Shown here one piece after another: positions 1 through 64,000 of a stretch of DNA of 64,000 nt. The DNA is from Mucilaginibacter aurantiaciroseus (lineage in GTDB: Bacteria > Bacteroidota > Bacteroidia > Sphingobacteriales > Sphingobacteriaceae), in assembly GCF_024055595.1 (NCBI RefSeq), contig NZ_JAMXOF010000001.1, positions 1,116,001-1,180,000 of the forward strand, written 5' to 3'. Within the stretch, counting starts at the first letter, position 1. Every line of letters starts with the position of its first letter. The notes beneath the pieces were generated by a model, which worked only from the letters and a program-made list of their open reading frames with translations, had not been told where the DNA came from and searched no databases. The translations under genes and the position numbers were made by a program.

Positions 1-38
1 AAATAGCTGAACAGGTAAGGCTATACGACAAAGATTAG
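1..38 (+). CDS. 3' end of a gene cut by the window edge
   Basis: An open frame enters from the left edge and stops with TAG at 36-38; the visible tail reads IAEQVRLYDKD. It is too short to identify. The frame choice rests only on the absence of stops, so this is a weak call. Confidence 0.3.
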   Translation, partial: IAEQVRLYDKD

Positions 39-144
39 GACTTTTTATTTGCTTAATATTTGAATTGTACGCAGTTTTGCGATATAACATAGCGCAATGC
101 ACTATTACAATATGCAAACTGTACATTGCGGCAACCATATCAAA

Positions 145-567
145 ATGAAAAATATAGTTTACGTTAGCACCGCTGTCAACCTGATGCACGAAAATCAATT
201 GTTTGACATTTTGCACAATTCGAGGTTACATAACCAAGCCTTAAATATTTCGGGGGTATTACTTTATTCAGAGGGGACATTTATACAGGTTTTAGAGGGG
301 AAAGATGGCATGATCAACGTGCTGTACACGAGGATAAAAGCCGATCAGCGACATAAGGATATTGTAACCTTAATTGACGAACCCATAATCGAAAAGAGTT
401 TTGCCCAATGGCTGATGGGTTTTGCCATAACCGATAAAGAAAAAACCGAAAAACTGGTTGGCTATTTAAGATCAGTTAAAGAATTAGATCTTAACAGCGG
501 TAACAGCGCAGCCATAGCCGCTATCAAAACCTTTATCGAAACTAATGAGCTTGATGTGAAGTATTAA
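145..567 (+). CDS. BLUF-domain blue-light sensor (stand-alone)
   Basis: Predicted flavin-binding photoreceptor of about 140 residues, nearly all BLUF domain with no output domain. Counting from the ATG at 145, the residues that carry BLUF photochemistry in AppA (Tyr21, Asn45, Gln63, Trp104, Met106) fall at Tyr6, Asn30, Gln48, Trp89 and Met91 with identical spacing. A longer frame begins at 97, but MKNIVYVS at 145 is where BLUF domains normally start, so I use that. Short BLUF proteins usually signal by contacting a separate regulator or enzyme; no obvious partner is adjacent. A terminator follows at 586-614, so it is probably monocistronic. Confidence 0.9.
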   Translation: MKNIVYVSTAVNLMHENQLFDILHNSRLHNQALNISGVLLYSEGTFIQVLEGKDGMINVLYTRIKADQRHKDIVTLIDEPIIEKSFAQWLMGFAITDKEKTEKLVGYLRSVKELDLNSGNSAAIAAIKTFIETNELDVKY

Positions 568-585
568 CATTATTAATAAAGGAAT

Positions 586-614
586 GGGGCTGCTTTAAAA
601 TGCGGCCCTTTTTT
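586..614 (+). terminator. Rho-independent terminator after the BLUF gene
   Basis: A 7-bp stem (587-593 with 602-608, one G-T pair) with an 8-base loop is followed by a T run. It lies 19 bases after the BLUF stop codon. Confidence 0.75.
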
Positions 615-771
615 CATTTGATCCGTATTGCTATTTATTAAACATTGATATTGTGGCCAACTTACTTGTAAGCCATCATTTCTATGTTAAACATTGGCAA
701 CTAAAATTTATATTTTTTAAAAAGTAATTTATAGATTACACTATAAATATTTAGTAAACAGCCGATAAATC

Positions 772-2304
772 ATGAAATACCCGCTATTCATCCTGCTAAT
801 GTGTGTTTTTTTTCGTTTAAATGCGCAAAACTCAACCTTGATTACGCTGGAGGATAAAAAAATGGACGCTTATCTTATCGCCCGTAAACCGGCAATACTA
901 ACAATTCAACTTAAAAACCTACCAAAGAATACCAAAAACGTTACCATCAAATACACGCTTGTAAAGTTTGGAATAGATTTTCAAACTACAAAGTATACAG
1001 AAACCGATAGCTTGGGTGTATCAAAAATCGTTCTTGATCAAAACTTACCGTATCAGCAGATTTGGCTAAATGTGGGTGAATATCTATACGCAGGTGTATA
1101 TGTTAATGAAGGGTTGACTATTACGGTGGATGCTCAAAAAACTACAGCTCAAAAGGGTTATATAATTGGTGACGGCATAGGCTATAATGGGAAAGACGGA
1201 GAAGTAAACACTGTTATAAATAAATACATACAATTTAAAAAACAGGAAAAAGCGGGCATTTTTGAAAAACTAAGAGGATTACGAGACGAAAAAAACAAAA
1301 CTTCTACAGGGTTTATTTCTAAGATTGATACTATCCGCCTACAACTTGCACAAATAAATAAAGAGTTTATTGTGGGTTATCCAAACTACGCCTGGGCAGT
1401 TGAAAACGAAACCTTATCCGATTTTTATAACAACCTGTGTGTTGTTTATTGGGGAGATGTAATGCCAAACAAGCTGTTTCAAGACATCAGCAAACATGAA
1501 CCATATTTTACAAGCAATGAAAGCGTTTTATTTTACAAATATTTGCAAACCTACATTAGCATAAAAAAAAACGAACAAAAAGCAAAAGACCTTGAAGAGA
1601 CCTTAACATGGTTTGACAAAACATTTACACCACAAAAATCTGATTTGCTTAAATTGTGTTTGTTAGAGAACGCGAAACCTTCATTTGCACAATCTTTTCC
1701 GCTTATTATTAACAGCATACAAACCAAATGGTGCAAAGTAATTGCAAAAGATGAATTAGCTAAAGCTATTACTACTCAACACAATATTGACAGTTTATTT
1801 TCTCTGTCAAAAAAATTAGAGACCACCAATATTGGCAAGCCGCTTTTGAAGTTGCCGTTCGAAGCTGAGCTTTATCAAATAGATACCCTTAAAGACGTTA
1901 ACGATCTGATCTATAATCTAAAATCAAAATTTACAGGTAAAGCCTTAATTATTGATTTTTGGGCTACCTGGTGTGTTCCCTGTTTGTCAGATCTTCCGTT
2001 TAGCAAAAATATACACGAAGCAAATAAGGACCTGCCAATAGCTTATATCTACATCTGTACAAGCCGTAATTCAAATATGAATATCTGGAAAAATAAAGTT
2101 GCTGAATTTCGTTTGCCTGGCACACATATTTTCATGAATGAAAAGGTAATTAATCAATTAAAAAGAACGCTTGATGCGACAAATGGTTTCCCGGCATACG
2201 TTGTAATAAACGCAGACGGCAAGGTTAACACCAAAGCTATATCCCGTATGGAAGTTTTAAATAGAGATAGCATAAAACAAGCTACAGGCCTTAAAGAAAA
2301 ATAA
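772..2304 (+). CDS. Secreted TlpA-like thioredoxin-fold protein
   Basis: A 510-residue protein with a signal peptide (about residues 1-19, ending LNAQ). A long N-terminal region has no motif I recognise. A C-terminal thioredoxin-like domain carries the redox motif WCVPC with cysteines at 401 and 404, after the typical DFWAT lead-in. Large TlpA-like proteins of this design are common in Bacteroidota and act as periplasmic or membrane-tethered thiol-disulfide oxidoreductases; the substrate is unknown. Cys-Val-Pro-Cys suggests a reductase-like site. The gene stands alone and is AT-richer than its right-hand neighbour. Confidence 0.8.
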   Translation: MKYPLFILLMCVFFRLNAQNSTLITLEDKKMDAYLIARKPAILTIQLKNLPKNTKNVTIKYTLVKFGIDFQTTKYTETDSLGVSKIVLDQNLPYQQIWLNVGEYLYAGVYVNEGLTITVDAQKTTAQKGYIIGDGIGYNGKDGEVNTVINKYIQFKKQEKAGIFEKLRGLRDEKNKTSTGFISKIDTIRLQLAQINKEFIVGYPNYAWAVENETLSDFYNNLCVVYWGDVMPNKLFQDISKHEPYFTSNESVLFYKYLQTYISIKKNEQKAKDLEETLTWFDKTFTPQKSDLLKLCLLENAKPSFAQSFPLIINSIQTKWCKVIAKDELAKAITTQHNIDSLFSLSKKLETTNIGKPLLKLPFEAELYQIDTLKDVNDLIYNLKSKFTGKALIIDFWATWCVPCLSDLPFSKNIHEANKDLPIAYIYICTSRNSNMNIWKNKVAEFRLPGTHIFMNEKVINQLKRTLDATNGFPAYVVINADGKVNTKAISRMEVLNRDSIKQATGLKEK

Positions 2305-2352
2305 ATCGATATATATTGTTAAGATACCCCGCTTAATCTATTAACCGGATTT

Positions 2353-2391
2353 AAAAAAGAGGCTAACAATTTTTACATGCTGTTAGCCTCT
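2353..2391 (-). terminator. Terminator of the response-regulator gene
   Basis: A perfect 11-bp inverted repeat (2358-2368 with 2381-2391). On the minus strand it is followed by a T run (AAAAAA at 2353-2358 on the plus strand), placing it just downstream of the regulator stop at 2422. On the plus strand the T run is poor, though it may also slow transcripts from the left. Confidence 0.75.
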
Positions 2392-2421
2392 CATTAAATA
2401 TAGATTTTACTCTACAATCTT

Positions 2422-3810
2422 TTATTCCCCTCTTTTCAAACCGAATTTCTCAATCTTGCTGTAGAGGTGGCTGCGTTGAATGTCGATATCGTCGGCAGTT
2501 TTGGATACGTTCCAGTTATTTTTTTCTAACTTGAATTTGATGTACTCGCGCTCAGCATAGTCTTTATATTCCTGGAAGTTGGTAAACTGGTCAAAATCTG
2601 TTTGTGGCGCGGCGGAAGCTGTTGCAGCGCCGGTCTCGGCAGTTACCGGGGCAGATGGGTTTGCAAAAGCCTTCACATCACCATCGGTAATGGTTTTATC
2701 ACTTAGGATTATCAAACGTTCTACCATGTTGCGCAGCTCGCGAATGTTACCCGTCCACGGCAGTGCTTTAAGGGCTTCCAGAGCGGCGTCCGAGATCTTT
2801 TTAGCAGGCATACCGTACTCGTTGCAGATCTCCTCTAAGAAACTTTTGGTAAGCAGGGTAATATCGTCACGGCGTTCGGTAAGCGGCGGTACGTGGATGA
2901 GTATAACACTTAGGCGGTGGTATAAATCCATACGGAAGTTACCGGCCTCAATTTCTTTAAGCAGGTCTTTATTGGTTGCCGCAACTACGCGTACATCCAC
3001 ATCAATTTCCTTTTCGCCACCTACACGGGTAATTTTGCTTTCCTGCAAGGCACGCAGCACTTTTGCCTGTGCCGACTGGCTCATGTCGCCTATCTCATCA
3101 AGGAAAAGAGTACCGCCATTGGCACTTTCAAACTTACCAATACGTTGTTTTATAGCTGATGTAAACGACCCTTTTTCGTGGCCGAACAACTCGCTTTCAA
3201 TCAGTTCTGATGGGATAGCCGCACAGTTAACCTCGATAATAGGCCCATTAGAGCGGTTAGATTTTTCGTGCAGCCAGCGTGCAACCAGTTCCTTACCGCT
3301 ACCATTAGCACCGGTAATCAATACACGGGCATCGGTAGGGCCAACACGGTCAATAGTTTCCTTGATCCGAAGAATAGCCTGCGATTCGCCTAAAATTGGG
3401 CGAACCTTTGATACCTTACGCTTTAAAACTTTTGCTTCAACAACCAAACTTCCCCTGTCCAGTGCGTTGCGTACGGTGATCAGTAAACGGTTTAAATCAG
3501 GTGGTTTCGAAATAAAATCGAACGCGCCTTTTTTACTGGCCTCCACAGCGGTCTCCACCGTGCCGTGGCCGGATATCATGATAAAAGGAAGATCGGGTTT
3601 TATAATCAGACCTTCGGTTAGCACTTCCATGCCATCCATGCGGTTCATTTTTATGTCGCACAGTACCAGGTCGTAATCGTTCTTGCGAATCAGCTCGAGG
3701 CCGTCAACGCCGTTATCAACGTCTTCAACAACGTAATCCTCATACTCCAAAATCTCACGAAGGGTGCTTCGGATAGACCGTTCGTCGTCAATTATTAAAA
3801 TTTTTGCCAT
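2422..3810 (-). CDS. Sigma-54-dependent response regulator, NtrC/AtoC type
   Basis: A 462-residue two-component activator. The receiver domain (about 1-120) has the acidic pair Asp8/Asp9, phospho-acceptor Asp52 and Lys102. The AAA+ domain (about 140-380) has Walker A GANGSGKE at 167-174 and Walker B GGTLFLDEIGD at 232-242. A Fis-type helix-turn-helix ends the protein. The loop that contacts sigma-54, usually GAFTGA, reads GSFTSA at 214-219. It should hydrolyse ATP to open sigma-54 promoters when phosphorylated. The partner kinase is not in the window and the targets cannot be told from here. Confidence 0.93.
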   Translation of the reverse strand: MAKILIIDDERSIRSTLREILEYEDYVVEDVDNGVDGLELIRKNDYDLVLCDIKMNRMDGMEVLTEGLIIKPDLPFIMISGHGTVETAVEASKKGAFDFISKPPDLNRLLITVRNALDRGSLVVEAKVLKRKVSKVRPILGESQAILRIKETIDRVGPTDARVLITGANGSGKELVARWLHEKSNRSNGPIIEVNCAAIPSELIESELFGHEKGSFTSAIKQRIGKFESANGGTLFLDEIGDMSQSAQAKVLRALQESKITRVGGEKEIDVDVRVVAATNKDLLKEIEAGNFRMDLYHRLSVILIHVPPLTERRDDITLLTKSFLEEICNEYGMPAKKISDAALEALKALPWTGNIRELRNMVERLIILSDKTITDGDVKAFANPSAPVTAETGAATASAAPQTDFDQFTNFQEYKDYAEREYIKFKLEKNNWNVSKTADDIDIQRSHLYSKIEKFGLKRGE

Positions 3811-3910
3811 GTGTTATTGTAAACCTAAAACAGGTAGTAATGTTTGCGGCTAATATATAAAAATGTATAGTATTATGAGCAGTTTTTTAGTGAGTGGTTT
3901 CCACCATCCG

Positions 3911-3995
3911 TCATTTGCAAGGTGCGAAGCAATCTCTTGATAGGCAGAGCGGCTCTGTACATCAAAGAGATTGCTTCGCACCTCGTATTGACGTC
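3911..3995. repeat. Palindromic intergenic repeat, family A
   Basis: Near-perfect inverted repeat: 3920-3941 pairs with 3961-3983 with one base of slippage. The arms contain GCGAAGCAATCTCTT. A related copy is at 63701-63793. It has the size of a dispersed non-coding element. It overlaps nothing, lying between the response regulator and rnpB. Confidence 0.8.
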
Positions 3996-4001
3996 ATTTT
4001 T

Positions 4002-4034
4002 AAAAACAAAAATCCCCTCTTACGAGGGGATTTT
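4002..4034 (-). terminator. Terminator of RNase P RNA
   Basis: A perfect 11-bp hairpin (4009-4019 with 4024-4034) with a 4-base loop, followed on the minus strand by T-rich sequence (A-rich 4002-4010 on plus). It sits immediately downstream of rnpB. Confidence 0.85.
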
Positions 4035-4037
4035 GAA

Positions 4038-4410
4038 CAGCAGCAAATCTGTAAGCCGGGTTTTGTACTCCCGAATGAGAGCTTCTATCATTAATCTCGC
4101 CCTGCCGTTGCCGGCATGATCTATCAACCTACCCATTCTGACATTCCGTTGCCGGACATGGATGCGAGCAGCACCGCTTTCAGAACCTATTTGGTTTTTC
4201 AACTCCTGAGGTTTACCGCGATCCCGGTCGCCCGGAAAAGCCGTGAGCTCTTACCTCACGTTTTCACCCTTACCCTTGCAGGCGGTATATTCTCTGTGGC
4301 ACTGGCTGTCGCCCGCTGTGGGCGCCTTCCCGTTAGGAAGCAGGATGCTCTATGTTGCCCGGACTTTCCTCTCACCGACTACGTCGGCACAGCGATAGAA
4401 CGTTTTGCAG
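4038..4410 (-). ncRNA. rnpB: RNase P RNA, class A
   Basis: The catalytic RNA of the tRNA 5'-processing ribonuclease. On the minus strand the 5' part contains GAGAGGAAAGTCCGGGC (conserved region I), the middle contains GGTAAGGGTGAAAA, and the 3' part contains ACAAAACCCGGCTTAC (conserved region V). The length of about 370 bases fits bacterial type A. Possible terminal pairing of GCAAAAC (near 4408) with GATTTGC (near 4043) sets the approximate ends. Several open frames drawn over this region are not genes. Confidence 0.93.
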
Positions 4411-4736
4411 TTACAAATGTAAGTTTTTTATTATAGATGTTGATGGTAAAAGCAGCTTTTCCGGTTCATTGGCAAAGCATATAACCAGCGGTTCTTCAGT
4501 AAAGTTTATGAAGAAAGTAAGTTGTTCCCCTTTTTTTATTTTGAAGCACCAGGGTATCTACCTGCAATGGTTTGTTGCTATGGGTTTGGAAAACAAAGCA
4601 CATGGCTACATTACAGCTTAACTTTCTTATAAAAATTGATAAGTACGGGTGGCCCATTTCGGTTGTAGAAATAAATATATTTTGTATTAATTTAACGTTA
4701 ATAAAATGTATATTTAATGTAACCAAATTATAAGCC
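4411..4736. other. Intergenic region between rnpB and the transglutaminase-like gene
   Basis: About 326 AT-rich bases separating two divergent transcription units. It must hold the rnpB promoter (minus) and the promoter of the gene at 4737 (plus). I could not fit a convincing Bacteroidota -33/-7 pair, and open frames crossing it look accidental. Confidence 0.4.
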
Positions 4737-5936
4737 ATGCCAGGGCTGCCGCGTATATTATTTACCATGCTATTGATGTTGCCGTTTGCAATCGCAAATG
4801 CGCAAGGACAGGAGGTGCGCGTAGATTTTTATAAAGATCCATTTACGATTAAGGTTGACAGATCTGTTTTGGTAAATATGCAGCAACAGCTTAGTGCCGA
4901 TGTTATAAAAAAAAATTATAACACCGTTAACACAGGTAACTACCAGCCTATAATAGATTCGCTTTTGGCTTATAAACAGAAGCATCAGCTTAACGATTGG
5001 CTATATTATCAACTTGTTCGCAGGGTGGCGCAGCAAATAAGCCCTAAAGAAACAAATTACGGTGCATACACTTTTTACAAGTGGTTTATGCTCAATAAAT
5101 CCGGCTATGATGCAAGGTTGGCGCTGTCCCATCAAAAGGTGATCTTTTACGTTTACAATAATGAGGACATTAGCGATATCCCATATTTTATGGTAGATGG
5201 TAAGCAGTTTGTTTGCCTAAACTATCATGACTATGCTAAAGCTGATTTGAACGATGACCCGCCGATACCGGTAAACATCCCTGTCGCGGCAGCTAATAAA
5301 GCGTTCTCATACAAGGTTACCATGATGCCCGATTTTAAACCCGAGCACGATGTAGAGAAACAAATGTCGTTTGAATATGACCGTAAGCAATACCACTTCA
5401 AAATAAAACTCAATACCGATCAACAGAAGGCATTTAATAACTACCCGGGCGTTAGTTTCGAAACCTATTTTAATATCCCTTTGAGCAAAGAAACTTACGG
5501 CTCGCTTGTCCCGCTGTTAAAGAAGAACATGAAGGGGATGGATGAGCACAAAGGGGTTGATTACCTGATGCGTTTTACGCGTTACGCCTTCCTTTACGAG
5601 AATGATAACGAAAATTTCGGCCGAGAAAAACGCCTTTCGCCGGCCGAGACCCTGGCATCAAACTATAGCGATTGCGATGACCGTGCCGCATTGTTCTTTT
5701 ATTTGGTGAAAGAGATCTACAACTTGCCGATGATAGCCCTGTTATACCCAACCCACATTACTATGGCAGTAGAGTTTAACAAACCAATAGGCGACCCTAT
5801 TGTATATAAAGGCAAAACCTATTCTGTATGCGAGCCAACCCCGCAGTTAGAAAATTTAGCAATTGGTCAATTATCGGCTAAACTGAAAAGCACGCCGTAT
5901 CATGTGGTTTATGCTTACGAGCCTTTGGGTAAATAG
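4737..5936 (+). CDS. Secreted transglutaminase-like (Cys-His) protein
   Basis: A 399-residue protein with a signal peptide ending at about residue 23 (ANAQ). The N-terminal two thirds is unrecognised. The C-terminal part contains SDCDDRAALFFYL, with a candidate nucleophilic Cys, and then PTHITMAV with a candidate His, the arrangement of transglutaminase-like or cysteine-protease folds. A third acidic residue may lie in the following CEPTP stretch. Probably periplasmic; substrate unknown. It is convergent with the isomerase-like gene, whose stop is 4 bases away, and is probably transcribed alone. Confidence 0.6.
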   Translation: MPGLPRILFTMLLMLPFAIANAQGQEVRVDFYKDPFTIKVDRSVLVNMQQQLSADVIKKNYNTVNTGNYQPIIDSLLAYKQKHQLNDWLYYQLVRRVAQQISPKETNYGAYTFYKWFMLNKSGYDARLALSHQKVIFYVYNNEDISDIPYFMVDGKQFVCLNYHDYAKADLNDDPPIPVNIPVAAANKAFSYKVTMMPDFKPEHDVEKQMSFEYDRKQYHFKIKLNTDQQKAFNNYPGVSFETYFNIPLSKETYGSLVPLLKKNMKGMDEHKGVDYLMRFTRYAFLYENDNENFGREKRLSPAETLASNYSDCDDRAALFFYLVKEIYNLPMIALLYPTHITMAVEFNKPIGDPIVYKGKTYSVCEPTPQLENLAIGQLSAKLKSTPYHVVYAYEPLGK

Positions 5937-5940
5937 CGCC

Positions 5941-6861
5941 TTATAAAAACTTATCGCTTTCCCTGTAAGCTTCAATAACGCCCAGCTCGCCCTCTTTACC
6001 GGGGCGGGAGTTACCGTGCTCCATTCCTAAAATGCCCTTATAGCCTTTCTCGTGCAAAAATTTGAAGATGTTTTTGTAGTTCACCTCGCCGGTGGTAGGT
6101 TCGTTACGGCCGGGGTTATCCCCTATCTGGAAGTAGGCAATCTCGTCCCACGCCAGTTTAATGTTGTTGATCATATTGCCCTCGTTTTTCTGCATATGGT
6201 ACATGTCATACAGGATCTTACAGCTTGGGCTGTTTACACCTTTACAGATCAAATAGGTTTGTGCCGATGTGCGCAGGTATAGGTCAGGGGTATCGCTTAA
6301 TGGTTCAAGCACCATTACAATACCGTGCGGTTCTAATATTTCGGCACCTTTACGCAGGGCGGTTATTACATTCGCGTTTTGGATATCCAGTGGCAGGTTA
6401 CGCGCAAAATCACCCGGCACAACAGTTGCCAGTTTACCGCCGCAACGTTTAGAAACCTCTACCGCCTGGCGGCAGCCTTTCAAAAATATATTAATATGTT
6501 CTTGCTTGCCGTCGGCTAAAGTATTCGCCCCGTTTCCACCTTTATCCACCACAAAAACGCCCATGCTCATCCCCAGTTTAGCCAGTAAACTGCCAATTTT
6601 TTCCTGCTCGGCAGGGGAACGGCTACTCATGTCATTATCTTCAATACTGCGGAAACCCTGGTCATACATAAACCGGATCTGATCTAAAAAATTAGCGCCT
6701 GCCGAATTTTTGAACATGCCATCGTGCGGTGCGTAGTTCAGGTTAAACGGTTTGCCGGGGGCAACCTCCCGGTTAATATTGTTGCTTGCCAAAACGTCGT
6801 TCCCGGCCAGGATACTGCCTGCTGCCAATGCGCTATTCTTTAAAAAGCTGATTCTGTTCAT
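5941..6861 (-). CDS. Secreted TIM-barrel sugar isomerase-like protein (hydroxypyruvate isomerase family)
   Basis: About 306 residues from the ATG at 6861; a frame extension to 6894 lacks the leader logic. MNRISFLKNSALAAGSILAG looks like an export signal with an N-terminal basic patch but no twin arginine. The remainder matches the xylose isomerase-like TIM-barrel family: a Glu in MVLEPLSD, His in DMYHMQKNEG, and the C-terminal GMEHGNSRPG typical of hydroxypyruvate isomerases, which use a divalent metal. In Bacteroidota such exported paralogues often act in sugar-derivative catabolism; the real substrate is unknown. Confidence 0.8.
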   Translation of the reverse strand: MNRISFLKNSALAAGSILAGNDVLASNNINREVAPGKPFNLNYAPHDGMFKNSAGANFLDQIRFMYDQGFRSIEDNDMSSRSPAEQEKIGSLLAKLGMSMGVFVVDKGGNGANTLADGKQEHINIFLKGCRQAVEVSKRCGGKLATVVPGDFARNLPLDIQNANVITALRKGAEILEPHGIVMVLEPLSDTPDLYLRTSAQTYLICKGVNSPSCKILYDMYHMQKNEGNMINNIKLAWDEIAYFQIGDNPGRNEPTTGEVNYKNIFKFLHEKGYKGILGMEHGNSRPGKEGELGVIEAYRESDKFL

Positions 6862-6959
6862 GGTAAATAGGTTTGTGATCGATAGATAGTACAACGGCCT
6901 AATATCACATTTTTTATAATAAATAGTATACAGTAGTATAATTTATTAATGATGACGGG

Positions 6960-7995
6960 TTAGTTTGTATCCCTTTTCACCGCACTATTCCTGATAAATA
7001 ACACCGCCATTAGCGCCCTATAAAACCTAACCCGGCAGAGATGCGCATGATAGTGCCATAGGCCGCTATAAAACTATCCTTGTAAGCATTTTCAATCGCT
7101 TCTTTATCTTTCCCCTCAAAACTATCCGGGGCTTTTGCGTTACCCAGGTTTACAGCCTGCTGTTCTATGGCTTGCTTTTGCTTATTAACCAACTTGATAT
7201 TTTTGATCCCGTCCTGTAATGCGCCCGAGAAAATCAGCACCGCCAAGGCACCCAATATCGCGTTAGCAAAAACATTGGCAATACAGGTAAGCGCGTTGTT
7301 TACACCCGAAGCAGCGCCCGAAAAACGATCGTTTACCGAACCCATTACCGCGGTGGTAAGCGGCGCAACGGTGAATGCCATGCCCAGCCCGAACACCAGT
7401 ATCCCCAAAAAAACGTTGTCCAATAGTCAGACGGCCCGGCAGTTTGTTTTATAAAGGATAGGATGAGCAATCCCAACCCTGCAGCCGCAGGGCCGCCAAT
7501 CAATAACAGGAGGGGCCGTGCTTATCTGCCGGTGTACCCGCAAAGCGTGCTATGCTGATCATTAGCACTGTAAAGAGTAAAAAGGTCAAACCCGATTGCA
7601 GCTGAATATATCCTTGTTCCTGCACCATATTTAACCTAAAAAACAACATACCAGCACCAAGCCCGGCATAAAGCAAAAATTTAAGCAGGTTGGCCTCGCT
7701 AAACCTTAGGTTGGCAAAAAGCTGCAAGGGCATCATGGGGTATTTGCTTTTCTTCTCGATGAATACGAAAGCGATCAGCAGCATCAAACCACCGCCCAAT
7801 GATGCATATACCTGTCAGTTGCGTAAGCCCACTTCCGTGATCCTCAAAAAGCCGAACGTAACAAAGTATCAGCAGACCCGAATTTACGGTTAGTCCGGAT
7901 TGGAAAACCAAGCCCTCGGGTACAGCAGACCTAACCACGCAAATAAGCGGGGTGACGACGATTGTGGCCGCAGCCACGTTAAAAGCAGCCGGCAA
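6960..7995 (-). pseudogene. Decayed MFS drug-efflux transporter (DHA2 type)
   Basis: The C-terminal half of a 14-helix multidrug pump spread over several frames: SKYPMMPLQLF and the following helices at 7500-7799, a segment readable only in another frame near 7424-7500 (SDYWTTFF), the block TVAPLTTAVMGSV at 7010-7423, and a last piece (ALMAVLFIRNSAVKRDTN, stop at 6960-6962) joined by one more shift near 7017. Each junction looks like a single-base loss. The N-terminal helices that should precede 7995 are absent, since the GH125 gene begins at 8071. It cannot make a transporter. Confidence 0.85.
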
Positions 7996-8070
7996 ATTTT
8001 AAGCACTGAGAATTGGGTCATCCGGGTTATATTTGGCCCGGAAGATTTTTTTATTTACCTATTTTAAAAC

Positions 8071-9489
8071 ATGAAGAGAAGGCAATTTATTGGCAGCACC
8101 AGTGTATTAGGTGCGGGCGTATTGATGAGTAAATTTTCGTTTGCGGGCGTAAAACCTGCATTCCCTGTTGTAAGGGTACCGGTATCGGCACGTAAATTCA
8201 AAAATGCGTCTATAGAAAAAGCGATAGCGGAGTTTAAATCGAAAGTTAAAAACCCTGAACTGGGTTGGCTTTTCGAAAACTGTTTCCCAAACACGCTTGA
8301 TACCACCGTTACCTACAAAGTAGTTAACAACAAACCCGATACCTACGTAATTACCGGCGATATTGATGCCATGTGGCTGCGCGATAGCAGTGCGCAGGTT
8401 TGGCCATACATTGCCTTCATAAATAAAGATGCCGAACTAAAAAAACTGGTTGCAGGCGTTATTAACCGCCAGGTTGTTTGTATCCTGCGTGATCCATACG
8501 CCAACGCATTTTACGACGACCCTAAAAAAGTGGGAGAGTGGAAAGACGACGTTACCGATATGAAACCCGGCCTGCACGAACGTAAATGGGAAATAGATTC
8601 GCTTTGCTACCCAGTGCGTTTGGCTTACAAATACTGGAAATTAACCGGCGATACTTCACCATTTGATGCGCAATGGAAAACCGCCATCCAAAGTATCCTA
8701 AAAACATTTAAAGAACAGCAGCGTAAGTATAACGACGGCCCGTACTCGTTCCAACGTAAAACTGCCTGGGCTACCGATGGTGTACCGATGAACGGCTATG
8801 GATACCCGGTTAAACCGGTTGGTTTAATTTGCTCTGCCTTTCGCCCAAGTGATGATGCTACTATTTATTCATACCTGGTTCCTTCAAACTTTTTTGCGGT
8901 TACCAGCTTAAAGCAGGCATCAGAAATGGTAAAAGCGATCTCTAAAGATGATGCCTTATCTGCCGAATTACTTGCATTGGCAAAAGAGGTAGACGTAGCT
9001 TTACAAAAATATGCCATAATAGATCACCCGGATTACGGAAAGATCTACGCCTACGAAGTAAATGGCTTTGGCAGCTACAATTTAATGGACGATGCCAACG
9101 TGCCCAGTCTGTTAGGCATGCCATACCTGGATGCTATCAAAAATACCGATCCTATCTACATTAATACCCGCAAAATGTTGTTATCACTAAACAACCCGTT
9201 CTTTTTTAAAGGAACGGCAGGCGAGGGGATAGGCGGCCCGCACGTGGGTAAGGATATGATCTGGCCAATCAGCATCATTATCCGTGCTATAACAAGTGCC
9301 GATGATAACGAGATAAAAGAATGTATAGAAATGCTGCGCAAAACACATGGCGGCACAGGCTTTATGCACGAATCGTTCCATAAGAATGATCCTACTAAGT
9401 TTACCCGTAAATGGTTTGCATGGGCTAATACTCTATTTGGCGAACTGCTTTGGGAAACTTATACTCAGAAGCCCCGGTTACTAAGCTAA
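8071..9489 (+). CDS. Exported GH125 alpha-mannosidase
   Basis: A 472-residue member of glycoside hydrolase family 125 (exo-alpha-1,6-mannosidases that need no metal). Diagnostic stretches are GDIDAMWLRDSSAQ near residue 90, the block with VPMNGYGYPVKPVGL, then KGTAGEGIGGPHVG, and MHESF followed by FAWANTLFGELLW near the C terminus. The Asp and Glu residues in these blocks include the likely catalytic acid and base, though I cannot assign them with certainty. The leader MKRRQFIGSTSVLGAG contains twin arginines, suggesting Tat export. It would trim mannose from N-glycans or mannans. Length is normal for the family. Confidence 0.92.
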   Translation: MKRRQFIGSTSVLGAGVLMSKFSFAGVKPAFPVVRVPVSARKFKNASIEKAIAEFKSKVKNPELGWLFENCFPNTLDTTVTYKVVNNKPDTYVITGDIDAMWLRDSSAQVWPYIAFINKDAELKKLVAGVINRQVVCILRDPYANAFYDDPKKVGEWKDDVTDMKPGLHERKWEIDSLCYPVRLAYKYWKLTGDTSPFDAQWKTAIQSILKTFKEQQRKYNDGPYSFQRKTAWATDGVPMNGYGYPVKPVGLICSAFRPSDDATIYSYLVPSNFFAVTSLKQASEMVKAISKDDALSAELLALAKEVDVALQKYAIIDHPDYGKIYAYEVNGFGSYNLMDDANVPSLLGMPYLDAIKNTDPIYINTRKMLLSLNNPFFFKGTAGEGIGGPHVGKDMIWPISIIIRAITSADDNEIKECIEMLRKTHGGTGFMHESFHKNDPTKFTRKWFAWANTLFGELLWETYTQKPRLLS

Positions 9490-9695
9490 ATTGTTTAGTT
9501 GCTTATTATCGCAATATTTGTAATAATAAAAACCATCATCTACCCATGAAAAGCACTTTGAAAATTGCCTGCTTGTTTATGGGTGCGTTTATAAACCAAT
9601 AGTTGTTGTAAGTGTGACGCTTACATTCGCTTGGGTTCAGGCGGGATGTTTGAACTGTCGGTTAGCAGTCAATAATCTACTTGTACCCAAGCTGT
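9490..9695. other. Intergenic, with a cut-short leader-peptide frame
   Basis: Within this stretch, 9546-9602 (+) encodes MKSTLKIACLFMGAFINQ and then stops. It resembles the start of a secreted protein but nothing follows in frame. It may be the scar of a deleted gene. No other signal seen. Confidence 0.3.
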
Positions 9696-10091
9696 TTATA
9701 GTGCGTTTAATTCAACAACTATTATTTCGTTTCCGTAAAGGTCAAGGCAATGGAAATATTTATAATCGGGTGTATTGACAGGTGCCACATTGATGATTAC
9801 ATTATTGCCTTTGATCTGCTGATAAAGATCATCAAGTGAAGATGTATAGATCACCATTGCGGGCTGGCCATTGGTTTGTTTTCCAACATTGTCCCTTTGG
9901 CCCTTGCCATCCGCCATGATGAACCAAAGACCTGTGGAATTCGGATCACCCGAACCAATTTGCAGAAACCGCTGTCCTACGTTTGTTGTGACATCATAAT
10001 TTCTTTTGAAGCCAAAGTTCTTTTCGTAAAAGTTTGAAGCTTCCTCATAATCATTTACCAGGATAATCATTTTTCCAATGTGGTTTTTCAT
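9696..10091 (-). CDS. VOC-family protein (glyoxalase/bleomycin-resistance fold)
   Basis: A 131-residue single VOC unit pair: beta-alpha-beta-beta-beta start KMIILVNDYEEASNFYEKNFG and end FHCLDLYGNEIIVVEL, with a Glu at the usual metal-ligand position. Such proteins bind a metal and act on, or sequester, small molecules. The gene starts 4 bases after the stop of the upstream 10096-10647 gene on the same strand, so they are probably co-transcribed. No specific substrate can be given. Confidence 0.85.
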   Translation of the reverse strand: MKNHIGKMIILVNDYEEASNFYEKNFGFKRNYDVTTNVGQRFLQIGSGDPNSTGLWFIMADGKGQRDNVGKQTNGQPAMVIYTSSLDDLYQQIKGNNVIINVAPVNTPDYKYFHCLDLYGNEIIVVELNAL

Positions 10092-10095
10092 ATTC

Positions 10096-10647
10096 TTAAG
10101 TTTGTTTTTTTAAATACTCTTGATTTAAATAGTTTTCCGTTGCCTTTTCATTCAGAAAGTGCCAGGCTTGCAGATCAGAGGGTTTTACCCAGTCAAAACC
10201 TATCCTTTTCCAATACTCGGGGTAGCCGCCAAGCGAAAGGGAGGCGATGTATTCATCGCCGCAAACCACAAAGTCGTTCCAAAATTTGAGCAGATAGCCA
10301 CTATGTTGCTGATGATAGACCGCTGCTCTTTTATAATCGTCAAACCAGGCGTAGATCAATCCTACTTTGGAGGAACGGTAAAGGCAATCTTCTTGCGTTA
10401 CAAACTTTTTTAGCTCAACCCAGCTTTTGAAACCGTTCTTTTGCGCGATTACCAAAAGGGCGTCCTTGAGTTTAATTCTATCGAAGTTTTTAATAATTGA
10501 TTGTGTAGATCTTTCTGAAAAGGCAGGGAGGTTTAGGAATTCTTCCGCAGCATCCTTTGATTTCGAAGAATCAGAACGCAGGTCCTTTAAAAGAAATGTT
10601 GCTTGAGTTTTAAGATAGGATAACCTTACCGGCTTTAAAATGTTCAT
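10096..10647 (-). CDS. Uncharacterised protein with an ankyrin-protein-like N-terminal segment
   Basis: 183 residues from the ATG at 10647; a 10674 start adds nine unlikely residues. Near residues 55-75 it has ALLVIAQKNGFKSWVELKKFV, resembling the segment (A-x-LVIAREYGFxSWPxLK) that precedes ankyrin repeats or VOC domains in many bacterial proteins. No ankyrin repeats follow. The C-terminal part is rich in Trp and Tyr and unrecognised. It lies in a probable two-gene operon with the VOC protein downstream. Confidence 0.6.
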   Translation of the reverse strand: MNILKPVRLSYLKTQATFLLKDLRSDSSKSKDAAEEFLNLPAFSERSTQSIIKNFDRIKLKDALLVIAQKNGFKSWVELKKFVTQEDCLYRSSKVGLIYAWFDDYKRAAVYHQQHSGYLLKFWNDFVVCGDEYIASLSLGGYPEYWKRIGFDWVKPSDLQAWHFLNEKATENYLNQEYLKKQT

Positions 10648-11020
10648 ATAATTCCCTTTTTGCCAACGTCCCATATTTGGCGGAAATTATTAAGCATTCT
10701 AAAATTTTTGATTTGAGGGTGAATTTATCTTTTATGGGAACAGGCTGCCCTCACAACCTGCAGTAAAGATAGATTAATTTTTAAAAACATAAAATTATTT
10801 TTTGACTTCCGTTTGTGATTTATACAAAGACGGTAATCAATTTCAACAAGATGAAAAAATGCTTCATATCCCAAATTACTGAAAATAACAATCGTATTGG
10901 GAATTGCTGTTAAATGATGGAATAGATCAGATAGATTATAAATTAGTTAATTCAGAAGCGGAAGAAATAATTATCAGGCTCTAAACCATACTTTATGTTT
11001 TTGCTGCTAATAGTAGTATA
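10648..11020. other. Non-coding stretch with decayed coding traces
   Basis: AT-rich, with short peptide-like runs interrupted by stops, for example KDGNQFQQDEKMLHIP near 10830-10880 and LLLNDGIDQIDYKLVN near 10905-10950. These may be degraded genes, but I cannot identify them. No promoter or RNA motif recognised. Confidence 0.35.
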
Positions 11021-11250
11021 TCAGATAATATTGAAGGGCTAATTTACAAAGCAGTAGAAATCCTCCAATAACTTGACCTATTGTACTTAAATGCAGATAC
11101 TGAAGGTCAAAGGTTTATAATTGGTTCGATATTCCCTGAAAAATGGACTTATTCATAAACCGGACATCGAACCGGAATAGTCAACGAGGAAGCGTTACAT
11201 ATTTATTAAATTAACAGCAGTTTAGAGCATAAAAAAACCCGGATCAGAAC
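11021..11250 (+). pseudogene. C-terminal remnant of a serine recombinase
   Basis: One frame reads EGLIYKAVEILQ, stop, LDLLYLNADTEGQRFIIGSI, continuing FPEKWTYS, stop, TGHRTGIVNEEALHIY, stop, INSSLEHKK. The order IIGSIFPEK followed by RTxxxNE, IY and KK matches the C terminus of large serine recombinases (resolvase/invertase family) found on Bacteroidota mobile elements. Three in-frame stops and no N-terminal catalytic domain show it is dead. It ends beside tRNA-Leu(CAA), consistent with the trace of an old integrated element. Confidence 0.65.
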
Positions 11251-11275
11251 GACTAAATGTTCTATATCCGGGTTT
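11231..11275 (-). terminator. Terminator downstream of tRNA-Leu(CAA)
   Basis: A 10-bp perfect stem (11235-11244 with 11266-11275) extended by AGAAC/GTTCT inside. On the minus strand it runs into a T tract (A at 11231-11237). It follows the tRNA directly. Confidence 0.8.
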
Positions 11276-11276
11276 G

Positions 11277-11356
11277 TACCCAGCGCCGGAGTCGAACCGG
11301 CACGGTTTCCCACAGGTGTTTGAGACCAGCGCGTCTACCAATTCCGCCAGCTGGGC
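11277..11356 (-). tRNA. tRNA-Leu, anticodon CAA
   Basis: Long-variable-arm (class II) tRNA. Acceptor GCCCAGC pairs with GCTGGGT. The anticodon loop CTCAAAC reads CAA, and the T arm is GCCGG-TTCGACT-CCGGC. The anticodon stem has one T-T mismatch. CCA is not encoded. The decayed recombinase lies on its 3' side. Confidence 0.9.
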
Positions 11357-11379
11357 ATGTTCTTAAGCAAGTCTTTTGC

Positions 11380-11904
11380 TTAGAAGCGGGCTGCAAATGT
11401 ATCTAAACTCTCTTTAATTCGCAACAGATATTTTTGCCTGTAGTAAATATTTGCAATGTGGTTTAGCCTGTCTTCTTTAGCGGTTTTGTTTAGGGTTTCG
11501 TAATCGTTTGTAAGGGCATTTAGCTCTTCTGCCATATCGCCCTCAATTGCAGCAACTTCCGCGCCTATCTCGCCAAACTGTTCGGCGTTCTCAATTTCCA
11601 TGAGGCGTTCGTTGATGTCCATCATTTCCATCAAAAAATCTGCCGGGAGCGATGGTTTTGCGCCTTCGCTTACCAGTTCGTGCAGCTTTAAAACGTATTC
11701 GAGCACCTTGTTTGGGTCGCTTAGGGTTTGGTAAGCCTTATTATTTAGGGTAGATAACTCTAAAATTTCCTGCTGTTTCTCGTCTTCCGCGTTGGCATGA
11801 AAATCGGGATGAAACTGTTTGCTAAAAGCATAAAACTGCTTTTTTATCTGCGCGGAATCGGGTTTAAAGGATTCCGGGATGTTATAAAATTCAAAATAAT
11901 TCAT
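11380..11904 (-). CDS. hscB: Fe-S cluster co-chaperone HscB (J-domain protein)
   Basis: 174 residues. An N-terminal J domain carries HPD at 32-34 in KQFHPDFHANAED, and a C-terminal helical bundle matches the HscB region that binds the IscU scaffold. It should stimulate an Hsp70 to move Fe-S clusters from scaffold to target proteins. The usual HscB length is about 170-175. Other isc/suf genes are not in this window. It precedes tRNA-Leu(CAA) on the same strand, 23 bases away. Confidence 0.88.
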   Translation of the reverse strand: MNYFEFYNIPESFKPDSAQIKKQFYAFSKQFHPDFHANAEDEKQQEILELSTLNNKAYQTLSDPNKVLEYVLKLHELVSEGAKPSLPADFLMEMMDINERLMEIENAEQFGEIGAEVAAIEGDMAEELNALTNDYETLNKTAKEDRLNHIANIYYRQKYLLRIKESLDTFAARF

Positions 11905-11978
11905 CGGTGCAAAACTACAAATTTTTGATGGCTGAAATTTAATTTACCTTAGCACAATAACAAAGCCGAAATACATAC

Positions 11979-12767
11979 ATGCCGGTATTTTACGACCAGA
12001 TGAACAATGCCGTTAATTTGCCGGAAACCCCCAGTCGAATTATCTCCATCGTACCCTCCCAAACGGAACTTTTGTTTGATTTGGGTTTAGACGGTCACAT
12101 CGTTGGCATCACCAAATTCTGCATCCACCCGGAAGGTAAAGTTAAACTCGCAACCAAAATTGGCGGTACCAAACAACTAAACTTACAAGCCATACATAAA
12201 CTACAGCCCGACCTGATCATAGCCAATAAGGAAGAGAACGAAAAAAGCCAGGTAGAAGAACTGATGAAGCATTACCCTGTTTGGATAAGCGACATACACG
12301 ACCTGCACAGCGCGCTTAGCATGATCAACAAAGTGGGCGAGATAACCGGCAAGCAAACCGAAGCCTCAACCATATCTAACGTCATATTTAAATGTTTCGG
12401 CTACCTTAAACCAACAAATAAGCAAACCCGTGTTGCCTATTTAATATGGCGCAAACCTTACATGGCTGCCGGGCAAGGCACGTTTATAAATAGCCTGCTT
12501 AACTTATGCGGCTTTAAGAATGTATTTGCGGCAAGCCGTTACCCGGACGTAAGTAAAGAAGAATTAGTAGCGGCTGATCCCGAAGTGATACTGTTATCAT
12601 CCGAACCTTATCCATTCGCCCAAAAACATATTGATGAGTTTAATGAAATGTTACCTCATGCTAAAATATTATTGGTAAATGGCGAGCTGTTTTCCTGGTA
12701 TGGCAGCAGGTTATTACACTCGCCCGCGTATTTTAATAAGCTTATAGATAAATTAACAGCAATGTAA
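11979..12767 (+). CDS. BtuF-like helical-backbone metal/cobalamin-binding protein, no signal peptide
   Basis: 262 residues with the two-lobe fold of periplasmic cobalamin/haem/siderophore binders: RIISIVPSQTELLFDLGLD at the start, LQPDLIIANKEEN, and the long bridging helix near 120-150. Family members are normally exported partners of an ABC importer. Here the protein begins directly with the mature domain (MPVFYDQMNNAV), lacks a leader, and has no permease or ATPase neighbour. Leaderless homologues are seen in Bacteroidota; their role is unclear. Divergent from hscB. Confidence 0.82.
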   Translation: MPVFYDQMNNAVNLPETPSRIISIVPSQTELLFDLGLDGHIVGITKFCIHPEGKVKLATKIGGTKQLNLQAIHKLQPDLIIANKEENEKSQVEELMKHYPVWISDIHDLHSALSMINKVGEITGKQTEASTISNVIFKCFGYLKPTNKQTRVAYLIWRKPYMAAGQGTFINSLLNLCGFKNVFAASRYPDVSKEELVAADPEVILLSSEPYPFAQKHIDEFNEMLPHAKILLVNGELFSWYGSRLLHSPAYFNKLIDKLTAM

Positions 12768-12849
12768 TGAGGCACATAAATAAAAAAGAAAAATTGAATT
12801 TTAAAGTTTAGCATTTTACGCTATCTTCGCAATCTCTTAAAAACCAAAC

Positions 12850-12931
12850 GCGGAAGTGGCGTAATTGGTAGCCGCACCAGACTTAGGATCTGGCGCCGCG
12901 AGGCGTGGGGGTTCGAGTCCCTTCTTCCGCA
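12850..12931 (+). tRNA. tRNA-Leu, anticodon TAG
   Basis: Class II tRNA of 82 bases. Acceptor GCGGAAG pairs with CTTCCGC, the anticodon arm is CCAGA-CTTAGGA-TCTGG, and the T arm holds GGTTCGAGTCC. CCA is not encoded. The last 22 bases plus 2 flanking bases recur at 12981-13004. Confidence 0.95.
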
Positions 12932-12940
12932 CTAAGTTTA

Positions 12941-12972
12941 AAGCCTGATACGAAAGTGTCAGGCTTTTTTTA
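12941..12972 (+). terminator. Terminator after tRNA-Leu(TAG)
   Basis: AAGCCTGATAC and GTGTCAGGCTT form a hairpin with a GAAA loop followed by a T run. It lies 10 bases after the tRNA. Confidence 0.85.
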
Positions 12973-12980
12973 TTATTGAT

Positions 12981-13004
12981 GGTTCGAGTCCCTTCTTCCG
13001 CACT
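12981..13004 (+). repeat. Duplicate of the tRNA-Leu 3' end (att-like site)
   Basis: 24 bases identical to 12910-12933, covering the T arm, the acceptor 3' strand and the first bases beyond the tRNA. This is the form left by tyrosine-recombinase integration into a tRNA gene. Only 47 bases, including the terminator, separate the copies, so no element is present now. Confidence 0.8.
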
Positions 13005-13094
13005 TTCGTTTCTAAAGCAATGGGACGGCTTTTTGTCGTTTATTTTTAACGCCCATAAATAAACCTAAAATGATTAAAAAATCCCGATATTTGA

Positions 13095-13116
13095 TTTAAA
13101 TGTTTAAACATTTAAA
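13095..13116. promoter_or_regulatory. 22-bp perfect palindrome upstream of the luciferase-like gene
   Basis: TTTAAATGTTT followed by AAACATTTAAA, ending 9 bases before the ATG at 13126. A symmetric site here is typical of a TetR- or MarR-type operator that would block transcription or translation initiation. No regulator gene of these types is next to it. Confidence 0.55.
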
Positions 13117-13125
13117 ATACAAGGC

Positions 13126-14151
13126 ATGGAAATAGGTGTTGATAGTTTCGCTTCGGCAATGTATGGTACATGCAATGCATTAAGCAGTGTAGATGCTATG
13201 GCGCAGTTGTTAGAAAGGATTGAGTTAGCCGATAAGGCCGGGCTTGATGTTTTTGGAATAGGGGAGCATCATAAAAAAGAATTTTTAGATTCGGCACCAC
13301 ATGTAATACTGGCTGCTGCCGCTGCAAAAACCAACCGTATCCGTTTAACCAGTGCAGTTACTGTTTTGAGTGCGAGTGACCCGGTAAGGGCTTACCAGAA
13401 TTTCGCTACGCTGGATCTTATCTCTAAAGGCCGGGCCGAAATGGTTGTAGGCCGGGGCTCATCTGTTGAAGCATACCCGCTATTTGGATTTAGCCTGAAT
13501 GATTACGATGCGCTTTTTAGAGAGAAACTCGACCTGTTGCTAAAGATCCGTGACAATGAATTTATAACATGGACGGGTAAGTTTAGGGCTGCTTTAGATA
13601 ATCAGCCGGTTTACCCAAGGGCATTACAGGAAAAACTGCCTATATGGTTAGGCGTGGGCGGTACGCCCGAGTCGTTCGCGAGGGCAGGTACATTAGGGTT
13701 GCCTTTAATGGTAGCTGTAATTGGTGGCGAAACCCATCGTTTCTGCCCATTGATAGATATTTACCGCGAAGCAGGGAGGAGGGCCGGATTTACGCCTGAT
13801 CAACTTAAGGTAGGTTTGCATTCGCCGGGTTATGTGGCCGCCACCAATGAGCAGGCTATATCAGACTATTATCCCGGGTATGCCGAACTCTGGACTAAAT
13901 TAGGCAGGGAGCGGGGTTGGCCACCGGTTACCAAAGCACAGTTTGATACGTTAATAGCGCCTAAGGGTGTATTGGTTGTTGGCGGGCCACAGCAAGTTGC
14001 CGAAAAGTTATTAAGGCATAGTGAGGCTTTAGGTGGTGTAGACAGGTTTACTTTTCAGATGGATAATGCAGGGTTAACACATGCACAATTAATGAGTTCA
14101 ATTGAATTGATAGGAACCCAGGTAATACCACTGGTAAAGAAAGCAGTTTAA
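13126..14151 (+). CDS. Luciferase-like (LLM) flavin-dependent oxidoreductase
   Basis: 341 residues with a bacterial-luciferase TIM barrel. Typical stretches are ERIELADKAGLDVFGIGEHH (20-45), TSAVTVLSASDPVRAYQNFA, then AEMVVGRGSS and LPIWLGVGGTPES. These enzymes use reduced FMN or F420; the substrate is unknown here. The length is normal. A perfect 22-bp palindrome sits between promoter and start codon, suggesting repression that is relieved by an inducer. It has no operon partner. Confidence 0.88.
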   Translation: MEIGVDSFASAMYGTCNALSSVDAMAQLLERIELADKAGLDVFGIGEHHKKEFLDSAPHVILAAAAAKTNRIRLTSAVTVLSASDPVRAYQNFATLDLISKGRAEMVVGRGSSVEAYPLFGFSLNDYDALFREKLDLLLKIRDNEFITWTGKFRAALDNQPVYPRALQEKLPIWLGVGGTPESFARAGTLGLPLMVAVIGGETHRFCPLIDIYREAGRRAGFTPDQLKVGLHSPGYVAATNEQAISDYYPGYAELWTKLGRERGWPPVTKAQFDTLIAPKGVLVVGGPQQVAEKLLRHSEALGGVDRFTFQMDNAGLTHAQLMSSIELIGTQVIPLVKKAV

Positions 14152-14406
14152 ACGTAATAATAAAGTTTTAGTTAGGGAGGAATTGTACTCACAGGGTATT
14201 CTGAAAGAGACTCTGCGCTTTATGCAAAACCTAATGTGGTACGTGATTATTACACAATCGCAAGTGTTCGCTTTTTCGCGATCATGAACGCTAAACCTGT
14301 TTTTTGTATATATGCAACCACCTATCAGGATACCGAGCATTTTACGCTTACCAAATCTTTTTTAGACAACCCGGAAGCTTATTTAAGACATTTATCAGAA
14401 GACCAA
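14152..14406. other. Intergenic with an unassigned open frame
   Basis: A frame with no stop runs on the plus strand from 14176 through 14406 and on into the opposite-strand VOC gene. It has protein-like composition (for example FFAIMNAKPVFCIYATTYQD), but only a GTG start at 14236 and no recognised family. It may be a gene fragment or chance. Confidence 0.25.
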
Positions 14407-14772
14407 CTATTTAACAAACTCACCAAAGTGCCACAATATTCCACTTGGGTCGTGAACAAAACATTCCTTGCCCCATGGCAGGGTTTTAACAGGAGTGTAT
14501 TTAACGTTCTCGTATTTCTCAGGAAGGTTTAGGGATAAGAGTTCTGTCCAAAACCTGTCCACATCATCAACTTCCATAAAAAGCATGGTGTTATCAATCC
14601 ACTCTTTAACGTAATAGTTCTGTAAATAAAAGCTTAGCGTTCCACTTCTAAAAACCGACATGTTATGCGATATTACTATTTCCTCAAAACCCAGGTCGCT
14701 ATAAAAACTGCGGGATACCTCAAAATCTTTAGCGCCTATGAATGGTCGGAGGGAGATGCCTTTGTGTTCCAT
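14407..14772 (-). CDS. VOC-family protein
   Basis: 121 residues: ISLRPFIGAKDFEVSRSFY at the start, FMEVDDVDRFWTELLSLNL in the middle and FVHDPSGILWHFGEF at the end, the signature of the glyoxalase/bleomycin-resistance fold. A metal-binding Glu is in the final strand. It starts 7 bases after the stop of the exonuclease gene upstream, so the two are probably co-transcribed. Function unknown beyond the fold. Confidence 0.85.
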   Translation of the reverse strand: MEHKGISLRPFIGAKDFEVSRSFYSDLGFEEIVISHNMSVFRSGTLSFYLQNYYVKEWIDNTMLFMEVDDVDRFWTELLSLNLPEKYENVKYTPVKTLPWGKECFVHDPSGILWHFGEFVK

Positions 14773-14779
14773 ATTCTAT

Positions 14780-15484
14780 TTATACTATCGTTATACATTC
14801 TTCTTCTATTAAAGCTTCGCCACGGTACCGGCGGATGAGTTGCGCGGTGGCGATCACATCTTTTTGGCAATAGGTGCAAATGCGGGGCAGGTCGTCTTCC
14901 ACCCAATAAACATGGCCAACCTGGCTGCCGTCGATATCGTCTTTAGAGGTTGGGATGTTAAATATTGCGGTGAGCAAACTAAGCGAGGTGTAGTTTTTAT
15001 AATCGCCAAACTTCCAAAGTTCCATGGTATCCAGGTGGGGGATCTCCCAGGGCTTCTTACCCTGTATCTGCAAATGCGGCGGGAACTGCACACCATTGAT
15101 CAGCATGCGGCGGCAGATGTACGGCAGGTCGAACTCCTTACCGTTGTGCGCGCAAAGGATCATGCTCAGGGGCTGGCCGCTCAGCATCTTGCTAAAATCT
15201 TCCAGCAGTTCTTTTTCCTCGTGCCCGGCAAATGATTTTACCCGCAGCCCGGCGCGTTTACCATTCAAAAATATCCCTACCGAGATACAAATGATCTTGC
15301 CAAACTCGGCCCAGATGCCGGCACTCTCATAAAACTCTTTAGGCGTTTCGTCCTTACGCTGGTACTGCGATTTGTGCGCCCAAAGTTCCTGCAGGTTATC
15401 GGGCACCTCGTCGTAATTACTGTATTGTGGCACGGTCTCTATATCCAGCACCATCAGGTTGCCCAGGTCGTATTGTTCAAGCAT
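14780..15484 (-). CDS. Predicted 3'-5' exonuclease, PolB-exonuclease-like (DEDD)
   Basis: 234 residues. The DEDD motifs are in order: Exo I VLDIET at about 12-17, Exo II CAHNGKEFDLPYI near 110-120, and Exo III YCQKDVIATAQL near 207-218 (Tyr and Asp four residues apart). It is a stand-alone exonuclease domain of the DNA polymerase B type with no polymerase attached, common in Bacteroidota and presumably acting in DNA repair or degradation. It probably heads a two-gene unit with the VOC gene. Confidence 0.85.
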   Translation of the reverse strand: MLEQYDLGNLMVLDIETVPQYSNYDEVPDNLQELWAHKSQYQRKDETPKEFYESAGIWAEFGKIICISVGIFLNGKRAGLRVKSFAGHEEKELLEDFSKMLSGQPLSMILCAHNGKEFDLPYICRRMLINGVQFPPHLQIQGKKPWEIPHLDTMELWKFGDYKNYTSLSLLTAIFNIPTSKDDIDGSQVGHVYWVEDDLPRICTYCQKDVIATAQLIRRYRGEALIEEECITIV

Positions 15485-15615
15485 AATTTAAAACATCTTC
15501 ATTTAAAGCTATTTTCAAGATAAATTTCAGTTCCCTTAAGGCAGTACATTTGCAGCTGCCGTGTTTATCCCGTATCTTTGTATTTCCAGTCCCGCGCTGA
15601 AATTATTTAACTAAG

Positions 15616-17997
15616 TTATTTATTCTTATCCAGCACCTCAAAATTTATTTGCAGCGTATTGCCGTTGGCATCAACCAAGGTAAGTTTATGTTTACCCGGT
15701 AATGGATTTAAAGCCATCTGTTGGTAAGCGCTGCTTTCGCCAATGTACTTATCGTCCAGGTGCCAAAAGATCTTTACGCCGCTTTGTCGGTGTGCCGCGT
15801 TACAGATCAACCTGCCACGCTTACCGTCGGCCTCCAGCGGAACGTAGATCTTAGCGCCATCTTTTGGGTAGATGAGTTCCATAGGGTTGGCTTCGGCCTG
15901 TTCGCAGCCGGGCGCAAAAGGCGGCAGGGTACGGTACTGGTAGTTTTTGGTTTTATAATAGTATTCCATGGATGGTGGCAGCACAAACCAGGCCCTGTTA
16001 ACAATGTTATCCGGCGAAGTGCAATTCCCCGTCACCTGGAATTTTTGATCTGCCGACAGGTGCACTAACTTATGCCACGGACAAACAGGCGCTTTTAACC
16101 CGCTTTTTGGCACCAATTGCTCAACAGCATGCTCACAGTTTGGCCCGGCGCGATAGCCGCTTTCTTTACACACGTTTATTTTTACCATTTCGCCGGTAGG
16201 CACATCAAACCATTCGCGGGCGGAAGGCAACAAGCGGAAGATATCAAACAGCACAGGCGCGGCGGTATGGATCCCCGTTAAGCCTGGCCTGCCTTCACCA
16301 TCGGTATTGCCCACCCAAACACCAACTACATATTTGGGGGTGATGCCGATAGCCCAACCGTCCCTAAAGCCGAAGCTGGTACCCGTTTTCCACGCGATAC
16401 GCTGGGTGGAACTAAACTGCTGCCAAAGCATTTCTTCGCCGGGGCGCATCACTTCTTCCATTGCCTGCAGGGTGTAAAATATAGAACCGGCATCCAGCAG
16501 TCCATTCTTTTCTGCTTTAGGTTTTTCCTTGGGCGATAAGACATACACAGGGGCATGGTAATCTTCAGGGTCGTACTTAGTTGTTTTGTTATAATGATTA
16601 AGCACCCTTGCCATATCGGCATAAGTGCCTGTTAGTTCCCAAAGGGTATTTTCGCCGCCACCCAATATCAGCGACAGGCCGTAATGGTCGGCAGGTTGTT
16701 TCAGGGTTGTGATGCCTATCTTTTTTAGCTTATCATAAAAGCGCTCGTACTTGTACTGCTGCAGCATTTTTACCGCGGGTACATTCAGCGAGCGGGAGAG
16801 GGCATTTGAGGCAGGCACCGCGCCATCATACCCAAGGTCGAAATTCTCGGGGTGATAACCTGCTATTTGTGTAGGCACATCGGGGATCAAACTATTGGGC
16901 AGTATCAAACCATCGTGTAGCATGCTGGCGTAAAGCAAAGGCTTCAGCGTACTACCCGGGCTGCGGGGCGCATTCACCACATCCACATCGCTTTCCATTT
17001 CCGGGTCTTCGCGGTGAGCGATGTTACCGGCGTATGCGAGGGTGGCACCGGTTTCTACATCCAAAACTACTGCGGAAATATTGTTAATATCATTGGCTTT
17101 TAACACCTGATGGTGCTTTTCCAGGATATCCGTAACCTGCCCTTGTAAATTGCTTTTTAAGGTCGTTTTTAGGCGGGTAAAAGGCGTTTTATGGTCGTGG
17201 AAATCCGCCTTAATACGCTGCAATAAATGAGGTGCCATTTGGGGTAGCGGCATAGGTTTTTCGGGCACGGGCTCAAATTTGGCGAGTGCTGCCGTGGTGC
17301 TGTCGATGGTGCCTTTGTGATAAAGTTTATCTAATAACTGGTTGCGCTTCTTTAACAGAATCTGTCTGTTTTTACCGGGATGTACTAATGATGGTGAATT
17401 GGGCAATACCGCTAATGCTGCCATTTCTCCCCATGAAAGCTTATCCGGCCCGCGGCCAAAGTATCGCCACGATGCAGCATCCAGCCCAATAACATTACTG
17501 CCAAAAGGGGCATTGCTGGCATACAGGGCCATTATTTCACTTTTACTGTAGGTGACTTCCAGTCGCAGAGCCATAAATATCTCACCAAGTTTATTCCATA
17601 CGGTGCGGTTGTGATGGGTGCTCAAGCGAATCACTTGCATTGTGAGCGTACTGCCGCCACTGGTTATCCGCTTGGCTTTAATGTTTTGTTTTATGGCTCG
17701 GCCAAATGCCAGTGGGTCAAACCCCCGGTGGCTCTTAAAGCGCTTATCCTCAAAGGCAATGATGCACTTGCTGAATTTTTCGGGCACATCCTCATTGTAG
17801 GGGAAACGCCATTGCCCGTCGGTTGCTATGGATGCGCCTAAAAGCTGGCCTGCATCATCCTCAATAACAAAAGAGGTTGCGCTGCCGAATAGTTGCCTGG
17901 GTAAACAAACTGCAAACCACAGCACTAAAGCAAATAAAATAGCCATTAATATCATTACTTTTGGCTTTTTGAGGCTTTGCTTTATTCGCGTTAGCAT
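15616..17997 (-). CDS. pbpC: Penicillin-binding protein 1C (peptidoglycan glycosyltransferase/transpeptidase)
   Basis: 793 residues. A membrane anchor lies at about 14-33. The GT51 transglycosylase domain has catalytic Glu83 in AFEDKRFKSHRG. The transpeptidase domain has SxxK in SPGSTLKP near residue 348, SLN in ALSRSLNVP, and KTGTSFG near 536. The C-terminal beta domain (about 690-785) is the BiPBP_C module typical of PBP1C. It builds and cross-links murein in the periplasm. The alpha-2-macroglobulin gene yfhM that often accompanies pbpC is not next to it. Divergent from the GT2 gene with 21 bases between. Confidence 0.95.
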   Translation of the reverse strand: MLTRIKQSLKKPKVMILMAILFALVLWFAVCLPRQLFGSATSFVIEDDAGQLLGASIATDGQWRFPYNEDVPEKFSKCIIAFEDKRFKSHRGFDPLAFGRAIKQNIKAKRITSGGSTLTMQVIRLSTHHNRTVWNKLGEIFMALRLEVTYSKSEIMALYASNAPFGSNVIGLDAASWRYFGRGPDKLSWGEMAALAVLPNSPSLVHPGKNRQILLKKRNQLLDKLYHKGTIDSTTAALAKFEPVPEKPMPLPQMAPHLLQRIKADFHDHKTPFTRLKTTLKSNLQGQVTDILEKHHQVLKANDINNISAVVLDVETGATLAYAGNIAHREDPEMESDVDVVNAPRSPGSTLKPLLYASMLHDGLILPNSLIPDVPTQIAGYHPENFDLGYDGAVPASNALSRSLNVPAVKMLQQYKYERFYDKLKKIGITTLKQPADHYGLSLILGGGENTLWELTGTYADMARVLNHYNKTTKYDPEDYHAPVYVLSPKEKPKAEKNGLLDAGSIFYTLQAMEEVMRPGEEMLWQQFSSTQRIAWKTGTSFGFRDGWAIGITPKYVVGVWVGNTDGEGRPGLTGIHTAAPVLFDIFRLLPSAREWFDVPTGEMVKINVCKESGYRAGPNCEHAVEQLVPKSGLKAPVCPWHKLVHLSADQKFQVTGNCTSPDNIVNRAWFVLPPSMEYYYKTKNYQYRTLPPFAPGCEQAEANPMELIYPKDGAKIYVPLEADGKRGRLICNAAHRQSGVKIFWHLDDKYIGESSAYQQMALNPLPGKHKLTLVDANGNTLQINFEVLDKNK

Positions 17998-18018
17998 TAA
18001 TTTGGCATTTTATAATTC

Positions 18019-18744
18019 ATGATGAAAATAGGTAAATTATCAATAATTATCCCGGCTTATAACGAGGGCGGCACCATTCACCTCATTTTGAACAAGATAA
18101 AAGCTGTAGAGCTGATTGATGACATCCAAAAAGAAATTATTATTGTGGATGATTGCTCTACCGATAATACTGAACAAGCTGTTTCCACATACCAGGCAGA
18201 ACATCCCGACCTGCCAATAAAATACTTTAAGCACCAGTTTAACAGAGGTAAAGGTGCTGCATTGCATACCGGCATAGCGCAGGCTACAGGTGAATATACC
18301 ATTATCCAGGATGCCGATTTGGAGTATGACCCATCAGAATATAACGACTTATTAAAACCCATTTGTAATGGCTTTGCAGATGTAGTTTATGGCTCTCGTT
18401 TTATGGGCAGCAACCCACACCGTATATTGTTTTTTTGGCATACCATAGGTAACCGATGGTTAACTTTCCTATCAAATATGATGAGCAACCTTAACCTAAC
18501 GGATATGGAAACGTGCTATAAGTTATTCGATACTAAGCTGATACAAGAAATTAAATTAGAAGAACAACGTTTTGGCTTTGAGCCGGAAGTTACGATCAAG
18601 ATCTCCCGCATCCCGCGCATCCGTATTTACGAGGTAGGTATCTCATACTACGGCCGTACCTACGAGGATGGTAAAAAAATAGGTTGGAAGGATGGCGTGC
18701 GCGCCATTTATTGTATCTTGAAGTATGGCCTGTTTAAATCATAA
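18019..18744 (+). CDS. Family 2 glycosyltransferase, dolichol-phosphate-mannose-synthase-like
   Basis: 241 residues with a GT-A fold. LSIIIPAYNEGGTIHLIL binds the nucleotide sugar, DDCSTDNT follows, DADLEYDP carries the metal-binding Asp residues, and MGSNPHRILFFWHTIGNRW is the usual acceptor-side segment. There are no C-terminal membrane helices, so it is the soluble short form that uses a polyprenyl-phosphate acceptor. It is first in a tight run (trmN6 starts 5 bases later). Confidence 0.85.
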   Translation: MMKIGKLSIIIPAYNEGGTIHLILNKIKAVELIDDIQKEIIIVDDCSTDNTEQAVSTYQAEHPDLPIKYFKHQFNRGKGAALHTGIAQATGEYTIIQDADLEYDPSEYNDLLKPICNGFADVVYGSRFMGSNPHRILFFWHTIGNRWLTFLSNMMSNLNLTDMETCYKLFDTKLIQEIKLEEQRFGFEPEVTIKISRIPRIRIYEVGISYYGRTYEDGKKIGWKDGVRAIYCILKYGLFKS

Positions 18745-18749
18745 TAGGC

Positions 18750-19460
18750 GTGGATATATTCAGGTTTAAGCACTTTAATGTAGACCAAACCGGTTGCGCC
18801 ATGAAGGTAAATACCGATGGCGTACTGCTTGGTGCACTGGCCGAGGCTAATGACCCGCAAAGCATTTTAGATATTGGTACCGGCACAGGTGTAATAGCCC
18901 TGATGTTGGCACAGCGTTTTAGTACCGCTAAAATAGACGCGGTGGAGATTGACAAAGATGCTGCTGAAATGGCCGGTGGGAATTTTAAGAACTCACAATT
19001 CAGCAAAAGGTTATCCGCCCATTTAAATTCGTTTGAAGACTTTTTTAATAATCACAAAGGCAATAAATATGACCTTATTGTTTCTAATCCGCCGTTCTTT
19101 TTAGATTCGTTAACCTCGGCAAATGACAAAAAGAATTTGGCAAGGCATACTAACGAGGCGTTTTTTGAAAAGTTGCTCAAATACGCAGTTGAACATCTTA
19201 CTGACACCGGCAATTGCCAATTGATAATTTCATTGACAACCTCGACCTTAATTAAGGACTTGTTACCAAAATTTGAATTGCATTTGCACAAGATCACCAA
19301 CATAAAGTCTTTTGCCGATAGCGAACCACACAGGGAGATAATTACTTTTGGAAGGGCAGAAGAACAGCTACAAAAGCAAGAATTGTTTATTTATGATGAG
19401 CCGAAGGTTTACGCTAAAGCATACGAATTGCTTTTAAAGGATTTTTTAACGATATTTTAA
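18750..19460 (+). CDS. trmN6: tRNA1(Val) adenine-37 N6-methyltransferase
   Basis: 236 residues, GTG start. SAM-binding motif DIGTGTGVIALMLAQRF (about 46-62) and the N6-adenine methylase motif SNPPFF (about 112-117) mark the YfiC/TrmN6 family, as does the N-terminal KHFNVDQTGCAMKVNTDG. It methylates A37 of tRNA-Val. Second gene in the 18019-21315 run, followed without a gap by the membrane protein. Confidence 0.88.
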   Translation: MDIFRFKHFNVDQTGCAMKVNTDGVLLGALAEANDPQSILDIGTGTGVIALMLAQRFSTAKIDAVEIDKDAAEMAGGNFKNSQFSKRLSAHLNSFEDFFNNHKGNKYDLIVSNPPFFLDSLTSANDKKNLARHTNEAFFEKLLKYAVEHLTDTGNCQLIISLTTSTLIKDLLPKFELHLHKITNIKSFADSEPHREIITFGRAEEQLQKQELFIYDEPKVYAKAYELLLKDFLTIF

Positions 19461-19757
19461 ATGAAGACTTTCTCTGTTTGCTTGGCTGTATTATTTTTTG
19501 TTTTAACGATCGTCTGTTTATACGAGGTCTACGAAATACCCAAAGAGTGGAGTAGTCCGTTAATCCCGGAAAGCATTGTTAAAGGTATGCAGGAAGCTTA
19601 CATTATATACTCAATTATAAATTTTGTGTATTTTTTGGCCTCCTTGTATGTAGCGATTAAAAGGAAAACGCTCGCAAAACTTAGGATATCAGCAAGTATA
19701 ATTATACTTTACATCTTAACCAATTTGATAATAAGTTACATTCGTGTTAATGGTTAA
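19461..19757 (+). CDS. Small membrane protein, unknown
   Basis: 98 residues, hydrophobic, with three likely membrane segments (about 5-20, 40-65, 75-93). I recognise no family. Its ATG follows the trmN6 stop directly and its end overlaps the phosphoesterase start by 8 bases, so it is translated as part of the run and is probably real. Confidence 0.65.
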   Translation: MKTFSVCLAVLFFVLTIVCLYEVYEIPKEWSSPLIPESIVKGMQEAYIIYSIINFVYFLASLYVAIKRKTLAKLRISASIIILYILTNLIISYIRVNG

Positions 19758-20241
19758 AATAGGCCTTATATCTGACACTCACGGTTATCTCGACGATGTA
19801 GTTTTTAAACATTTTGAAAACTGCGACGAGATCTGGCATGCCGGGGATTTTGGGGATATCGAACTTGCCGATAAGCTTGCGGCCTTTAAACCATTAAAGG
19901 GGGTGTATGGTAATATCGATGGCAAAGACATCCGACAAGTATATCCAGAACACCTGCGTTTTATGTGCGAAAAGGTGGATGTTTGGATGACGCATATTGG
20001 AGGTTATCCTGATAGATATGCACCGGATGTAAAGCGTGATATATACACTAAGCCTCCGGGGTTGTTCATTAGCGGGCACTCGCATATTTTAAAAGTTATT
20101 TTTGATAAAAAGATAAATTGCCTGCATATAAACCCCGGCGCCGCGGGTAAACAGGGCTGGCATAAGGTGCAAACATTAGTAAGATTTTCTATAACTGACG
20201 AAAAAATTCATACCTTAGACGTTATTGAATTGCATAAATAA
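19750..20241 (+). CDS. YfcE/MJ0936-type metallophosphoesterase
   Basis: 163 residues from the ATG at 19750; a GTG two codons earlier is less likely. Calcineurin-like motifs in order: SDTHG (D-x-H), HAGDFGD, YGNID (GN-D), WMTHIGGYP and SGHSHI (GH-H), with two metals expected. It hydrolyses phosphodiesters or phosphomonoesters in the cytoplasm; the physiological substrate is unknown. It overlaps the preceding gene by 8 bases. Confidence 0.9.
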   Translation: MVKIGLISDTHGYLDDVVFKHFENCDEIWHAGDFGDIELADKLAAFKPLKGVYGNIDGKDIRQVYPEHLRFMCEKVDVWMTHIGGYPDRYAPDVKRDIYTKPPGLFISGHSHILKVIFDKKINCLHINPGAAGKQGWHKVQTLVRFSITDEKIHTLDVIELHK

Positions 20242-20265
20242 TATGTAATTTATACACTAAGCTAT

Positions 20266-21315
20266 ATGAAGGCAGTTAAAACTTTAGGACAATTTATTAT
20301 AGAAAAACAAGCCGATTTCCCATATGCCAAAGGGGAGCTATCAAGGCTTTTGCGCGACATAGGCATAGCTGCCAAGATTGTTAACCGCGAGGTGAACAAA
20401 GCCGGCCTTGCTGATATTTTAGGCGATGCCGGTACCATCAACATCCAGGGTGAAGGTCAAAAGAAACTGGATGTTTATGCCAATGAGCAATTCATCTCCG
20501 CTCTTAAATATGGCGGCGAGTGCTGCATGGTTGCCTCCGAAGAAAACGATGAATGCATCCATATCGAATCCGAGATCTCTAAGGATGCAAAATATGTTGT
20601 AGCTATCGACCCGTTGGATGGTTCATCAAACATTGACGTAAACGTAGGAGTAGGCACTATCTTTTCTATTTATCGACGTATCTCTGCCCAGGGCAAAGCC
20701 GAATTAAGCGATGTGTTGCAACGTGGTACTGAGCAGGTTGCTGCGGGATATGTGATCTATGGTTCGTCGACCATGTTAGTTTACACAACAGGCAAGGGTG
20801 TTAATGGCTTTACGCTTGATCCATCAATTGGCGAGTTTTGCCTATCGCATCCAAGTATGCGCATCCCCGATGATGGTATTATTTATTCTATAAACGAGGG
20901 ATATTATTCGCACTTCCCCGATGGGGTGAAAAAGTATATCAAATATTGCCAGGTAGAGGATGCTAAAACCAACAGGCCATATACCTCACGCTATATTGGT
21001 TCAATGGTGGCCGACCTACACCGTAATATAATAAAAGGTGGTGTATTCATTTATCCCCTTACTGCGGCCGCGCCAAATGGCAAACTGCGTTTGGTTTATG
21101 AATGCAACCCCATGGCGTTTATTATAGAACAGGCAGGCGGTAAAGCCAGCAACGGCTATAGCCGGATCTTGGAATTAGAAGTTAACGAACTGCACCAGCG
21201 CTCGGCAATATTTATTGGTTCAAAAAATATGGTTGCAAAGGCCGAAGAAATGATGGCCTGCTTTTCACCGCAACTTACCAAAAAAACTTTTGAGGGAGAG
21301 GTTTGTTTGCAGTAG
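20266..21315 (+). CDS. fbp: Fructose-1,6-bisphosphatase, class I
   Basis: 349 residues. It shows the metal site [16 protein letters not shown] and further blocks [15 protein letters not shown] and [21 protein letters not shown], which bind the sugar phosphate. It catalyses the irreversible step of gluconeogenesis. The length is about usual (330-350). Last of the plus-strand run, 24 bases after the phosphoesterase. Confidence 0.95.
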
Positions 21316-21359
21316 TTAGTTCATGGTTCATTGTAGTCAATAATAACTATGAGCTTATG

Positions 21360-21827
21360 TTACGCACCCGTTTTAGCGGCTTCTACTTCAAAAAACGAAT
21401 CTATCAGCAGGTCTTTTTGTTTGCCGGCGGCTACTGCAAGTTGGTCGCAACGTTCGTTTTCGGGGTGGCCGTTATGGCCGCGTACCCAAACAAATTTAAC
21501 GTTTTGCACTTTGGCAATATTCAGGTAACGCATCCAAAGATCTTTGTTTTTTTTGCCGGCAAAACCCTTAATAACCCAGCCGTGTACCCAGCGTTTTTCT
21601 ATCGCATCTATAACGTATTTGGAGTCGGAGAAGATGGTAACAGACTGGTTGGGTGATTTGATAGCCTCCAACCCGGTGATAACAGCAAGCAGCTCCATAC
21701 GGTTGTTGGTAGTTTTACGAAACCCGGCGCTCAGCTCCTTATAATGCTGGCCCGACCTCATAATAACCCCATAACCACCCGGGCCCGGGTTACCACTTGA
21801 TGAACCGTCTGTAAAAATTTCTATCAT
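21360..21827 (-). CDS. rnhA: Ribonuclease HI
   Basis: 155 residues. The four acidic catalytic residues are visible: Asp7 (FTDGSS), Glu45 (NRMELLA), Asp68 (FSDSKYV) and Asp128 (ERCDQLA), with the flap His in VRGHNGHPENE. The basic handle region (KGFAGKKNKDLW) is present. It removes RNA from RNA-DNA hybrids. Standard length; transcribed alone, convergent with fbp. Confidence 0.96.
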   Translation of the reverse strand: MIEIFTDGSSSGNPGPGGYGVIMRSGQHYKELSAGFRKTTNNRMELLAVITGLEAIKSPNQSVTIFSDSKYVIDAIEKRWVHGWVIKGFAGKKNKDLWMRYLNIAKVQNVKFVWVRGHNGHPENERCDQLAVAAGKQKDLLIDSFFEVEAAKTGA

Positions 21828-21939
21828 TTGTTAGTTAATGGTTGATGGTTCATTAAATCATAGCCTGAACCATTAAGTTCAAGCCTCAAAAGTATAAAAC
21901 TTTATGATACCACAACGGCAAAGCAGCTGCTATGAACTA

Positions 21940-24033
21940 TTATATATTAACCCTTTTTACTTTCAAACGCAGCGAATTACCTATTACAATAATATCTGAA
22001 AATGCCATGGCCAATGCACCAACCATTGGGTTTAAAAAGCCAAGCGCGGCAACGGGTATCGCCACAATATTATAGGCAAAAGCCCAAAAAAGATTTTGCT
22101 TAATGGTAAGCAAAGTATGCCTGCTGATCTGTAAAAATTTCACTACAGATTGCAGATCGGTATTCAGCAAGATCACTTTTGCTGATTGAATAGCTATCTG
22201 GCTGGCATCGTTCATAGATACGCCCACATCTGCCTGAGTTAGGGCAGGGGCATCGTTTATACCATCGCCTATCATTATGGTTTTACCTTTTTTGCGGTAC
22301 ATATCAACCAATTTCAGCTTGTCGTCAGGCAGCATTTCGGGATGAACCTCATCAATACCCAAAGCGGATGCCACAACTGCGCAACGTGTTTTTTTATCGC
22401 CACTCACCAATACCGGGATAATGCCGTCCTTTTTTAATTGGGCTATTAAACTGGCAGCATCTGGCTTAATGGTATCATCAACCGCTATTTGCGCCATGCG
22501 TACCTGGTTGCGGTATAACGTTAAATTGAAATTATCAAGTGTTTTATGCCTGGCTGTACCCAGGAAGTAATTGTTGCCTTCAACATCCTCGGCACGCATA
22601 CCCAAGCCTTTTTCCTCTTTGGCGTTACGCAATATCACTTTTTGTTGTGGCAGCGATTGCAACTCGCCTACCATTGATTTCGCGATGGGGTGATTAGAAC
22701 GCTCTTCAATAGCCATAATTACCCCACGGACCTGCTCTACAGTAAAACCTTCCTCGGGCTTGATTTGATGGATACTGAATTTGCCAGTAGTAAGCGTGCC
22801 AGTTTTATCAAACAGCACATATTTGGTATTGGCTACAGCTTCGATAGTATCGCCACCTTTTATCAGGATACCATTTTTTGCGGCGCGGCCTAAACCAACC
22901 ATAACAGCAGTCGGCGTAGCCAAACCCATAGCGCATGGGCAAGAAATAACCAGTACCGCTATAGCATGTAGCATAGATTGTTGCAGGCCGGCATCGGTAG
23001 CGAAGTAAGTTATTACAAAGGTTGCAAGGGCTATCAGGATCACTACCGGCACAAATATCGAGGCCACCTTATCGCCCAGTTTTTGTACGGGAGGCTTGGC
23101 GGCCTGGGCTTTCTTCATCAGGTCTATGATCTGCGACAGTGTGCTGTTAGAACCTACTTTGGTAGCCATAATGCGGATGTTACCCTGTTGCAATATAGTA
23201 CCGCCGATAACTTTATCATACTTGGTTTTAGCAACCGGAATGCTTTCGCCGGTTATCATGGCTTCATTTATCAATGCAACGCCTGAGATAACTTCGCCAT
23301 CTACAGGTACCTGGTCGCCTTCATTAACCAATAGGGTATCGCCCGATAAAACATCTTTAGCGCTTATTACTTCAACGCCGCCGTTAATAACGCGGTTGGC
23401 ATTTACCTGCTGAAATTTCATCAAGTCTTTTACTGCCGATGTAGTTTGGTTAACTGAGCGTTTCTCAAAAACATTGCCCAATAAAACCAGCGTGATAATG
23501 GTAGCGAAGGTTTCATAGAACAGGTAATGCTCGCCAAGGTTTTCTATTGTACCCACCAGGCTGTAAATAAAGGCCGAGGTTGAGCCGACGAAGATTAACA
23601 CATCCATATTGGGTACGCCGTTTTTTAAGGAACTGTAGGCGCTTTTACCAAAGTGCAGGCACCCAACCGCAAACACGGGCAGGCAAAGTATAAGCTGTAC
23701 TATAGAGTTATGCAGAAAATGCCACGGGAAAATCATGTGCAGCAGGAGTGGGGCGGTAAAAAAGGCGCAGAAGATGAATTTATTCTCCACCTTTTCGTAA
23801 AACGTGGTTGGCTGGATGTTTTCTTCATCAACAACTTTAAAGCCCAGGCTTTCGATATCTTTAATGATCTGGGGCAGGATAGATTGATCGGCAGTACTAA
23901 ATTTCACCTCTTCGGACGCGAAATTAACCAACACATCATGCAAGCCTTTCTTCTCCAATAACTTATGGATACTCATTGCGCAATTATTACAATGCATACC
24001 GGTTACATTCAACTCCACTAATTGCTCTGCCAT
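21940..24033 (-). CDS. copA: Copper-exporting P1B-type ATPase
   Basis: 697 residues. One N-terminal heavy-metal domain has GMHCNNC (Cys15, Cys18). Membrane helices follow, with the transmembrane metal site SCPCAMG near 363, then the phosphorylation motif DKTGTLTTG near 411, SNHPIAKS, and the hinge MIGDGINDAPALTQADVG. The CPC site and single HMA domain mark a Cu(I) exporter. Transcribed alone, with no copper-responsive regulator gene adjacent. Confidence 0.94.
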   Translation of the reverse strand: MAEQLVELNVTGMHCNNCAMSIHKLLEKKGLHDVLVNFASEEVKFSTADQSILPQIIKDIESLGFKVVDEENIQPTTFYEKVENKFIFCAFFTAPLLLHMIFPWHFLHNSIVQLILCLPVFAVGCLHFGKSAYSSLKNGVPNMDVLIFVGSTSAFIYSLVGTIENLGEHYLFYETFATIITLVLLGNVFEKRSVNQTTSAVKDLMKFQQVNANRVINGGVEVISAKDVLSGDTLLVNEGDQVPVDGEVISGVALINEAMITGESIPVAKTKYDKVIGGTILQQGNIRIMATKVGSNSTLSQIIDLMKKAQAAKPPVQKLGDKVASIFVPVVILIALATFVITYFATDAGLQQSMLHAIAVLVISCPCAMGLATPTAVMVGLGRAAKNGILIKGGDTIEAVANTKYVLFDKTGTLTTGKFSIHQIKPEEGFTVEQVRGVIMAIEERSNHPIAKSMVGELQSLPQQKVILRNAKEEKGLGMRAEDVEGNNYFLGTARHKTLDNFNLTLYRNQVRMAQIAVDDTIKPDAASLIAQLKKDGIIPVLVSGDKKTRCAVVASALGIDEVHPEMLPDDKLKLVDMYRKKGKTIMIGDGINDAPALTQADVGVSMNDASQIAIQSAKVILLNTDLQSVVKFLQISRHTLLTIKQNLFWAFAYNIVAIPVAALGFLNPMVGALAMAFSDIIVIGNSLRLKVKRVNI

Positions 24034-24139
24034 AGCTACAAAAATAACTTAAGGGCCTGTTAAACAGGTAAGCAGAGTGTAATTTTAAAAAATGCTTTGC
24101 AAATTGGGTTTAGATTTCTATTTTTGCAGCCTCCAATAC

Positions 24140-24214
24140 GGTAGATGTAGCTCAGTTGGTTAGAGCATCGGTTTGTGGTACCGAGGGTCGTGGGTTCGAG
24201 CCCCATCATTTACC
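24140..24214 (+). tRNA. tRNA-His, anticodon GTG
   Basis: Cloverleaf: acceptor GTAGATG/CATTTAC, D arm GCTC/GAGC, anticodon arm TCGGT-TTGTGGT-ACCGA, T arm GTGGG-TTCGAGC-CCCAT. Genomic G at 24140 pairs with C at 24214, giving the extra G-1:C73 pair required for histidine. Confidence 0.95.
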
Positions 24215-24281
24215 CTTTTTTATCTCTACTAGAGATAAAAAGCCAAATATCTAATAATTAACAGATTAGATATTTGGCTTC
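24215..24281 (+). terminator. Two hairpins after tRNA-His
   Basis: First TTTTTATCTCT/AGAGATAAAAA around 24217-24241, then a long near-perfect hairpin AGCCAAATATCTAAT/ATTAGATATTTGGCT ending at about 24280. Both lie directly after the tRNA. The second one is unusually strong for an AT-rich stem. Confidence 0.6.
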
Positions 24282-24712
24282 TCTATTATAATCCTAAAAG
24301 TACTTGTAAACTATATCAACGTATTTTACACTCAAGAATCTACTGTGCTGCAAATATCTTATAGATTTTCGGAGCGCTCATAAATATTCCACTGTCAAAT
24401 TAGTAATGGATTTGGGGCTCCAATTGTTGATAAGACGATTGCAATTGACTATAATTCCAAGCCACTGGCGTTTAGCTGACTATATTTCTGGCTGATTTAA
24501 CCTGCTTCTTTCCTAACGAGGTCAATAACAAGATAGGCTGGTAGCATTAAATACTCCAATATTGTTCGAGTCAGAATAGCTTTTACGACACATAATTTGC
24601 ACCAATTTAACACACACGCAATTGCTACTGCAGACTTACTTTTTTAAATAGTAATATGCAATACATAGTACCTTATAATGTATATTTTTGGGATTCCAAT
24701 TTTTCATTACTT
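24282..24712. other. AT-rich intergenic region, 431 bases
   Basis: No gene supported. One short frame (24400-24479, +) reads NGFGAPIVDKTIAIDYNSKP and stops; it may be the tail of a lost gene. The promoter of the aminopeptidase should be here, but I could not place it. Confidence 0.35.
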
Positions 24713-27169
24713 ATGAGAACTCCGAAGTTTGCTGCAGTTTTTTTTCTTTTATTGATCGGAGTAACAAAACTCAGGTCCCAGTCATTAGGTACACAACCAA
24801 CAAATAGCTATAAAAATGCGGTTACTATAACGTATGACTTAATCCATACTGTGTTGGATGTTAGTTTTGATTTCCATCAAAGATCATTGATAGGAAAAGA
24901 ATGGATAACCCTAACACCGCATTTTTATCCGGCAGATACGATAAAGTTGGATGCAAAGGCAATGAAAATCAATGCAGTCAGTATTATTAAAAATAAGAAA
25001 TCACTCCCGTTGCGATATACTTATGACAGTTTGTATCTTAATATTAAGTTAGATCGGTCATACAATAAGGGGCAAAAAATAACTTTGTTTATAAGTTATA
25101 AAACCTTGCCCGACGTTGTTTTTGCAAAAGGAGAGCATGCTTTACATTTCATTAACCCGGACGATCTAAAAAATGGCAAGCCAACGCAAATCTGGAACAA
25201 CGGAGAACCGGAAAATAATTCCTCGTGGTTCCCGACCATCGATAAGCCAAATCAAAAGACAACCCAAGATATATCACTCACTGTGCCGGCTAAGTACACA
25301 ACACTTTCTAACGGCGCTTTAAGATCTCAAAAGATAAATAAAGACGGTACTCGAACAGACAGATGGGTAATGGACCTACCGCATTCTCCTTATCTGTTTA
25401 TGCTGGCCGTAGGGACGTTTAGTATCATAAAGGATACTTGGCATGGAAAAGAGGTGAGTTATTACCTTGATCCGCCTTATGCCAAAAATGCCCGATTTAT
25501 ATTTTTGAATACAGTTGAGGCAATTGATTATTTTTCTAAGCTTACCGGTATACCTTATCCGTGGAATAAATACAGCCAAATTAAATTGCACGATTACAGC
25601 GGAGCAATGGAAAATACCACAGCGACAGCTTTCGGCGAAAACGGACAAAACAGTCTTAGAGAATTAGCGGACAGGAATTACGACTCCGGGAATATACATG
25701 AATTGTTTCACCAATGGTTTGGAGACTATGTAACCGCGGAAAGTTGGGCCAATATTTCATTGAATGAGTCTTTTGCCGACTTGGGTGAGATTTTATGGGC
25801 TGAACACAAGTATGGCGCTGATGTTGCCGACGACCATTTACAGGTAGGTTTGAAAGGATATTTAGCCAATGCGGATGGTTGGAAAAAACCGCTTGTTAGA
25901 TATTATTACGGTAATGAGCAAGAAGTTTTTGACGGAATTAGCTATCAGAAAGGTGGGCGGATTTTGAATATGCTGCGTCATTATATTGGAAATAATGCTT
26001 TTTATAAAGGCGTGCATATTTATTTAAAAACGTATGCTTTCAAAAACGCTGAGGTAGGACAATTAAGGTTAGCTATGGAGGAAGCGAGTGGCCTTGATCT
26101 TAATTGGTTTTTTGATCAGTGGTTTTTTGGAGCAGGGCATCCGGTGCTAACTATAAATTATGTTTGGGATGAATCGTTAAAAACAGAACATGTTTACATT
26201 CAACAAATGCAGGAAGGCAAATCTTTTGTACTACCAGTAGCCATTGATATCTATGCAGACGGCAAAACCGAACGGCATCGGGTTTGGTTACGTGGCACAG
26301 CTGACACTCTTTCTTATAAACTTAACCATAAACCAGATTTGGTAAATGTAGATGCTGAGAAAATACTCGTGGTCGCCAAAACGGATAATAAAACCTTAAA
26401 GGAATTTGCTTTTCAATATTTGAATGCCTCGTTATTTATGGATCGTTATGAAGCTATCGACGCTGCTGCTGTACAGCAGAGCGATCCTTATGCCCAGTCA
26501 ATTTTAAATGCGGCACTAAAAGATAAATATTACGGCATCCGGATGAAGGCCATTATGGCGCTCGATCTTAAAAATAATGCCATTAAAAATTCGACTTTAC
26601 CTGCCTTAGTTGAAATTGCCACTAATGAAAAGAATAATCTTACTCGTGCCGAAGGTATTAACAAGTTAGGAACCTTAAATGATCATAGCTACGAATCGCT
26701 ATTCCGGGACGCTATGCAAAGTTCTTCGTATGCTGTCCAGGGTGCTGCTTTAAGCGCTCTGGGTGAGATAAACAAAGATCTTCAATTTAAATTGGCAAAG
26801 AAATATGAAGGGGATTGTAAAGGCAAATTAAAGGAAACAATCCTTGATATTTTTACAAGATCAGGAAAGAATCAAGAATGGAACTTTGTATATCACTGCT
26901 ACGCAGATGGAGATTCCCCCGTGCAGTATGCTTTTACAAGGCAATTTGCCGATTTTATTTCGCGAGTTGATAACCCGCTTTATGCACAGCACGGAATATC
27001 AGCAATTAAAGCCTTGGTAATTGGTGAGAGAAAATTTGGAATTGTCCCACGTATTATTGCTATCCTTAATCAAATTAGAGTTCAGCGTATCAAATTAAAC
27101 GATGCTGCAAGTGCTAAAGCAATTGATGAAGCGATAATGGAAATAAGTGCTAAAACTAAAGCTAATTAG
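24713..27169 (+). CDS. Secreted M1-family zinc aminopeptidase
   Basis: 818 residues from the ATG at 24713, which begins the signal peptide MRTPKFAAVFFLLLIG; the ATG at 24656 adds 19 residues before it. The substrate motif is SGAMENT, the zinc site HELFH at 329-333, and the third ligand Glu352, 19 residues on. The last 200 residues are helical, HEAT-like, as in ERAP-type M1 enzymes. It removes N-terminal residues from peptides, here in the periplasm or outside. Unlike its housekeeping neighbours the gene is AT-rich, which with the decayed DNA on both sides hints at acquired DNA. Confidence 0.93.
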   Translation: MRTPKFAAVFFLLLIGVTKLRSQSLGTQPTNSYKNAVTITYDLIHTVLDVSFDFHQRSLIGKEWITLTPHFYPADTIKLDAKAMKINAVSIIKNKKSLPLRYTYDSLYLNIKLDRSYNKGQKITLFISYKTLPDVVFAKGEHALHFINPDDLKNGKPTQIWNNGEPENNSSWFPTIDKPNQKTTQDISLTVPAKYTTLSNGALRSQKINKDGTRTDRWVMDLPHSPYLFMLAVGTFSIIKDTWHGKEVSYYLDPPYAKNARFIFLNTVEAIDYFSKLTGIPYPWNKYSQIKLHDYSGAMENTTATAFGENGQNSLRELADRNYDSGNIHELFHQWFGDYVTAESWANISLNESFADLGEILWAEHKYGADVADDHLQVGLKGYLANADGWKKPLVRYYYGNEQEVFDGISYQKGGRILNMLRHYIGNNAFYKGVHIYLKTYAFKNAEVGQLRLAMEEASGLDLNWFFDQWFFGAGHPVLTINYVWDESLKTEHVYIQQMQEGKSFVLPVAIDIYADGKTERHRVWLRGTADTLSYKLNHKPDLVNVDAEKILVVAKTDNKTLKEFAFQYLNASLFMDRYEAIDAAAVQQSDPYAQSILNAALKDKYYGIRMKAIMALDLKNNAIKNSTLPALVEIATNEKNNLTRAEGINKLGTLNDHSYESLFRDAMQSSSYAVQGAALSALGEINKDLQFKLAKKYEGDCKGKLKETILDIFTRSGKNQEWNFVYHCYADGDSPVQYAFTRQFADFISRVDNPLYAQHGISAIKALVIGERKFGIVPRIIAILNQIRVQRIKLNDAASAKAIDEAIMEISAKTKAN

Positions 27170-27321
27170 AAGACATATCAAAACTAATAGTACTCAAGAT
27201 GATTGTCTTTAATCATAGTTTAACTAATAAACTGATAAAGTCGGGGACAAGTAGAACAGCAACATAGAACATCTATTGTAGAGCTGCCAATTACTCTACT
27301 ATGGATGTTACTTTTTATGAT

Positions 27322-27707
27322 TTAAGTGTTAAACAAATCACCCGAAAAACACGAATTATGGTCTTTAAGAAGAGCATCGTATTCTTTGATTTTTTTCGGT
27401 AAATCGACCAAACGCTTTAAATCAGCGATAAATTTTGACGATATTTGTACCGTTAAGCACCCTTCACGGGGCAAGAGATTTTCAGAAGTCTTTTGCCCCT
27501 TTTTTTAACGTGCCATCCTGATCAATTCCAGTCGCAAACTTTCCAAAATCTGTTTGTCATTTGCTTTAAACTGATACAAAAGCGAGGGCAAATCATTAAC
27601 GGAAGTATACAATGCATCCACTGTGCCAGCAATTCTGCCTTATGGGCAAAAACATCATTATTAAACAAAAGCATTTCTATCTGCTGCAGGCCCATCGGTT
27701 CTTTCAT
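27322..27707 (-). pseudogene. Frameshifted small gene(s) of unknown function
   Basis: The minus strand starts at 27707 with MKEPMGLQQIEMLLFNNDVF, continues HKAELLA, then shifts by one base near 27620 to VDALYTSVNDLPSLLYQFKA and on to LRLELIRMAR, stop at 27505-27507. The same frame reopens at once (KKGQKTSENLLPREG) and runs through FIADLKRLVDLPKKIKEYDA to a stop at 27322-27324. The hairpin 27468-27506 overlaps the reopened part. Both peptides are helical and lysine-rich with no recognised family. Confidence 0.5.
27468..27506 (+). terminator. Hairpin with T run (plus orientation)
   Basis: GGGGCAAGA at 27468 pairs with TCTTTTGCCCC (27489-27499), followed by seven T. It has the form of a plus-strand terminator although the last plus gene ended 300 bases earlier. 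It also lies inside a minus-strand reading frame. Confidence 0.55.
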
Positions 27708-27838
27708 TTCTAATTATAGTTCTTCAACTTCATGTTTTGCCGGTGTATTGTATAATTTTGTTTCGCTGGGAAAAAAATACGATTTAAAAAAAAAATTCTT
27801 TTATATAGCAAGCGGCAGTTAACTAAATATCTTTTGGT

Positions 27839-28042
27839 TCATCTAATAATTATCGGTTCATTACTGATCATTTTAGTCGCATCATAAAGCTCCTTAACCG
27901 ATGCTGCAAATACCCTCGTGTTCTTACTAAAGGCTCCGGTTGTAGCAGTAGCGTCAATATCTTCTTTATCTTAAGCAGTACCTGAAATTAGCACCACTAA
28001 TATTGTGAATATAGATAAAAAATGTAAGCGACTTTTTTTCAT
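27839..28042 (-). pseudogene. Small secreted protein gene with a stop after the leader
   Basis: ATG at 28042 begins a clear signal peptide MKKSRLHFLSIFTILVVLIS, then GTA and a TAA stop at 27971-27973. The same frame continues DKEDIDATATTGAFSKNTRV to ISNEPIIIR and stops at 27839. The mature part of about 43 residues matches nothing I know. It probably lost function through a nonsense change. It lies just downstream of the YncE gene on the same strand. Confidence 0.55.
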
Positions 28043-28065
28043 TTATCCACATACAATGGGATTAC

Positions 28066-28099
28066 TGATCCCGGAGCCAGATCGCTAACTCCGGGATCA
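28066..28099. terminator. Strong inverted repeat after the YncE operon
   Basis: Perfect 11-bp arms, TGATCCCGGAG (28066-28076) and CTCCGGGATCA (28089-28099). The T run lies on the plus-strand side (28103-28110), but the position, 16 bases after the YncE stop, suggests it closes the minus-strand operon. Confidence 0.55.
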
Positions 28100-28114
28100 A
28101 TTCCTTTTTTAAGT

Positions 28115-29128
28115 TTATTTTTTAAATTGAAAAACCAATAATTTAAATGAACCCGGCACGGGGCTTTTGCTCCCTTGCTGGTAATCGGAAACCGGAAAAT
28201 AGATTTGATGGGTCGCAGCGTCTATTGCCATTGTTTTTGCACGAGGTTGTGTAGTTAACGTTTGCAGTATTGTATAGTTATCAGCACTGTTTTGTTGAAA
28301 TACATTAGCCGTGCCATCACCATTAGAGGCTATTACCAGTTTATTAACCGGATCATAAACTACTGCGTCCACTCCTGCACCAATTGGAAGTGTTTGTATG
28401 ATTTTACCATTATTGGCATTAATTACGCTCATACCTTTATTTTCACGACAAACCGTAAACAACCGGTGATTAATTTTGTCCAAAGCCAAGCCAGTTGGCC
28501 CACCGCATGGATCAAGCGGATAGCTTTTTATTACCTTCAATGTTTTCGTATTGATAACAGCCAGGCGACTTTTATCTTCCAGATTGGTAAATATCAGCCC
28601 TTTGCCGTCAGATACCGCAAATTCTGGTGCACCGCCCGCATCAATAGCGCCAACTTCTGTTAAATTCTGCGGATCTATTACCGCTACAGAACTACTGTGA
28701 CCTTCAAACGCAAAAATCTTTTTTGAGAATGGATCATAAATAATGCCATCAGGGTTTTTGCCGGTCACAGGGATGGTTTTAATGATCTTTAATGTATTTA
28801 TATCGAAGGCAATAATTGCGTTAGCCTTACCATCACTTATAAAACCTCTATTTAAATCGTTCGCTATAGCGATACCATGCACTCCCTGCATACTATCGAT
28901 TACGCCGATTGTTTTGCCGCTTTCCAGATCTACAACATTTACAATCGTGCCATGGGAAGCATACAAATGTCGGTTGATCTGGTCTATATAAACATAATCA
29001 TTACTACCATCCCCAGACAGTGGTATTGTTTTTTCCAATATGTATTGAGGACTTTGCGCAAAAACATTTACGGAACTGATTCCGATACAGAACGCAACAC
29101 TTAAGAGACGGTAATATATATTTTTCAT
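28115..29128 (-). CDS. Secreted YncE-like seven-bladed beta-propeller protein
   Basis: 337 residues; ATG at 29128 preferred over 29134. Signal peptide ends near NVFAQ. Repeated blades of the YVTN/YncE kind follow, for example HLYASHGTIVNVVDLESGKT, then AIIAFDINTLKIIKTIPVTG and VAVIDPQNLTEVGAIDAGG. Such propellers are periplasmic or surface binding proteins; several bind metals or nucleic acids. Third gene of the TonB receptor operon, 31 bases after the beta-helix gene, so it probably serves the same uptake system. Confidence 0.85.
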   Translation of the reverse strand: MKNIYYRLLSVAFCIGISSVNVFAQSPQYILEKTIPLSGDGSNDYVYIDQINRHLYASHGTIVNVVDLESGKTIGVIDSMQGVHGIAIANDLNRGFISDGKANAIIAFDINTLKIIKTIPVTGKNPDGIIYDPFSKKIFAFEGHSSSVAVIDPQNLTEVGAIDAGGAPEFAVSDGKGLIFTNLEDKSRLAVINTKTLKVIKSYPLDPCGGPTGLALDKINHRLFTVCRENKGMSVINANNGKIIQTLPIGAGVDAVVYDPVNKLVIASNGDGTANVFQQNSADNYTILQTLTTQPRAKTMAIDAATHQIYFPVSDYQQGSKSPVPGSFKLLVFQFKK

Positions 29129-29159
29129 GAGCATAATTTAAATGTTTAATGTTTAGTTA

Positions 29160-30368
29160 TTAATGCTGGTTGCCTTTTCCATCAGATGTATAGGCGCCCA
29201 AGTCGAGGTTATACTTGGGATTGCCTGCACTGAAAGCCGGTGAACTGTTCTTTAAGCGAAAATCATAATTGTTTGGGAAACCGTTTGGTGCTGCTACGGT
29301 GCCGTCAAAATTGACAAATAATGGGTCCTTATCGCCTATTTTTTTAGAGATAAGGTCTGAAATCTGTGGTTTACCCGCGGCCCCTTCGGGATAAAAATTA
29401 TCACGGATGTTGATTTTTTGTGTAGGGACTACTAGGTCAGCATAGGTATCAACTGTTGCATAAAATAAGTTGTTACCATAAGTGGTTTTTGTTATGTCGC
29501 CGTCTGTAAACAGCTCGATGCCATGATAGCAGTTCACGATGATATTGTTGTAAATATGGCCAATGCCATTAACGCCTACAGAAACTGCCCGGCCAGGTTC
29601 TGCAGACCCCCTTCGCCAGCCATTAGATATAAGCGTGTTATTGTAAACATCAACCTCTGTTTGTGGAAAGGGTATTTTGGAGCTGGTCTCCAGTTTAATA
29701 CCGGAACCTGCCTGACTAAAAATAACATTATAGGCTACCACGCCCTTAACACCCGTTTTCAAGTTTATACCTTCACCGTCCGTACTGCCCGATGAACTGA
29801 TTGTATTTCTTAAGATAGTAACCGTAGCGCCATTACTAATAGCCATTAAATCGTCCTGCCCATTGGTAAACCAGGAATCTTCGATATCTACGTTGATAGC
29901 TTTTTTTACTTTAAGTGATCCCCGGGCATCGCCTTTTGCATCCGGGCCGCCGGTGTTGTCGATATGCGTCCATTTAATTGTGATTGCTTCAGCTGTATCA
30001 CATTGCAGGCCGCCCCAGGTACCCGGTTTATTACTGTCTGAGTTAAATAAGATGGGCTGATCTTTTGAACCAATTAACATTAAAGACCCCTGCACATTTA
30101 TTTGGGCATTGTTTTTTACTATCACAATAGTGCCTGGCTGTGCAGACAGCGTATCTCCCTTTTTTATAGTTAAATCAGCCGTAACAGTATAGGTTTGGCC
30201 TGTTACCAACGTCCCTTTTACAAACCCGCTGATATTACCCGGCGATATTGGGCTGGAGGTAGGTATTTTTATTTCATTAAAAGTGGTTAACTCGGCTTTT
30301 TGACAGGCGCTGAAGGTAGCAGCCAGCAGCAAATTTGCTGCAAGTATATAGCTGTATTTTAATTTCAT
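29160..30368 (-). CDS. Surface lipoprotein with right-handed parallel beta-helix
   Basis: 402 residues from the ATG at 30368. Lipobox LAATFSAC with Cys22 as lipidation site. The body is a pectin-lyase-like beta-helix with repeats such as VTILRNTISSSGSTDGEGIN, then VAYNVIFSQAGSGIKLE, VDVYNNTLISNGW and GHIYNNIIVNCYHGIEL. It may bind or cleave a polysaccharide, but no lyase active site is obvious. The start lies 13 bases after the TonB receptor stop. In SusCD systems this position is held by SusD; here the beta-helix protein may take a comparable place. Confidence 0.82.
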   Translation of the reverse strand: MKLKYSYILAANLLLAATFSACQKAELTTFNEIKIPTSSPISPGNISGFVKGTLVTGQTYTVTADLTIKKGDTLSAQPGTIVIVKNNAQINVQGSLMLIGSKDQPILFNSDSNKPGTWGGLQCDTAEAITIKWTHIDNTGGPDAKGDARGSLKVKKAINVDIEDSWFTNGQDDLMAISNGATVTILRNTISSSGSTDGEGINLKTGVKGVVAYNVIFSQAGSGIKLETSSKIPFPQTEVDVYNNTLISNGWRRGSAEPGRAVSVGVNGIGHIYNNIIVNCYHGIELFTDGDITKTTYGNNLFYATVDTYADLVVPTQKINIRDNFYPEGAAGKPQISDLISKKIGDKDPLFVNFDGTVAAPNGFPNNYDFRLKNSSPAFSAGNPKYNLDLGAYTSDGKGNQH

Positions 30369-30381
30369 TCTCTTATTTAGT

Positions 30382-33102
30382 TTAAAGTGCATAACGGAAA
30401 CCAATATTGAAACTCACATTATAAATATCCTTTGACTGGATGAGATCGTTGATCTTCACTGTTGTAGGTGTGTTAAGTAGGTTGTTGACTTTGGTGGTCA
30501 GCGTAAAGTGCTTGCTTACCTGTTTCTCGCCCGAAAGTGCCAGGAATGACTGCGGCTGCTGGTAATAATCGTAACCGTAGTTACTGTACACCAAGGTCAG
30601 TGTACGGCTACTATAGGTATAAGCTAATTGAACAAAGGCTTTTTGCTTGTCGTTTTTATAAAGCAATGATAAGTTCACTACATTGCCGGTTTGCCCTTGT
30701 AGTGGCCTGCTTTGAAGCTTAGGGACCGAAGTGGTTACGCCGCTGGCATCAGTAGATGTATAAATTTTTGTAGTATTTATATTAGAATAAGTGTAGGTAT
30801 AATTACCTGATACACCAAGATTGCCGAAGTATTTGCTGTAAACTACTTCGGCTCCTGCAACTTTTGCTGTACCAAAGTTTTGAGGTGTAGTACTCAGCTG
30901 GCCATTATTTGAACCATTTAAAGCAAATTCTATAGGGTTAACGATGTTTTTGTAAAAAACGCCTATAAAGAGTTGCTCTTCCTTTCTCGGGAAAAGTTCA
31001 TATCGCATGTCATAGTTGTCTGCTTTGGTGTGCTGCACTAAGGGGTTACCGGTTACATCAGTACTCTGACCAAGTGTTGGGGTAGGTACAAGCTCATATA
31101 ATGCAGGGCGAGAAATAGATTTAAAAAACGAAGCCCGTAAATTTGAGGTTTCCGTAAGCTTATATTTTAATTGTAAACTCGGTAAAATATCTGCGTATGT
31201 TTTTTTGGCGTTACTCCTAATATCTAATACAACCGGGTGAGTGTCATAACCTTGCTCAGTATTTTCTACACGAACACCGCCTAATACATCAAGCTTATTC
31301 AATGTAAGTTTAAATTCACCGTAACCAGCTGTTATGTTTTCATAGGCTGTATAATTGGCCTTATCGCTAGCCAGTGAGCCGGTAACATTGTAAACTATCC
31401 AATCTGCTGAGTATATATCAGTGAATGGGCTTTTCACACCATTTGCTGTTGCAGTAGGCCGTAGTGAATATTCGTTCTGAAGATTATAGCGTGTGCTGTG
31501 CCTATATAAGCCTCCGACCTTTAACTCCAAGGAATTATTGATGCCAATTCCCGTTTTATATCCCAAATTAGCAATTGCACTCAGGTCCTTATTACCATTT
31601 TTTTGCCAAATGCGAGATACATTATTAAAGTAATCAGGCGTACTGGTGAAATCAGGATTTACTAAATGATTATATGAAATATCAGCCCGATCAGGCGAAA
31701 CTTGTGTGGCATTCGAATAAACCCCCGCCCAGTCAAACAGGAAATGTGGAGATAACACATGCTTACCTGATAGTTTGAGATTTTCTACATATTGATTTTG
31801 TAGCGTAGAACGGTTGTCATTAAACACCGTACCGGTACCGGGCCCAACCCGCCCGCCATTTCCACCTAAAATAGATGTATCAATACTTAAACGGCTTTGA
31901 ACAAGGCGGGTGTAAAGGAATACATTGTCGAGACTTAACTTATTATTGTCATCAAACTTATAGTCCAGATGGCCGGATAAACCATTATTCATTTGCTGGG
32001 TGGAGTAAGTACGGTTAGCTACATCAGAAATAACCGGCTGAAAACCTTTACCCGGCCTTGTATCCAACTGGGCGTTATTAAATTGTGAATTGGTGCCATA
32101 ATACTGGTTTTGATAGCTATCCCCAATAATAAAACCTAATTTATTGTTAAAGAAACGACGGCCATAGGTAAAGCCCAACAAAGAAGTAGGCGGGGCGTTT
32201 TTTTGAGTAAAATCCAGGTTGGCCCTCGAAAAATAACCCGGCGGGGCTAAGTAAGCCGGGCCGAACCTTTGAACAGGGCTTTTACTTTGAACAGCACCCT
32301 GATTAAAGTTGTCATATTTTCGGTTAAAAAAAAGCCCGCTGTAACCGATAGAACCATTAGCCTTAAAATATTCGTACTGCGGAGCATCTTTAAATACCAA
32401 ATTAACAGTGCCGCCAATTGCATCTCCATCCATTTCTGGGGTTAAAGATTTGCTAACCTCTATATTTTCTAACAAATCCGAGGGTACTATGCTCAGTGAT
32501 ATAAACCGCGACACAGGGTCAGGGCTGGTCACCTTCACCCCGTTAATCAGCGTATTGTTGTAACGTGGCTCCATACCCCTGATAATGGCATAGGCATCGT
32601 CCGAACCGCTATTGCGCTGTATAGTTACTCCAGAAACTCGGGATAAAGCGTTTGCCGCATTGATATCCGGCGACCGTAGCATAGCCTGTGCCGAAATGAC
32701 ATTAGTGATGTTATCTGCGTTTTTTTCTGAGCGGCGCGAGGAAGCTTCTGATTCTTTGTTTGCTTTGCCATAAACCCGCACCAGTTTAAGTGATTGTGCT
32801 TTTTCGACAAGTGGAATGTTTAACACTTGATTGCCGGAGATTTGTATTTTTTTTTCGTATTCGGTGTATCCGATATACTTTACCTTTAATTTATACTGAC
32901 CCGGATTGATACCGTTTATCGCATAATAACCAAAGGCATCTGTTATAGCCCCTCCCTTTATATCGTCAAAGTGTACATAAGCACCAGTCAGAGGCTCTTT
33001 TGTTGTCTCATCAACAATCTGGCCCTTTAACGTAAATTGTTGACCATAAGAAAAAGATGCTGCAAAAAGAAGTAGCGAAATAAGGTAAATTATTTTCTTC
33101 AT
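30382..33102 (-). CDS. TonB-dependent outer-membrane receptor with CarboxypepD_reg-like domain
   Basis: 906 residues. Signal peptide (about 1-20), an N-terminal carboxypeptidase-regulatory-like domain (about 22-110: LKGQIVDETTKEPLTGAYVH), plug domain (about 125-245) with AYAIIRGMEPRYNNTLING and IEVSKSLTPEMDGDAIGGTV, then the 22-strand barrel. It imports a large or scarce ligand across the outer membrane using TonB energy. There is no SusD gene; its operon partners are a beta-helix lipoprotein and a YncE propeller. No anti-sigma/sigma pair or other regulator is adjacent. Confidence 0.93.
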   Translation of the reverse strand: MKKIIYLISLLLFAASFSYGQQFTLKGQIVDETTKEPLTGAYVHFDDIKGGAITDAFGYYAINGINPGQYKLKVKYIGYTEYEKKIQISGNQVLNIPLVEKAQSLKLVRVYGKANKESEASSRRSEKNADNITNVISAQAMLRSPDINAANALSRVSGVTIQRNSGSDDAYAIIRGMEPRYNNTLINGVKVTSPDPVSRFISLSIVPSDLLENIEVSKSLTPEMDGDAIGGTVNLVFKDAPQYEYFKANGSIGYSGLFFNRKYDNFNQGAVQSKSPVQRFGPAYLAPPGYFSRANLDFTQKNAPPTSLLGFTYGRRFFNNKLGFIIGDSYQNQYYGTNSQFNNAQLDTRPGKGFQPVISDVANRTYSTQQMNNGLSGHLDYKFDDNNKLSLDNVFLYTRLVQSRLSIDTSILGGNGGRVGPGTGTVFNDNRSTLQNQYVENLKLSGKHVLSPHFLFDWAGVYSNATQVSPDRADISYNHLVNPDFTSTPDYFNNVSRIWQKNGNKDLSAIANLGYKTGIGINNSLELKVGGLYRHSTRYNLQNEYSLRPTATANGVKSPFTDIYSADWIVYNVTGSLASDKANYTAYENITAGYGEFKLTLNKLDVLGGVRVENTEQGYDTHPVVLDIRSNAKKTYADILPSLQLKYKLTETSNLRASFFKSISRPALYELVPTPTLGQSTDVTGNPLVQHTKADNYDMRYELFPRKEEQLFIGVFYKNIVNPIEFALNGSNNGQLSTTPQNFGTAKVAGAEVVYSKYFGNLGVSGNYTYTYSNINTTKIYTSTDASGVTTSVPKLQSRPLQGQTGNVVNLSLLYKNDKQKAFVQLAYTYSSRTLTLVYSNYGYDYYQQPQSFLALSGEKQVSKHFTLTTKVNNLLNTPTTVKINDLIQSKDIYNVSFNIGFRYAL

Positions 33103-33271
33103 AAAGTATTTTTTTACAAAGCACCCCGCTAAATCTGTAGAAAAATTGAATAACTAATGAAAATTAAAATATTAATACATTGATAATCAGAAATTAATAA
33201 ACAAAGGTCTTTATATAGATTATTGTGCCGAATTGGGTAAAAATTTAATTTTAGTTTAACGTAACACGAAG

Positions 33272-33493
33272 GCTATATACTAAATTCATCCATTACGAGC
33301 AGCTGTATCCTTTCCAGTAAAGTAAGTTCCTTGATATACAAGTCGGCTGCCTTAGCCATCTTCAGTTTAACGATTTTGCCTTAGACGTTCTGGCATAAAA
33401 TATCCGTTAGCCAAACACACAGGCCTGATGGCCAATAACGGAAGCCACATAGCTTTTACCGATTCCGGGGCTACCCGTAACAAGTATAGACAT
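33272..33493 (-). pseudogene. IS21-family IstB remnant
   Basis: The minus strand reads MSILVTGSPGIGKSYVASVI, then GHQACVFG, stop, RIFYARTSK, and after a shift KMAKAADLYIKELTLLERIQ and LLVMDEFS. This is the Walker A/B core of the IstB transposition ATPase (GSTGIGKS and LDDF in intact copies). N and C termini are missing, and two disruptions are visible. No istA seen. Confidence 0.8.
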
Positions 33494-33669
33494 TAATTTA
33501 TCATACTTATTTTTTCAGGGTAAAGTGATCTACCGGTTCCCCTCAATGGTTTATAATACTAAAACATTTAGTTAGCTTTACTATTCATTCGAAAGGAAAA
33601 AGTAATATAAAGTATAGAATAAGGCGTCTATCAATTGAACCTCAATTCCAGTTTAAAACGTAAATCCCC
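33494..33669. other. Intergenic scar region
   Basis: Between the IstB remnant and the YdeI-like gene. GGTAGATCACTTTACCC (minus strand near 33520) resembles the repeated end motif of IS21 elements, but this is weak. Nothing else recognised. Confidence 0.3.
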
Positions 33670-34201
33670 TTGCACATGTACTGTCCGGATGGGGTGGAGG
33701 TTATAAAATGGGGTATTCCACATTTTGAGTATAATAAAGATAACTTGTGTGTGATGGCGTCTTATAAAAGTCATTGCTCTTTCACATTCCTGAAAGACGA
33801 AATAATGAGCGATCCGCGTCTAAAAGTAAACAAAGGTTTGAAACCCATCCAAAAGTTTCTGGGAAAGGTCAATAAGCTAGGAGATCTGCCGCCGGACGAG
33901 GGTTTTACAGCTATGCTTGATGAAGCCATGCAGTTAAAATGAGAAAGGCATCAAAATAAAACGTAAGATGTCTGTAAATGATAAACCCAAGGTACTTGAG
34001 ACACCTGATTACCTATTGACCGCTTTAATTGTTAATCCGAAAGCAAAGGATATTTTTGAAAACAAGTCTAATTCGTTCCGCAGGGAGTACATTATTTGGA
34101 TCAGCGATGCTAGGACTGACGAAACGCGTCAAAAAAGAATAAGTGAAGCTTTGGAATGGATAGGAGAAGGAAAAGGTAGATTTTGGAAGCATCAGAAATA
34201 A
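33670..34201 (+). pseudogene. Broken YdeI/DUF1801-type protein
   Basis: Two frames of one gene. 33670-33942 encodes the DUF1801-like half (VEVIKWGIPHFEY, then LCVMASYKSHCSFTF and DLPPDEGFTAML), without its first 30 or so residues. 33968-34201 encodes the YdeI/OmpD-associated C terminus (LETPDYLLTAL, then FRREYIIWISDARTDETRQK and RISEALEWIGEGKGR). A frame change near 33942-33955 separates the halves. In relatives they form one protein of about 200 residues. The two pieces could in theory be made separately, but loss of function is likelier. Confidence 0.7.
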
Positions 34202-34230
34202 CGGCTTTTTTGGATAAAATACATCAAAAT

Positions 34231-34276
34231 GCCCCCTTTTGGCCAGTTCAAAAAGGTCCCCTTAGCCAGTTGAAAG
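34231..34276. repeat. Degenerate tandem repeat of about 22 bp
   Basis: Two units, 34231-34254 and 34255-34276, share CCCCTT, GCCAGTT and AAA in order. Tandem units like this are found at the ends of IS21-type elements, and an IstB remnant lies 740 bases away, so this may be the other end of the same dead insertion. Confidence 0.4.
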
Positions 34277-34278
34277 CC

Positions 34279-34648
34279 TTATCCCCTCAACCTCATATTA
34301 ACGGCAATAATTCGTTCTATCAATTGGCTGTGCGATGAACTGTCGTCTGATACATTTACATCAATTGCGCCGTAGTTATTTAATGCGTCGCCCGCTTCCT
34401 GTGCTTCGCGGGTTGATTGGGCATGAACGGTTACAACAGAGCCGTTACATGCTAATGATACAAAGTGTTCTGCTTTATTATCAACATCCACTAATTGGCT
34501 AAAAAAGTTGCCTATATGGTCGTGCTCATCAGGTTGTCCACCGCGTGTGTACATCCACATTTTCGCTTGTTAAGCCATTAGCTAATAAATAAGAGCTTAC
34601 TTCATCAGCAAGTTCTGCACTTTCAAAAATTCCAATTACTGTTATTAT
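34279..34648 (-). pseudogene. General stress protein (YflT-like) gene, start lost and frameshifted
   Basis: N-terminal piece ITVIGIFESAELADEVSSYL and on to SENVDVHT lies in one frame (34648 to about 34558), and RGGQPDEHDHIGNFFSQLVD, then VVTVHAQSTREAQEAGDAL and YGAIDVNV in another (34560 to 34279). Together they make one short stress-protein domain. The expected ATG before ITVIG is ATA, and an extra shift is needed to join the pieces. A 93-residue product from 34560 is possible but would lack half the domain. Confidence 0.65.
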
Positions 34649-34759
34649 AGCTGTTAAATAAAACCCGGGCTATAATTGTTTTATGCCATCCGTATGTATT
34701 AATTAGCCGTATGTGTTTTATAAATAAGAAGAATAGCTAATATTGCGTTGTATTTACTT

Positions 34760-35101
34760 ATGACAAAAATCTTCATCGGCGGTTTCCCGCTTGATATTAC
34801 CGAACTGGAACTGGTGCAGCTAATTAGCTGGCATGGTTCTGTTAGCACCATTAAAATTGTGCGCGATAAAAAAACACGTATTTGTAAAGGCTATGCCTTT
34901 GTAGAAATGGAAGATCGTATAGGTGCAGAAAATGCTGTAATTGCATTAGATGGCACCATGCTGCAAGGCCGCGAACTTACCCTGAATATCACTGAAGACC
35001 AGCCTGTAAAGAAAGCACCAAGCCCAAGGCCTTATACTAAACCATCCGCACCCGCTGATACGGCAGATCGCCCTAAGCGCCCCCGTAGATTATCCTCGTA
35101 A
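34760..35101 (+). CDS. RNA-recognition-motif (RRM) RNA-binding protein
   Basis: 113 residues from the ATG at 34760. One RRM: RNP2 KIFIGGF at the N terminus and RNP1 KGYAFVEM near 48-55, with the rest of the beta-alpha-beta pattern between. A basic, proline-rich tail (about 85-113, KKAPSPRPYTKPSA) follows. Small RRM proteins of this form occur in cyanobacteria and Bacteroidota and are often cold- or stress-linked RNA chaperones. Its end overlaps the remains of the opposite-strand glycosidase gene. Confidence 0.9.
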   Translation: MTKIFIGGFPLDITELELVQLISWHGSVSTIKIVRDKKTRICKGYAFVEMEDRIGAENAVIALDGTMLQGRELTLNITEDQPVKKAPSPRPYTKPSAPADTADRPKRPRRLSS

Positions 35102-35755
35102 TTTACCGGTCAGGTAATCGGCGCTTAATTTTTCAATCGTGATGCTGCCTTTTGTGCGCCAATCTGTAAAAGCCAGGTATGCTGTTCCATCGTCATCAAT
35201 AAAAGTATTATCGTCGCCGTTGTTGAGGCCGGCAAAAGGCATGTCAGTATAAACGACTAAATGTGGCTCTGTAACCTCGTTAAAAAGGCCCACAGGCGTT
35301 TTGCTGGTAAACACGCGGTAAGCAACGCGGTTATCCACAGCACGTATAATTTATTTTTTTGGTTATAAATCACCTGCGGGCGATAGCAGCCGTAAGTTTT
35401 GCCGTCGCAGCGGGTTTGCTTAACGGTTGTTGTGGCATCAAACAGGTACCCGCGATCCGTCCAGTTGTTCATATGCTTGGACGAATACACCTTAAACCCG
35501 CAGAATGGCGCGCCTTTGTTTCCCCACTGAAAGCCGCAATCGTAGCTGGTGCCATAGAGGTAGTAGGTACCGTCGAAATATCCAATCTCACCGTCGTGCG
35601 CGTCAACAGCGTTGCCAACGGTACTGAAGCGCGTTATCTGCCCGCCGTTCTTATTAAAGCTTTTTATCTGCGCGAGGGCAGTGTTTGCAGTTAAAGCAAG
35701 ATAAGCAAAGCCCAAAAGCAGAGCGGCGATTTTTTTTTTCGGGAAGGTTGTTCAT
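35090..35755 (-). pseudogene. Broken GH43-like glycosidase gene
   Basis: ATG at 35755 gives MNNLPE then a run of ten A (35730-35739) that shifts the frame; with nine A the leader would read KKIAALLLGFAYLALTANTA. The next piece (DAHDGEIGYFDGTYYLYGTS, then YRPQVIYNQKNKLYVLW) shifts again near 35340 to VAYRVFTSKTPVGLFNE and DDNTFIDDDGTAYLAFTDWR. The order of these blocks fits a five-bladed propeller glycosidase of the GH43 type. The protein stops at 35090, about one third too short. Not functional. Confidence 0.7.
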
Positions 35756-35847
35756 AATTGGCTTATTACAAAACAAACCTAATTAAAAGCGATTTTTTAA
35801 TGATACACTTTTTGATATATAAGATGTTAAAATTGATACCGCCGGTA

Positions 35848-38800
35848 TTATTTGCGCAGTAAACCAAGCAGGTCGGCTTTGGAAAACGATTGCAGGAACG
35901 AAGTATCCGTTTTGATAAGGTCTTTAACAAGCTGTTGTTTAGCAACCTGCATCTCCATAATTTTCTCCTCAACTGTATTAGGGCATATCAACCTTACCGC
36001 TACCACATTATTGTTTTGGCCAATGCGGTGCGAGCGGTCTATAGCCTGGTTCTCTACCGCAGGGTTCCACCATGGGTCAACCAGGTAAACGTAATCGGCT
36101 TCGGTTAGGTTGAGGCCAACACCACCTGCTTTTAGGCTGATTAGGAATACTCTGATTCCGGGGTTGTTTTGGAAATTATTTACGGTTGTTTCGCGGTTAC
36201 GGCTGCTGCCGGTTAACCAACTATACTTGATGTTACGTGCAATCAATTCCTTTTTGATCAACTCCAGCATGGTCACAAACTGCGAGAACACCAGGATCTT
36301 ATGCTGTGGCGATTTGCTTTCTATCTGCTCTATAAGTATATCGATCTTAGCCGATTCGCCGCCCGGTGGCTTATCGCCGGTAAGCAACATGGGCGAATCG
36401 CAGATCTGGCGCAAGCGGGTAAGGCCTTTCAACACATTCATCGGGCTGCGTTTTAGCACATCATCGGTAGTGGCTGAGATGTATTCCCTAAACTCTTTCT
36501 CATAAGCATCATAGATGCCGCGCTGTTGTGGCTGCATTTCGCAGTACAACACCATTTCGGTTTTTTCGGGAAGTTCTTCGGCTACCTGCTGCTTTGTACG
36601 CCTTAAAATGAATGGTTTTATTTTGGTCTGTAATTCAGCCGCACGCTTGTTGCTCTTGAATTTATCGATAGGCACCGCGTAAATATCTTTAAAGTATTGC
36701 TTGGTGCCCAGCAAACCCGGGCAAGCGAATGATAGCTGCCCGTACAGGTCAAAGGTGTTATTCTCAATAGGCGTACCTGTAATAACAATGCGGTTGCGTG
36801 CTTTAAGCAATCGCACAGCTTTATAGCGTTGTGAATCCGGGTTTTTAATGGCCTGAGATTCATCCAAAAAAATATAATTGAAACGATAGCTTTTCAGGAA
36901 ATTTACATCGGTTAGCAAAGTACCGTAGGAGGTAAGGATCACCTCGAAAGTATCAAACTCCTCGGTGTTCTTGATGCGGTCGGCACCGTAAATGGTGTGG
37001 ATACGGATGGATGGGGCAAACTTTTTTAGCTCCATTTGCCAGTTGAATATCAGAGACGTGGGCACAACCAGCAGGTTGGTGTTATGCTTTACTTTATCGC
37101 GTTGCAATAGTATAAAAGCGATAATCTGCAAGGTTTTACCAAGCCCCATATCATCGGCCAGGCATCCGCCAAAGTTAAGGTCATCCAATAAGTTAAGCCA
37201 TTTTAGGCCTTGGTGCTGGTAGGGGCGCAGCGTCCCTGTAAAATCGGGCGAGATGGAAACTTCTTGCAACACATCAAAATCCATTACCTTTAGCTTCAGG
37301 TTTTGAATATCGATTTTAGCTTCCTCATCCAGCATAGTGTCGTCAAAAAGCTCGGATACGGTCTGGAAGTTTGTTTTGGGGATCTGCAGCATATCATCTA
37401 CTATCTCGCCCGAGTTAAAGTATTCGGCAAATTTCTCTATCCATTCGGCAGGAAGGATTCCCATGGTGCCATCGTCCAGCTGCACGTACTTACTTTTATT
37501 GCGCACGGCTTTGTTTACCTGTTTCAGGGCGGCACGTTTGCGGCCAAAGCGTACATTAACTTCAGTATTGAACCAGTTGATGCCGCTCAACACTCTGATG
37601 GTGATGTTCACCTTGTTGGGGTTAAGCTTATTGCCTTCCAATTCGTTAAAGCCTAAAACGGTAATGTTATTGGATTTCCAATCCTCAAATACATTCAGGA
37701 ACCAATCCTCCTGCAAAAAATAACGTTTGTGCAGGTAAAAGTAGGGCAGGTCGTCGCCCTCCAACTGCTCCGGGAACCATGGGTGCTGTTTGATGAGCAG
37801 GGAGGTAAAAGCCAGTTCGGCTTCTTCATTACGGTCAACCAAAAACTCTTTTCCTTTAGCATCCCTGCCATAGATCATGCGCTTAGTGCGCACCGGGATC
37901 TCGGCCTCGCCATAACGCATCACGGGCAACAGCATCACGTGGCTGCCAAAATCCGACAGGTAGATGATCTGCTCGGTTTCTTTTGCGAAGCCCTGCTGCT
38001 GTAACTGCACGGGCGTAGCTGGCTTAACATGCTTGTAGGCGACTAATATATTATCCTCCAGCTTCGACAAAAACTCGCTTTTAAATTCCCCGAATTTTGA
38101 TTGATGGACAAGCAGATTATCCGGCCTTTTTTTGAGCAGGTCTATCAACGCCAACACCTGCAGATTATTTACCAGGTAAAGCGTGTCGTTTAATAATACA
38201 AAATAGTTAAAACGCAGATCGAGATATTTAAGCGGATGATCTGTTTTGCCGATCTTAACCGAGCCAAATATTTCAAAAAACTGCCCCTTACTGTTAACCG
38301 TTAACTTCACATCATGAGGGAGCATGGCCATCTTAACCGGTACTACAGATGTAGCCGTAATATTTTCTGAGAGCGTATTATCGTGGTAGTAAAAAGGATA
38401 ATCGGGTGTGTTTTTAACAATAGCGCGCAGGGCTTTTATATCAGCCTCGGTGCGTTTTGAGTTAAGGTGGTTTTGAAATTTGTTGACGCCCGTATAAAAC
38501 TTTAGGCGGTTGTTATCTTCCGTTTCCCAGATCAGGTCTAAGGGGTTTACGGCGGCCATCGGGTTCTTGATCTTGCCCTCTTTTGTGGTTCGGGCCAAGT
38601 ACAATTCAATGAACAGGTACTGGTAATATTTATGCTGTTTGATAACTACACAAATCGTACGATCATCGTATTTAACCGGCTGGTTTACAGCTGGTATGAT
38701 CAAATCATTTAAACTAGATAAGCTTTCTTTGGTAACAGGCATAAGCGAGGTGCTTACCGGGCTAACACTGATTAATTTATGCTGATAATCAAGCTTAAAA

Positions 38801-39219
38801 TAGCGGTCAAGGTCGGGTTCGTTTTCCAACCCGTAATCATAAGCTGAGCGTTTAAATTTTTCGTAGCGACGCTTATTATTGAAGAAAATGCCCAGCTCAT
38901 CCCGGCGGATAATGGCGCCTAAAACAAGGGCCTGGTGCTCGCAAAGTTTGCCCGGTGGTGTATCACAATTGCAGGTGAATAATAAACCATCAGCTTGCTG
39001 CAAAACACCTACGGACGGGAATATTCCGTCGGCTTGGTTAATGAATACCCCTTCGTTTACAGCAATATGCTTTGGGCTGATATCCTTGTATTGGTCGGCA
39101 TCGGGATAAACACCGGAAGCCGTATTTTTGGCAATAATAACCTCGGTGATATTTTGAAAGGAGATATCCCTCAAAATAAAAATACGGTCGGTTATATAGT
39201 TATTCTTTACGTTGCTCAC
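35848..39219 (-). CDS. SWI/SNF (Snf2)-family helicase with SWIM zinc finger
   Basis: 1123 residues. A SWIM-type metal site, C-x-C-x7-C-x-H, is at Cys83, Cys85, Cys93 and His95. A long middle region follows, then the Snf2 ATPase: Walker A DDMGLGKT near 690, LDESQAIKNP in place of DEAH, then the C-terminal lobe with SSRNRETTVNNFQ and the final SHRIGQNNNVVAVRLI. It is a double-strand-DNA translocase. Bacterial members (HepA-like) are linked to transcription or repair. It is preceded on the same strand by a UPF1-like helicase, 81 bases away. Confidence 0.92.
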   Translation of the reverse strand: MSNVKNNYITDRIFILRDISFQNITEVIIAKNTASGVYPDADQYKDISPKHIAVNEGVFINQADGIFPSVGVLQQADGLLFTCNCDTPPGKLCEHQALVLGAIIRRDELGIFFNNKRRYEKFKRSAYDYGLENEPDLDRYFKLDYQHKLISVSPVSTSLMPVTKESLSSLNDLIIPAVNQPVKYDDRTICVVIKQHKYYQYLFIELYLARTTKEGKIKNPMAAVNPLDLIWETEDNNRLKFYTGVNKFQNHLNSKRTEADIKALRAIVKNTPDYPFYYHDNTLSENITATSVVPVKMAMLPHDVKLTVNSKGQFFEIFGSVKIGKTDHPLKYLDLRFNYFVLLNDTLYLVNNLQVLALIDLLKKRPDNLLVHQSKFGEFKSEFLSKLEDNILVAYKHVKPATPVQLQQQGFAKETEQIIYLSDFGSHVMLLPVMRYGEAEIPVRTKRMIYGRDAKGKEFLVDRNEEAELAFTSLLIKQHPWFPEQLEGDDLPYFYLHKRYFLQEDWFLNVFEDWKSNNITVLGFNELEGNKLNPNKVNITIRVLSGINWFNTEVNVRFGRKRAALKQVNKAVRNKSKYVQLDDGTMGILPAEWIEKFAEYFNSGEIVDDMLQIPKTNFQTVSELFDDTMLDEEAKIDIQNLKLKVMDFDVLQEVSISPDFTGTLRPYQHQGLKWLNLLDDLNFGGCLADDMGLGKTLQIIAFILLQRDKVKHNTNLLVVPTSLIFNWQMELKKFAPSIRIHTIYGADRIKNTEEFDTFEVILTSYGTLLTDVNFLKSYRFNYIFLDESQAIKNPDSQRYKAVRLLKARNRIVITGTPIENNTFDLYGQLSFACPGLLGTKQYFKDIYAVPIDKFKSNKRAAELQTKIKPFILRRTKQQVAEELPEKTEMVLYCEMQPQQRGIYDAYEKEFREYISATTDDVLKRSPMNVLKGLTRLRQICDSPMLLTGDKPPGGESAKIDILIEQIESKSPQHKILVFSQFVTMLELIKKELIARNIKYSWLTGSSRNRETTVNNFQNNPGIRVFLISLKAGGVGLNLTEADYVYLVDPWWNPAVENQAIDRSHRIGQNNNVVAVRLICPNTVEEKIMEMQVAKQQLVKDLIKTDTSFLQSFSKADLLGLLRK

Positions 39220-39300
39220 CTAAATTTCGCCTTTGCCTAAGGCATTAAATATCCTAAGAATAAAGTAGAGTATGCTATTAAATTATGCACAAAAGAGTTA

Positions 39301-41190
39301 TTAACTTGTATAATCCCATGCGCTTTGATAGCCGCCAATTTGCTCTGCGTAACTCATCATATCCGCATAAAAAGGCAGGCGGGTAATGGTTGCGCTATCA
39401 CCGATGATCACCAGCTTTTTGCGCGCACGGGTCATAGCTACATTCATCCGGCGGATATCCGACAGGAAACCAATAATACCATCGGGGTTACTTCGCGTCA
39501 TGCTGATATAGACCACATCACGTTCCTGCCCCTGGAAGCTATCTATGGTATTGATAGAGATCTGATCGGCATGCGGCAACAGGGCAGATGCGTCAAACAG
39601 TTCTTTTAAGATTCGTATTTGACTTTTATATGGCGAAATAATAGCTATTGATGGGAATGGCAAACCTTTGGCTTCAATAGTATCTGCCAGTTGCTGTAAA
39701 TGCTTTAGCAGGAACACCGCCTCCTCGGGGTTTACGGAACTTGTACCATCTGGTTTTTCGTCAAATCCACAACCCGAGGTATCCACAAAGCTCATCGGTA
39801 AATCACCCTCAAAAAGTAAACGGTTAGCTACGGATGTATTCGCTTTTAATCGGTTGCCATAAAACTCTTTGGACGAGAAACCCATAATGGACTCGTTCAT
39901 GCGGTATTGTTCTTCCAATAACACAACGGCATTTGGGTGCAGTACCGCGCATTTTTCCAGCAGGGTAGTGCTCAAACCCTCATTAGCGGCTTTATTAGAT
40001 TTTATGGTCGGCGGCAATTGGAAATGGTCGCCTGCCATAACCAATTTTTGCGCTTTTAGTATCGGAATCCAACAGGCAGGTTCAAGCGCCTGGCCTGCTT
40101 CATCAATCACAACGGTATTAAATTTTACGTCACGCACGGTGTAGTGGTTGCTGCCCACTAATGTTGCGGTTATGATTTGAGCCTTTGATACCAGGTCGTC
40201 GATAATGAACTGCTCTATCTTGCCCACATCTTTTATCATACGGTGGGCTTCGTCAAACAGGGCCTTGCGCTGGTCGCGTTCGGCTTTACCAAAACTGCGC
40301 TTATATTTGTGGGCCATATCTTTATACCCCGCAGCCTGCTTTTTAAGCTGCTTAATGTCCTTGGTGTAAGCATGCGCCGCCATCTTGCTATCCAAAGTAA
40401 GCGATATTAACTTTTCTGATACTTTAGACGGGTTGCCTACGCGCAAAACATTCAGGCCCTCATTTGCCAGTTTTTCGCTTAATAGATCTACAGCGGTGTT
40501 GCTTGGTGCTACCACCAATATCTGTTTGCCATCTTGTTTAATGAGGCGTTTAATGGCCTGCACAATGGTGGTGGTTTTACCAGTTCCTGGCGGGCCGTGT
40601 ACAATGGTAAGGTCCTGCGCGGCCAATACCTTTTGCGCGGCTGAATATTGCGAAACGTTTAGCCCCTCTATAGGTGCCTCGTAGATCTCGTTAAATGATG
40701 GCTCTGCTTGTCCTGTTAACACACGGATTAGTTTACCCTCTGGTTTATCCGCTAATGCCGATGCCTGTTTAAGGGCATTCTGCATTTCATCATAGCTGTT
40801 ATTATCAAAAAGCAGCTCGATGCCCAGTTTGCCGTTGCGTGTCCAGTCGGGCAGTTCATCGGTAAATAGGGTTATTTTGAGGCGGTCGCCACCTGTATAA
40901 GCTATTGTTCCTTCCACGCGGTCGGTGCCGGCATCATGGTTAGAGAACAGCACCGCCGGGGCACCAAACTTAAACTGATGCGATAGATCTTTATTGGTAG
41001 TACGTTCAACTTCTACCGTAAGGTAATCGCCCCGGCTTGGTTCCGAGCCACGGATGGCGACAGGGTACCAGGTGATGCCTGCCGCGCGCCTGTCGGTTAC
41101 GGATGAAGTTTGCGTGAGTTTTAAATATGTACCCCTGTCTTCCTCACGTTCGGTTTTAAGCAGCGAGAGCAGGTCTTTAAAATAGTCCAT
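39301..41190 (-). CDS. UPF1/IGHMBP2-like superfamily 1 helicase
   Basis: 629 residues. N-terminal beta-barrel domain (about 30-130), then Walker A GPPGTGKT at 199-206, Walker B VIDEAGQALEP, AGDHFQLPPTI (motif III) and the C-terminal RecA lobe with QYRMNESIM, TIDSFQGQERDVV and NVAMTRARKKL. It is an ATP-dependent nucleic-acid unwinder of the type widely present in Bacteroidota; role probably DNA or RNA repair. Its start overlaps the DUF4112 stop by 14 bases, so they are translated together. Confidence 0.92.
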   Translation of the reverse strand: MDYFKDLLSLLKTEREEDRGTYLKLTQTSSVTDRRAAGITWYPVAIRGSEPSRGDYLTVEVERTTNKDLSHQFKFGAPAVLFSNHDAGTDRVEGTIAYTGGDRLKITLFTDELPDWTRNGKLGIELLFDNNSYDEMQNALKQASALADKPEGKLIRVLTGQAEPSFNEIYEAPIEGLNVSQYSAAQKVLAAQDLTIVHGPPGTGKTTTIVQAIKRLIKQDGKQILVVAPSNTAVDLLSEKLANEGLNVLRVGNPSKVSEKLISLTLDSKMAAHAYTKDIKQLKKQAAGYKDMAHKYKRSFGKAERDQRKALFDEAHRMIKDVGKIEQFIIDDLVSKAQIITATLVGSNHYTVRDVKFNTVVIDEAGQALEPACWIPILKAQKLVMAGDHFQLPPTIKSNKAANEGLSTTLLEKCAVLHPNAVVLLEEQYRMNESIMGFSSKEFYGNRLKANTSVANRLLFEGDLPMSFVDTSGCGFDEKPDGTSSVNPEEAVFLLKHLQQLADTIEAKGLPFPSIAIISPYKSQIRILKELFDASALLPHADQISINTIDSFQGQERDVVYISMTRSNPDGIIGFLSDIRRMNVAMTRARKKLVIIGDSATITRLPFYADMMSYAEQIGGYQSAWDYTS

Positions 41191-41626
41191 TGCTGCAAAG
41201 GTAAGCTAAAGCCTTACCGTAAGGAAACAATTTAAATAGCAAGTGTAAGAGCAGGTAACTTAAGTGTAAAACCGCGCTGATAACTATTAAGAGAACTATC
41301 AATAATATCGTGATAATACCATTGCCGCTGTCGGTGTGCTTGCCTTCGCGGTAATGTTCTTTTGATAGTTTGATGTTGCGAATGTTGGCTTTGATATAAA
41401 AATCGGAGATCTGCCCCACAATAGGTATTGTGCCTACGATGGTGTCTATACTTATATTGATGGCCATGAGGATAAGCACTTTGCGGCTTATGCCGTTTTT
41501 GGCTATTACATAAAGCAATACCGCCGATACGATAAAATCCGATAGATCGCTCGCAAAAGGGATAAGATTAAGAATAGGGTCTAGCCTTAAACGGAAGTTG
41601 GTACCCGGTACTTTAAAATTTATCAT
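41177..41626 (-). CDS. DUF4112 membrane protein
   Basis: 149 residues. The N-terminal block DPILNLIPFASDLSDFIVSA followed by IDTIVGTIPIVGQISDFYIK is the DUF4112 signature. Two to three membrane helices lie at about 25-45 and 95-130. Function unknown. It is the first gene of the pair with the UPF1-like helicase. Confidence 0.85.
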   Translation of the reverse strand: MINFKVPGTNFRLRLDPILNLIPFASDLSDFIVSAVLLYVIAKNGISRKVLILMAINISIDTIVGTIPIVGQISDFYIKANIRNIKLSKEHYREGKHTDSGNGIITILLIVLLIVISAVLHLSYLLLHLLFKLFPYGKALAYLCSNGLF

Positions 41627-41730
41627 CCATTACCGATGCTACCCGCTCTACCCACTTAAACTAGCCGCTTAACACAATCTGTTTTGACTTTTCCATGCTC
41701 ATAAATGAATAAACAAACGCCATTTTTGTT

Positions 41731-42699
41731 TTAAACCTGCATCTTATTTACCTGGCTGGGCAAAAAGCCAAACTTCCTTTTAAAGGCGGCTGTAAAATGG
41801 TGGGGGTTTTTGTAGCCTATCAGTTCTGCCACTTCGCTAACGCTTTTATCATCCTGTAAAAGGGTGTGAGCGCTATCCATACGTACATTATACAGGTAGC
41901 CAAAAACCGTATTACCAAACAGGGCTTTAAAGCCTTTTTTAAGCTTAAAATCATTTAACCCTGTTTTGCGGGCAAGCTCTATAAGCGAGCAGGGCGTTTG
42001 CATGTTTTGATTGATGTAGGCCTTTGCTTCCTGTAGACGGGCAATATCTTCGCGGTTAAAGCCTTTGGTTGGTGCTTTGTCGCTATCGGCCTGTTGTAAT
42101 TGCAGGGAGAGTAGTTCCAGGATCTTCGACTCTAAAAAGATCCGGCGGATATAGCCTGTTTGTTCGGCCTCAATAATTTCTTTAATAATTGCATGCGGCC
42201 TGGTATGTCTGTAATTGCCATTGGTAACCAGGGTAAAAGTTTTCCCTGCGTTGGTATCTGGCTTGTCTTTTAAAAGTTCCTTCCCAATAAGCTTACTTAT
42301 GAATTTACGGGTAAGGCAAATGGTAAAAATGTTAGCATGTTGCTCAAATACCAGGTCGGTGTTTAAAGATCGGGTAAAAAAGGTATGGTGACTGCCATCT
42401 TTTAAACTCAGTTGTTTAACCCCGTCAAAACGCGCGTTCAACTCTCCCTTAAGTACAAAATTCATTATCCAGCAAAAGCTATCGCACTGCAAATTTACGG
42501 CGCATGGCTGTTTGGGCTTGATGGCGGTATGGCAAATGCAAACACCCTCAAACCATAGATCGCTAATGTTGAATTTACCCCAGTTTTCTGATAAAGCGGT
42601 ATTCCTTTCCTCATAACAGCCGATGCCTGCAAAATTGGCAGGGTAGGCCAGTCTTATTGTTTTTGCTTTGGATGCCTGTGAAGTAAAGGTGAGGTTCAT
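41731..42699 (-). CDS. AraC-family regulator of the haem locus
   Basis: 322 residues. The unique N-terminal domain is like PchR-type regulators, and the C-terminal double HTH (about 220-320) reads CSLIELARKTGLNDFKLKKG followed by VSEVAELIGYKNPHHFTAAF and KRKFGFLPSQV. It is divergent from the haem receptor gene, and two identical 15-bp repeats (42702-42716, 42723-42737) sit between them. PchR relatives sense a siderophore or haem and activate the adjacent receptor; I infer the same here. Confidence 0.87.
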   Translation of the reverse strand: MNLTFTSQASKAKTIRLAYPANFAGIGCYEERNTALSENWGKFNISDLWFEGVCICHTAIKPKQPCAVNLQCDSFCWIMNFVLKGELNARFDGVKQLSLKDGSHHTFFTRSLNTDLVFEQHANIFTICLTRKFISKLIGKELLKDKPDTNAGKTFTLVTNGNYRHTRPHAIIKEIIEAEQTGYIRRIFLESKILELLSLQLQQADSDKAPTKGFNREDIARLQEAKAYINQNMQTPCSLIELARKTGLNDFKLKKGFKALFGNTVFGYLYNVRMDSAHTLLQDDKSVSEVAELIGYKNPHHFTAAFKRKFGFLPSQVNKMQV

Positions 42700-42701
42700 A
42701 A

Positions 42702-42737
42702 AATCCGTTTGGCGTTGTTTTCAATCCGTTTGGCGTT
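42702..42737. promoter_or_regulatory. Tandem 15-bp direct repeats, likely AraC binding sites
   Basis: AATCCGTTTGGCGTT occurs at 42702-42716 and 42723-42737, a start-to-start distance of 21 bp (two helical turns), the layout of paired AraC-family half sites. It lies 2 bases before the regulator ATG and 59 before the receptor ATG. A partial palindrome TTTGGCGTTAACCAAA extends the second copy. Confidence 0.75.
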
Positions 42738-42795
42738 AACCAAACTGCTAATCTTACCGCAAATTTGCATCATTATTTTTAATTAGTCTAAATAA

Positions 42796-44886
42796 ATGAA
42801 ATATATTTTCGTCTGCCTGCTCGCTAACATCAACTTAAGTGCTCAAGCTCAGCAGGTAGATACATTATCTGCCGATACTACAAAAGCCAAAAAGTTAAAA
42901 GAAGTTGTTGTAACTGCTACCCGTACCGCACGTAACCTAATGCAATTGCCTTTACCGGTAACCACCATCAGCAATAAAGAAATTAAGAACCGCGGCATGG
43001 TGCGCCTTAACGAGATACTGAACGAACAAACAGGTTTAAGCGTTTTACCTGATGCCCACGGGCAGGGCATCCAGATTCAAGGGTTTAGTCCGGATTATAC
43101 CATGATCATGCTGGATGGGATGCCGCTGATAGGCCGTTCCACGGGCATCCTCGACCTGAGCCGAATCACCACAAACAACATTGATAAAATAGAAATAGTA
43201 AAAGGCCCGGTATCCTCGCTTTACGGGAGCGAGGCTATGGCGGGTGTTATCAATATCATATTGGCCACGCCACAATTGGGTGGTTCGGGGAGTATTGCCG
43301 CGCGATATGGCACTAACAAGAACGCGGATATCTCCTTAAATGGCGGTTATGCTACCGACAAGTTATCCTTATACGGCTTTGTGAACCGATACAGCAGCGG
43401 CGGGTATTCGCTTGTGCCGCAATCCGGCAGCGCTACGGTATCGCCATTTGTAGGCTATACTTTAAATGGTAGGGTGGGTTATAAATTTAGCGATGCCACA
43501 AACTTTAAGGTACAGGTACGTAATTACACCAATACCGCCGATAATAACTTTTTGGTAGATAACGACCGTATAACGGGCGATGGTACCGAAAAAGACCTGA
43601 ACATGTCTGCCGGGTTAACACATAAATTTTCGGATAAGTTTACGGGTGATGCAAGGCTTTACCACGCGGGTTACAGCACCAAATCGTTGCTGATAAATAA
43701 CACCGATGGCTCTGTTTACGACCAGACCTTCTTCGACCAAAACTTTAACCGAGCCGAGTTGCAGGGCGATTATAAGATCATCAACAGCCTACGCTTTACC
43801 GGCGGCGTTGGCGGCCAAACCGAGAGTGTTGTAGCCACGAGGTATAACGATAAAAAAAACTTTCAATCCGGTTACGCTTACGGGCAAGCCGACTGGACGC
43901 CGTTTAAAAGGTTAAACATTATTACCGGTGGCCGTTTTGATACGCACAGTGTTTACCGCTCGCAATTTAGCCCTAAGCTGGCAGCAAGCTACCAATTGAG
44001 CGAAAAGTTTGTGATACTGGCTTCAACCGGTAAAGGCTACAAAGCGCCCGATTTTAGGCAGCTGTACTTAAACTTTACCAATGCGGTGGTTGGCTATAGT
44101 GTGTTTGGTACCGAGGAAGCCGTTTTTGAGTTGAAAAAGTTGCAAGATGCGGGACAAATACAAAGCATATTAATAGACCCGGCAACCCTGCGCACCCTAA
44201 ATGCAGAAAGTTCTACCGCTTACAATTTTGGTTACCGTTATCGCCCCATAAATGGCTTGATGTGGACGGTTAACATGTTCCGCAATAACATTCGCTATCT
44301 GATAGACTCTGAACCTATCGCCATCAAAACCAACGGTCAATCGGTATTTTCTTACCTAAACCTTCAGAATGTATATACGCAAGGTGCCGAGACGGATGTT
44401 ACCTACAACTTTTCAAAGCACTGGACAGTAGCCGGCGGCATGCAATTCCTGCAAGCTTATGACCAAAGCGTATTAGACAAAATTAAAGAAGGGCAGGTGT
44501 TTGGTAACCATCAGGCTTCCCGCGAAACAGTAAAGGTTACCAAGAGCCAGTATGGCGGGCTACTAAACCGGTCTAAATACATGGGTAACGCACGTATTGC
44601 TTATCAGGATGATAAAACGGGCATAATTACATCTTTACGTGCTATTTACCGCGGCCGCTATGGTTTCTCTGACGTAGATGGAAACGGAATCGTAAACCGC
44701 GACGATGAGTATGTGAAAGGCTACGTGCTGTTTAATGCATCGGTATCAAAAATGTTCCTGAAAAACCAGTTGCGCCTGCAGGTAACGGGAGAAAACCTGG
44801 GCAATTATAAAAACCATGGTGCTATAAGCAACCTACCGGGCACATTGGTTTACGCAGGCATCACCTATAATTTTAACAAACCATAA
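42796..44886 (+). CDS. TonB-dependent haem receptor (HmuR-like)
   Basis: 696 residues. Signal peptide (to about AQAQQ, residue 20), TonB-box-like segment KKLKEVVVTATRTARNL, plug domain with IQGFSPDYTMIMLDGMPL and IEIVKGPVSSLYGSEAMAGV, then the barrel, ending GITYNFNKP. There is no N-terminal carboxypeptidase-like domain, unlike the 30-33 kb receptor. Haem is inferred mainly from the HmuY gene 28 bases downstream. Its length fits haem/siderophore receptors (650-750). Confidence 0.9.
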   Translation: MKYIFVCLLANINLSAQAQQVDTLSADTTKAKKLKEVVVTATRTARNLMQLPLPVTTISNKEIKNRGMVRLNEILNEQTGLSVLPDAHGQGIQIQGFSPDYTMIMLDGMPLIGRSTGILDLSRITTNNIDKIEIVKGPVSSLYGSEAMAGVINIILATPQLGGSGSIAARYGTNKNADISLNGGYATDKLSLYGFVNRYSSGGYSLVPQSGSATVSPFVGYTLNGRVGYKFSDATNFKVQVRNYTNTADNNFLVDNDRITGDGTEKDLNMSAGLTHKFSDKFTGDARLYHAGYSTKSLLINNTDGSVYDQTFFDQNFNRAELQGDYKIINSLRFTGGVGGQTESVVATRYNDKKNFQSGYAYGQADWTPFKRLNIITGGRFDTHSVYRSQFSPKLAASYQLSEKFVILASTGKGYKAPDFRQLYLNFTNAVVGYSVFGTEEAVFELKKLQDAGQIQSILIDPATLRTLNAESSTAYNFGYRYRPINGLMWTVNMFRNNIRYLIDSEPIAIKTNGQSVFSYLNLQNVYTQGAETDVTYNFSKHWTVAGGMQFLQAYDQSVLDKIKEGQVFGNHQASRETVKVTKSQYGGLLNRSKYMGNARIAYQDDKTGIITSLRAIYRGRYGFSDVDGNGIVNRDDEYVKGYVLFNASVSKMFLKNQLRLQVTGENLGNYKNHGAISNLPGTLVYAGITYNFNKP

Positions 44887-44914
44887 AAATCAAATACACA
44901 CTTAAACAAACAGC

Positions 44915-45535
44915 ATGAATAAATTTAAAACCCTTGCATTAGTATTATTTAACAGCGCCGCTTTATTGGCAACATCTTGTACAAAAGAAAACGACGCTAC
45001 ATCAGAACCGGTGAAAGCTACAACCCTGAGCGTTAACACTGTTATCGATTTAGACGGCAGTAAAGGTGCCGTTTATTATAGCCTTAGCACCAACAAACAA
45101 GTTTTAGGTGATGACATCACGGCGGGAAAATGGGATATCCAATTTTCTGACAGAAACATATTTGTTAACGGAGGCACTTCGGGCATCGGTGCAACGCAAG
45201 CACAAATTGTGAACAGTATTTTTAATGATGTAAATACGGCGCCAACCACTGGTTATAAGACTGATGCGATAGGTGTAAATGCAATACTTAGTAATGATTG
45301 GTCTATTTATACTAACACCAATAGTGTACCAAATCACGCGGTGCTTATGGTTCCGGGTAAGATTATCGTTGTCAAAACAAGTTATGGTAAATATGCCAAG
45401 CTTGAAATGAAAAGCTATTACAAAGGCAACCCGGACATTACCACGCCTGCCTTTGCCGATCTGACTACCAGGCCTGCATCATCATACTTCACCTTTAGGT
45501 TTGCTTACCAGGCTGATGGAAGCACAACTTTATAA
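44915..45535 (+). CDS. hmuY: HmuY-family haem-binding lipoprotein
   Basis: 206 residues. Lipobox LLATSC with Cys22 lipidated. The body fits the HmuY all-beta fold: AVYYSLSTNKQVLGDDITAG followed by KWDIQFSDRNIFVNGGTSG, and late KLEMKSYYKGNP then FTFRFAYQADGST. In Porphyromonas HmuY takes haem from host proteins and passes it to HmuR. Haem-ligating His residues of that protein are not all visible; His is rare here, so other ligands (Met, Tyr) may be used. Same operon as the receptor. Confidence 0.85.
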   Translation: MNKFKTLALVLFNSAALLATSCTKENDATSEPVKATTLSVNTVIDLDGSKGAVYYSLSTNKQVLGDDITAGKWDIQFSDRNIFVNGGTSGIGATQAQIVNSIFNDVNTAPTTGYKTDAIGVNAILSNDWSIYTNTNSVPNHAVLMVPGKIIVVKTSYGKYAKLEMKSYYKGNPDITTPAFADLTTRPASSYFTFRFAYQADGSTTL

Positions 45536-45634
45536 TAGCTAAATAAGTAATTAAAAATAATAAGTCCTGTTTTTGCCCGTGGTTTTATAGAGCGTTTGCC
45601 ACGGGCATGCAGGGACCAATTAAATATCACCATT

Positions 45635-45949
45635 ATGTGCGAAACCAGGATTCTAACCCAAAATGGTAACACATTGATAAGCCACTGTGCCGAATGCGGA
45701 ATGTTAAATATATGGCACCAAAATTTGATGCTGTGTTTTACCCCAGATCAGTTTATGTCGTTCCACCGCTTTACGCAGGACATGGACTTTGAGGACAGGA
45801 GTTTCCCATTCCCGGATGGGAGTGAGCGATTGGTTCTTTGCACGCCAAACCGTGATATTAACCTTGTGTTTACCGATACCGAATGGGAGGACTTTAACGC
45901 AGGCATGCTGGAGGCATTATACATGATGGAAGTGTATAATACAATTTAA
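45635..45949 (+). CDS. Small cysteine-containing protein, DUF6686-like
   Basis: 104 residues from the ATG at 45635; the upstream 13 codons look non-coding. N-terminal CETRILTQNGNTLISHCAEC contains a CxxC that may bind metal, followed by NLMLCFTPDQFMSF; the C terminus is acidic. Small proteins like this accompany hmuY in other Bacteroidota genomes as far as I recall. Function unknown. 99 bases after hmuY. Confidence 0.7.
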   Translation: MCETRILTQNGNTLISHCAECGMLNIWHQNLMLCFTPDQFMSFHRFTQDMDFEDRSFPFPDGSERLVLCTPNRDINLVFTDTEWEDFNAGMLEALYMMEVYNTI

Positions 45950-46026
45950 TAAAGCAGATAGGCACAGTTGTTGCAAGGTTTATAATAAAGCTTTAAAGCT
46001 TATTTATAAACTTAAATACATCTGTT

Positions 46027-46203
46027 ATGAAAACCCAGGAAACAAAGAACAACGTAACCGGACAAGGATCATCAACCGCCGACCGCGCGTACGTAGATGC
46101 TAAGGAAACACAAAAACAAAAGGGTATAAGCAATGGCGGTGGGCAGCGCTCCGATCAAACATCAAACAGGGACAACACCCGCAAACACGAGAATAAAAAC
46201 TAA
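46027..46203 (+). CDS. Small hydrophilic protein, unknown
   Basis: 58 residues, too short for most tools. MKTQETKNNVTGQGSSTADR at the start and SDQTSNRDNTRKHENKN at the end, very rich in Asn, Gln, Lys and Thr and probably disordered. ATG, stop and a following terminator (46220-46252) make a complete small gene. Resembles the short stress-type proteins seen in soil Bacteroidota; no family known to me. Confidence 0.6.
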   Translation: MKTQETKNNVTGQGSSTADRAYVDAKETQKQKGISNGGGQRSDQTSNRDNTRKHENKN

Positions 46204-46219
46204 TACATTTAATACCCCT

Positions 46220-46252
46220 AACGCCCAAGGTGAAAACCAAGGGCGTTTTTTT
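46220..46252 (+). terminator. Terminator after the small hydrophilic gene
   Basis: AACGCCC (46220-46226) pairs with GGGCGTT (46241-46247), with an inner GGT/ACC; a run of T follows. 17 bases after the stop codon. Confidence 0.75.
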
Positions 46253-46274
46253 ATGCTATTAATCTCAAGTAATC

Positions 46275-46342
46275 CCGAATTTATTTCGGAATCCCACAGG
46301 ACCGGTTAGCGAATATCATGAGAGATGCCGAAATAAATTCGG
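46275..46342. repeat. Palindromic intergenic repeat, family B
   Basis: CCGAATTTATTTCGG (46275-46289) and its exact reverse complement (46328-46342) flank a 38-base centre. Each arm is itself nearly palindromic. Located between a terminator and the DUF92 gene. It has the size of a dispersed non-coding element. Confidence 0.7.
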
Positions 46343-46369
46343 CATGACGGTTTGGAGTTGAAAATTTAT

Positions 46370-47086
46370 ATGTTTGATACAATGCAATTAGCACACATCA
46401 TATTCGCCATTATAGTACTCGCTGCCAGTTACGCCAGTAACAAAACAGGCAAGCTTACAGTTGCCGGTGCCATAACTGGTGGGGCGGTGGCTCTGCTTAT
46501 TTACCTGGGTACGGGCTATATTGGCATTGCCATGCTGGCGATGTTTTTCCTGCTGTCAACGTTGGCAACATCGCATAAAAAAAACGAGAAACGCAAGCTT
46601 ACGGGAGAGCATGCTGAAAAGCGCGATGCCCGGCAAGTACTGGCAAACTGTGGTTTACCTGCAATATTGGGTTTAATGGCTTTAATCTTGCCGGGAAACG
46701 TTGTATTAGCAACTATACTGATGGCTGCCGCGTTCGCATCGGCAACAGCGGATACGCTGTCATCTGAACTGGGGACGGTTTACGGTAAACGGTTTTATAA
46801 TATCATTAATTTCCATCCCGATGAAAAAGGCAGAGACGGGGTGATCAGCATAGAGGGCACTCTCATCGGCCTTGCAGGCTCTGTAATCATCGCCGTGATA
46901 TTTGCCCTAAATTTTGGGTTGAACAGCGTGTTTTTAAGCATTATCTTAGCCGGTACCATCGGTAATCTTATCGATTCTGTTTTAGGCGCTACGCTGGAGC
47001 GGAGGGGCTATATGGGAAACAACGAGATCAACTTTCTGAACACATTATTCGCGGTCATAGCCTGCGGCTTAATAATATTTCTGTAA
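46370..47086 (+). CDS. DUF92 integral membrane protein
   Basis: 238 residues from the ATG at 46370 (a TTG at 46352 is possible). Six or seven membrane helices. The ATADTLSSELGTVYGK and GRDGVISIEGTLIGLAGS blocks are the DUF92 signature shared with plant VTE6 (phytyl-phosphate kinase). In bacteria the substrate is unknown, perhaps a polyprenyl phosphate; that link is an inference from homology. Convergent with lysC, one base between stops. Confidence 0.85.
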   Translation: MFDTMQLAHIIFAIIVLAASYASNKTGKLTVAGAITGGAVALLIYLGTGYIGIAMLAMFFLLSTLATSHKKNEKRKLTGEHAEKRDARQVLANCGLPAILGLMALILPGNVVLATILMAAAFASATADTLSSELGTVYGKRFYNIINFHPDEKGRDGVISIEGTLIGLAGSVIIAVIFALNFGLNSVFLSIILAGTIGNLIDSVLGATLERRGYMGNNEINFLNTLFAVIACGLIIFL

Positions 47087-47087
47087 T

Positions 47088-48344
47088 CTACTTCAGCACT
47101 ACCTGTGCGGTATTCCTGTTGGTTTGTTTCATTAAAACGGTTTTGCCCTCAGTAATCTCATCAACAGCGGCATTGGTGTAATGCCTAAGGGTGATCAGCG
47201 TAAGCTCGTTATTGTATTTTACTTTAAATGATTCCTTTAAAGTTTGTAAAAGCTTTTCAAATTTATCGGCAGCGTAATCTATGCACGCAGTAAAGCTTAG
47301 TGCAGACGTTTGCATCATATTAACCTTTACATGGTGTTTGGCAAAAAACCCGAAGATCTCGCTCAAATGGCGTTCAGATATAAAGGAATAATCATTAGCA
47401 GAAATAGATAATAACACCTGGTTTTGCTTTACAATAATGACCGGTTTTTCAAACTTGTTTACCGCGCCTTCTTTTATAACTGTGCCGGGGTCGTTAGGAT
47501 TGTTAAAAGGTTTTACCAATAGCGGGATCCTGGCGTTTTGTAAAGGTTTTATTGTTTTTGGGTGGATAACACTTGCGCCGTAGTACGTCATTTCTATGGC
47601 CTCTTGATAGCTTAGTTCGTCAAACTTTATGGTATCGGCAAAATGCTTTGGGTCGGCGTTTAAAATTCCGGGGACATCTTTCCACGTAGTAACAGATTCA
47701 GCACCAAGGCAGGCCGCAATGATAGATGCCGTATAATCAGACCCTTCGCGGCCAAGCGTTGTGGTAAAGTTCTCTGATGTGCCACCTAAAAAGCCTTGTG
47801 TTACCACAACGCCTTTGTTGAGCATAGCCGGGATGTCTTTCTGGATAGCAGCGCGGGTTTTATCCCAATCAACCACACCTTCGCGGTAAGTATTATCGGT
47901 ATGGATATAACCGCGCACGTCAAGCCATTTGCTTGTGATGCCAGTATGGTTAAACCAGGCGTTTACAATACGGGTAGATACCAGTTCGCCGATTGATACG
48001 ATCTGGTCATAAATAAAGTCGTAATCATCGTGCGGGTCGTCTTCAATGGCCCAGTCGATCTCCACAAAGGTATTGGCGATATCATTAAATACCGGGTGAT
48101 TCTCGCCAAACAGTTCATGAGCGATGTGGTAATGATATTCTTTAATTTCCTCGAAAATCTCGTGCATATCATCCGTGCCATTAAAATAGGCGTTGGTCAA
48201 TCGCTCCAGCGCGTTGGTGGTTTTACCCATGGCCGATACCACAACCAAAATTTGGTTACCCGCGTAACTGCCGACAACGTTTCCTAAATTAATAACACCC
48301 TGCGCATCTTTAACTGATGCACCGCCGAACTTAAATACCAGCAT
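47088..48344 (-). CDS. lysC: Aspartate kinase
   Basis: 418 residues. N-terminal kinase KFGGASVKD (where most have KFGGTS), catalytic region GREGSDYTASIIAACLGAE, then two C-terminal ACT repeats (about 290-400: VLLSISANDYSFISERHLSE and so on) that usually give feedback control by lysine or threonine. First step of the Lys/Met/Thr/Ile pathway. Start overlaps the DUF3298 gene by 14 bases; last of the yggS-GNAT-DUF3298-lysC operon. Confidence 0.93.
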   Translation of the reverse strand: MLVFKFGGASVKDAQGVINLGNVVGSYAGNQILVVVSAMGKTTNALERLTNAYFNGTDDMHEIFEEIKEYHYHIAHELFGENHPVFNDIANTFVEIDWAIEDDPHDDYDFIYDQIVSIGELVSTRIVNAWFNHTGITSKWLDVRGYIHTDNTYREGVVDWDKTRAAIQKDIPAMLNKGVVVTQGFLGGTSENFTTTLGREGSDYTASIIAACLGAESVTTWKDVPGILNADPKHFADTIKFDELSYQEAIEMTYYGASVIHPKTIKPLQNARIPLLVKPFNNPNDPGTVIKEGAVNKFEKPVIIVKQNQVLLSISANDYSFISERHLSEIFGFFAKHHVKVNMMQTSALSFTACIDYAADKFEKLLQTLKESFKVKYNNELTLITLRHYTNAAVDEITEGKTVLMKQTNRNTAQVVLK

Positions 48345-49146
48345 TTTTATGTAAATATTGTGAAGCGACAGATTGAGGCCGCATAAGTTTAAAAATTTCT
48401 GAAAAGGGGATCAGCAACTCGGTTTGACCGCCCGCGTATGGTTTTATCTCGTACTGGTTATACATAAACCTTAGCCCTAAAGGTGTTATTGAGTAATTCT
48501 CATTCAGCTTAAAAATATTCTTGTCGAAAAAGTAATCATCCAATGGTGCTGTTGTTGTTAGTTTTTCATCTTTCCGGAAAATGCGTTCAGCAATTTTGTT
48601 CAGCTCGGGTTTGTAGCCGGCTATTAAAATATCATCAAGGGTAACGTTTTTGTTAGTTTTTCCATCCCAGTTTATAAAACCGGTAAAGCTACTGCCATGC
48701 GCACCACCATGGAACGCGTAACCGCCATATTCCAAAGCGATCAATGCCGAATCCTGGCCAATAACCTTGGCGTAACTCTTTAGCGTGTAATACATTTCAG
48801 TCCGTGGGTTGTCCTTTTTAGAATCGGTGTACGATTTTAAGAAAGCCGCGGTCATCATGTTTAAGCTAGTATCCTGTTTTTCGCCCAGCATAAACATAAT
48901 AAGCAGTTTATGTTTAACGGTGTCGTTTAAAACAGGCTTGCCCTTAAAAACGGGATATTTTATATTTACCACGGTGCAGGTGCTATCGGGTTTGTTGCCG
49001 CAATCTGCAGCGCGTTCGTGGATGGCCTGGTAAGTGTAGGCAACTGTGTCCCTGAATATGCCGTCGGTTTCTTTCTTTTTATCGTCGCCCCATTTGCATG
49101 AACTAAGGCCTAAAACAGCCAAAAGCAGGATTGATGTAATTTTCAT
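48331..49146 (-). CDS. DUF3298-domain lipoprotein (RsiV-like)
   Basis: 271 residues. Lipobox GLSSC with Cys17. N-terminal DUF4163-like region, then DUF3298: GGAHGSSFTGFINWDGKTNK followed by VTLDDILIAGYKPELNKIAE, YFFDKNIFKLNENYSITPLG, and the end IPFSEIFKLM. This fold is shared with the extracellular part of RsiV and probably binds a cell-wall ligand; the role here is unknown. Located in an operon with lysC. Confidence 0.8.
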   Translation of the reverse strand: MKITSILLLAVLGLSSCKWGDDKKKETDGIFRDTVAYTYQAIHERAADCGNKPDSTCTVVNIKYPVFKGKPVLNDTVKHKLLIMFMLGEKQDTSLNMMTAAFLKSYTDSKKDNPRTEMYYTLKSYAKVIGQDSALIALEYGGYAFHGGAHGSSFTGFINWDGKTNKNVTLDDILIAGYKPELNKIAERIFRKDEKLTTTAPLDDYFFDKNIFKLNENYSITPLGLRFMYNQYEIKPYAGGQTELLIPFSEIFKLMRPQSVASQYLHKNAGI

Positions 49147-49150
49147 AAGC

Positions 49151-49666
49151 TTATAAGTTTGCTATCTGTTCTTTAGATAACGATGCGTTTAACCAACCTG
49201 CTTCAATGTTCGAGCCATATTTTTCGTAAAATTTAATAGCAGGTTCGTTCCAGTCCAATACCTGCCAAACCATGCCGCTAAAGCCCAGTTCGCGCACTTC
49301 CTGAAATAGCCTGTCGAACAGTAATTTACCAATGCCCTTACCGCGGTATTCCTCGGTTACGATCAGATCTTCGAGGTATAAACGGTTGCCTTTCCACGTA
49401 GAGTAGCGAATATAATATACCGCAAACCCAACGATCATATTGTCGGTTTCCACTACAAAAGCCTTCCAAACAGGTTTTGGGCCAAAGCCGGCATCTTCAA
49501 ATTCTTCGAGCGATACGGTAACTTCCTCGGGCGCACGTTCAAACAGCGCCAGTTCGTTCACCAGCTTCATCAGGCGCGGGCAATCTGCTTTTACCGCAAC
49601 GCGGATATTTAGTCCCCCAACCCCCTGAGGGGGGAGATTTTGATCAGTTGAGTTTAATTCACTCAT
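49151..49666 (-). CDS. GNAT N-acetyltransferase (SAT/polyamine-like) with repeat-derived N terminus
   Basis: 171 residues. The GNAT domain starts at NIRVAVKADCPRLMKLVNEL and includes LYLEDLIVTEEYRGKGIGKL (acetyl-CoA loop R-G-K-G-I-G) and WQVLDWNEPAIKFYEKYG, matching the spermidine/spermine and thialysine acetyltransferases. The first 20 residues (QNLPPQGVGGL) are encoded by a GC-rich palindrome (49614-49636) typical of an intergenic repeat rather than by a family-conserved sequence. Middle gene of the yggS-to-lysC operon. Confidence 0.85.
   Translation of the reverse strand: MSELNSTDQNLPPQGVGGLNIRVAVKADCPRLMKLVNELALFERAPEEVTVSLEEFEDAGFGPKPVWKAFVVETDNMIVGFAVYYIRYSTWKGNRLYLEDLIVTEEYRGKGIGKLLFDRLFQEVRELGFSGMVWQVLDWNEPAIKFYEKYGSNIEAGWLNASLSKEQIANL
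49614..49636. repeat. GC-rich palindrome inside the GNAT coding start (family C)
   Basis: CCCCCAACCCCCTGAGGGGG on plus, a hairpin-forming G/C tract unlike the surrounding DNA. In the minus strand it encodes PPQGVGG in frame. Confidence 0.7.
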
Positions 49667-49703
49667 TATATTCTGTTAATTATAAAATTTTGTAAATTTT
49701 GAT

Positions 49704-50384
49704 TCAGACAGTTTTTTTAACCCTGCCGCCAAAAATGGTGCTGCCCAGGCGTACAAGGTTGCTGCCTTGCTCAATGGCTACTTTATAATCCGACGACATG
49801 CCCATCGATAGGGTATCAAACGATTCCTCCTTGCGGAAAAAACTAACTTTCATACCATCAAAAAAGGTCTTCAACTCGTAGTACTCGTCTTTTATCTGCT
49901 TTTCGCTGTCGGTATTGGTGGCAATGCCCATCATTCCGCGGATGCGGATGTTCTTTAAATCCGCAAACTCTTCACTGCGTAAAAGTTCAATCACCTCATC
50001 AAACCCTAAACCAAATTTGCTTTCCTCATCGGCAATATAGATCTGCAGCAGGCAGTCGATCACGCGTTTGTTCTTCTCCGCATGCTTGTTTATTTTTTTA
50101 AGCAGTTTAATACTATCTACAGACTGTATCATGCTCACAAAAGGGGCAATGTACTTTACCTTATTACTTTGCAGGTGGCCAATCAGGTGCCATTCAATAT
50201 CTTTGGGTAGCTGCTCCTGTTTTTCAACCATTTCCTGCACGGTGTTTTCGCCAAACAGGCGCTGGCCTGCATCGTAGGCTTGCTGGAGGTCTTCTGCCGG
50301 TTTCGTTTTAGAAACGGCCAGTAGCTTTACCTTTATTTCGTCGGTTTCTTTTTTTAAGCTTTTGATATTATCTGCAATGCTCAT
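49704..50384 (-). CDS. PLP homeostasis protein YggS (PROSC family)
   Basis: 226 residues. One TIM barrel: LLAVSKTKPAEDLQQAYDAG with the PLP lysine Lys26, then RLFGENTVQEM, WHLIGHLQSNKVKYI, and MGMSSDYKVAIEQGSNLVRL with GSTIFGGR at the end, which bind the phosphate. It stores and balances pyridoxal phosphate without a known catalytic reaction. First gene of its operon; divergent from DUF4296. Confidence 0.93.
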   Translation of the reverse strand: MSIADNIKSLKKETDEIKVKLLAVSKTKPAEDLQQAYDAGQRLFGENTVQEMVEKQEQLPKDIEWHLIGHLQSNKVKYIAPFVSMIQSVDSIKLLKKINKHAEKNKRVIDCLLQIYIADEESKFGLGFDEVIELLRSEEFADLKNIRIRGMMGIATNTDSEKQIKDEYYELKTFFDGMKVSFFRKEESFDTLSMGMSSDYKVAIEQGSNLVRLGSTIFGGRVKKTV

Positions 50385-50427
50385 TTATACGTAATTTTGT
50401 TTTTTATAAACGCCGCTAAATTACAGA

Positions 50428-50799
50428 ATGCAAAAATATATAAGCTTATTTTTTTTGGGATTGATTTGTTTGACTGCTTGCAAGCGTAACAGTGTACCTA
50501 ACGACATCATACAGGAGCAGCAAATGATTAGTCTGCTTACCGATATTCATCTAACCGATGGTGCCATTTACAGCGCCCCGCAAGTGCCGGATAGTTTGTA
50601 CAAATATGGCCGTGCTAAATACGATGCCGTATTTAAAAAGCATCACACAACCGACGCCGAATTTAAAAAGAGCCTTAAATATTATTCGGTACACCCCGAG
50701 CAGGTGCAGGACATGTACAACAAGATAGATGCTGTTATCAAGGCCAAAATAGATTCTATCAACAAGGCATCTAAAAAACCTTTAAAACCCGCTAAATAA
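50428..50799 (+). CDS. DUF4296 lipoprotein
   Basis: 123 residues; lipobox LICLTAC with Cys18. The conserved part QMISLLTDIHLTDGAIYSAP, KHHTTDAEFKKSLKYYS and YNKIDAVI is DUF4296, almost always near mutS2 or similar in this phylum as far as I recall. Function unknown. The TAA overlaps the mutS2 ATG by one base (TAATG), so translation is coupled. Confidence 0.85.
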   Translation: MQKYISLFFLGLICLTACKRNSVPNDIIQEQQMISLLTDIHLTDGAIYSAPQVPDSLYKYGRAKYDAVFKKHHTTDAEFKKSLKYYSVHPEQVQDMYNKIDAVIKAKIDSINKASKKPLKPAK

Positions 50800-53162
50800 T
50801 GCTATATCCACAAAATAGCGCTGATAAACTTGGCTTTACCGAGGTTAAACAATTGATAAAGGCTCACTGCCTGAGTGTTATGGGCCAGGAGATGGTTGAA
50901 AAGATACAGGTGATGAGCAATTACGACCTTATAACCAAATTCCTGAACCAGGCCAACGAGTTTAAGAACATCCTGCAAAATGATGCAGCGTTGCCCATCA
51001 ATAATTTTTACGATATTAAATCGCTGGCTAACAAAGCCCGGATAGAAGGTGCTTTTTTGTCTGAAGAGGAGTTCTTCCAGGTGCAGGCATCGCTTACCAC
51101 GGTTTTCGCGGTGATCGCCTACTTTAATGAACGCACAGGCGTTTACCCAAACCTCGAAGCCTTGTTTGAGCACCTGCAGACAGAAAAGGTCATCCTGAAA
51201 AAGATAGATGCCATTATCGACCCGAAAGGAAAGATCCGCCATAATGCATCGCGCGAGCTGATGGAAATAACGTCTGGCATTGCCAAAGCCGAGCAGGAGG
51301 CACGCAAAAAAATAGACCAGATCTTTAAAACAGCAACAGGCAACGGGTGGACGGCCGACGGTTCGTTAACCGTGCGCGATGGCAGGATCTGTATCCCATT
51401 ACTTGCCGAAAATAAGCGCAAACTGAAAGGTTTCATCCACGATGAATCTGCATCAGGCCAAACGGTTTACATGGAGCCCGAGGAAGTTTTCTCGCTCAAT
51501 AACCGCATCCGTGATCTGGAATTTGACCGCCGCCGCGAGATTTTCAAGATATTAACCGTTTTAACCGACGAATTAAGGCCATATGTGCCGCTTCTGCTCT
51601 CCTATCATGGTTTGCTTACCAAACTGGATTTTGTGCGTGCCAAGGCTTTATTCGCCATTGATATCGAGGCTGAAATGCCAAAGGTGGTTAACGAGGCAAA
51701 GCTGAGGTTGCTAAATGCCCGCCACCCTTTATTATACCTTAGTTTTAAAAAAGAGCGTAAAACCGTTGTGCCGTTAAATGTGGGCATTGATGAAGGTACG
51801 CGCGTGATCGTAGTATCAGGCCCTAACGCGGGTGGTAAATCTGTTTGTATGAAAACCGTTGGCTTGCTGCAAATGATGGTACAGGCCGGTTTATTAATAC
51901 CTGCCAGTGCAGATAGCGTAGTAGGTGTGTTTAAGCAAATCTTTGTTGATATTGGTGATGACCAGTCGATAGAAAGCGACCTGAGTACTTACAGCGCTCA
52001 CCTGTCCAAAATGAAAAAGTTTGTGGAAGATGCCAACGGCAAAACCATGATATTGATAGATGAGTTTGGTACCGGTACCGACCCGCAGTTTGGCGGCCCC
52101 ATTGCCGAAGCGGTGCTGGAAGCGCTAAACCATAAAAAGGTGAGGGGTATGGTTACTACCCACTACTCCAATTTAAAGATCTTCGCCAGCCATACCGAAG
52201 GTATCGAGAACGCTTCGATGCTATTTAACAATACCGAAATGCTGCCCATGTATATGCTGGAGGTTGGTAAACCCGGCAGCTCGTACGCTTTTGAGATAGC
52301 ACAAAAGATAGGACTGCCGCAAAACGTGCTCAATTTAGCCAAAAATAAAATTAGCAGCGGACAGAAAAAGGTGGATAGTTTACTTGTAGACCTCGAACGC
52401 GAGAAGAAAGAGATCTTCGATACCAAACTAAAACTGGACAGGCAACAGCGCCGGGTAGATACCCTGCTTGCAGAGAACGAAGAGCTGAAAAGCTTTTTGG
52501 ACGAGAATCGCAAAACCTTGTTGAAAGAGGCCAAGCAGGAAGCAAAAGACATTATCCTGAACGCCAATAAGCTGGTAGAAAATACCATTGCCGAAATAAA
52601 AAGCAGCAATGCCGATAAAGAGATTACCCGCAACCTGCGCGAAAACCTTAATAACGAGGTTAAGAAGAATACCGTTAAGCAGGATGTAGTGAAACCCAAA
52701 GTTGCCACGGATGAAGACTTTAAAGTTGGCGATTGGGTAAAACTGATTGATGGTGATACCACAGGACAAATTCTTGAACTGATAAAAGACAACGTGGTAA
52801 TTGCTATGGGCGAATTGCGTACGGTGGTTAAAAGAAAGCGACTTGAAAAAGTAGCCAGATCTACCATCCCGAAAGAGGCAAGACGAAACACCGTTAGCCA
52901 AACTGGTGATATAGCAAGCTTTAGCCCGGAGATTGACGTACGCGGCCAACGTACCGAAGATGCGCTTTTTGCAATTGAAAAACTGTTTGACCGTGCATTA
53001 ATGATGGGTTTTGGTACCTTGAAGATTTTGCATGGCAAAGGCGATGGCATCCTGCGGAAAATGATCCGCCAGTACCTGAAGAAATACGACCAGGTTGACC
53101 GTATGGAAGATGAACACCCCGACAGGGGCGGTGACGGGATTACTTATGTTTATTTTAAATAG
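50799..53162 (+). CDS. mutS2: MutS2 ATPase/endonuclease
   Basis: 787 residues. MutS-type core and clamp regions (about 1-320), Walker A GPNAGGKS at 341-348, Walker B LIDEFGTGTDP, then a long coiled coil (about 510-640), a KOW-like stretch and a C-terminal Smr nuclease domain (EIDVRGQRTEDAL, then TLKILHGKGDGILR). It lacks the MutS1 mismatch-recognition domain. It suppresses recombination and rescues collided ribosomes in other bacteria. Coupled to the DUF4296 gene. Confidence 0.95.
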   Translation: MLYPQNSADKLGFTEVKQLIKAHCLSVMGQEMVEKIQVMSNYDLITKFLNQANEFKNILQNDAALPINNFYDIKSLANKARIEGAFLSEEEFFQVQASLTTVFAVIAYFNERTGVYPNLEALFEHLQTEKVILKKIDAIIDPKGKIRHNASRELMEITSGIAKAEQEARKKIDQIFKTATGNGWTADGSLTVRDGRICIPLLAENKRKLKGFIHDESASGQTVYMEPEEVFSLNNRIRDLEFDRRREIFKILTVLTDELRPYVPLLLSYHGLLTKLDFVRAKALFAIDIEAEMPKVVNEAKLRLLNARHPLLYLSFKKERKTVVPLNVGIDEGTRVIVVSGPNAGGKSVCMKTVGLLQMMVQAGLLIPASADSVVGVFKQIFVDIGDDQSIESDLSTYSAHLSKMKKFVEDANGKTMILIDEFGTGTDPQFGGPIAEAVLEALNHKKVRGMVTTHYSNLKIFASHTEGIENASMLFNNTEMLPMYMLEVGKPGSSYAFEIAQKIGLPQNVLNLAKNKISSGQKKVDSLLVDLEREKKEIFDTKLKLDRQQRRVDTLLAENEELKSFLDENRKTLLKEAKQEAKDIILNANKLVENTIAEIKSSNADKEITRNLRENLNNEVKKNTVKQDVVKPKVATDEDFKVGDWVKLIDGDTTGQILELIKDNVVIAMGELRTVVKRKRLEKVARSTIPKEARRNTVSQTGDIASFSPEIDVRGQRTEDALFAIEKLFDRALMMGFGTLKILHGKGDGILRKMIRQYLKKYDQVDRMEDEHPDRGGDGITYVYFK

Positions 53163-53171
53163 TTAGGCTTA

Positions 53172-54225
53172 ATGAAACGGTTTAAGATAGTTTTAATCGC
53201 GCTTTTACTATCAGTTACTGTTGGTACAAACGCTCAAACCATTATTAATTCTAATAACGTCAAGATCCGTTACATGGGGCGCACGCCTATGACAGACAGC
53301 ACTGCCGAACTATCGTGGACTGCCGCATCTGTCATCATTAATTTTAATGGTACAGCTGTAAAAGCAATCATGAACGATGAGAACCGCATGAATTATTATA
53401 ATGTAGTAGTTGATGGCAACGTAGCCAAGGTGCTGAAGTTAAATAAAGGCAAAAAGGAGTATGAGCTGATATCCGACTTAGCAAAAGGACCGCATAAATT
53501 GCAACTATTTAAACGCACCGAGTATGATTGGGGTCGCACCTGGTTTTATGGCTTAAGCATTAACGGCAAGCTGCTTGTTCCGCCAACCTTCAAGCATAAA
53601 ATAGAATAATACGGGGATTCTATAACCTGCGGCATGGCCGATGAAGATACCACTGGCAAGGATAGGGACGAGAACGGTTATGCAAGCTACGCGAATGTGG
53701 ATGCAAGGCATTTTGATGCGGAATTCAGTTCGATCTCCAAAAGCGGGATAGGCGTATTTATATGCTGGTTCAACTACGTAATGCCCGATATTTACGACCG
53801 TGCCTGCGCGTACGATAAAGCCAAATGGGATTTTAACAAGTTTACACCCGAGTTAGTTGTTGTAAACCTGTTCCAGAACTACTCATGGTTAAGTAAGGCA
53901 AAAGTCACGAACAATTTAAAAAGCTTTTTGGCAATAACCCGCCAACGCCCAAATTTGTCATTAGCCATTACCAGACATTCATAAAAAGCATCCGTGCCAA
54001 ATACCCCAAAGCTAAAATTGTATGCGCCTAGGCTCTATGGATGCTACGCAACTGGGATCGGCATGGCCGGGTTATATAAAAAAAGCCGTTACCGGCTTAA
54101 ATGACAAGGGTGTTTATACCCATTTCTTTGCTCATAAGAATACGCCCGGCCACCCAAGTGTTAAAGAGCAGCAAGCTATGGGGGATGATATGATAGCGTA
54201 TATCGGTAAGACGTTTAACTGGTAG
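53172..54225 (+). pseudogene. Broken CE2-type secreted acetylesterase (jelly roll + SGNH)
   Basis: Signal peptide ending at NAQ, then an N-terminal beta domain (NNVKIRYMGRT to YGLSINGKLL), then a TAA in frame at residue 146. Directly after it reads YGDSITCG, the SGNH serine block, in the same frame. A shift near 53930-54020 follows, and the last part ends HPSVKEQQAMGDDM, which carries the catalytic His. In intact CE2 esterases all of this is one protein of about 360 residues. One nonsense and one or two shifts make it dead. Confidence 0.8.
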
Positions 54226-54405
54226 TGGTTAGTGAGTGATGATTAGTTTGCATTCAGATTAAAACCACTCACCGAAATGATATTGTGGATAGGAATAGAG
54301 CGGACACACGCGGTACGCGTGTCGCCAGCACTTGTTTCATCTACACATCTACCCCCAATCCATTATCTTTAAAGGCTTTATAATTTAAACCTGATAAGCC
54401 TTTTT

Positions 54406-55529
54406 GTGACCAAACCGCATTACCCCATCCTGGATGAGTTGCGTGGAAACGCCGCACTGTAAGTTGTGATATACCATTTGTTTGAAGCTTATTTCCCCGA
54501 ATTACATAAGCACCCGATGCACCACGGCTTTCTGGCGGTCGTTTTTTTTATATGCTCTCGGGCTTTGTAGTAGGTTACGCCTATGACGACCGCTGGGCAC
54601 AGGGTATGACGATAAAGCAATTCTTAAAAATTCGCCTGGTGCGCCTGCACCCATTAATGATACTGGGTACGGTAATAGGCGTCATCGCCTTCTGGTTCGA
54701 CCCTTATTAAACCAACATGAACTTTGACGTTTGGAAACTGGTTGCAGCCATGCTTATCGGCTTTACCATGCTGCTAACACCTATAGACGTACGCGGCTTG
54801 ACCGAAACGTAACCGCTGGACGGCCCCTGTTGGAGTTTGCTGCTGGGAATACATCGCCAATATTATTTACGCCGTATTTGGCCCTAAAATTAGCAAGACC
54901 GCACTTTGGTTTATAGTGATCATCAGCGGCATCATCTTCGTCGTCTTAGCGGTAGACCATGGCGATTTGGGTACGGGCTGGGGCTTCGCCAAAATAAAAT
55001 CCGAATTTATTGCGGGTTGGTTTTATGGGCCGGGGGTATAGGGTTACCCTAACGTTTGGGTTGCTCCGGTGCGCATGATGTTCCGGTTCTTTGCAGGTTT
55101 GCTGCTGTTTCGCGCAGGTAAGCTGATCAGTGTGCCAGTGGCTTATGCGTTTTGTTCGCTGGCATTGGCAGGGCTGTTCATTTTCCCGTGGTACAGCGAG
55201 AATGGTTACTAGGAAGCGGCTGTCATCATCATCGCTTTCCCGCTCATCATAGCGGCAGAGTCAGGCGGGCAGGTAAGCAGGCGCTGGGCTAAGTTGTATA
55301 AATTCTCTGGCTGGATCTCGTACCCGATCTCATCACACACTATCCGTTCATCTATATGTATACGTTTTAGATCGCCACAAAAAAACCGACGACAGAGCAG
55401 GTGATCCCTGTCGCGGTCGGGTTATTCTTCTTCATTATCGTAATAGCTTATGCCGCGTTAAGGCTTTATGACGAGCCGGTACGTGCATGTTTAAAGCAAC
55501 TGTTTTTAAGTTTTAGATATATTTTATGA
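54406..55529 (+). pseudogene. Decayed acyltransferase-3 membrane protein
   Basis: From a possible GTG at 54406: TKPHYPILDELRGNAAL, stop, VVIYHLFEAYFPELHKHP, then HGFLAVVFF, a shift to MLSGFVVGYAYDDRWAQG, and onward LKIRLVRLHPLMILGTVIGV; the end reads ALRLYDEPVRACLKQLF with a stop at 55527-55529. This is the OatA/NodX acyltransferase family, which O-acylates surface sugars. At least three stops and several shifts. It follows the esterase pseudogene on the same strand. Confidence 0.8.
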
Positions 55530-55635
55530 TTTTTAAGAAAATATAGTGTCTTAAGGTTTAATTATAAAGATAATTTAAAATCCAAATATCCAACATTCTC
55601 GTATGTAGCAGTATAACCAAAATAGCTAAATTTTA

Positions 55636-55917
55636 ATGAAAAACGAGTTTCAAAGAAAAGTTGAAGATATTATAAATAACATCAGGGTGATAAGGGAGCG
55701 TAAAAACTACAGTCAGGATTACATCGCCATGAAAATGAATTCCTCGCAAAACGCCTATTCAAAACTGGAGCTGGGTTACTCTAAATTAACACTCGCTAAG
55801 TTATTGCAGATCTGCAATATTTTGGAGGTGAACTTGGTGGATGTATTGCATCCGCGCAAGCCAAAAGCGCCTTACAAACTGGTTCAAAATCCCGTATTAT
55901 CACATTTGCAGACTTAA
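55636..55917 (+). CDS. XRE-family helix-turn-helix protein
   Basis: 93 residues. Cro/CI HTH at about 15-70: NIRVIRERKNYSQDYIAMKM followed by NSSQNAYSKLELGYSKLTLA and NILEVNLVDVLHP. No other domain. A small DNA-binding regulator; its targets are unknown. Convergent with corA, whose last 4 bases it overlaps. Confidence 0.85.
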   Translation: MKNEFQRKVEDIINNIRVIRERKNYSQDYIAMKMNSSQNAYSKLELGYSKLTLAKLLQICNILEVNLVDVLHPRKPKAPYKLVQNPVLSHLQT

Positions 55918-57038
55918 AGCTTGTTAAACCATCCCTTGCGCCAAAATACAAACACCTGAAAGGCGCCAATCAAAAACATTCCTATTAACGCATATACATA
56001 CCCGTGCTGCACATACAGTTCGGGCATGTTATCGTGTATTACATGCCCGTGGGCGTCCTCGCGGCTAAAGTTCATGCCGTAGATCCCGGCTATAAAAGTT
56101 AACGGGATAAATATTACGGAGATGATGGTTAATACCTTCATGATCTCGTTCATGCGGTTGCTTACCATGCTCAGGTAAAGGTCTATGATGCTGCTGGTTA
56201 CCTCTTTGTAGCTTTCCACCATGTCCATCGCCTGGATGCAATGGTCGTATGCGTCTCTAAGAAATAGCTTGGTGTCCTTGGTAATTTCAGGGCTTTCGCT
56301 ACGGATCATGTCGTTGATCTTATCTCGCTCCGGCCAGCACGAGCGGCGGATGATGATGAGCGTCCGTTTCAGTTGCTGCGCGTCAAACATGATGCTTTTA
56401 TCGGGGCTTCGGTAAAGCTTATCCTCGGTGGCGTCTATCATGTCGCCAATTTTAGAGAGCAGCACAAAGTAATTATCCAAGATGGTATCGGTAAGGGCGT
56501 AAAATATATAGCCCGGCCCCGCGGTGCGGATAACGCCTTTACCAGCCTTTAAACGGGTTGTAACCACTTCAAAGTAATCCAGGTGGCTTTCCTCAAAGCT
56601 AATGATGATGTTATCTTTTACGATACCACTAAACTGGCAGTTCACCAGTTCATCTTCCTTATTAAAATATATAATGCGGCTTGTACCGAATACATAATCC
56701 TCATATTCGTCAAATTTTGGGCGCTGATGGGTGTTTACCACATCTTCTAACACCAATTGGTTGATGCCCAGGAACGTGCCGATATCTTCTATCAGTTTGG
56801 CATCGCCAATGCCGTTAATTTTTATCCAGTGAGTATGGTCTTTACACTTGGCAATTTGTTTGGTAATGGTTTCCATATCCTTGCCCTTGCTGGTCTGCAG
56901 GTCGTCCTGCGTAAAGGAGTATATGGTGATCTTTGGTGGGAGGGCATCATCGGGGATGATGATACTACCGGGGCGCGCACCCACATTAATATGTCGTTTC
57001 TTACTTTTAAAGTGTACACGTTTGGTAAAAGTTCCCAT
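55914..57038 (-). CDS. corA: CorA magnesium/cobalt transporter
   Basis: 374 residues. Large cytoplasmic funnel (about 1-300), two helices at the C terminus with the pore signature YGMN at 320-323. The periplasmic loop between GMN and the MPEL motif holds about 13 extra residues (REDAHGHVIHDN). The C-terminal FWRKGWFNKL is basic as in CorA. The start overlaps the WbqC stop (TAATG), so the two are coupled. Confidence 0.92.
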   Translation of the reverse strand: MGTFTKRVHFKSKKRHINVGARPGSIIIPDDALPPKITIYSFTQDDLQTSKGKDMETITKQIAKCKDHTHWIKINGIGDAKLIEDIGTFLGINQLVLEDVVNTHQRPKFDEYEDYVFGTSRIIYFNKEDELVNCQFSGIVKDNIIISFEESHLDYFEVVTTRLKAGKGVIRTAGPGYIFYALTDTILDNYFVLLSKIGDMIDATEDKLYRSPDKSIMFDAQQLKRTLIIIRRSCWPERDKINDMIRSESPEITKDTKLFLRDAYDHCIQAMDMVESYKEVTSSIIDLYLSMVSNRMNEIMKVLTIISVIFIPLTFIAGIYGMNFSREDAHGHVIHDNMPELYVQHGYVYALIGMFLIGAFQVFVFWRKGWFNKL

Positions 57039-57649
57039 TACAAATAGTTTAAGGCTTGTGGCCCCTGGTTAAACAACAGGTCTACAATGCTTAAATTTTG
57101 CAAAAAGCCCCGTCGTTCTTCAAAAACCTGAAAGTACGGCTTTTGTTGTGTATGGTCTGCATTTTTACCGTTTAGTATGTTACGCAGGTCGGTAAGGTTG
57201 GGGTAGGTGGCCTCGTAGGTATCAGTAACCTGTATATCCATCTTTATTTTAAGCAGACGCAGCAATAAGGCCATCAGTTCGGTGTTATAATCTAATAAAA
57301 AGGTAGTTTGCTTTTCGTAGAACGGCGCAAAATCGTCCTCGTAATATTCAAAGTAAGCCGAGTTGCGGTAACAGGTTTGCAAACCCATCCAGTGCGCGCG
57401 CTGCCACCTAAAATCGTAGCTTATTTTAACGTCTTTAGTTACTGTATGATTTTTGGAGCCTTTTATTACAGGCACGGTAAGCACTTGGCGGCCATCGGGC
57501 GAGTAGATGTTTGCCCGGTTACGGTAGGTTTGTTTTGGGAAATGTTCTTCGCGCTCAAACACCACATCCGGCGTAAATGCAACAAGATTTGTAAAATAAT
57601 CTACCGGGGGCAGGTAAAACATCGGTAAAACAGCACCGTTCTCAATCAT
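57038..57649 (-). CDS. WbqC-family protein
   Basis: 203 residues. AVLPMFYLPPVDYFTNLVAF, then TYRNRANIYSPDGRQVLTVP, DFRWQRAHWMGLQTCYRNSA and YFEYYEDDFAPFYE match WbqC. These are cytoplasmic proteins linked to O-antigen or glycan synthesis, reaction unknown. First gene of the wbqC-corA pair; divergent from the LpxL-like gene with 11 bases between. Confidence 0.85.
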   Translation of the reverse strand: MIENGAVLPMFYLPPVDYFTNLVAFTPDVVFEREEHFPKQTYRNRANIYSPDGRQVLTVPVIKGSKNHTVTKDVKISYDFRWQRAHWMGLQTCYRNSAYFEYYEDDFAPFYEKQTTFLLDYNTELMALLLRLLKIKMDIQVTDTYEATYPNLTDLRNILNGKNADHTQQKPYFQVFEERRGFLQNLSIVDLLFNQGPQALNYL

Positions 57650-57660
57650 ATATATTTTTT

Positions 57661-58569
57661 ATGTTTGTGGCAAAATTGGTAAAAATGTTAAGAAAAGCGG
57701 CTTTAAATATGGGTATATTTTTTTTGTACCTGGTATCGTTGCTGCCTTTTTGGTTTTTATATGGCGTAGCCGATGTTATCTTCCTCGTTTTATACTACGT
57801 TATACGTTACCGACGCGATGTGGTGAAGATTAATCTTGCCAACTCCTTCCCCGAACGCAGCGAGGCCGAGCGCCACAAAATTGAACGCCGATACTACTGC
57901 TACATGGCCGATCTGATGGTGGAAACCATTAAGATGATAAGCGTAAGCGAGAGATCGCTCCGCAAACGGATGAAGCCCACCAATCCTGAACTTGTTCCGC
58001 ATTACTTTAGCCAGGGCCGAAGCATTATTGCCGCAGCCGGGCATTACTGCAACTGGGAAATGGCTGCGCTGGCTTTTGGGTTACTGACTGAAGAAAAACG
58101 CATCATCGTTTACAAGCCACTTTCTAACGAAGTTTTTAACGGGTTATTTAACCGGGTAAGGGCGCGCTTTGGTGCCATACTGGTTGCTATGAAACAAACC
58201 CTGCGCACCATGATCGCCTTTAAAAACGACCTGACGTTTAGCGTACTTGTAAGCGACCAAACCCCCGTTAAGCACGAAATAAACTATTTTACCACCTTTT
58301 TAAACCAGCCAACCGCGGTTTTTTTGGGGATAGAAAAACTGGCGAAGCTGATTGATGCGGTAGTTATATTTTATCGCATAGACCGTATTAGTCGCGGTTA
58401 TTATACTTACACGCTGGTGCCGCTGATAGAGCAGCCAAAAGAAACAACCGGTCACGAGATAACTGAGGCGCATGTGCAATACCTCGAAAAACTAATCCGG
58501 GAAACGCCCCAATATTGGCTTTGGAGCCACCGCAGGTGGAAATACAAGCCGGAGGATATGAATAAATGA
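57661..58569 (+). CDS. LpxL/HtrB-like lipid A acyltransferase
   Basis: 302 residues. One N-terminal membrane helix (about 16-45), then the acyltransferase motif GHYCNWEM (H-x4-E) near 126-133, VLVSDQTPVKHEINYF and the end QYWLWSHRRWKYKP, all of the LpxL family. It adds a late acyl chain to lipid A at the inner membrane. Its TGA overlaps the GT2 ATG (ATGA), so the two are coupled. Confidence 0.9.
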   Translation: MFVAKLVKMLRKAALNMGIFFLYLVSLLPFWFLYGVADVIFLVLYYVIRYRRDVVKINLANSFPERSEAERHKIERRYYCYMADLMVETIKMISVSERSLRKRMKPTNPELVPHYFSQGRSIIAAAGHYCNWEMAALAFGLLTEEKRIIVYKPLSNEVFNGLFNRVRARFGAILVAMKQTLRTMIAFKNDLTFSVLVSDQTPVKHEINYFTTFLNQPTAVFLGIEKLAKLIDAVVIFYRIDRISRGYYTYTLVPLIEQPKETTGHEITEAHVQYLEKLIRETPQYWLWSHRRWKYKPEDMNK

Positions 58570-59624
58570 TAGATACACAAAAAGTTGCCGTAGTAATTCT
58601 GAACTGGAACGGTATTAAATACCTCCGCGATTTTTTGCCTTTTGTACTGGCCTCTACCTGGCCTAACCTGGATATTGTGGTGGGGGATAATGGGTCGACA
58701 GACGGTTCGCTGGAGTTTTTGCGCGCTAACTATCCATCTATACGTATCATCGAAAACAAAGAGAACTTTGGTTTTACCGGTGGTTATAACCGTGTATTAG
58801 CACAAGTTGAAGCTGATTATTATATCCTGCTAAATTCTGATGTTGAAGTACAGCCTGGCTGGATAGAGCCTGTCATAGCCTTAATGCAAACTGATGTACA
58901 AATCGCGGCAGCCGCACCCAAGATCATGTCATACGCGCAGAAGGGTCATTTTGAGCACGCAGGCGCTGCAGGAGGCTTTATTGATAAGTTTGGTTATCCT
59001 TTTTGCCGTGGGCGGATATTTTACGAGATAGAGCAGGATAAGGGCCAATACGACCAGGAGGACGAGATATTCTGGGCATCGGGCGCGGCCATGTTCATCA
59101 AAAAGAAAAACTGGGACGAAGCAGGTGGTTTCGACGAAAGTTTTTTTGCCCACATGGAAGAGATAGATCTTTGCTGGCGATTAAAAAATATGGGATACAA
59201 AGTGATGTATTGCCCGCAATCGGTGATATATCACGTAGGCGGCGGCACGCTTAATGCCGAAAACCCTTTTAAAACATACCTTAACTTCCGTAACAACCTG
59301 TTACTGCTGAAGAACAACCTACCATTCTGGCGTGCATTCTGGACTATCAGCCTTCGCTTTTGGATGGACCTGCTGGCACTTGTACGCTTCTTGATGGAGG
59401 GCAAACGCAAGGATGCCTGGGCAATAAGCCGCGCGCACCAAAACTTTGTGAGGCGCTTGTTTAATTCAAAAGTTAAGAGCGATATAATCAAGAAATACCA
59501 CAAGCAGATCTCGAACGAGAAGTACCATCACATTACCGGCGTTTACTCGCGCAGTTTGGTGTGGGACTTTTTTGTGAATAAAAAAACCAAGTTTACCGAT
59601 CTGGAGAAGAAGTATTTGGTTTAG
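58566..59624 (+). CDS. Family 2 glycosyltransferase, rhamnosyltransferase-like
   Basis: 352 residues. VAVVILNWNGIKYLRDFLPF, GDNGSTDGSLEFLRANYPSI and YYILLNSDVEVQPGWIEP (metal-binding Asp), then FWASGAAMFIKKKNWDEAGG and FAHMEEIDLCWRLKNMGYKV, typical of WcaA/RfbF-type enzymes that add sugars to LPS or capsule. A hydrophobic stretch near 255-290 may touch the membrane. Coupled to the LpxL-like gene, suggesting a lipopolysaccharide role. Confidence 0.88.
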   Translation: MIDTQKVAVVILNWNGIKYLRDFLPFVLASTWPNLDIVVGDNGSTDGSLEFLRANYPSIRIIENKENFGFTGGYNRVLAQVEADYYILLNSDVEVQPGWIEPVIALMQTDVQIAAAAPKIMSYAQKGHFEHAGAAGGFIDKFGYPFCRGRIFYEIEQDKGQYDQEDEIFWASGAAMFIKKKNWDEAGGFDESFFAHMEEIDLCWRLKNMGYKVMYCPQSVIYHVGGGTLNAENPFKTYLNFRNNLLLLKNNLPFWRAFWTISLRFWMDLLALVRFLMEGKRKDAWAISRAHQNFVRRLFNSKVKSDIIKKYHKQISNEKYHHITGVYSRSLVWDFFVNKKTKFTDLEKKYLV

Positions 59625-59643
59625 GTTTATAAACCCGCTAACC

Positions 59644-62208
59644 CTACTGATCCGGCGCAATAAGTCCTGTGCCTGCATCCGGCAGATCGGTATCGGCAGT
59701 ATCAGCAAGCGGTTCAGTTGGTTCTTCGATAACCGCTTTTTTCTTCTTCTTTTTAAAGAGTTCTTCCTGTCCGGTTGTCAATCTTAAATGAAGATCGCGT
59801 TGTGGGAATGGGATTTTGATGCCTTCTATGTCGAACGTGGCATAGATATCCGTTAACACCTGGCTTTTAAGCGATAACCAGGTATTGATATCAGCCGCCC
59901 AAAACAACAACCTGAAATCGACTGAATTTTCGGTCAGGTTATGTACAAATATCAACGGGGCAGGGTTGTCCATTATCTCTTCGCGGTTGCAAAGCAGGTC
60001 AGTTAAGATGCCTTTGACCCTTTCAATATCCGAACCATAGGACACACCAATAACCAGTTCGATACGGCGGTTATTATTACTCAGTGTCCAATTGATAACG
60101 TGGTGCGATATCAGGTCGCCGTTAGGAATAATAACTTCAGCGCCATCGCTGGTAGCTATTTTGCTGGAACGGATGCCAATCTCCATGATAGTACCACTAC
60201 GGTTATCCACCTCAATAATATCTCCTATCTGGATAGGTTTCTCAAAGGCCAGTATCAAACCCGACACCAGGTTGTTTACAATGTTTTGCAAGCCAAAGCC
60301 GATACCAATACCAAAGGCACTGATGATGATGGTGATCTTATCCAACGGGAAGCCCGAAGCGGTTATCGCCAATAAAAAGCCTACGGAAAATACACCCAGC
60401 TTAATAAGCAGGGTAGATGTACGGTTCTTCTTTTTCAGCATATCCATATCATTGGCATGTTTACCTGCAACCTCGTACAGGTAGCTGATGATCCTTGCGG
60501 CTACGGACGATAACCATATCACTGCTATAAATATGATAATACTCTGAAAGGTAAAACTGGTATTGGTACCGCCAATGCTGCGGCTTTCCGTCAGGAATTT
60601 CCCCAACCAGTTAAACACCGCGTCTTCCACGCTCAGGTTCTGAAACAGCATGATCAGCCAAAGTACGCTAGCCAAAATGGTTAATATGCTTCTGAACTTA
60701 TTCTGCAGCATCTTAAAATCAATGAACGAACTTAACCCGTTGCTGTTTTTATTGGCCTCTAATTGCAGGAAAAGGCTCTGCATAATTATCTGCACTAAGT
60801 AATACATCCCCAAAGCAAGCCAAAGGTTATAAATGCTGGTTACCCCAATAATTTTGGCTAAGGTAACCCGCCCAAACACATTAAACAGGAACGAGATAAC
60901 CTGCAACCCAATAAATACTTTGACAATATTTTTAGTATGCGGCAAGAATTCCTCAGGGGCTTTGCTTGCTTTTTGTAAGAAGTAATAGTTAACTACCGCA
61001 GTGATAGCCGATAGTATCAGCACAATAACCCTATCGGTGTTTGATACTTCTACAAACAGGTTGCTAAAGCTGTAAACAATAACCAGGCAATACATGATGC
61101 GCAGGTATTTGAACAACTCTTGCGGGCAGGTTTTTTTAACAAGGTACAAAACAGCGCTTATCAGCACCACAAAAAACAATTCTAACACCACCACCGGCGG
61201 ATGGTCATAAAAGTTAGGCACAATGGCGAAGGCAATTACAATTGCTGAAGCGATAGGGTATAAGGTTACATATTTTGCCTGGCTAAACACCCCCTGCGGA
61301 GTTTCTTTTATCTTTAAAACTTTGCGGCGGTTGTTGTAGATCCATACAAAAAACAATATCAGGATTAAAAAGCCACTTAAATGGATCAGCGGATCGCGGC
61401 CCAGGAAAAACGTTAGCAATTTGGTGTTCATGCTCACCGTTTTGGTAAGCGCTGTTTTAAAGGTGCTTTGGGTATTCCTGTCCAATTCCCAAATGCTGTT
61501 ATTCTCGTCGCTTAGGGCCTGGATGCTAAACTCGCGGATCTTGATGTCTATCTGGTCTTTCAGATCAAGCAGGGAAATATACACCGACGAAATCCTATTT
61601 TGTAACAAGCCAACTTTAAGAAGTAGTTTTTTATTGGTAGTATCCAGATGTTTATGCTTGCTTTCTATCGCTATCTTCTGGATGAGAAAGCTGGTTAATA
61701 AACTACTATCGGCAGGTACAATTTTAAGGGTCGAATCCTTATCCATTGAGGCCAGTTCGTTTTGATTTTGTACTAGTTTGGTGTTGATATCGGCGAGTTT
61801 ATCCTGCCACAAGTCCAGCTGGTCATCGCTGCGGGTTAGGATATCGCGAATAGCGTACAAATAGCGCAGGGTGCTGCTTTGATCATCGTCTATCAGGTTT
61901 TTAATGAGACCGATGCGTTTCTCGAAAGCGGGTAGCTTTTGGCTGACCTCGACCGTATCGATATTGCGCGACAGGCTGGTTTTTATAGAGTTAAAGGATG
62001 CGGTGTAATACTCTACCTTTTGTAGCAGGTTATTGATAGAGGTATCAGATTTTTTGAACGTCCGCATCATCGAATCGCGGCGCAGAATAGCCCTGCGGAG
62101 CGAATCGCGCACGGTTTGAGGCTTGCGGTGGCCTTGCGCCGATGCATTCGCCATGTACAAAGTAAACAGGAGTAGAAAAACGGAAATTATTTTGAATACT
62201 TTATTCAT
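59644..62208 (-). CDS. Large MscS-family mechanosensitive channel
   Basis: 854 residues from the ATG at 62208, where the signal peptide MNKVFKIISVFLLLFTLYMA begins (the frame runs 33 codons further). Long periplasmic coiled-coil part (about 25-260), about nine to ten membrane helices, then the MscS core GIGIGFGLQNIVNNLVSGLI, followed by LAFEKPIQIGDIIEVD, and a soluble C domain. It is of the MscK/YbiO type and releases solutes on sudden dilution. The charged C-terminal tail is lysine-rich. Confidence 0.88.
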   Translation of the reverse strand: MNKVFKIISVFLLLFTLYMANASAQGHRKPQTVRDSLRRAILRRDSMMRTFKKSDTSINNLLQKVEYYTASFNSIKTSLSRNIDTVEVSQKLPAFEKRIGLIKNLIDDDQSSTLRYLYAIRDILTRSDDQLDLWQDKLADINTKLVQNQNELASMDKDSTLKIVPADSSLLTSFLIQKIAIESKHKHLDTTNKKLLLKVGLLQNRISSVYISLLDLKDQIDIKIREFSIQALSDENNSIWELDRNTQSTFKTALTKTVSMNTKLLTFFLGRDPLIHLSGFLILILFFVWIYNNRRKVLKIKETPQGVFSQAKYVTLYPIASAIVIAFAIVPNFYDHPPVVVLELFFVVLISAVLYLVKKTCPQELFKYLRIMYCLVIVYSFSNLFVEVSNTDRVIVLILSAITAVVNYYFLQKASKAPEEFLPHTKNIVKVFIGLQVISFLFNVFGRVTLAKIIGVTSIYNLWLALGMYYLVQIIMQSLFLQLEANKNSNGLSSFIDFKMLQNKFRSILTILASVLWLIMLFQNLSVEDAVFNWLGKFLTESRSIGGTNTSFTFQSIIIFIAVIWLSSVAARIISYLYEVAGKHANDMDMLKKKNRTSTLLIKLGVFSVGFLLAITASGFPLDKITIIISAFGIGIGFGLQNIVNNLVSGLILAFEKPIQIGDIIEVDNRSGTIMEIGIRSSKIATSDGAEVIIPNGDLISHHVINWTLSNNNRRIELVIGVSYGSDIERVKGILTDLLCNREEIMDNPAPLIFVHNLTENSVDFRLLFWAADINTWLSLKSQVLTDIYATFDIEGIKIPFPQRDLHLRLTTGQEELFKKKKKKAVIEEPTEPLADTADTDLPDAGTGLIAPDQ

Positions 62209-62309
62209 TTTGATTTCGGAATTTCGATTTCGGATTTTCTCCTTATCGATTTGACATTTTAACCTTTCATTTAGATAGGTTTTAGTATTTAGAATTTTGA
62301 GTAACAAGC

Positions 62310-62732
62310 TTAGTATTTCAGCAGCAAACTCTCAATAGCCAACCTGTATGAATGCATGCCAAACCCAGCAATAACACCTTTGCAGCTTGCGGCCAGCATA
62401 GAGTGGTGCCTAAACTCTTCACGCTTATATACGTTAGAAATGTGCACTTCGATTGTTGGCGATCTTATGGCCGCAATAGCATCGGCAATGGCAACAGACG
62501 TATGAGTGTAGGCGCCCGCGTTAAGCACGATTCCATCGCATGTAAAGCCAACTTCGTGCAGTTTATTTATAATTTCGCCCTCAACATTACTTTGGTAATA
62601 ATTAATGGTGATGTTTGTAAAATGTTTTTGCAATTCGGCCAGGTAGCTTTCAAAATCGCTGCTGCCGTATATGGATTTTTCGCGTACGCCAAGCAGGTTT
62701 AAATTTGGTCCGTTTATAATTTGTATATTCAT
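62310..62732 (-). CDS. aroQ: 3-dehydroquinate dehydratase, type II
   Basis: 140 residues. NGPNLNLLGVREKSIYGS with catalytic Arg17 and Tyr22, then YYQSNVEGEIINKLHE, VLNAGAYTHTSVAIADAI and IEVHISNVYKREEFRHHS. The shikimate-pathway step giving 3-dehydroshikimate. Normal length. Divergent from xerD. Confidence 0.96.
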   Translation of the reverse strand: MNIQIINGPNLNLLGVREKSIYGSSDFESYLAELQKHFTNITINYYQSNVEGEIINKLHEVGFTCDGIVLNAGAYTHTSVAIADAIAAIRSPTIEVHISNVYKREEFRHHSMLAASCKGVIAGFGMHSYRLAIESLLLKY

Positions 62733-62772
62733 TTGTTCAAACTTAGGTATAAAACATTAAAATTAAAATCAA

Positions 62773-63678
62773 TTGGACTGGCCACGGGTAATAAAAGGTT
62801 TTAAAACTTATCTGAAACTGGAACGCTCGCTTGCGGCCAACTCCATTGAGGCCTATACCCGCGACCTAGAGAAGCTATACCAGTACGCCGATAGCCTACC
62901 TGCGAAGCCATCGCCCATCAAATTCACCCTTACCGATCTTCGTAATTTCATCAATTGGGTAAACGGGTTAGGGGTGATTCCGTCTACGCAATCGCGCATC
63001 CTCTCTGGCATTAAAGCCTTTTATAAGTATCTGTTGATGGACGATCTTATAGCCAGTGATCCATCGGAGTTATTAGAAACCCCTAAGATAACCCGTAAAC
63101 TGCCCGATACGCTCAGCATCCATGAGATCAACAAAATGATAGCTGCTATTGACCTTTCCAAACCCGAAGGCGGCCGTAATAAAGCCATACTAGAGGTTTT
63201 ATACGGCTGTGGCCTACGCGTATCTGAGTTGACAGAGCTACGCCTCTCCAACCTGTACCTCGACCCCGACGTAGAATTTATAAGAGTGACCGGTAAGGGC
63301 AGTAAGGAACGATTAGTGCCTATAGGTGGCGAAGCCATAAAAGCGCTGAATATATGGATCGGGCAGATTCGTGTGCATACGCCCATCCAAAAAGGAGAGG
63401 AGGACCTCGTATTTTTAAACCGCCGCGGTAAAAGGCTTAGCCGAGTTTATGTTTTTTTGCTGATAAAACAACTGGCGGAGTTGACGGGCATCAAAAAAAG
63501 CATTAGTCCGCATACCTTTCGCCATTCATTTGCCACGCATTTAGTTGAAGGCGGGGCCGATTTGCGTGCCGTGCAGGAAATGCTTGGACACGAGAGTATC
63601 ACTACCACGGAGATTTATACTCACCTGGACAGGGAATATTTAAAGAGTACAATCATTGAATTTCATCCAAGGAATTAA
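62773..63678 (+). CDS. xerD: Tyrosine recombinase XerD
   Basis: 301 residues with a TTG start. N-terminal SAM-like core-binding domain (about 3-95) and the catalytic domain with all six residues: Arg149 (CGLRVSEL), Lys176 (GKGSKERLV), His247 and Arg250 (HTFRHSFATHL), His273 (LGHESITTTEIYTH) and Tyr282. It resolves chromosome dimers at dif with XerC. The exact length and location away from mobile genes support the housekeeping role. Confidence 0.93.
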   Translation: MDWPRVIKGFKTYLKLERSLAANSIEAYTRDLEKLYQYADSLPAKPSPIKFTLTDLRNFINWVNGLGVIPSTQSRILSGIKAFYKYLLMDDLIASDPSELLETPKITRKLPDTLSIHEINKMIAAIDLSKPEGGRNKAILEVLYGCGLRVSELTELRLSNLYLDPDVEFIRVTGKGSKERLVPIGGEAIKALNIWIGQIRVHTPIQKGEEDLVFLNRRGKRLSRVYVFLLIKQLAELTGIKKSISPHTFRHSFATHLVEGGADLRAVQEMLGHESITTTEIYTHLDREYLKSTIIEFHPRN

Positions 63679-63700
63679 CAATCCAATCTACTCCACGCTT

Positions 63701-63793
63701 CATTGCGAGTAGCGTAGCGACAAAGCAATCTCTTTAAGCCACTCCATGCGAGTTGTATAATTGTCCTAAAGAGATTGCTTCGCAATCGCAATG
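63701..63793. repeat. Palindromic intergenic repeat, family A (second copy)
   Basis: CATTGCGA (63701-63708) with TCGCAATG (63786-63793) and AAGCAATCTCTTTA (63723-63736) with TAAAGAGATTGCTT (63767-63780). It shares the GCAATCTCTT core with 3911-3995. Located between xerD and prmC. Confidence 0.8.
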
Positions 63794-63808
63794 CAGCGGG
63801 TAGTAGAT

Positions 63809-64000
63809 TTAGCTTTTTTCAGCTTTTACCATCCTATCCCTGCCACTCATGTCTTTACGTAACTCAATGTTAATGAATTTTTTACGAGATAGTAACTCAA
63901 TAATTTTTTTACTGAAATTTTCATTTATCTCAAAGAAAAGTTGGCCGCCATCCGACAGCCCTCTAATCGCGAAATCAGTTATAGCTTTGTAGAATATCAG
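63809..64000 (-). CDS. prmC: PrmC release-factor glutamine methyltransferase, C-terminal part (cut by window edge)
   Basis: The minus strand gives LIFYKAITDFAIRGLSDGGQ, LFFEINENFSKKIIELLSRK and INIELRKDMSGRDRMVKAEK, stop at 63809-63811. FFEIN followed by IELRKDxxGRDRMVKA is the C terminus of PrmC/HemK, which methylates the GGQ glutamine of release factors. The catalytic NPPY motif lies outside the window. Confidence 0.85.
   Translation of the reverse strand: MIFYKAITDFAIRGLSDGGQLFFEINENFSKKIIELLSRKKFINIELRKDMSGRDRMVKAEKS

Follow-up and report, generated by a model that had tools for sequence, protein, structure and literature searches.

The window analysed here is a stretch of 64,000 nucleotides from Mucilaginibacter aurantiaciroseus, a soil bacterium (contig NZ_JAMXOF010000001.1, positions 1,116,001 to 1,180,000 of the forward strand), and the locus of interest occupies positions 41731 to 45949 of it. 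A regulator gene of the araC family lies there divergently from the gene of a TonB-dependent receptor, which is followed by hmuY, and the 96 bp between the divergent genes (42700-42795) make up the control region. The features are the following:

41731-42699, minus strand: araC-family regulator gene, 322 aa (PF12833, AF2 model, structural alignment)
42702-42716, plus strand: distal operator half-site AATCC-GTTTG-GCGTT (conserved in 44 distinct promoters)
42723-42737, plus strand: proximal operator half-site AATCC-GTTTG-GCGTT (second repeat at the 21-bp period; the TTTG of the -7 element follows after 26 bp)
42759-42768, no strand assigned: palindrome GCAAATTTGC holding the probable -7 element CAAATTTG (42760-42767; identity 0.95 in 44 promoters)
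42773-42795, plus strand: 23-bp near-palindrome TTATTTTTAATTAGTCTAAATAA, probable iron-repressor box (abuts the receptor ATG; recurs in the genome)
42796-44886, plus strand: TonB-dependent outer-membrane receptor, 696 aa, probable haem receptor (PF00593/PF07715)
44915-45535, plus strand: HmuY-family lipoprotein, 206 aa, probable haemophore (PF14064, profile matches, structure model)
45635-45949, plus strand: DUF6686 protein, 104 aa (PF20391 with 33 bits, synteny)

The operon and its regulator

The receptor matches PF00593/PF07715 in Pfam, is followed directly by hmuY in the window and is accompanied by hmuTUV-hemS in relatives. The sequence-only reading had called it HmuR-like: it is indeed a TonB-dependent receptor, but the likeness to HmuR is loose, with the haem-receptor models TIGR01785/01786 remaining below their cut-offs. 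The assignment of the next gene to HmuY holds (PF14064 with 43.8 bits against a cut-off of 27). A profile search with this protein matched 8b6a, 3h8t (HmuY) and 8b61, and its structure model, which is of modest confidence (pLDDT 66.9), matched at E<0.01 HmuY-family structures only. H141 is found in all of 18 orthologues and M165 throughout the first 8, neither residue mapping reliably onto the known haem ligands. In many relatives HmuT, HmuU, HmuV and HemS are encoded directly downstream, and the HmuV of relatives exceeds the cut-off of the NCBIfam model 'heme ABC transporter ATP-binding protein'; no HemS was found in the genome of M. aurantiaciroseus itself. Judging by these neighbours, by the HmuV score and by the exclusive match of the HmuY model to its own family, the receptor-HmuY operon reads as haem-related. 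The DUF6686 gene, which may or may not be a member of the operon, follows hmuY in several species and stays beside araC in M. pallidiroseus after loss of the receptor.

The regulator consists of a cupin-like sensor (residues ~1-208) and a DNA-binding domain with two HTHs (~216-319), the latter matching PF12833 with 67.5 bits over a cut-off of 33.6, which confirms that it was rightly taken for an AraC regulator. In its AF2 model (pLDDT 86.9) the C-terminal domain aligns with AraC-type DNA-binding domains at Z scores of 13-15.7 (VIA-align), and the sensor aligns with solved sensor domains at 9.7-11.8 (BgaR 11.8, ExsA 11.2, AraC 10.3); no Pfam sensor family was reached by the N-terminal part. None of the 25 NCBIfam matches listed is a PchR or YbtA model, and none of those 25 reaches its cut-off. 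The mean identity of orthologues to the protein of the window is 65% in the DNA-binding domain and 32% in the sensor, and hardly any variation is seen in the recognition segments GLNDFKLKKGF and GYKNxHHFTxAFKK; thus the conserved operator tracks the conserved DNA-binding domain. No histidine of the sensor is conserved in 36 aligned rows, and Cys54, Cys76 and Cys128 are present in only 20-24 of the 36; the search for a conserved sensor ligand that would allow direct haem sensing thus found none.

Elements of the control region

The 15-mer AATCCGTTTGGCGTT occurs in two perfect copies on the plus strand with a start-to-start distance of 21 bp, and only 2 bp separate the distal copy from the araC ATG: both the period and the position almost on the regulator start codon are as the sequence-only reading had them, although the -7 element and the iron box of the same region were overlooked there. 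The conserved parts of each half-site are box A (AATCC) and box B (GCGTT), which stand 10 bp apart and enclose five more variable bases. Such an AATCC-N5-GCGTT half-site has the layout that would be expected if the two HTHs of one AraC monomer entered successive major grooves. The pair stands alone in its genome. A scan of the window with 3 mismatches gave 7 matches in all versus 3.1 expected, those beyond the pair being near background; a third copy with 0-1 mismatch was not found in the 3.93-Mb genome, nor was a third, O2-like site. At 2 mismatches the genome gives 20 matches in all, similar to the 17 of the reversed-pattern control. A wider regulon based on these single sites was rejected on account of this frequency and of the unrelated genes in or near which the inspected ones lie.

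The promoter consensus of Bacteroidota is TAnnTTTG at -7 with TTTG near -33 (PMC7366714). The octamer CAAATTTG matches this consensus only as xAxxTTTG, and no TTTG is found upstream of it at the right distance for a -33 element. If the octamer is centred at -7, the receptor +1 is estimated near 42771 and the araC +1 near 42756, which would place the repeats at about -69/-55 and -48/-34 of the receptor promoter. The gap between the end of the proximal repeat and the TTTG is 26 or 27 bp in all in-register promoters. The octamer is palindromic, CAAATTTG, in 37 of the 40 promoters that araC shares with a receptor in divergent orientation, and in none of the four without an adjoining araC, which carry CACTTTTG and CATATTTG, and the TTTG on the receptor strand is kept in all promoters. 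This association (Fisher p = 2.6e-4, ignoring shared ancestry) suggests that araC and the receptor share a single palindromic -7 element, read leftwards for the one and rightwards for the other.

Near-palindromes like TTATTTTTAATTAGTCTAAATAA gave 25 strand matches in the genome versus 5 for the reversed control. Copies precede PepSY_TM, DUF6607, hemA, TBDR+PepSY (two boxes) and an imelysin pair, and one lies near ferritin. Since the 23-bp box recurs before other iron and haem genes, an iron-dependent repressor of the Fur or DtxR family probably binds there, and proteins of both families are encoded in the genome; the box could also be the site of some other regulator. A published iron-box consensus for Bacteroidota was not found in the literature searched. 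Two of these copies touch on other genes. The sequence before hemA (glutamyl-tRNA reductase) lies ~144 bp ahead of the called start (C2:419816-419838) and suggests iron control of haem synthesis. The DUF6607 gene (L217:4808-5756) has its box ~9 bp before the ATG in this genome and is found just after hmuY in relatives (L084:8812-9735), inside the hmu operon of some, so this unstudied family is probably tied to iron or haem.

Conservation and relocation of the operator

We scanned 150 genomes of the genus with the spaced two-box pattern and found it at 43 places in 40 genomes, while the reversed pattern, used as the control, was found at none. Among 44 distinct promoters (at most 2 mismatches in the boxes) the repeat period is 21 bp in every one. 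The mean pairwise identity is 0.85 and 0.86 for the half-sites, 0.56 for the 6-bp linker between them, 0.36 for the 22-bp spacer after the proximal site, 0.95 for the -7 element and 0.93 for the 23-bp box, and the drifted spacer thus serves as an internal control against plain relatedness. The araC orthologues of relatives are 33-76% identical overall, and all divergent ones carry the pair at 21 bp; the operator accompanies every full-length divergent orthologue, down to a sensor identity of ~20%. Relatives that keep araC and lack the repeats, the case that would have spoken against the earlier interpretation of the pair as an AraC dimer site, did not turn up in a check of the divergent orthologues. 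That interpretation is strongly supported by the pair and its spacing being kept across relatives, and by comparative criteria the pair is an evolutionarily constrained operator and functional DNA. The distance from the operator to the araC ATG varies between 2 and 7 bp across aligned loci, and therefore the spacing constraint is to the receptor promoter.

Beyond the genus, Parapedobacter and Sabulibacter have the sites as well. Those of Desertivirga are more degenerate; there the pair keeps the 26-bp gap seen in the others, and an iron-box-like sequence lies upstream rather than downstream. A class-wide scan outside the genus gave 4 matches; the three inspected were all without receptor context and were discarded. 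The G083 match, with one mismatch, was likewise rejected as a true operator, having neither an adjoining receptor of these types nor an iron box. The araC of M. gossypiicola (L118:8001-8936) has an in-frame TGA at codon 47 next to an intact operator and is either a pseudogene or a sequencing error.

Rearranged loci serve as natural experiments. In M. pallidiroseus and M. polytrichastri araC has no neighbouring receptor, and a second operator pair stands elsewhere, 5' of a remote TBDR2+HmuY2 operon. These remote operons encode another receptor type and a HmuY-family lipoprotein of ~455 aa, have no araC in the stretch examined, and show the customary spacing of -7 element and 23-bp box. The genomic search for the 15-mer that had been proposed as a way to define the regulon therefore gave a divided result: no other copy in the genome of M. 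aurantiaciroseus itself, but a second one at a remote receptor-HmuY operon in two relatives. Beside the araC of M. pallidiroseus the receptor start codon is destroyed, and the operator, the -7 element and the box persist there. A replaced receptor in M. agri is immediately preceded by a second pair, which lies in the same intergenic region as the first, and in Mucilaginibacter sp. JRF araC stands at the 3' end of the operon with a degenerate operator still at the receptor promoter. Together with the Desertivirga arrangement, these cases indicate that the operator follows the receptor promoter and not the araC gene.

The araC-TBDR2 region of M. agri contains two complete sets of operator, -7 element and iron box 196 bp apart, with an apparent relic receptor start after the first set, and looks like a receptor replacement that brought its own promoter copy. 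At TBDR2 loci (e.g. L076:7772-9139) the HmuY match of the 455-aa lipoprotein is stretched, profile positions 4-157 being spread over residues 163-449. By its sequence and context this protein appears to be a larger HmuY type, the partner of a different receptor.

A proposed switch, its alternatives and known systems

Considering the anatomy of the region, its conservation and spacing, its phyletic coupling to araC and the copies in trans, we infer that the 96-bp region is likely an AraC/XylS-type activator switch for the haem operon, subject to an iron repressor and probably to autoregulation. Each 15-bp repeat would bind one AraC monomer, with box A and box B taken by one HTH each, and the two sites in the same orientation, two turns (21 bp) apart, would hold a head-to-tail dimer. 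As the proximal site stands in for the missing -33 element, 26-27 bp before the TTTG, the activated dimer would most likely contact RNA polymerase and so turn the receptor operon on. An iron-loaded repressor would bind the 23-bp box, which by this estimate covers about +3 to +25 of the start region, so that expression would need both low iron and the signal of AraC. The palindromic -7 element would also fire leftwards for araC, which would put the iron box at the -33 region of araC and the AraC sites inside the araC leader, where AraC would probably limit its own synthesis. Such self-repression is plausible: the distal site is next to the araC ATG, and M. pallidiroseus has kept the operator at araC after losing the receptor start codon, although these cases are few and phylogenetically non-independent.

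One could argue that AraC mainly represses the two divergent promoters and is released by its ligand, as the sites lie between the two promoters, adjoin the araC ATG, and persist at araC in M. pallidiroseus after loss of the adjacent receptor. However, they lie upstream of the receptor promoter core and not over it, the fixed 26-27 bp without a -33 element is the geometry of a class II activator, and remote copies stand only at receptor operons, with equal spacing to the -7 element; we consider a mainly repressing AraC improbable. The place of the repeats directly 5' of the araC start codon would also suit an element acting in RNA, a translational or leader element of the araC mRNA. This is very improbable: the repeats stand at no fixed distance from the ATG, the half-site is built like a DNA site, with two boxes one turn apart, and the two copies before receptor operons without an adjoining araC, at equal distance to the -7 element, led us to reject it.

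A different question is which protein binds. The DNA-binding domains are near-invariant across the family and siblings at siderophore-type loci have similar half-sites, so that another AraC paralogue, or several siblings, might occupy the operator beyond the product of the adjacent gene alone. Against this, the M. aurantiaciroseus genome has one such operator, the operator coincides genus-wide with this orthologue, and the single outside match (G083) has neither promoter context nor a receptor, which leaves such additional binders little likelihood. Finally, most loci come from one genus, and the conservation could in principle reflect the shared ancestry of young, closely related loci without any function. 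The sites are 85% identical, whereas the spacer stands at 36% and the sensor at ~20-30%, and sites are also present in Parapedobacter and Sabulibacter and, more degenerate, in Desertivirga; mere ancestry is already contradicted by the spacer control and its probability is negligible.

For the activator switch, haem or a haem-derived signal would be the inducer, yet haem is no more than a candidate for this role: the sensor sequence is hypervariable, and the receptors next to siblings that have this operator type are not haem receptors. Siblings with like half-sites are adjoined by TBDR+PepSY genes in Parapedobacter and by siderophore-interacting-protein genes in Flavobacterium. The operator goes with the DNA-binding domain, and the inducer is not readable from it. 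In Flavobacterium microcysteis and F. endophyticum (L129, L138) the sibling araC is divergent from a siderophore-interacting-protein gene (family match from L129), the half-sites end in GCGTA or ACGTA at 21 bp, and the box is TTATTTAGAATCAATCTAAACAA. More tentatively, the region may be a portable two-input cassette, in which the AraC dimer and the iron repressor act on a shared palindromic -7 element. Two different receptor/HmuY types would have been swapped or moved with their own cassette copy while the AraC sensor diverged freely, and a fixed operator code would thus serve different inducers across species; we regard this as possible rather than likely.

The half-site code, the geometry and the target promoter could be read from comparative data alone, with gene relocations standing in for experiment, and the comparative case for an AraC/XylS-type haem-operon switch with probable iron repression appears unusually clean. 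The model offers a testable form of ligand- and iron-gated haem uptake in environmental Bacteroidota, and AATCC-N5-GCGTT can be used to predict where this AraC subfamily acts in other genomes, some siderophore-type loci included.

Related loci are hmuYRSTUV of Porphyromonas gingivalis (PMC10434189) and hfpRY of Flavobacterium psychrophilum (PMC9331221), both iron-repressed and both with a TonB receptor and a HmuY-family lipoprotein as here. The regulators known for them are CdhR or a presumed Fur, and no AraC (PMC10434189, PMC9331221). The present locus differs in that the receptor precedes hmuY and that relatives have the HmuTUV ABC transporter and HemS in place of a CobN-like HmuS set: neither here nor in the relatives examined is the receptor followed by an ORF of CobN size, and the genes found downstream are HmuTUV/HemS or others. 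In the literature searched we found no paper on the AraC/HmuY pair and no description of an AraC-type regulator or operator for a HmuY-type haem-uptake locus. Dual control by a Fur box and AraC repeats is established for YbtA of Yersinia and PchR of Pseudomonas (PMC8725597), which resemble our case in having an AraC-type regulator beside a TonB receptor system and control by both an iron repressor (probable here) and AraC. Those regulators sense siderophore complexes, whereas here a haem operon with HmuY is served, and homology of the sensor to theirs cannot be shown beyond the common AraC fold.

The closest parallels in geometry are two classical activators. E. coli AraC acts at araI1-I2 of araBAD, two head-to-tail half-sites with a 21-bp spacing next to the promoter, is encoded divergently and regulates its own gene; the Pm repeats of XylS lie at -70/-56 and -49/-35; and both proteins switch their operons on. 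With E. coli AraC our system shares the 21-bp head-to-tail half-sites, the divergent araC and the sensor fold class (Z ~10), and it differs in its compact intergenic region of 96 bp, with no O2-like third site found. At Pm, XylS recognizes two direct repeats of 15 bp, in which box A lies on the 5' side and box B on the 3' side, one box for each HTH of a monomer (PMC5481539). Like XylS at this promoter of the Pseudomonas putida TOL plasmid, the regulator described here belongs to the AraC/XylS family and has two 15-bp direct repeats upstream of the polymerase site, at estimated positions (-69/-55 and -48/-34) one base pair from those of Pm. The boxes, however, are TGCA/GGTA there and AATCC/GCGTT here, and instead of benzoate degradation the putative switch would govern a haem operon from a Bacteroidota -7 promoter with an added iron box.
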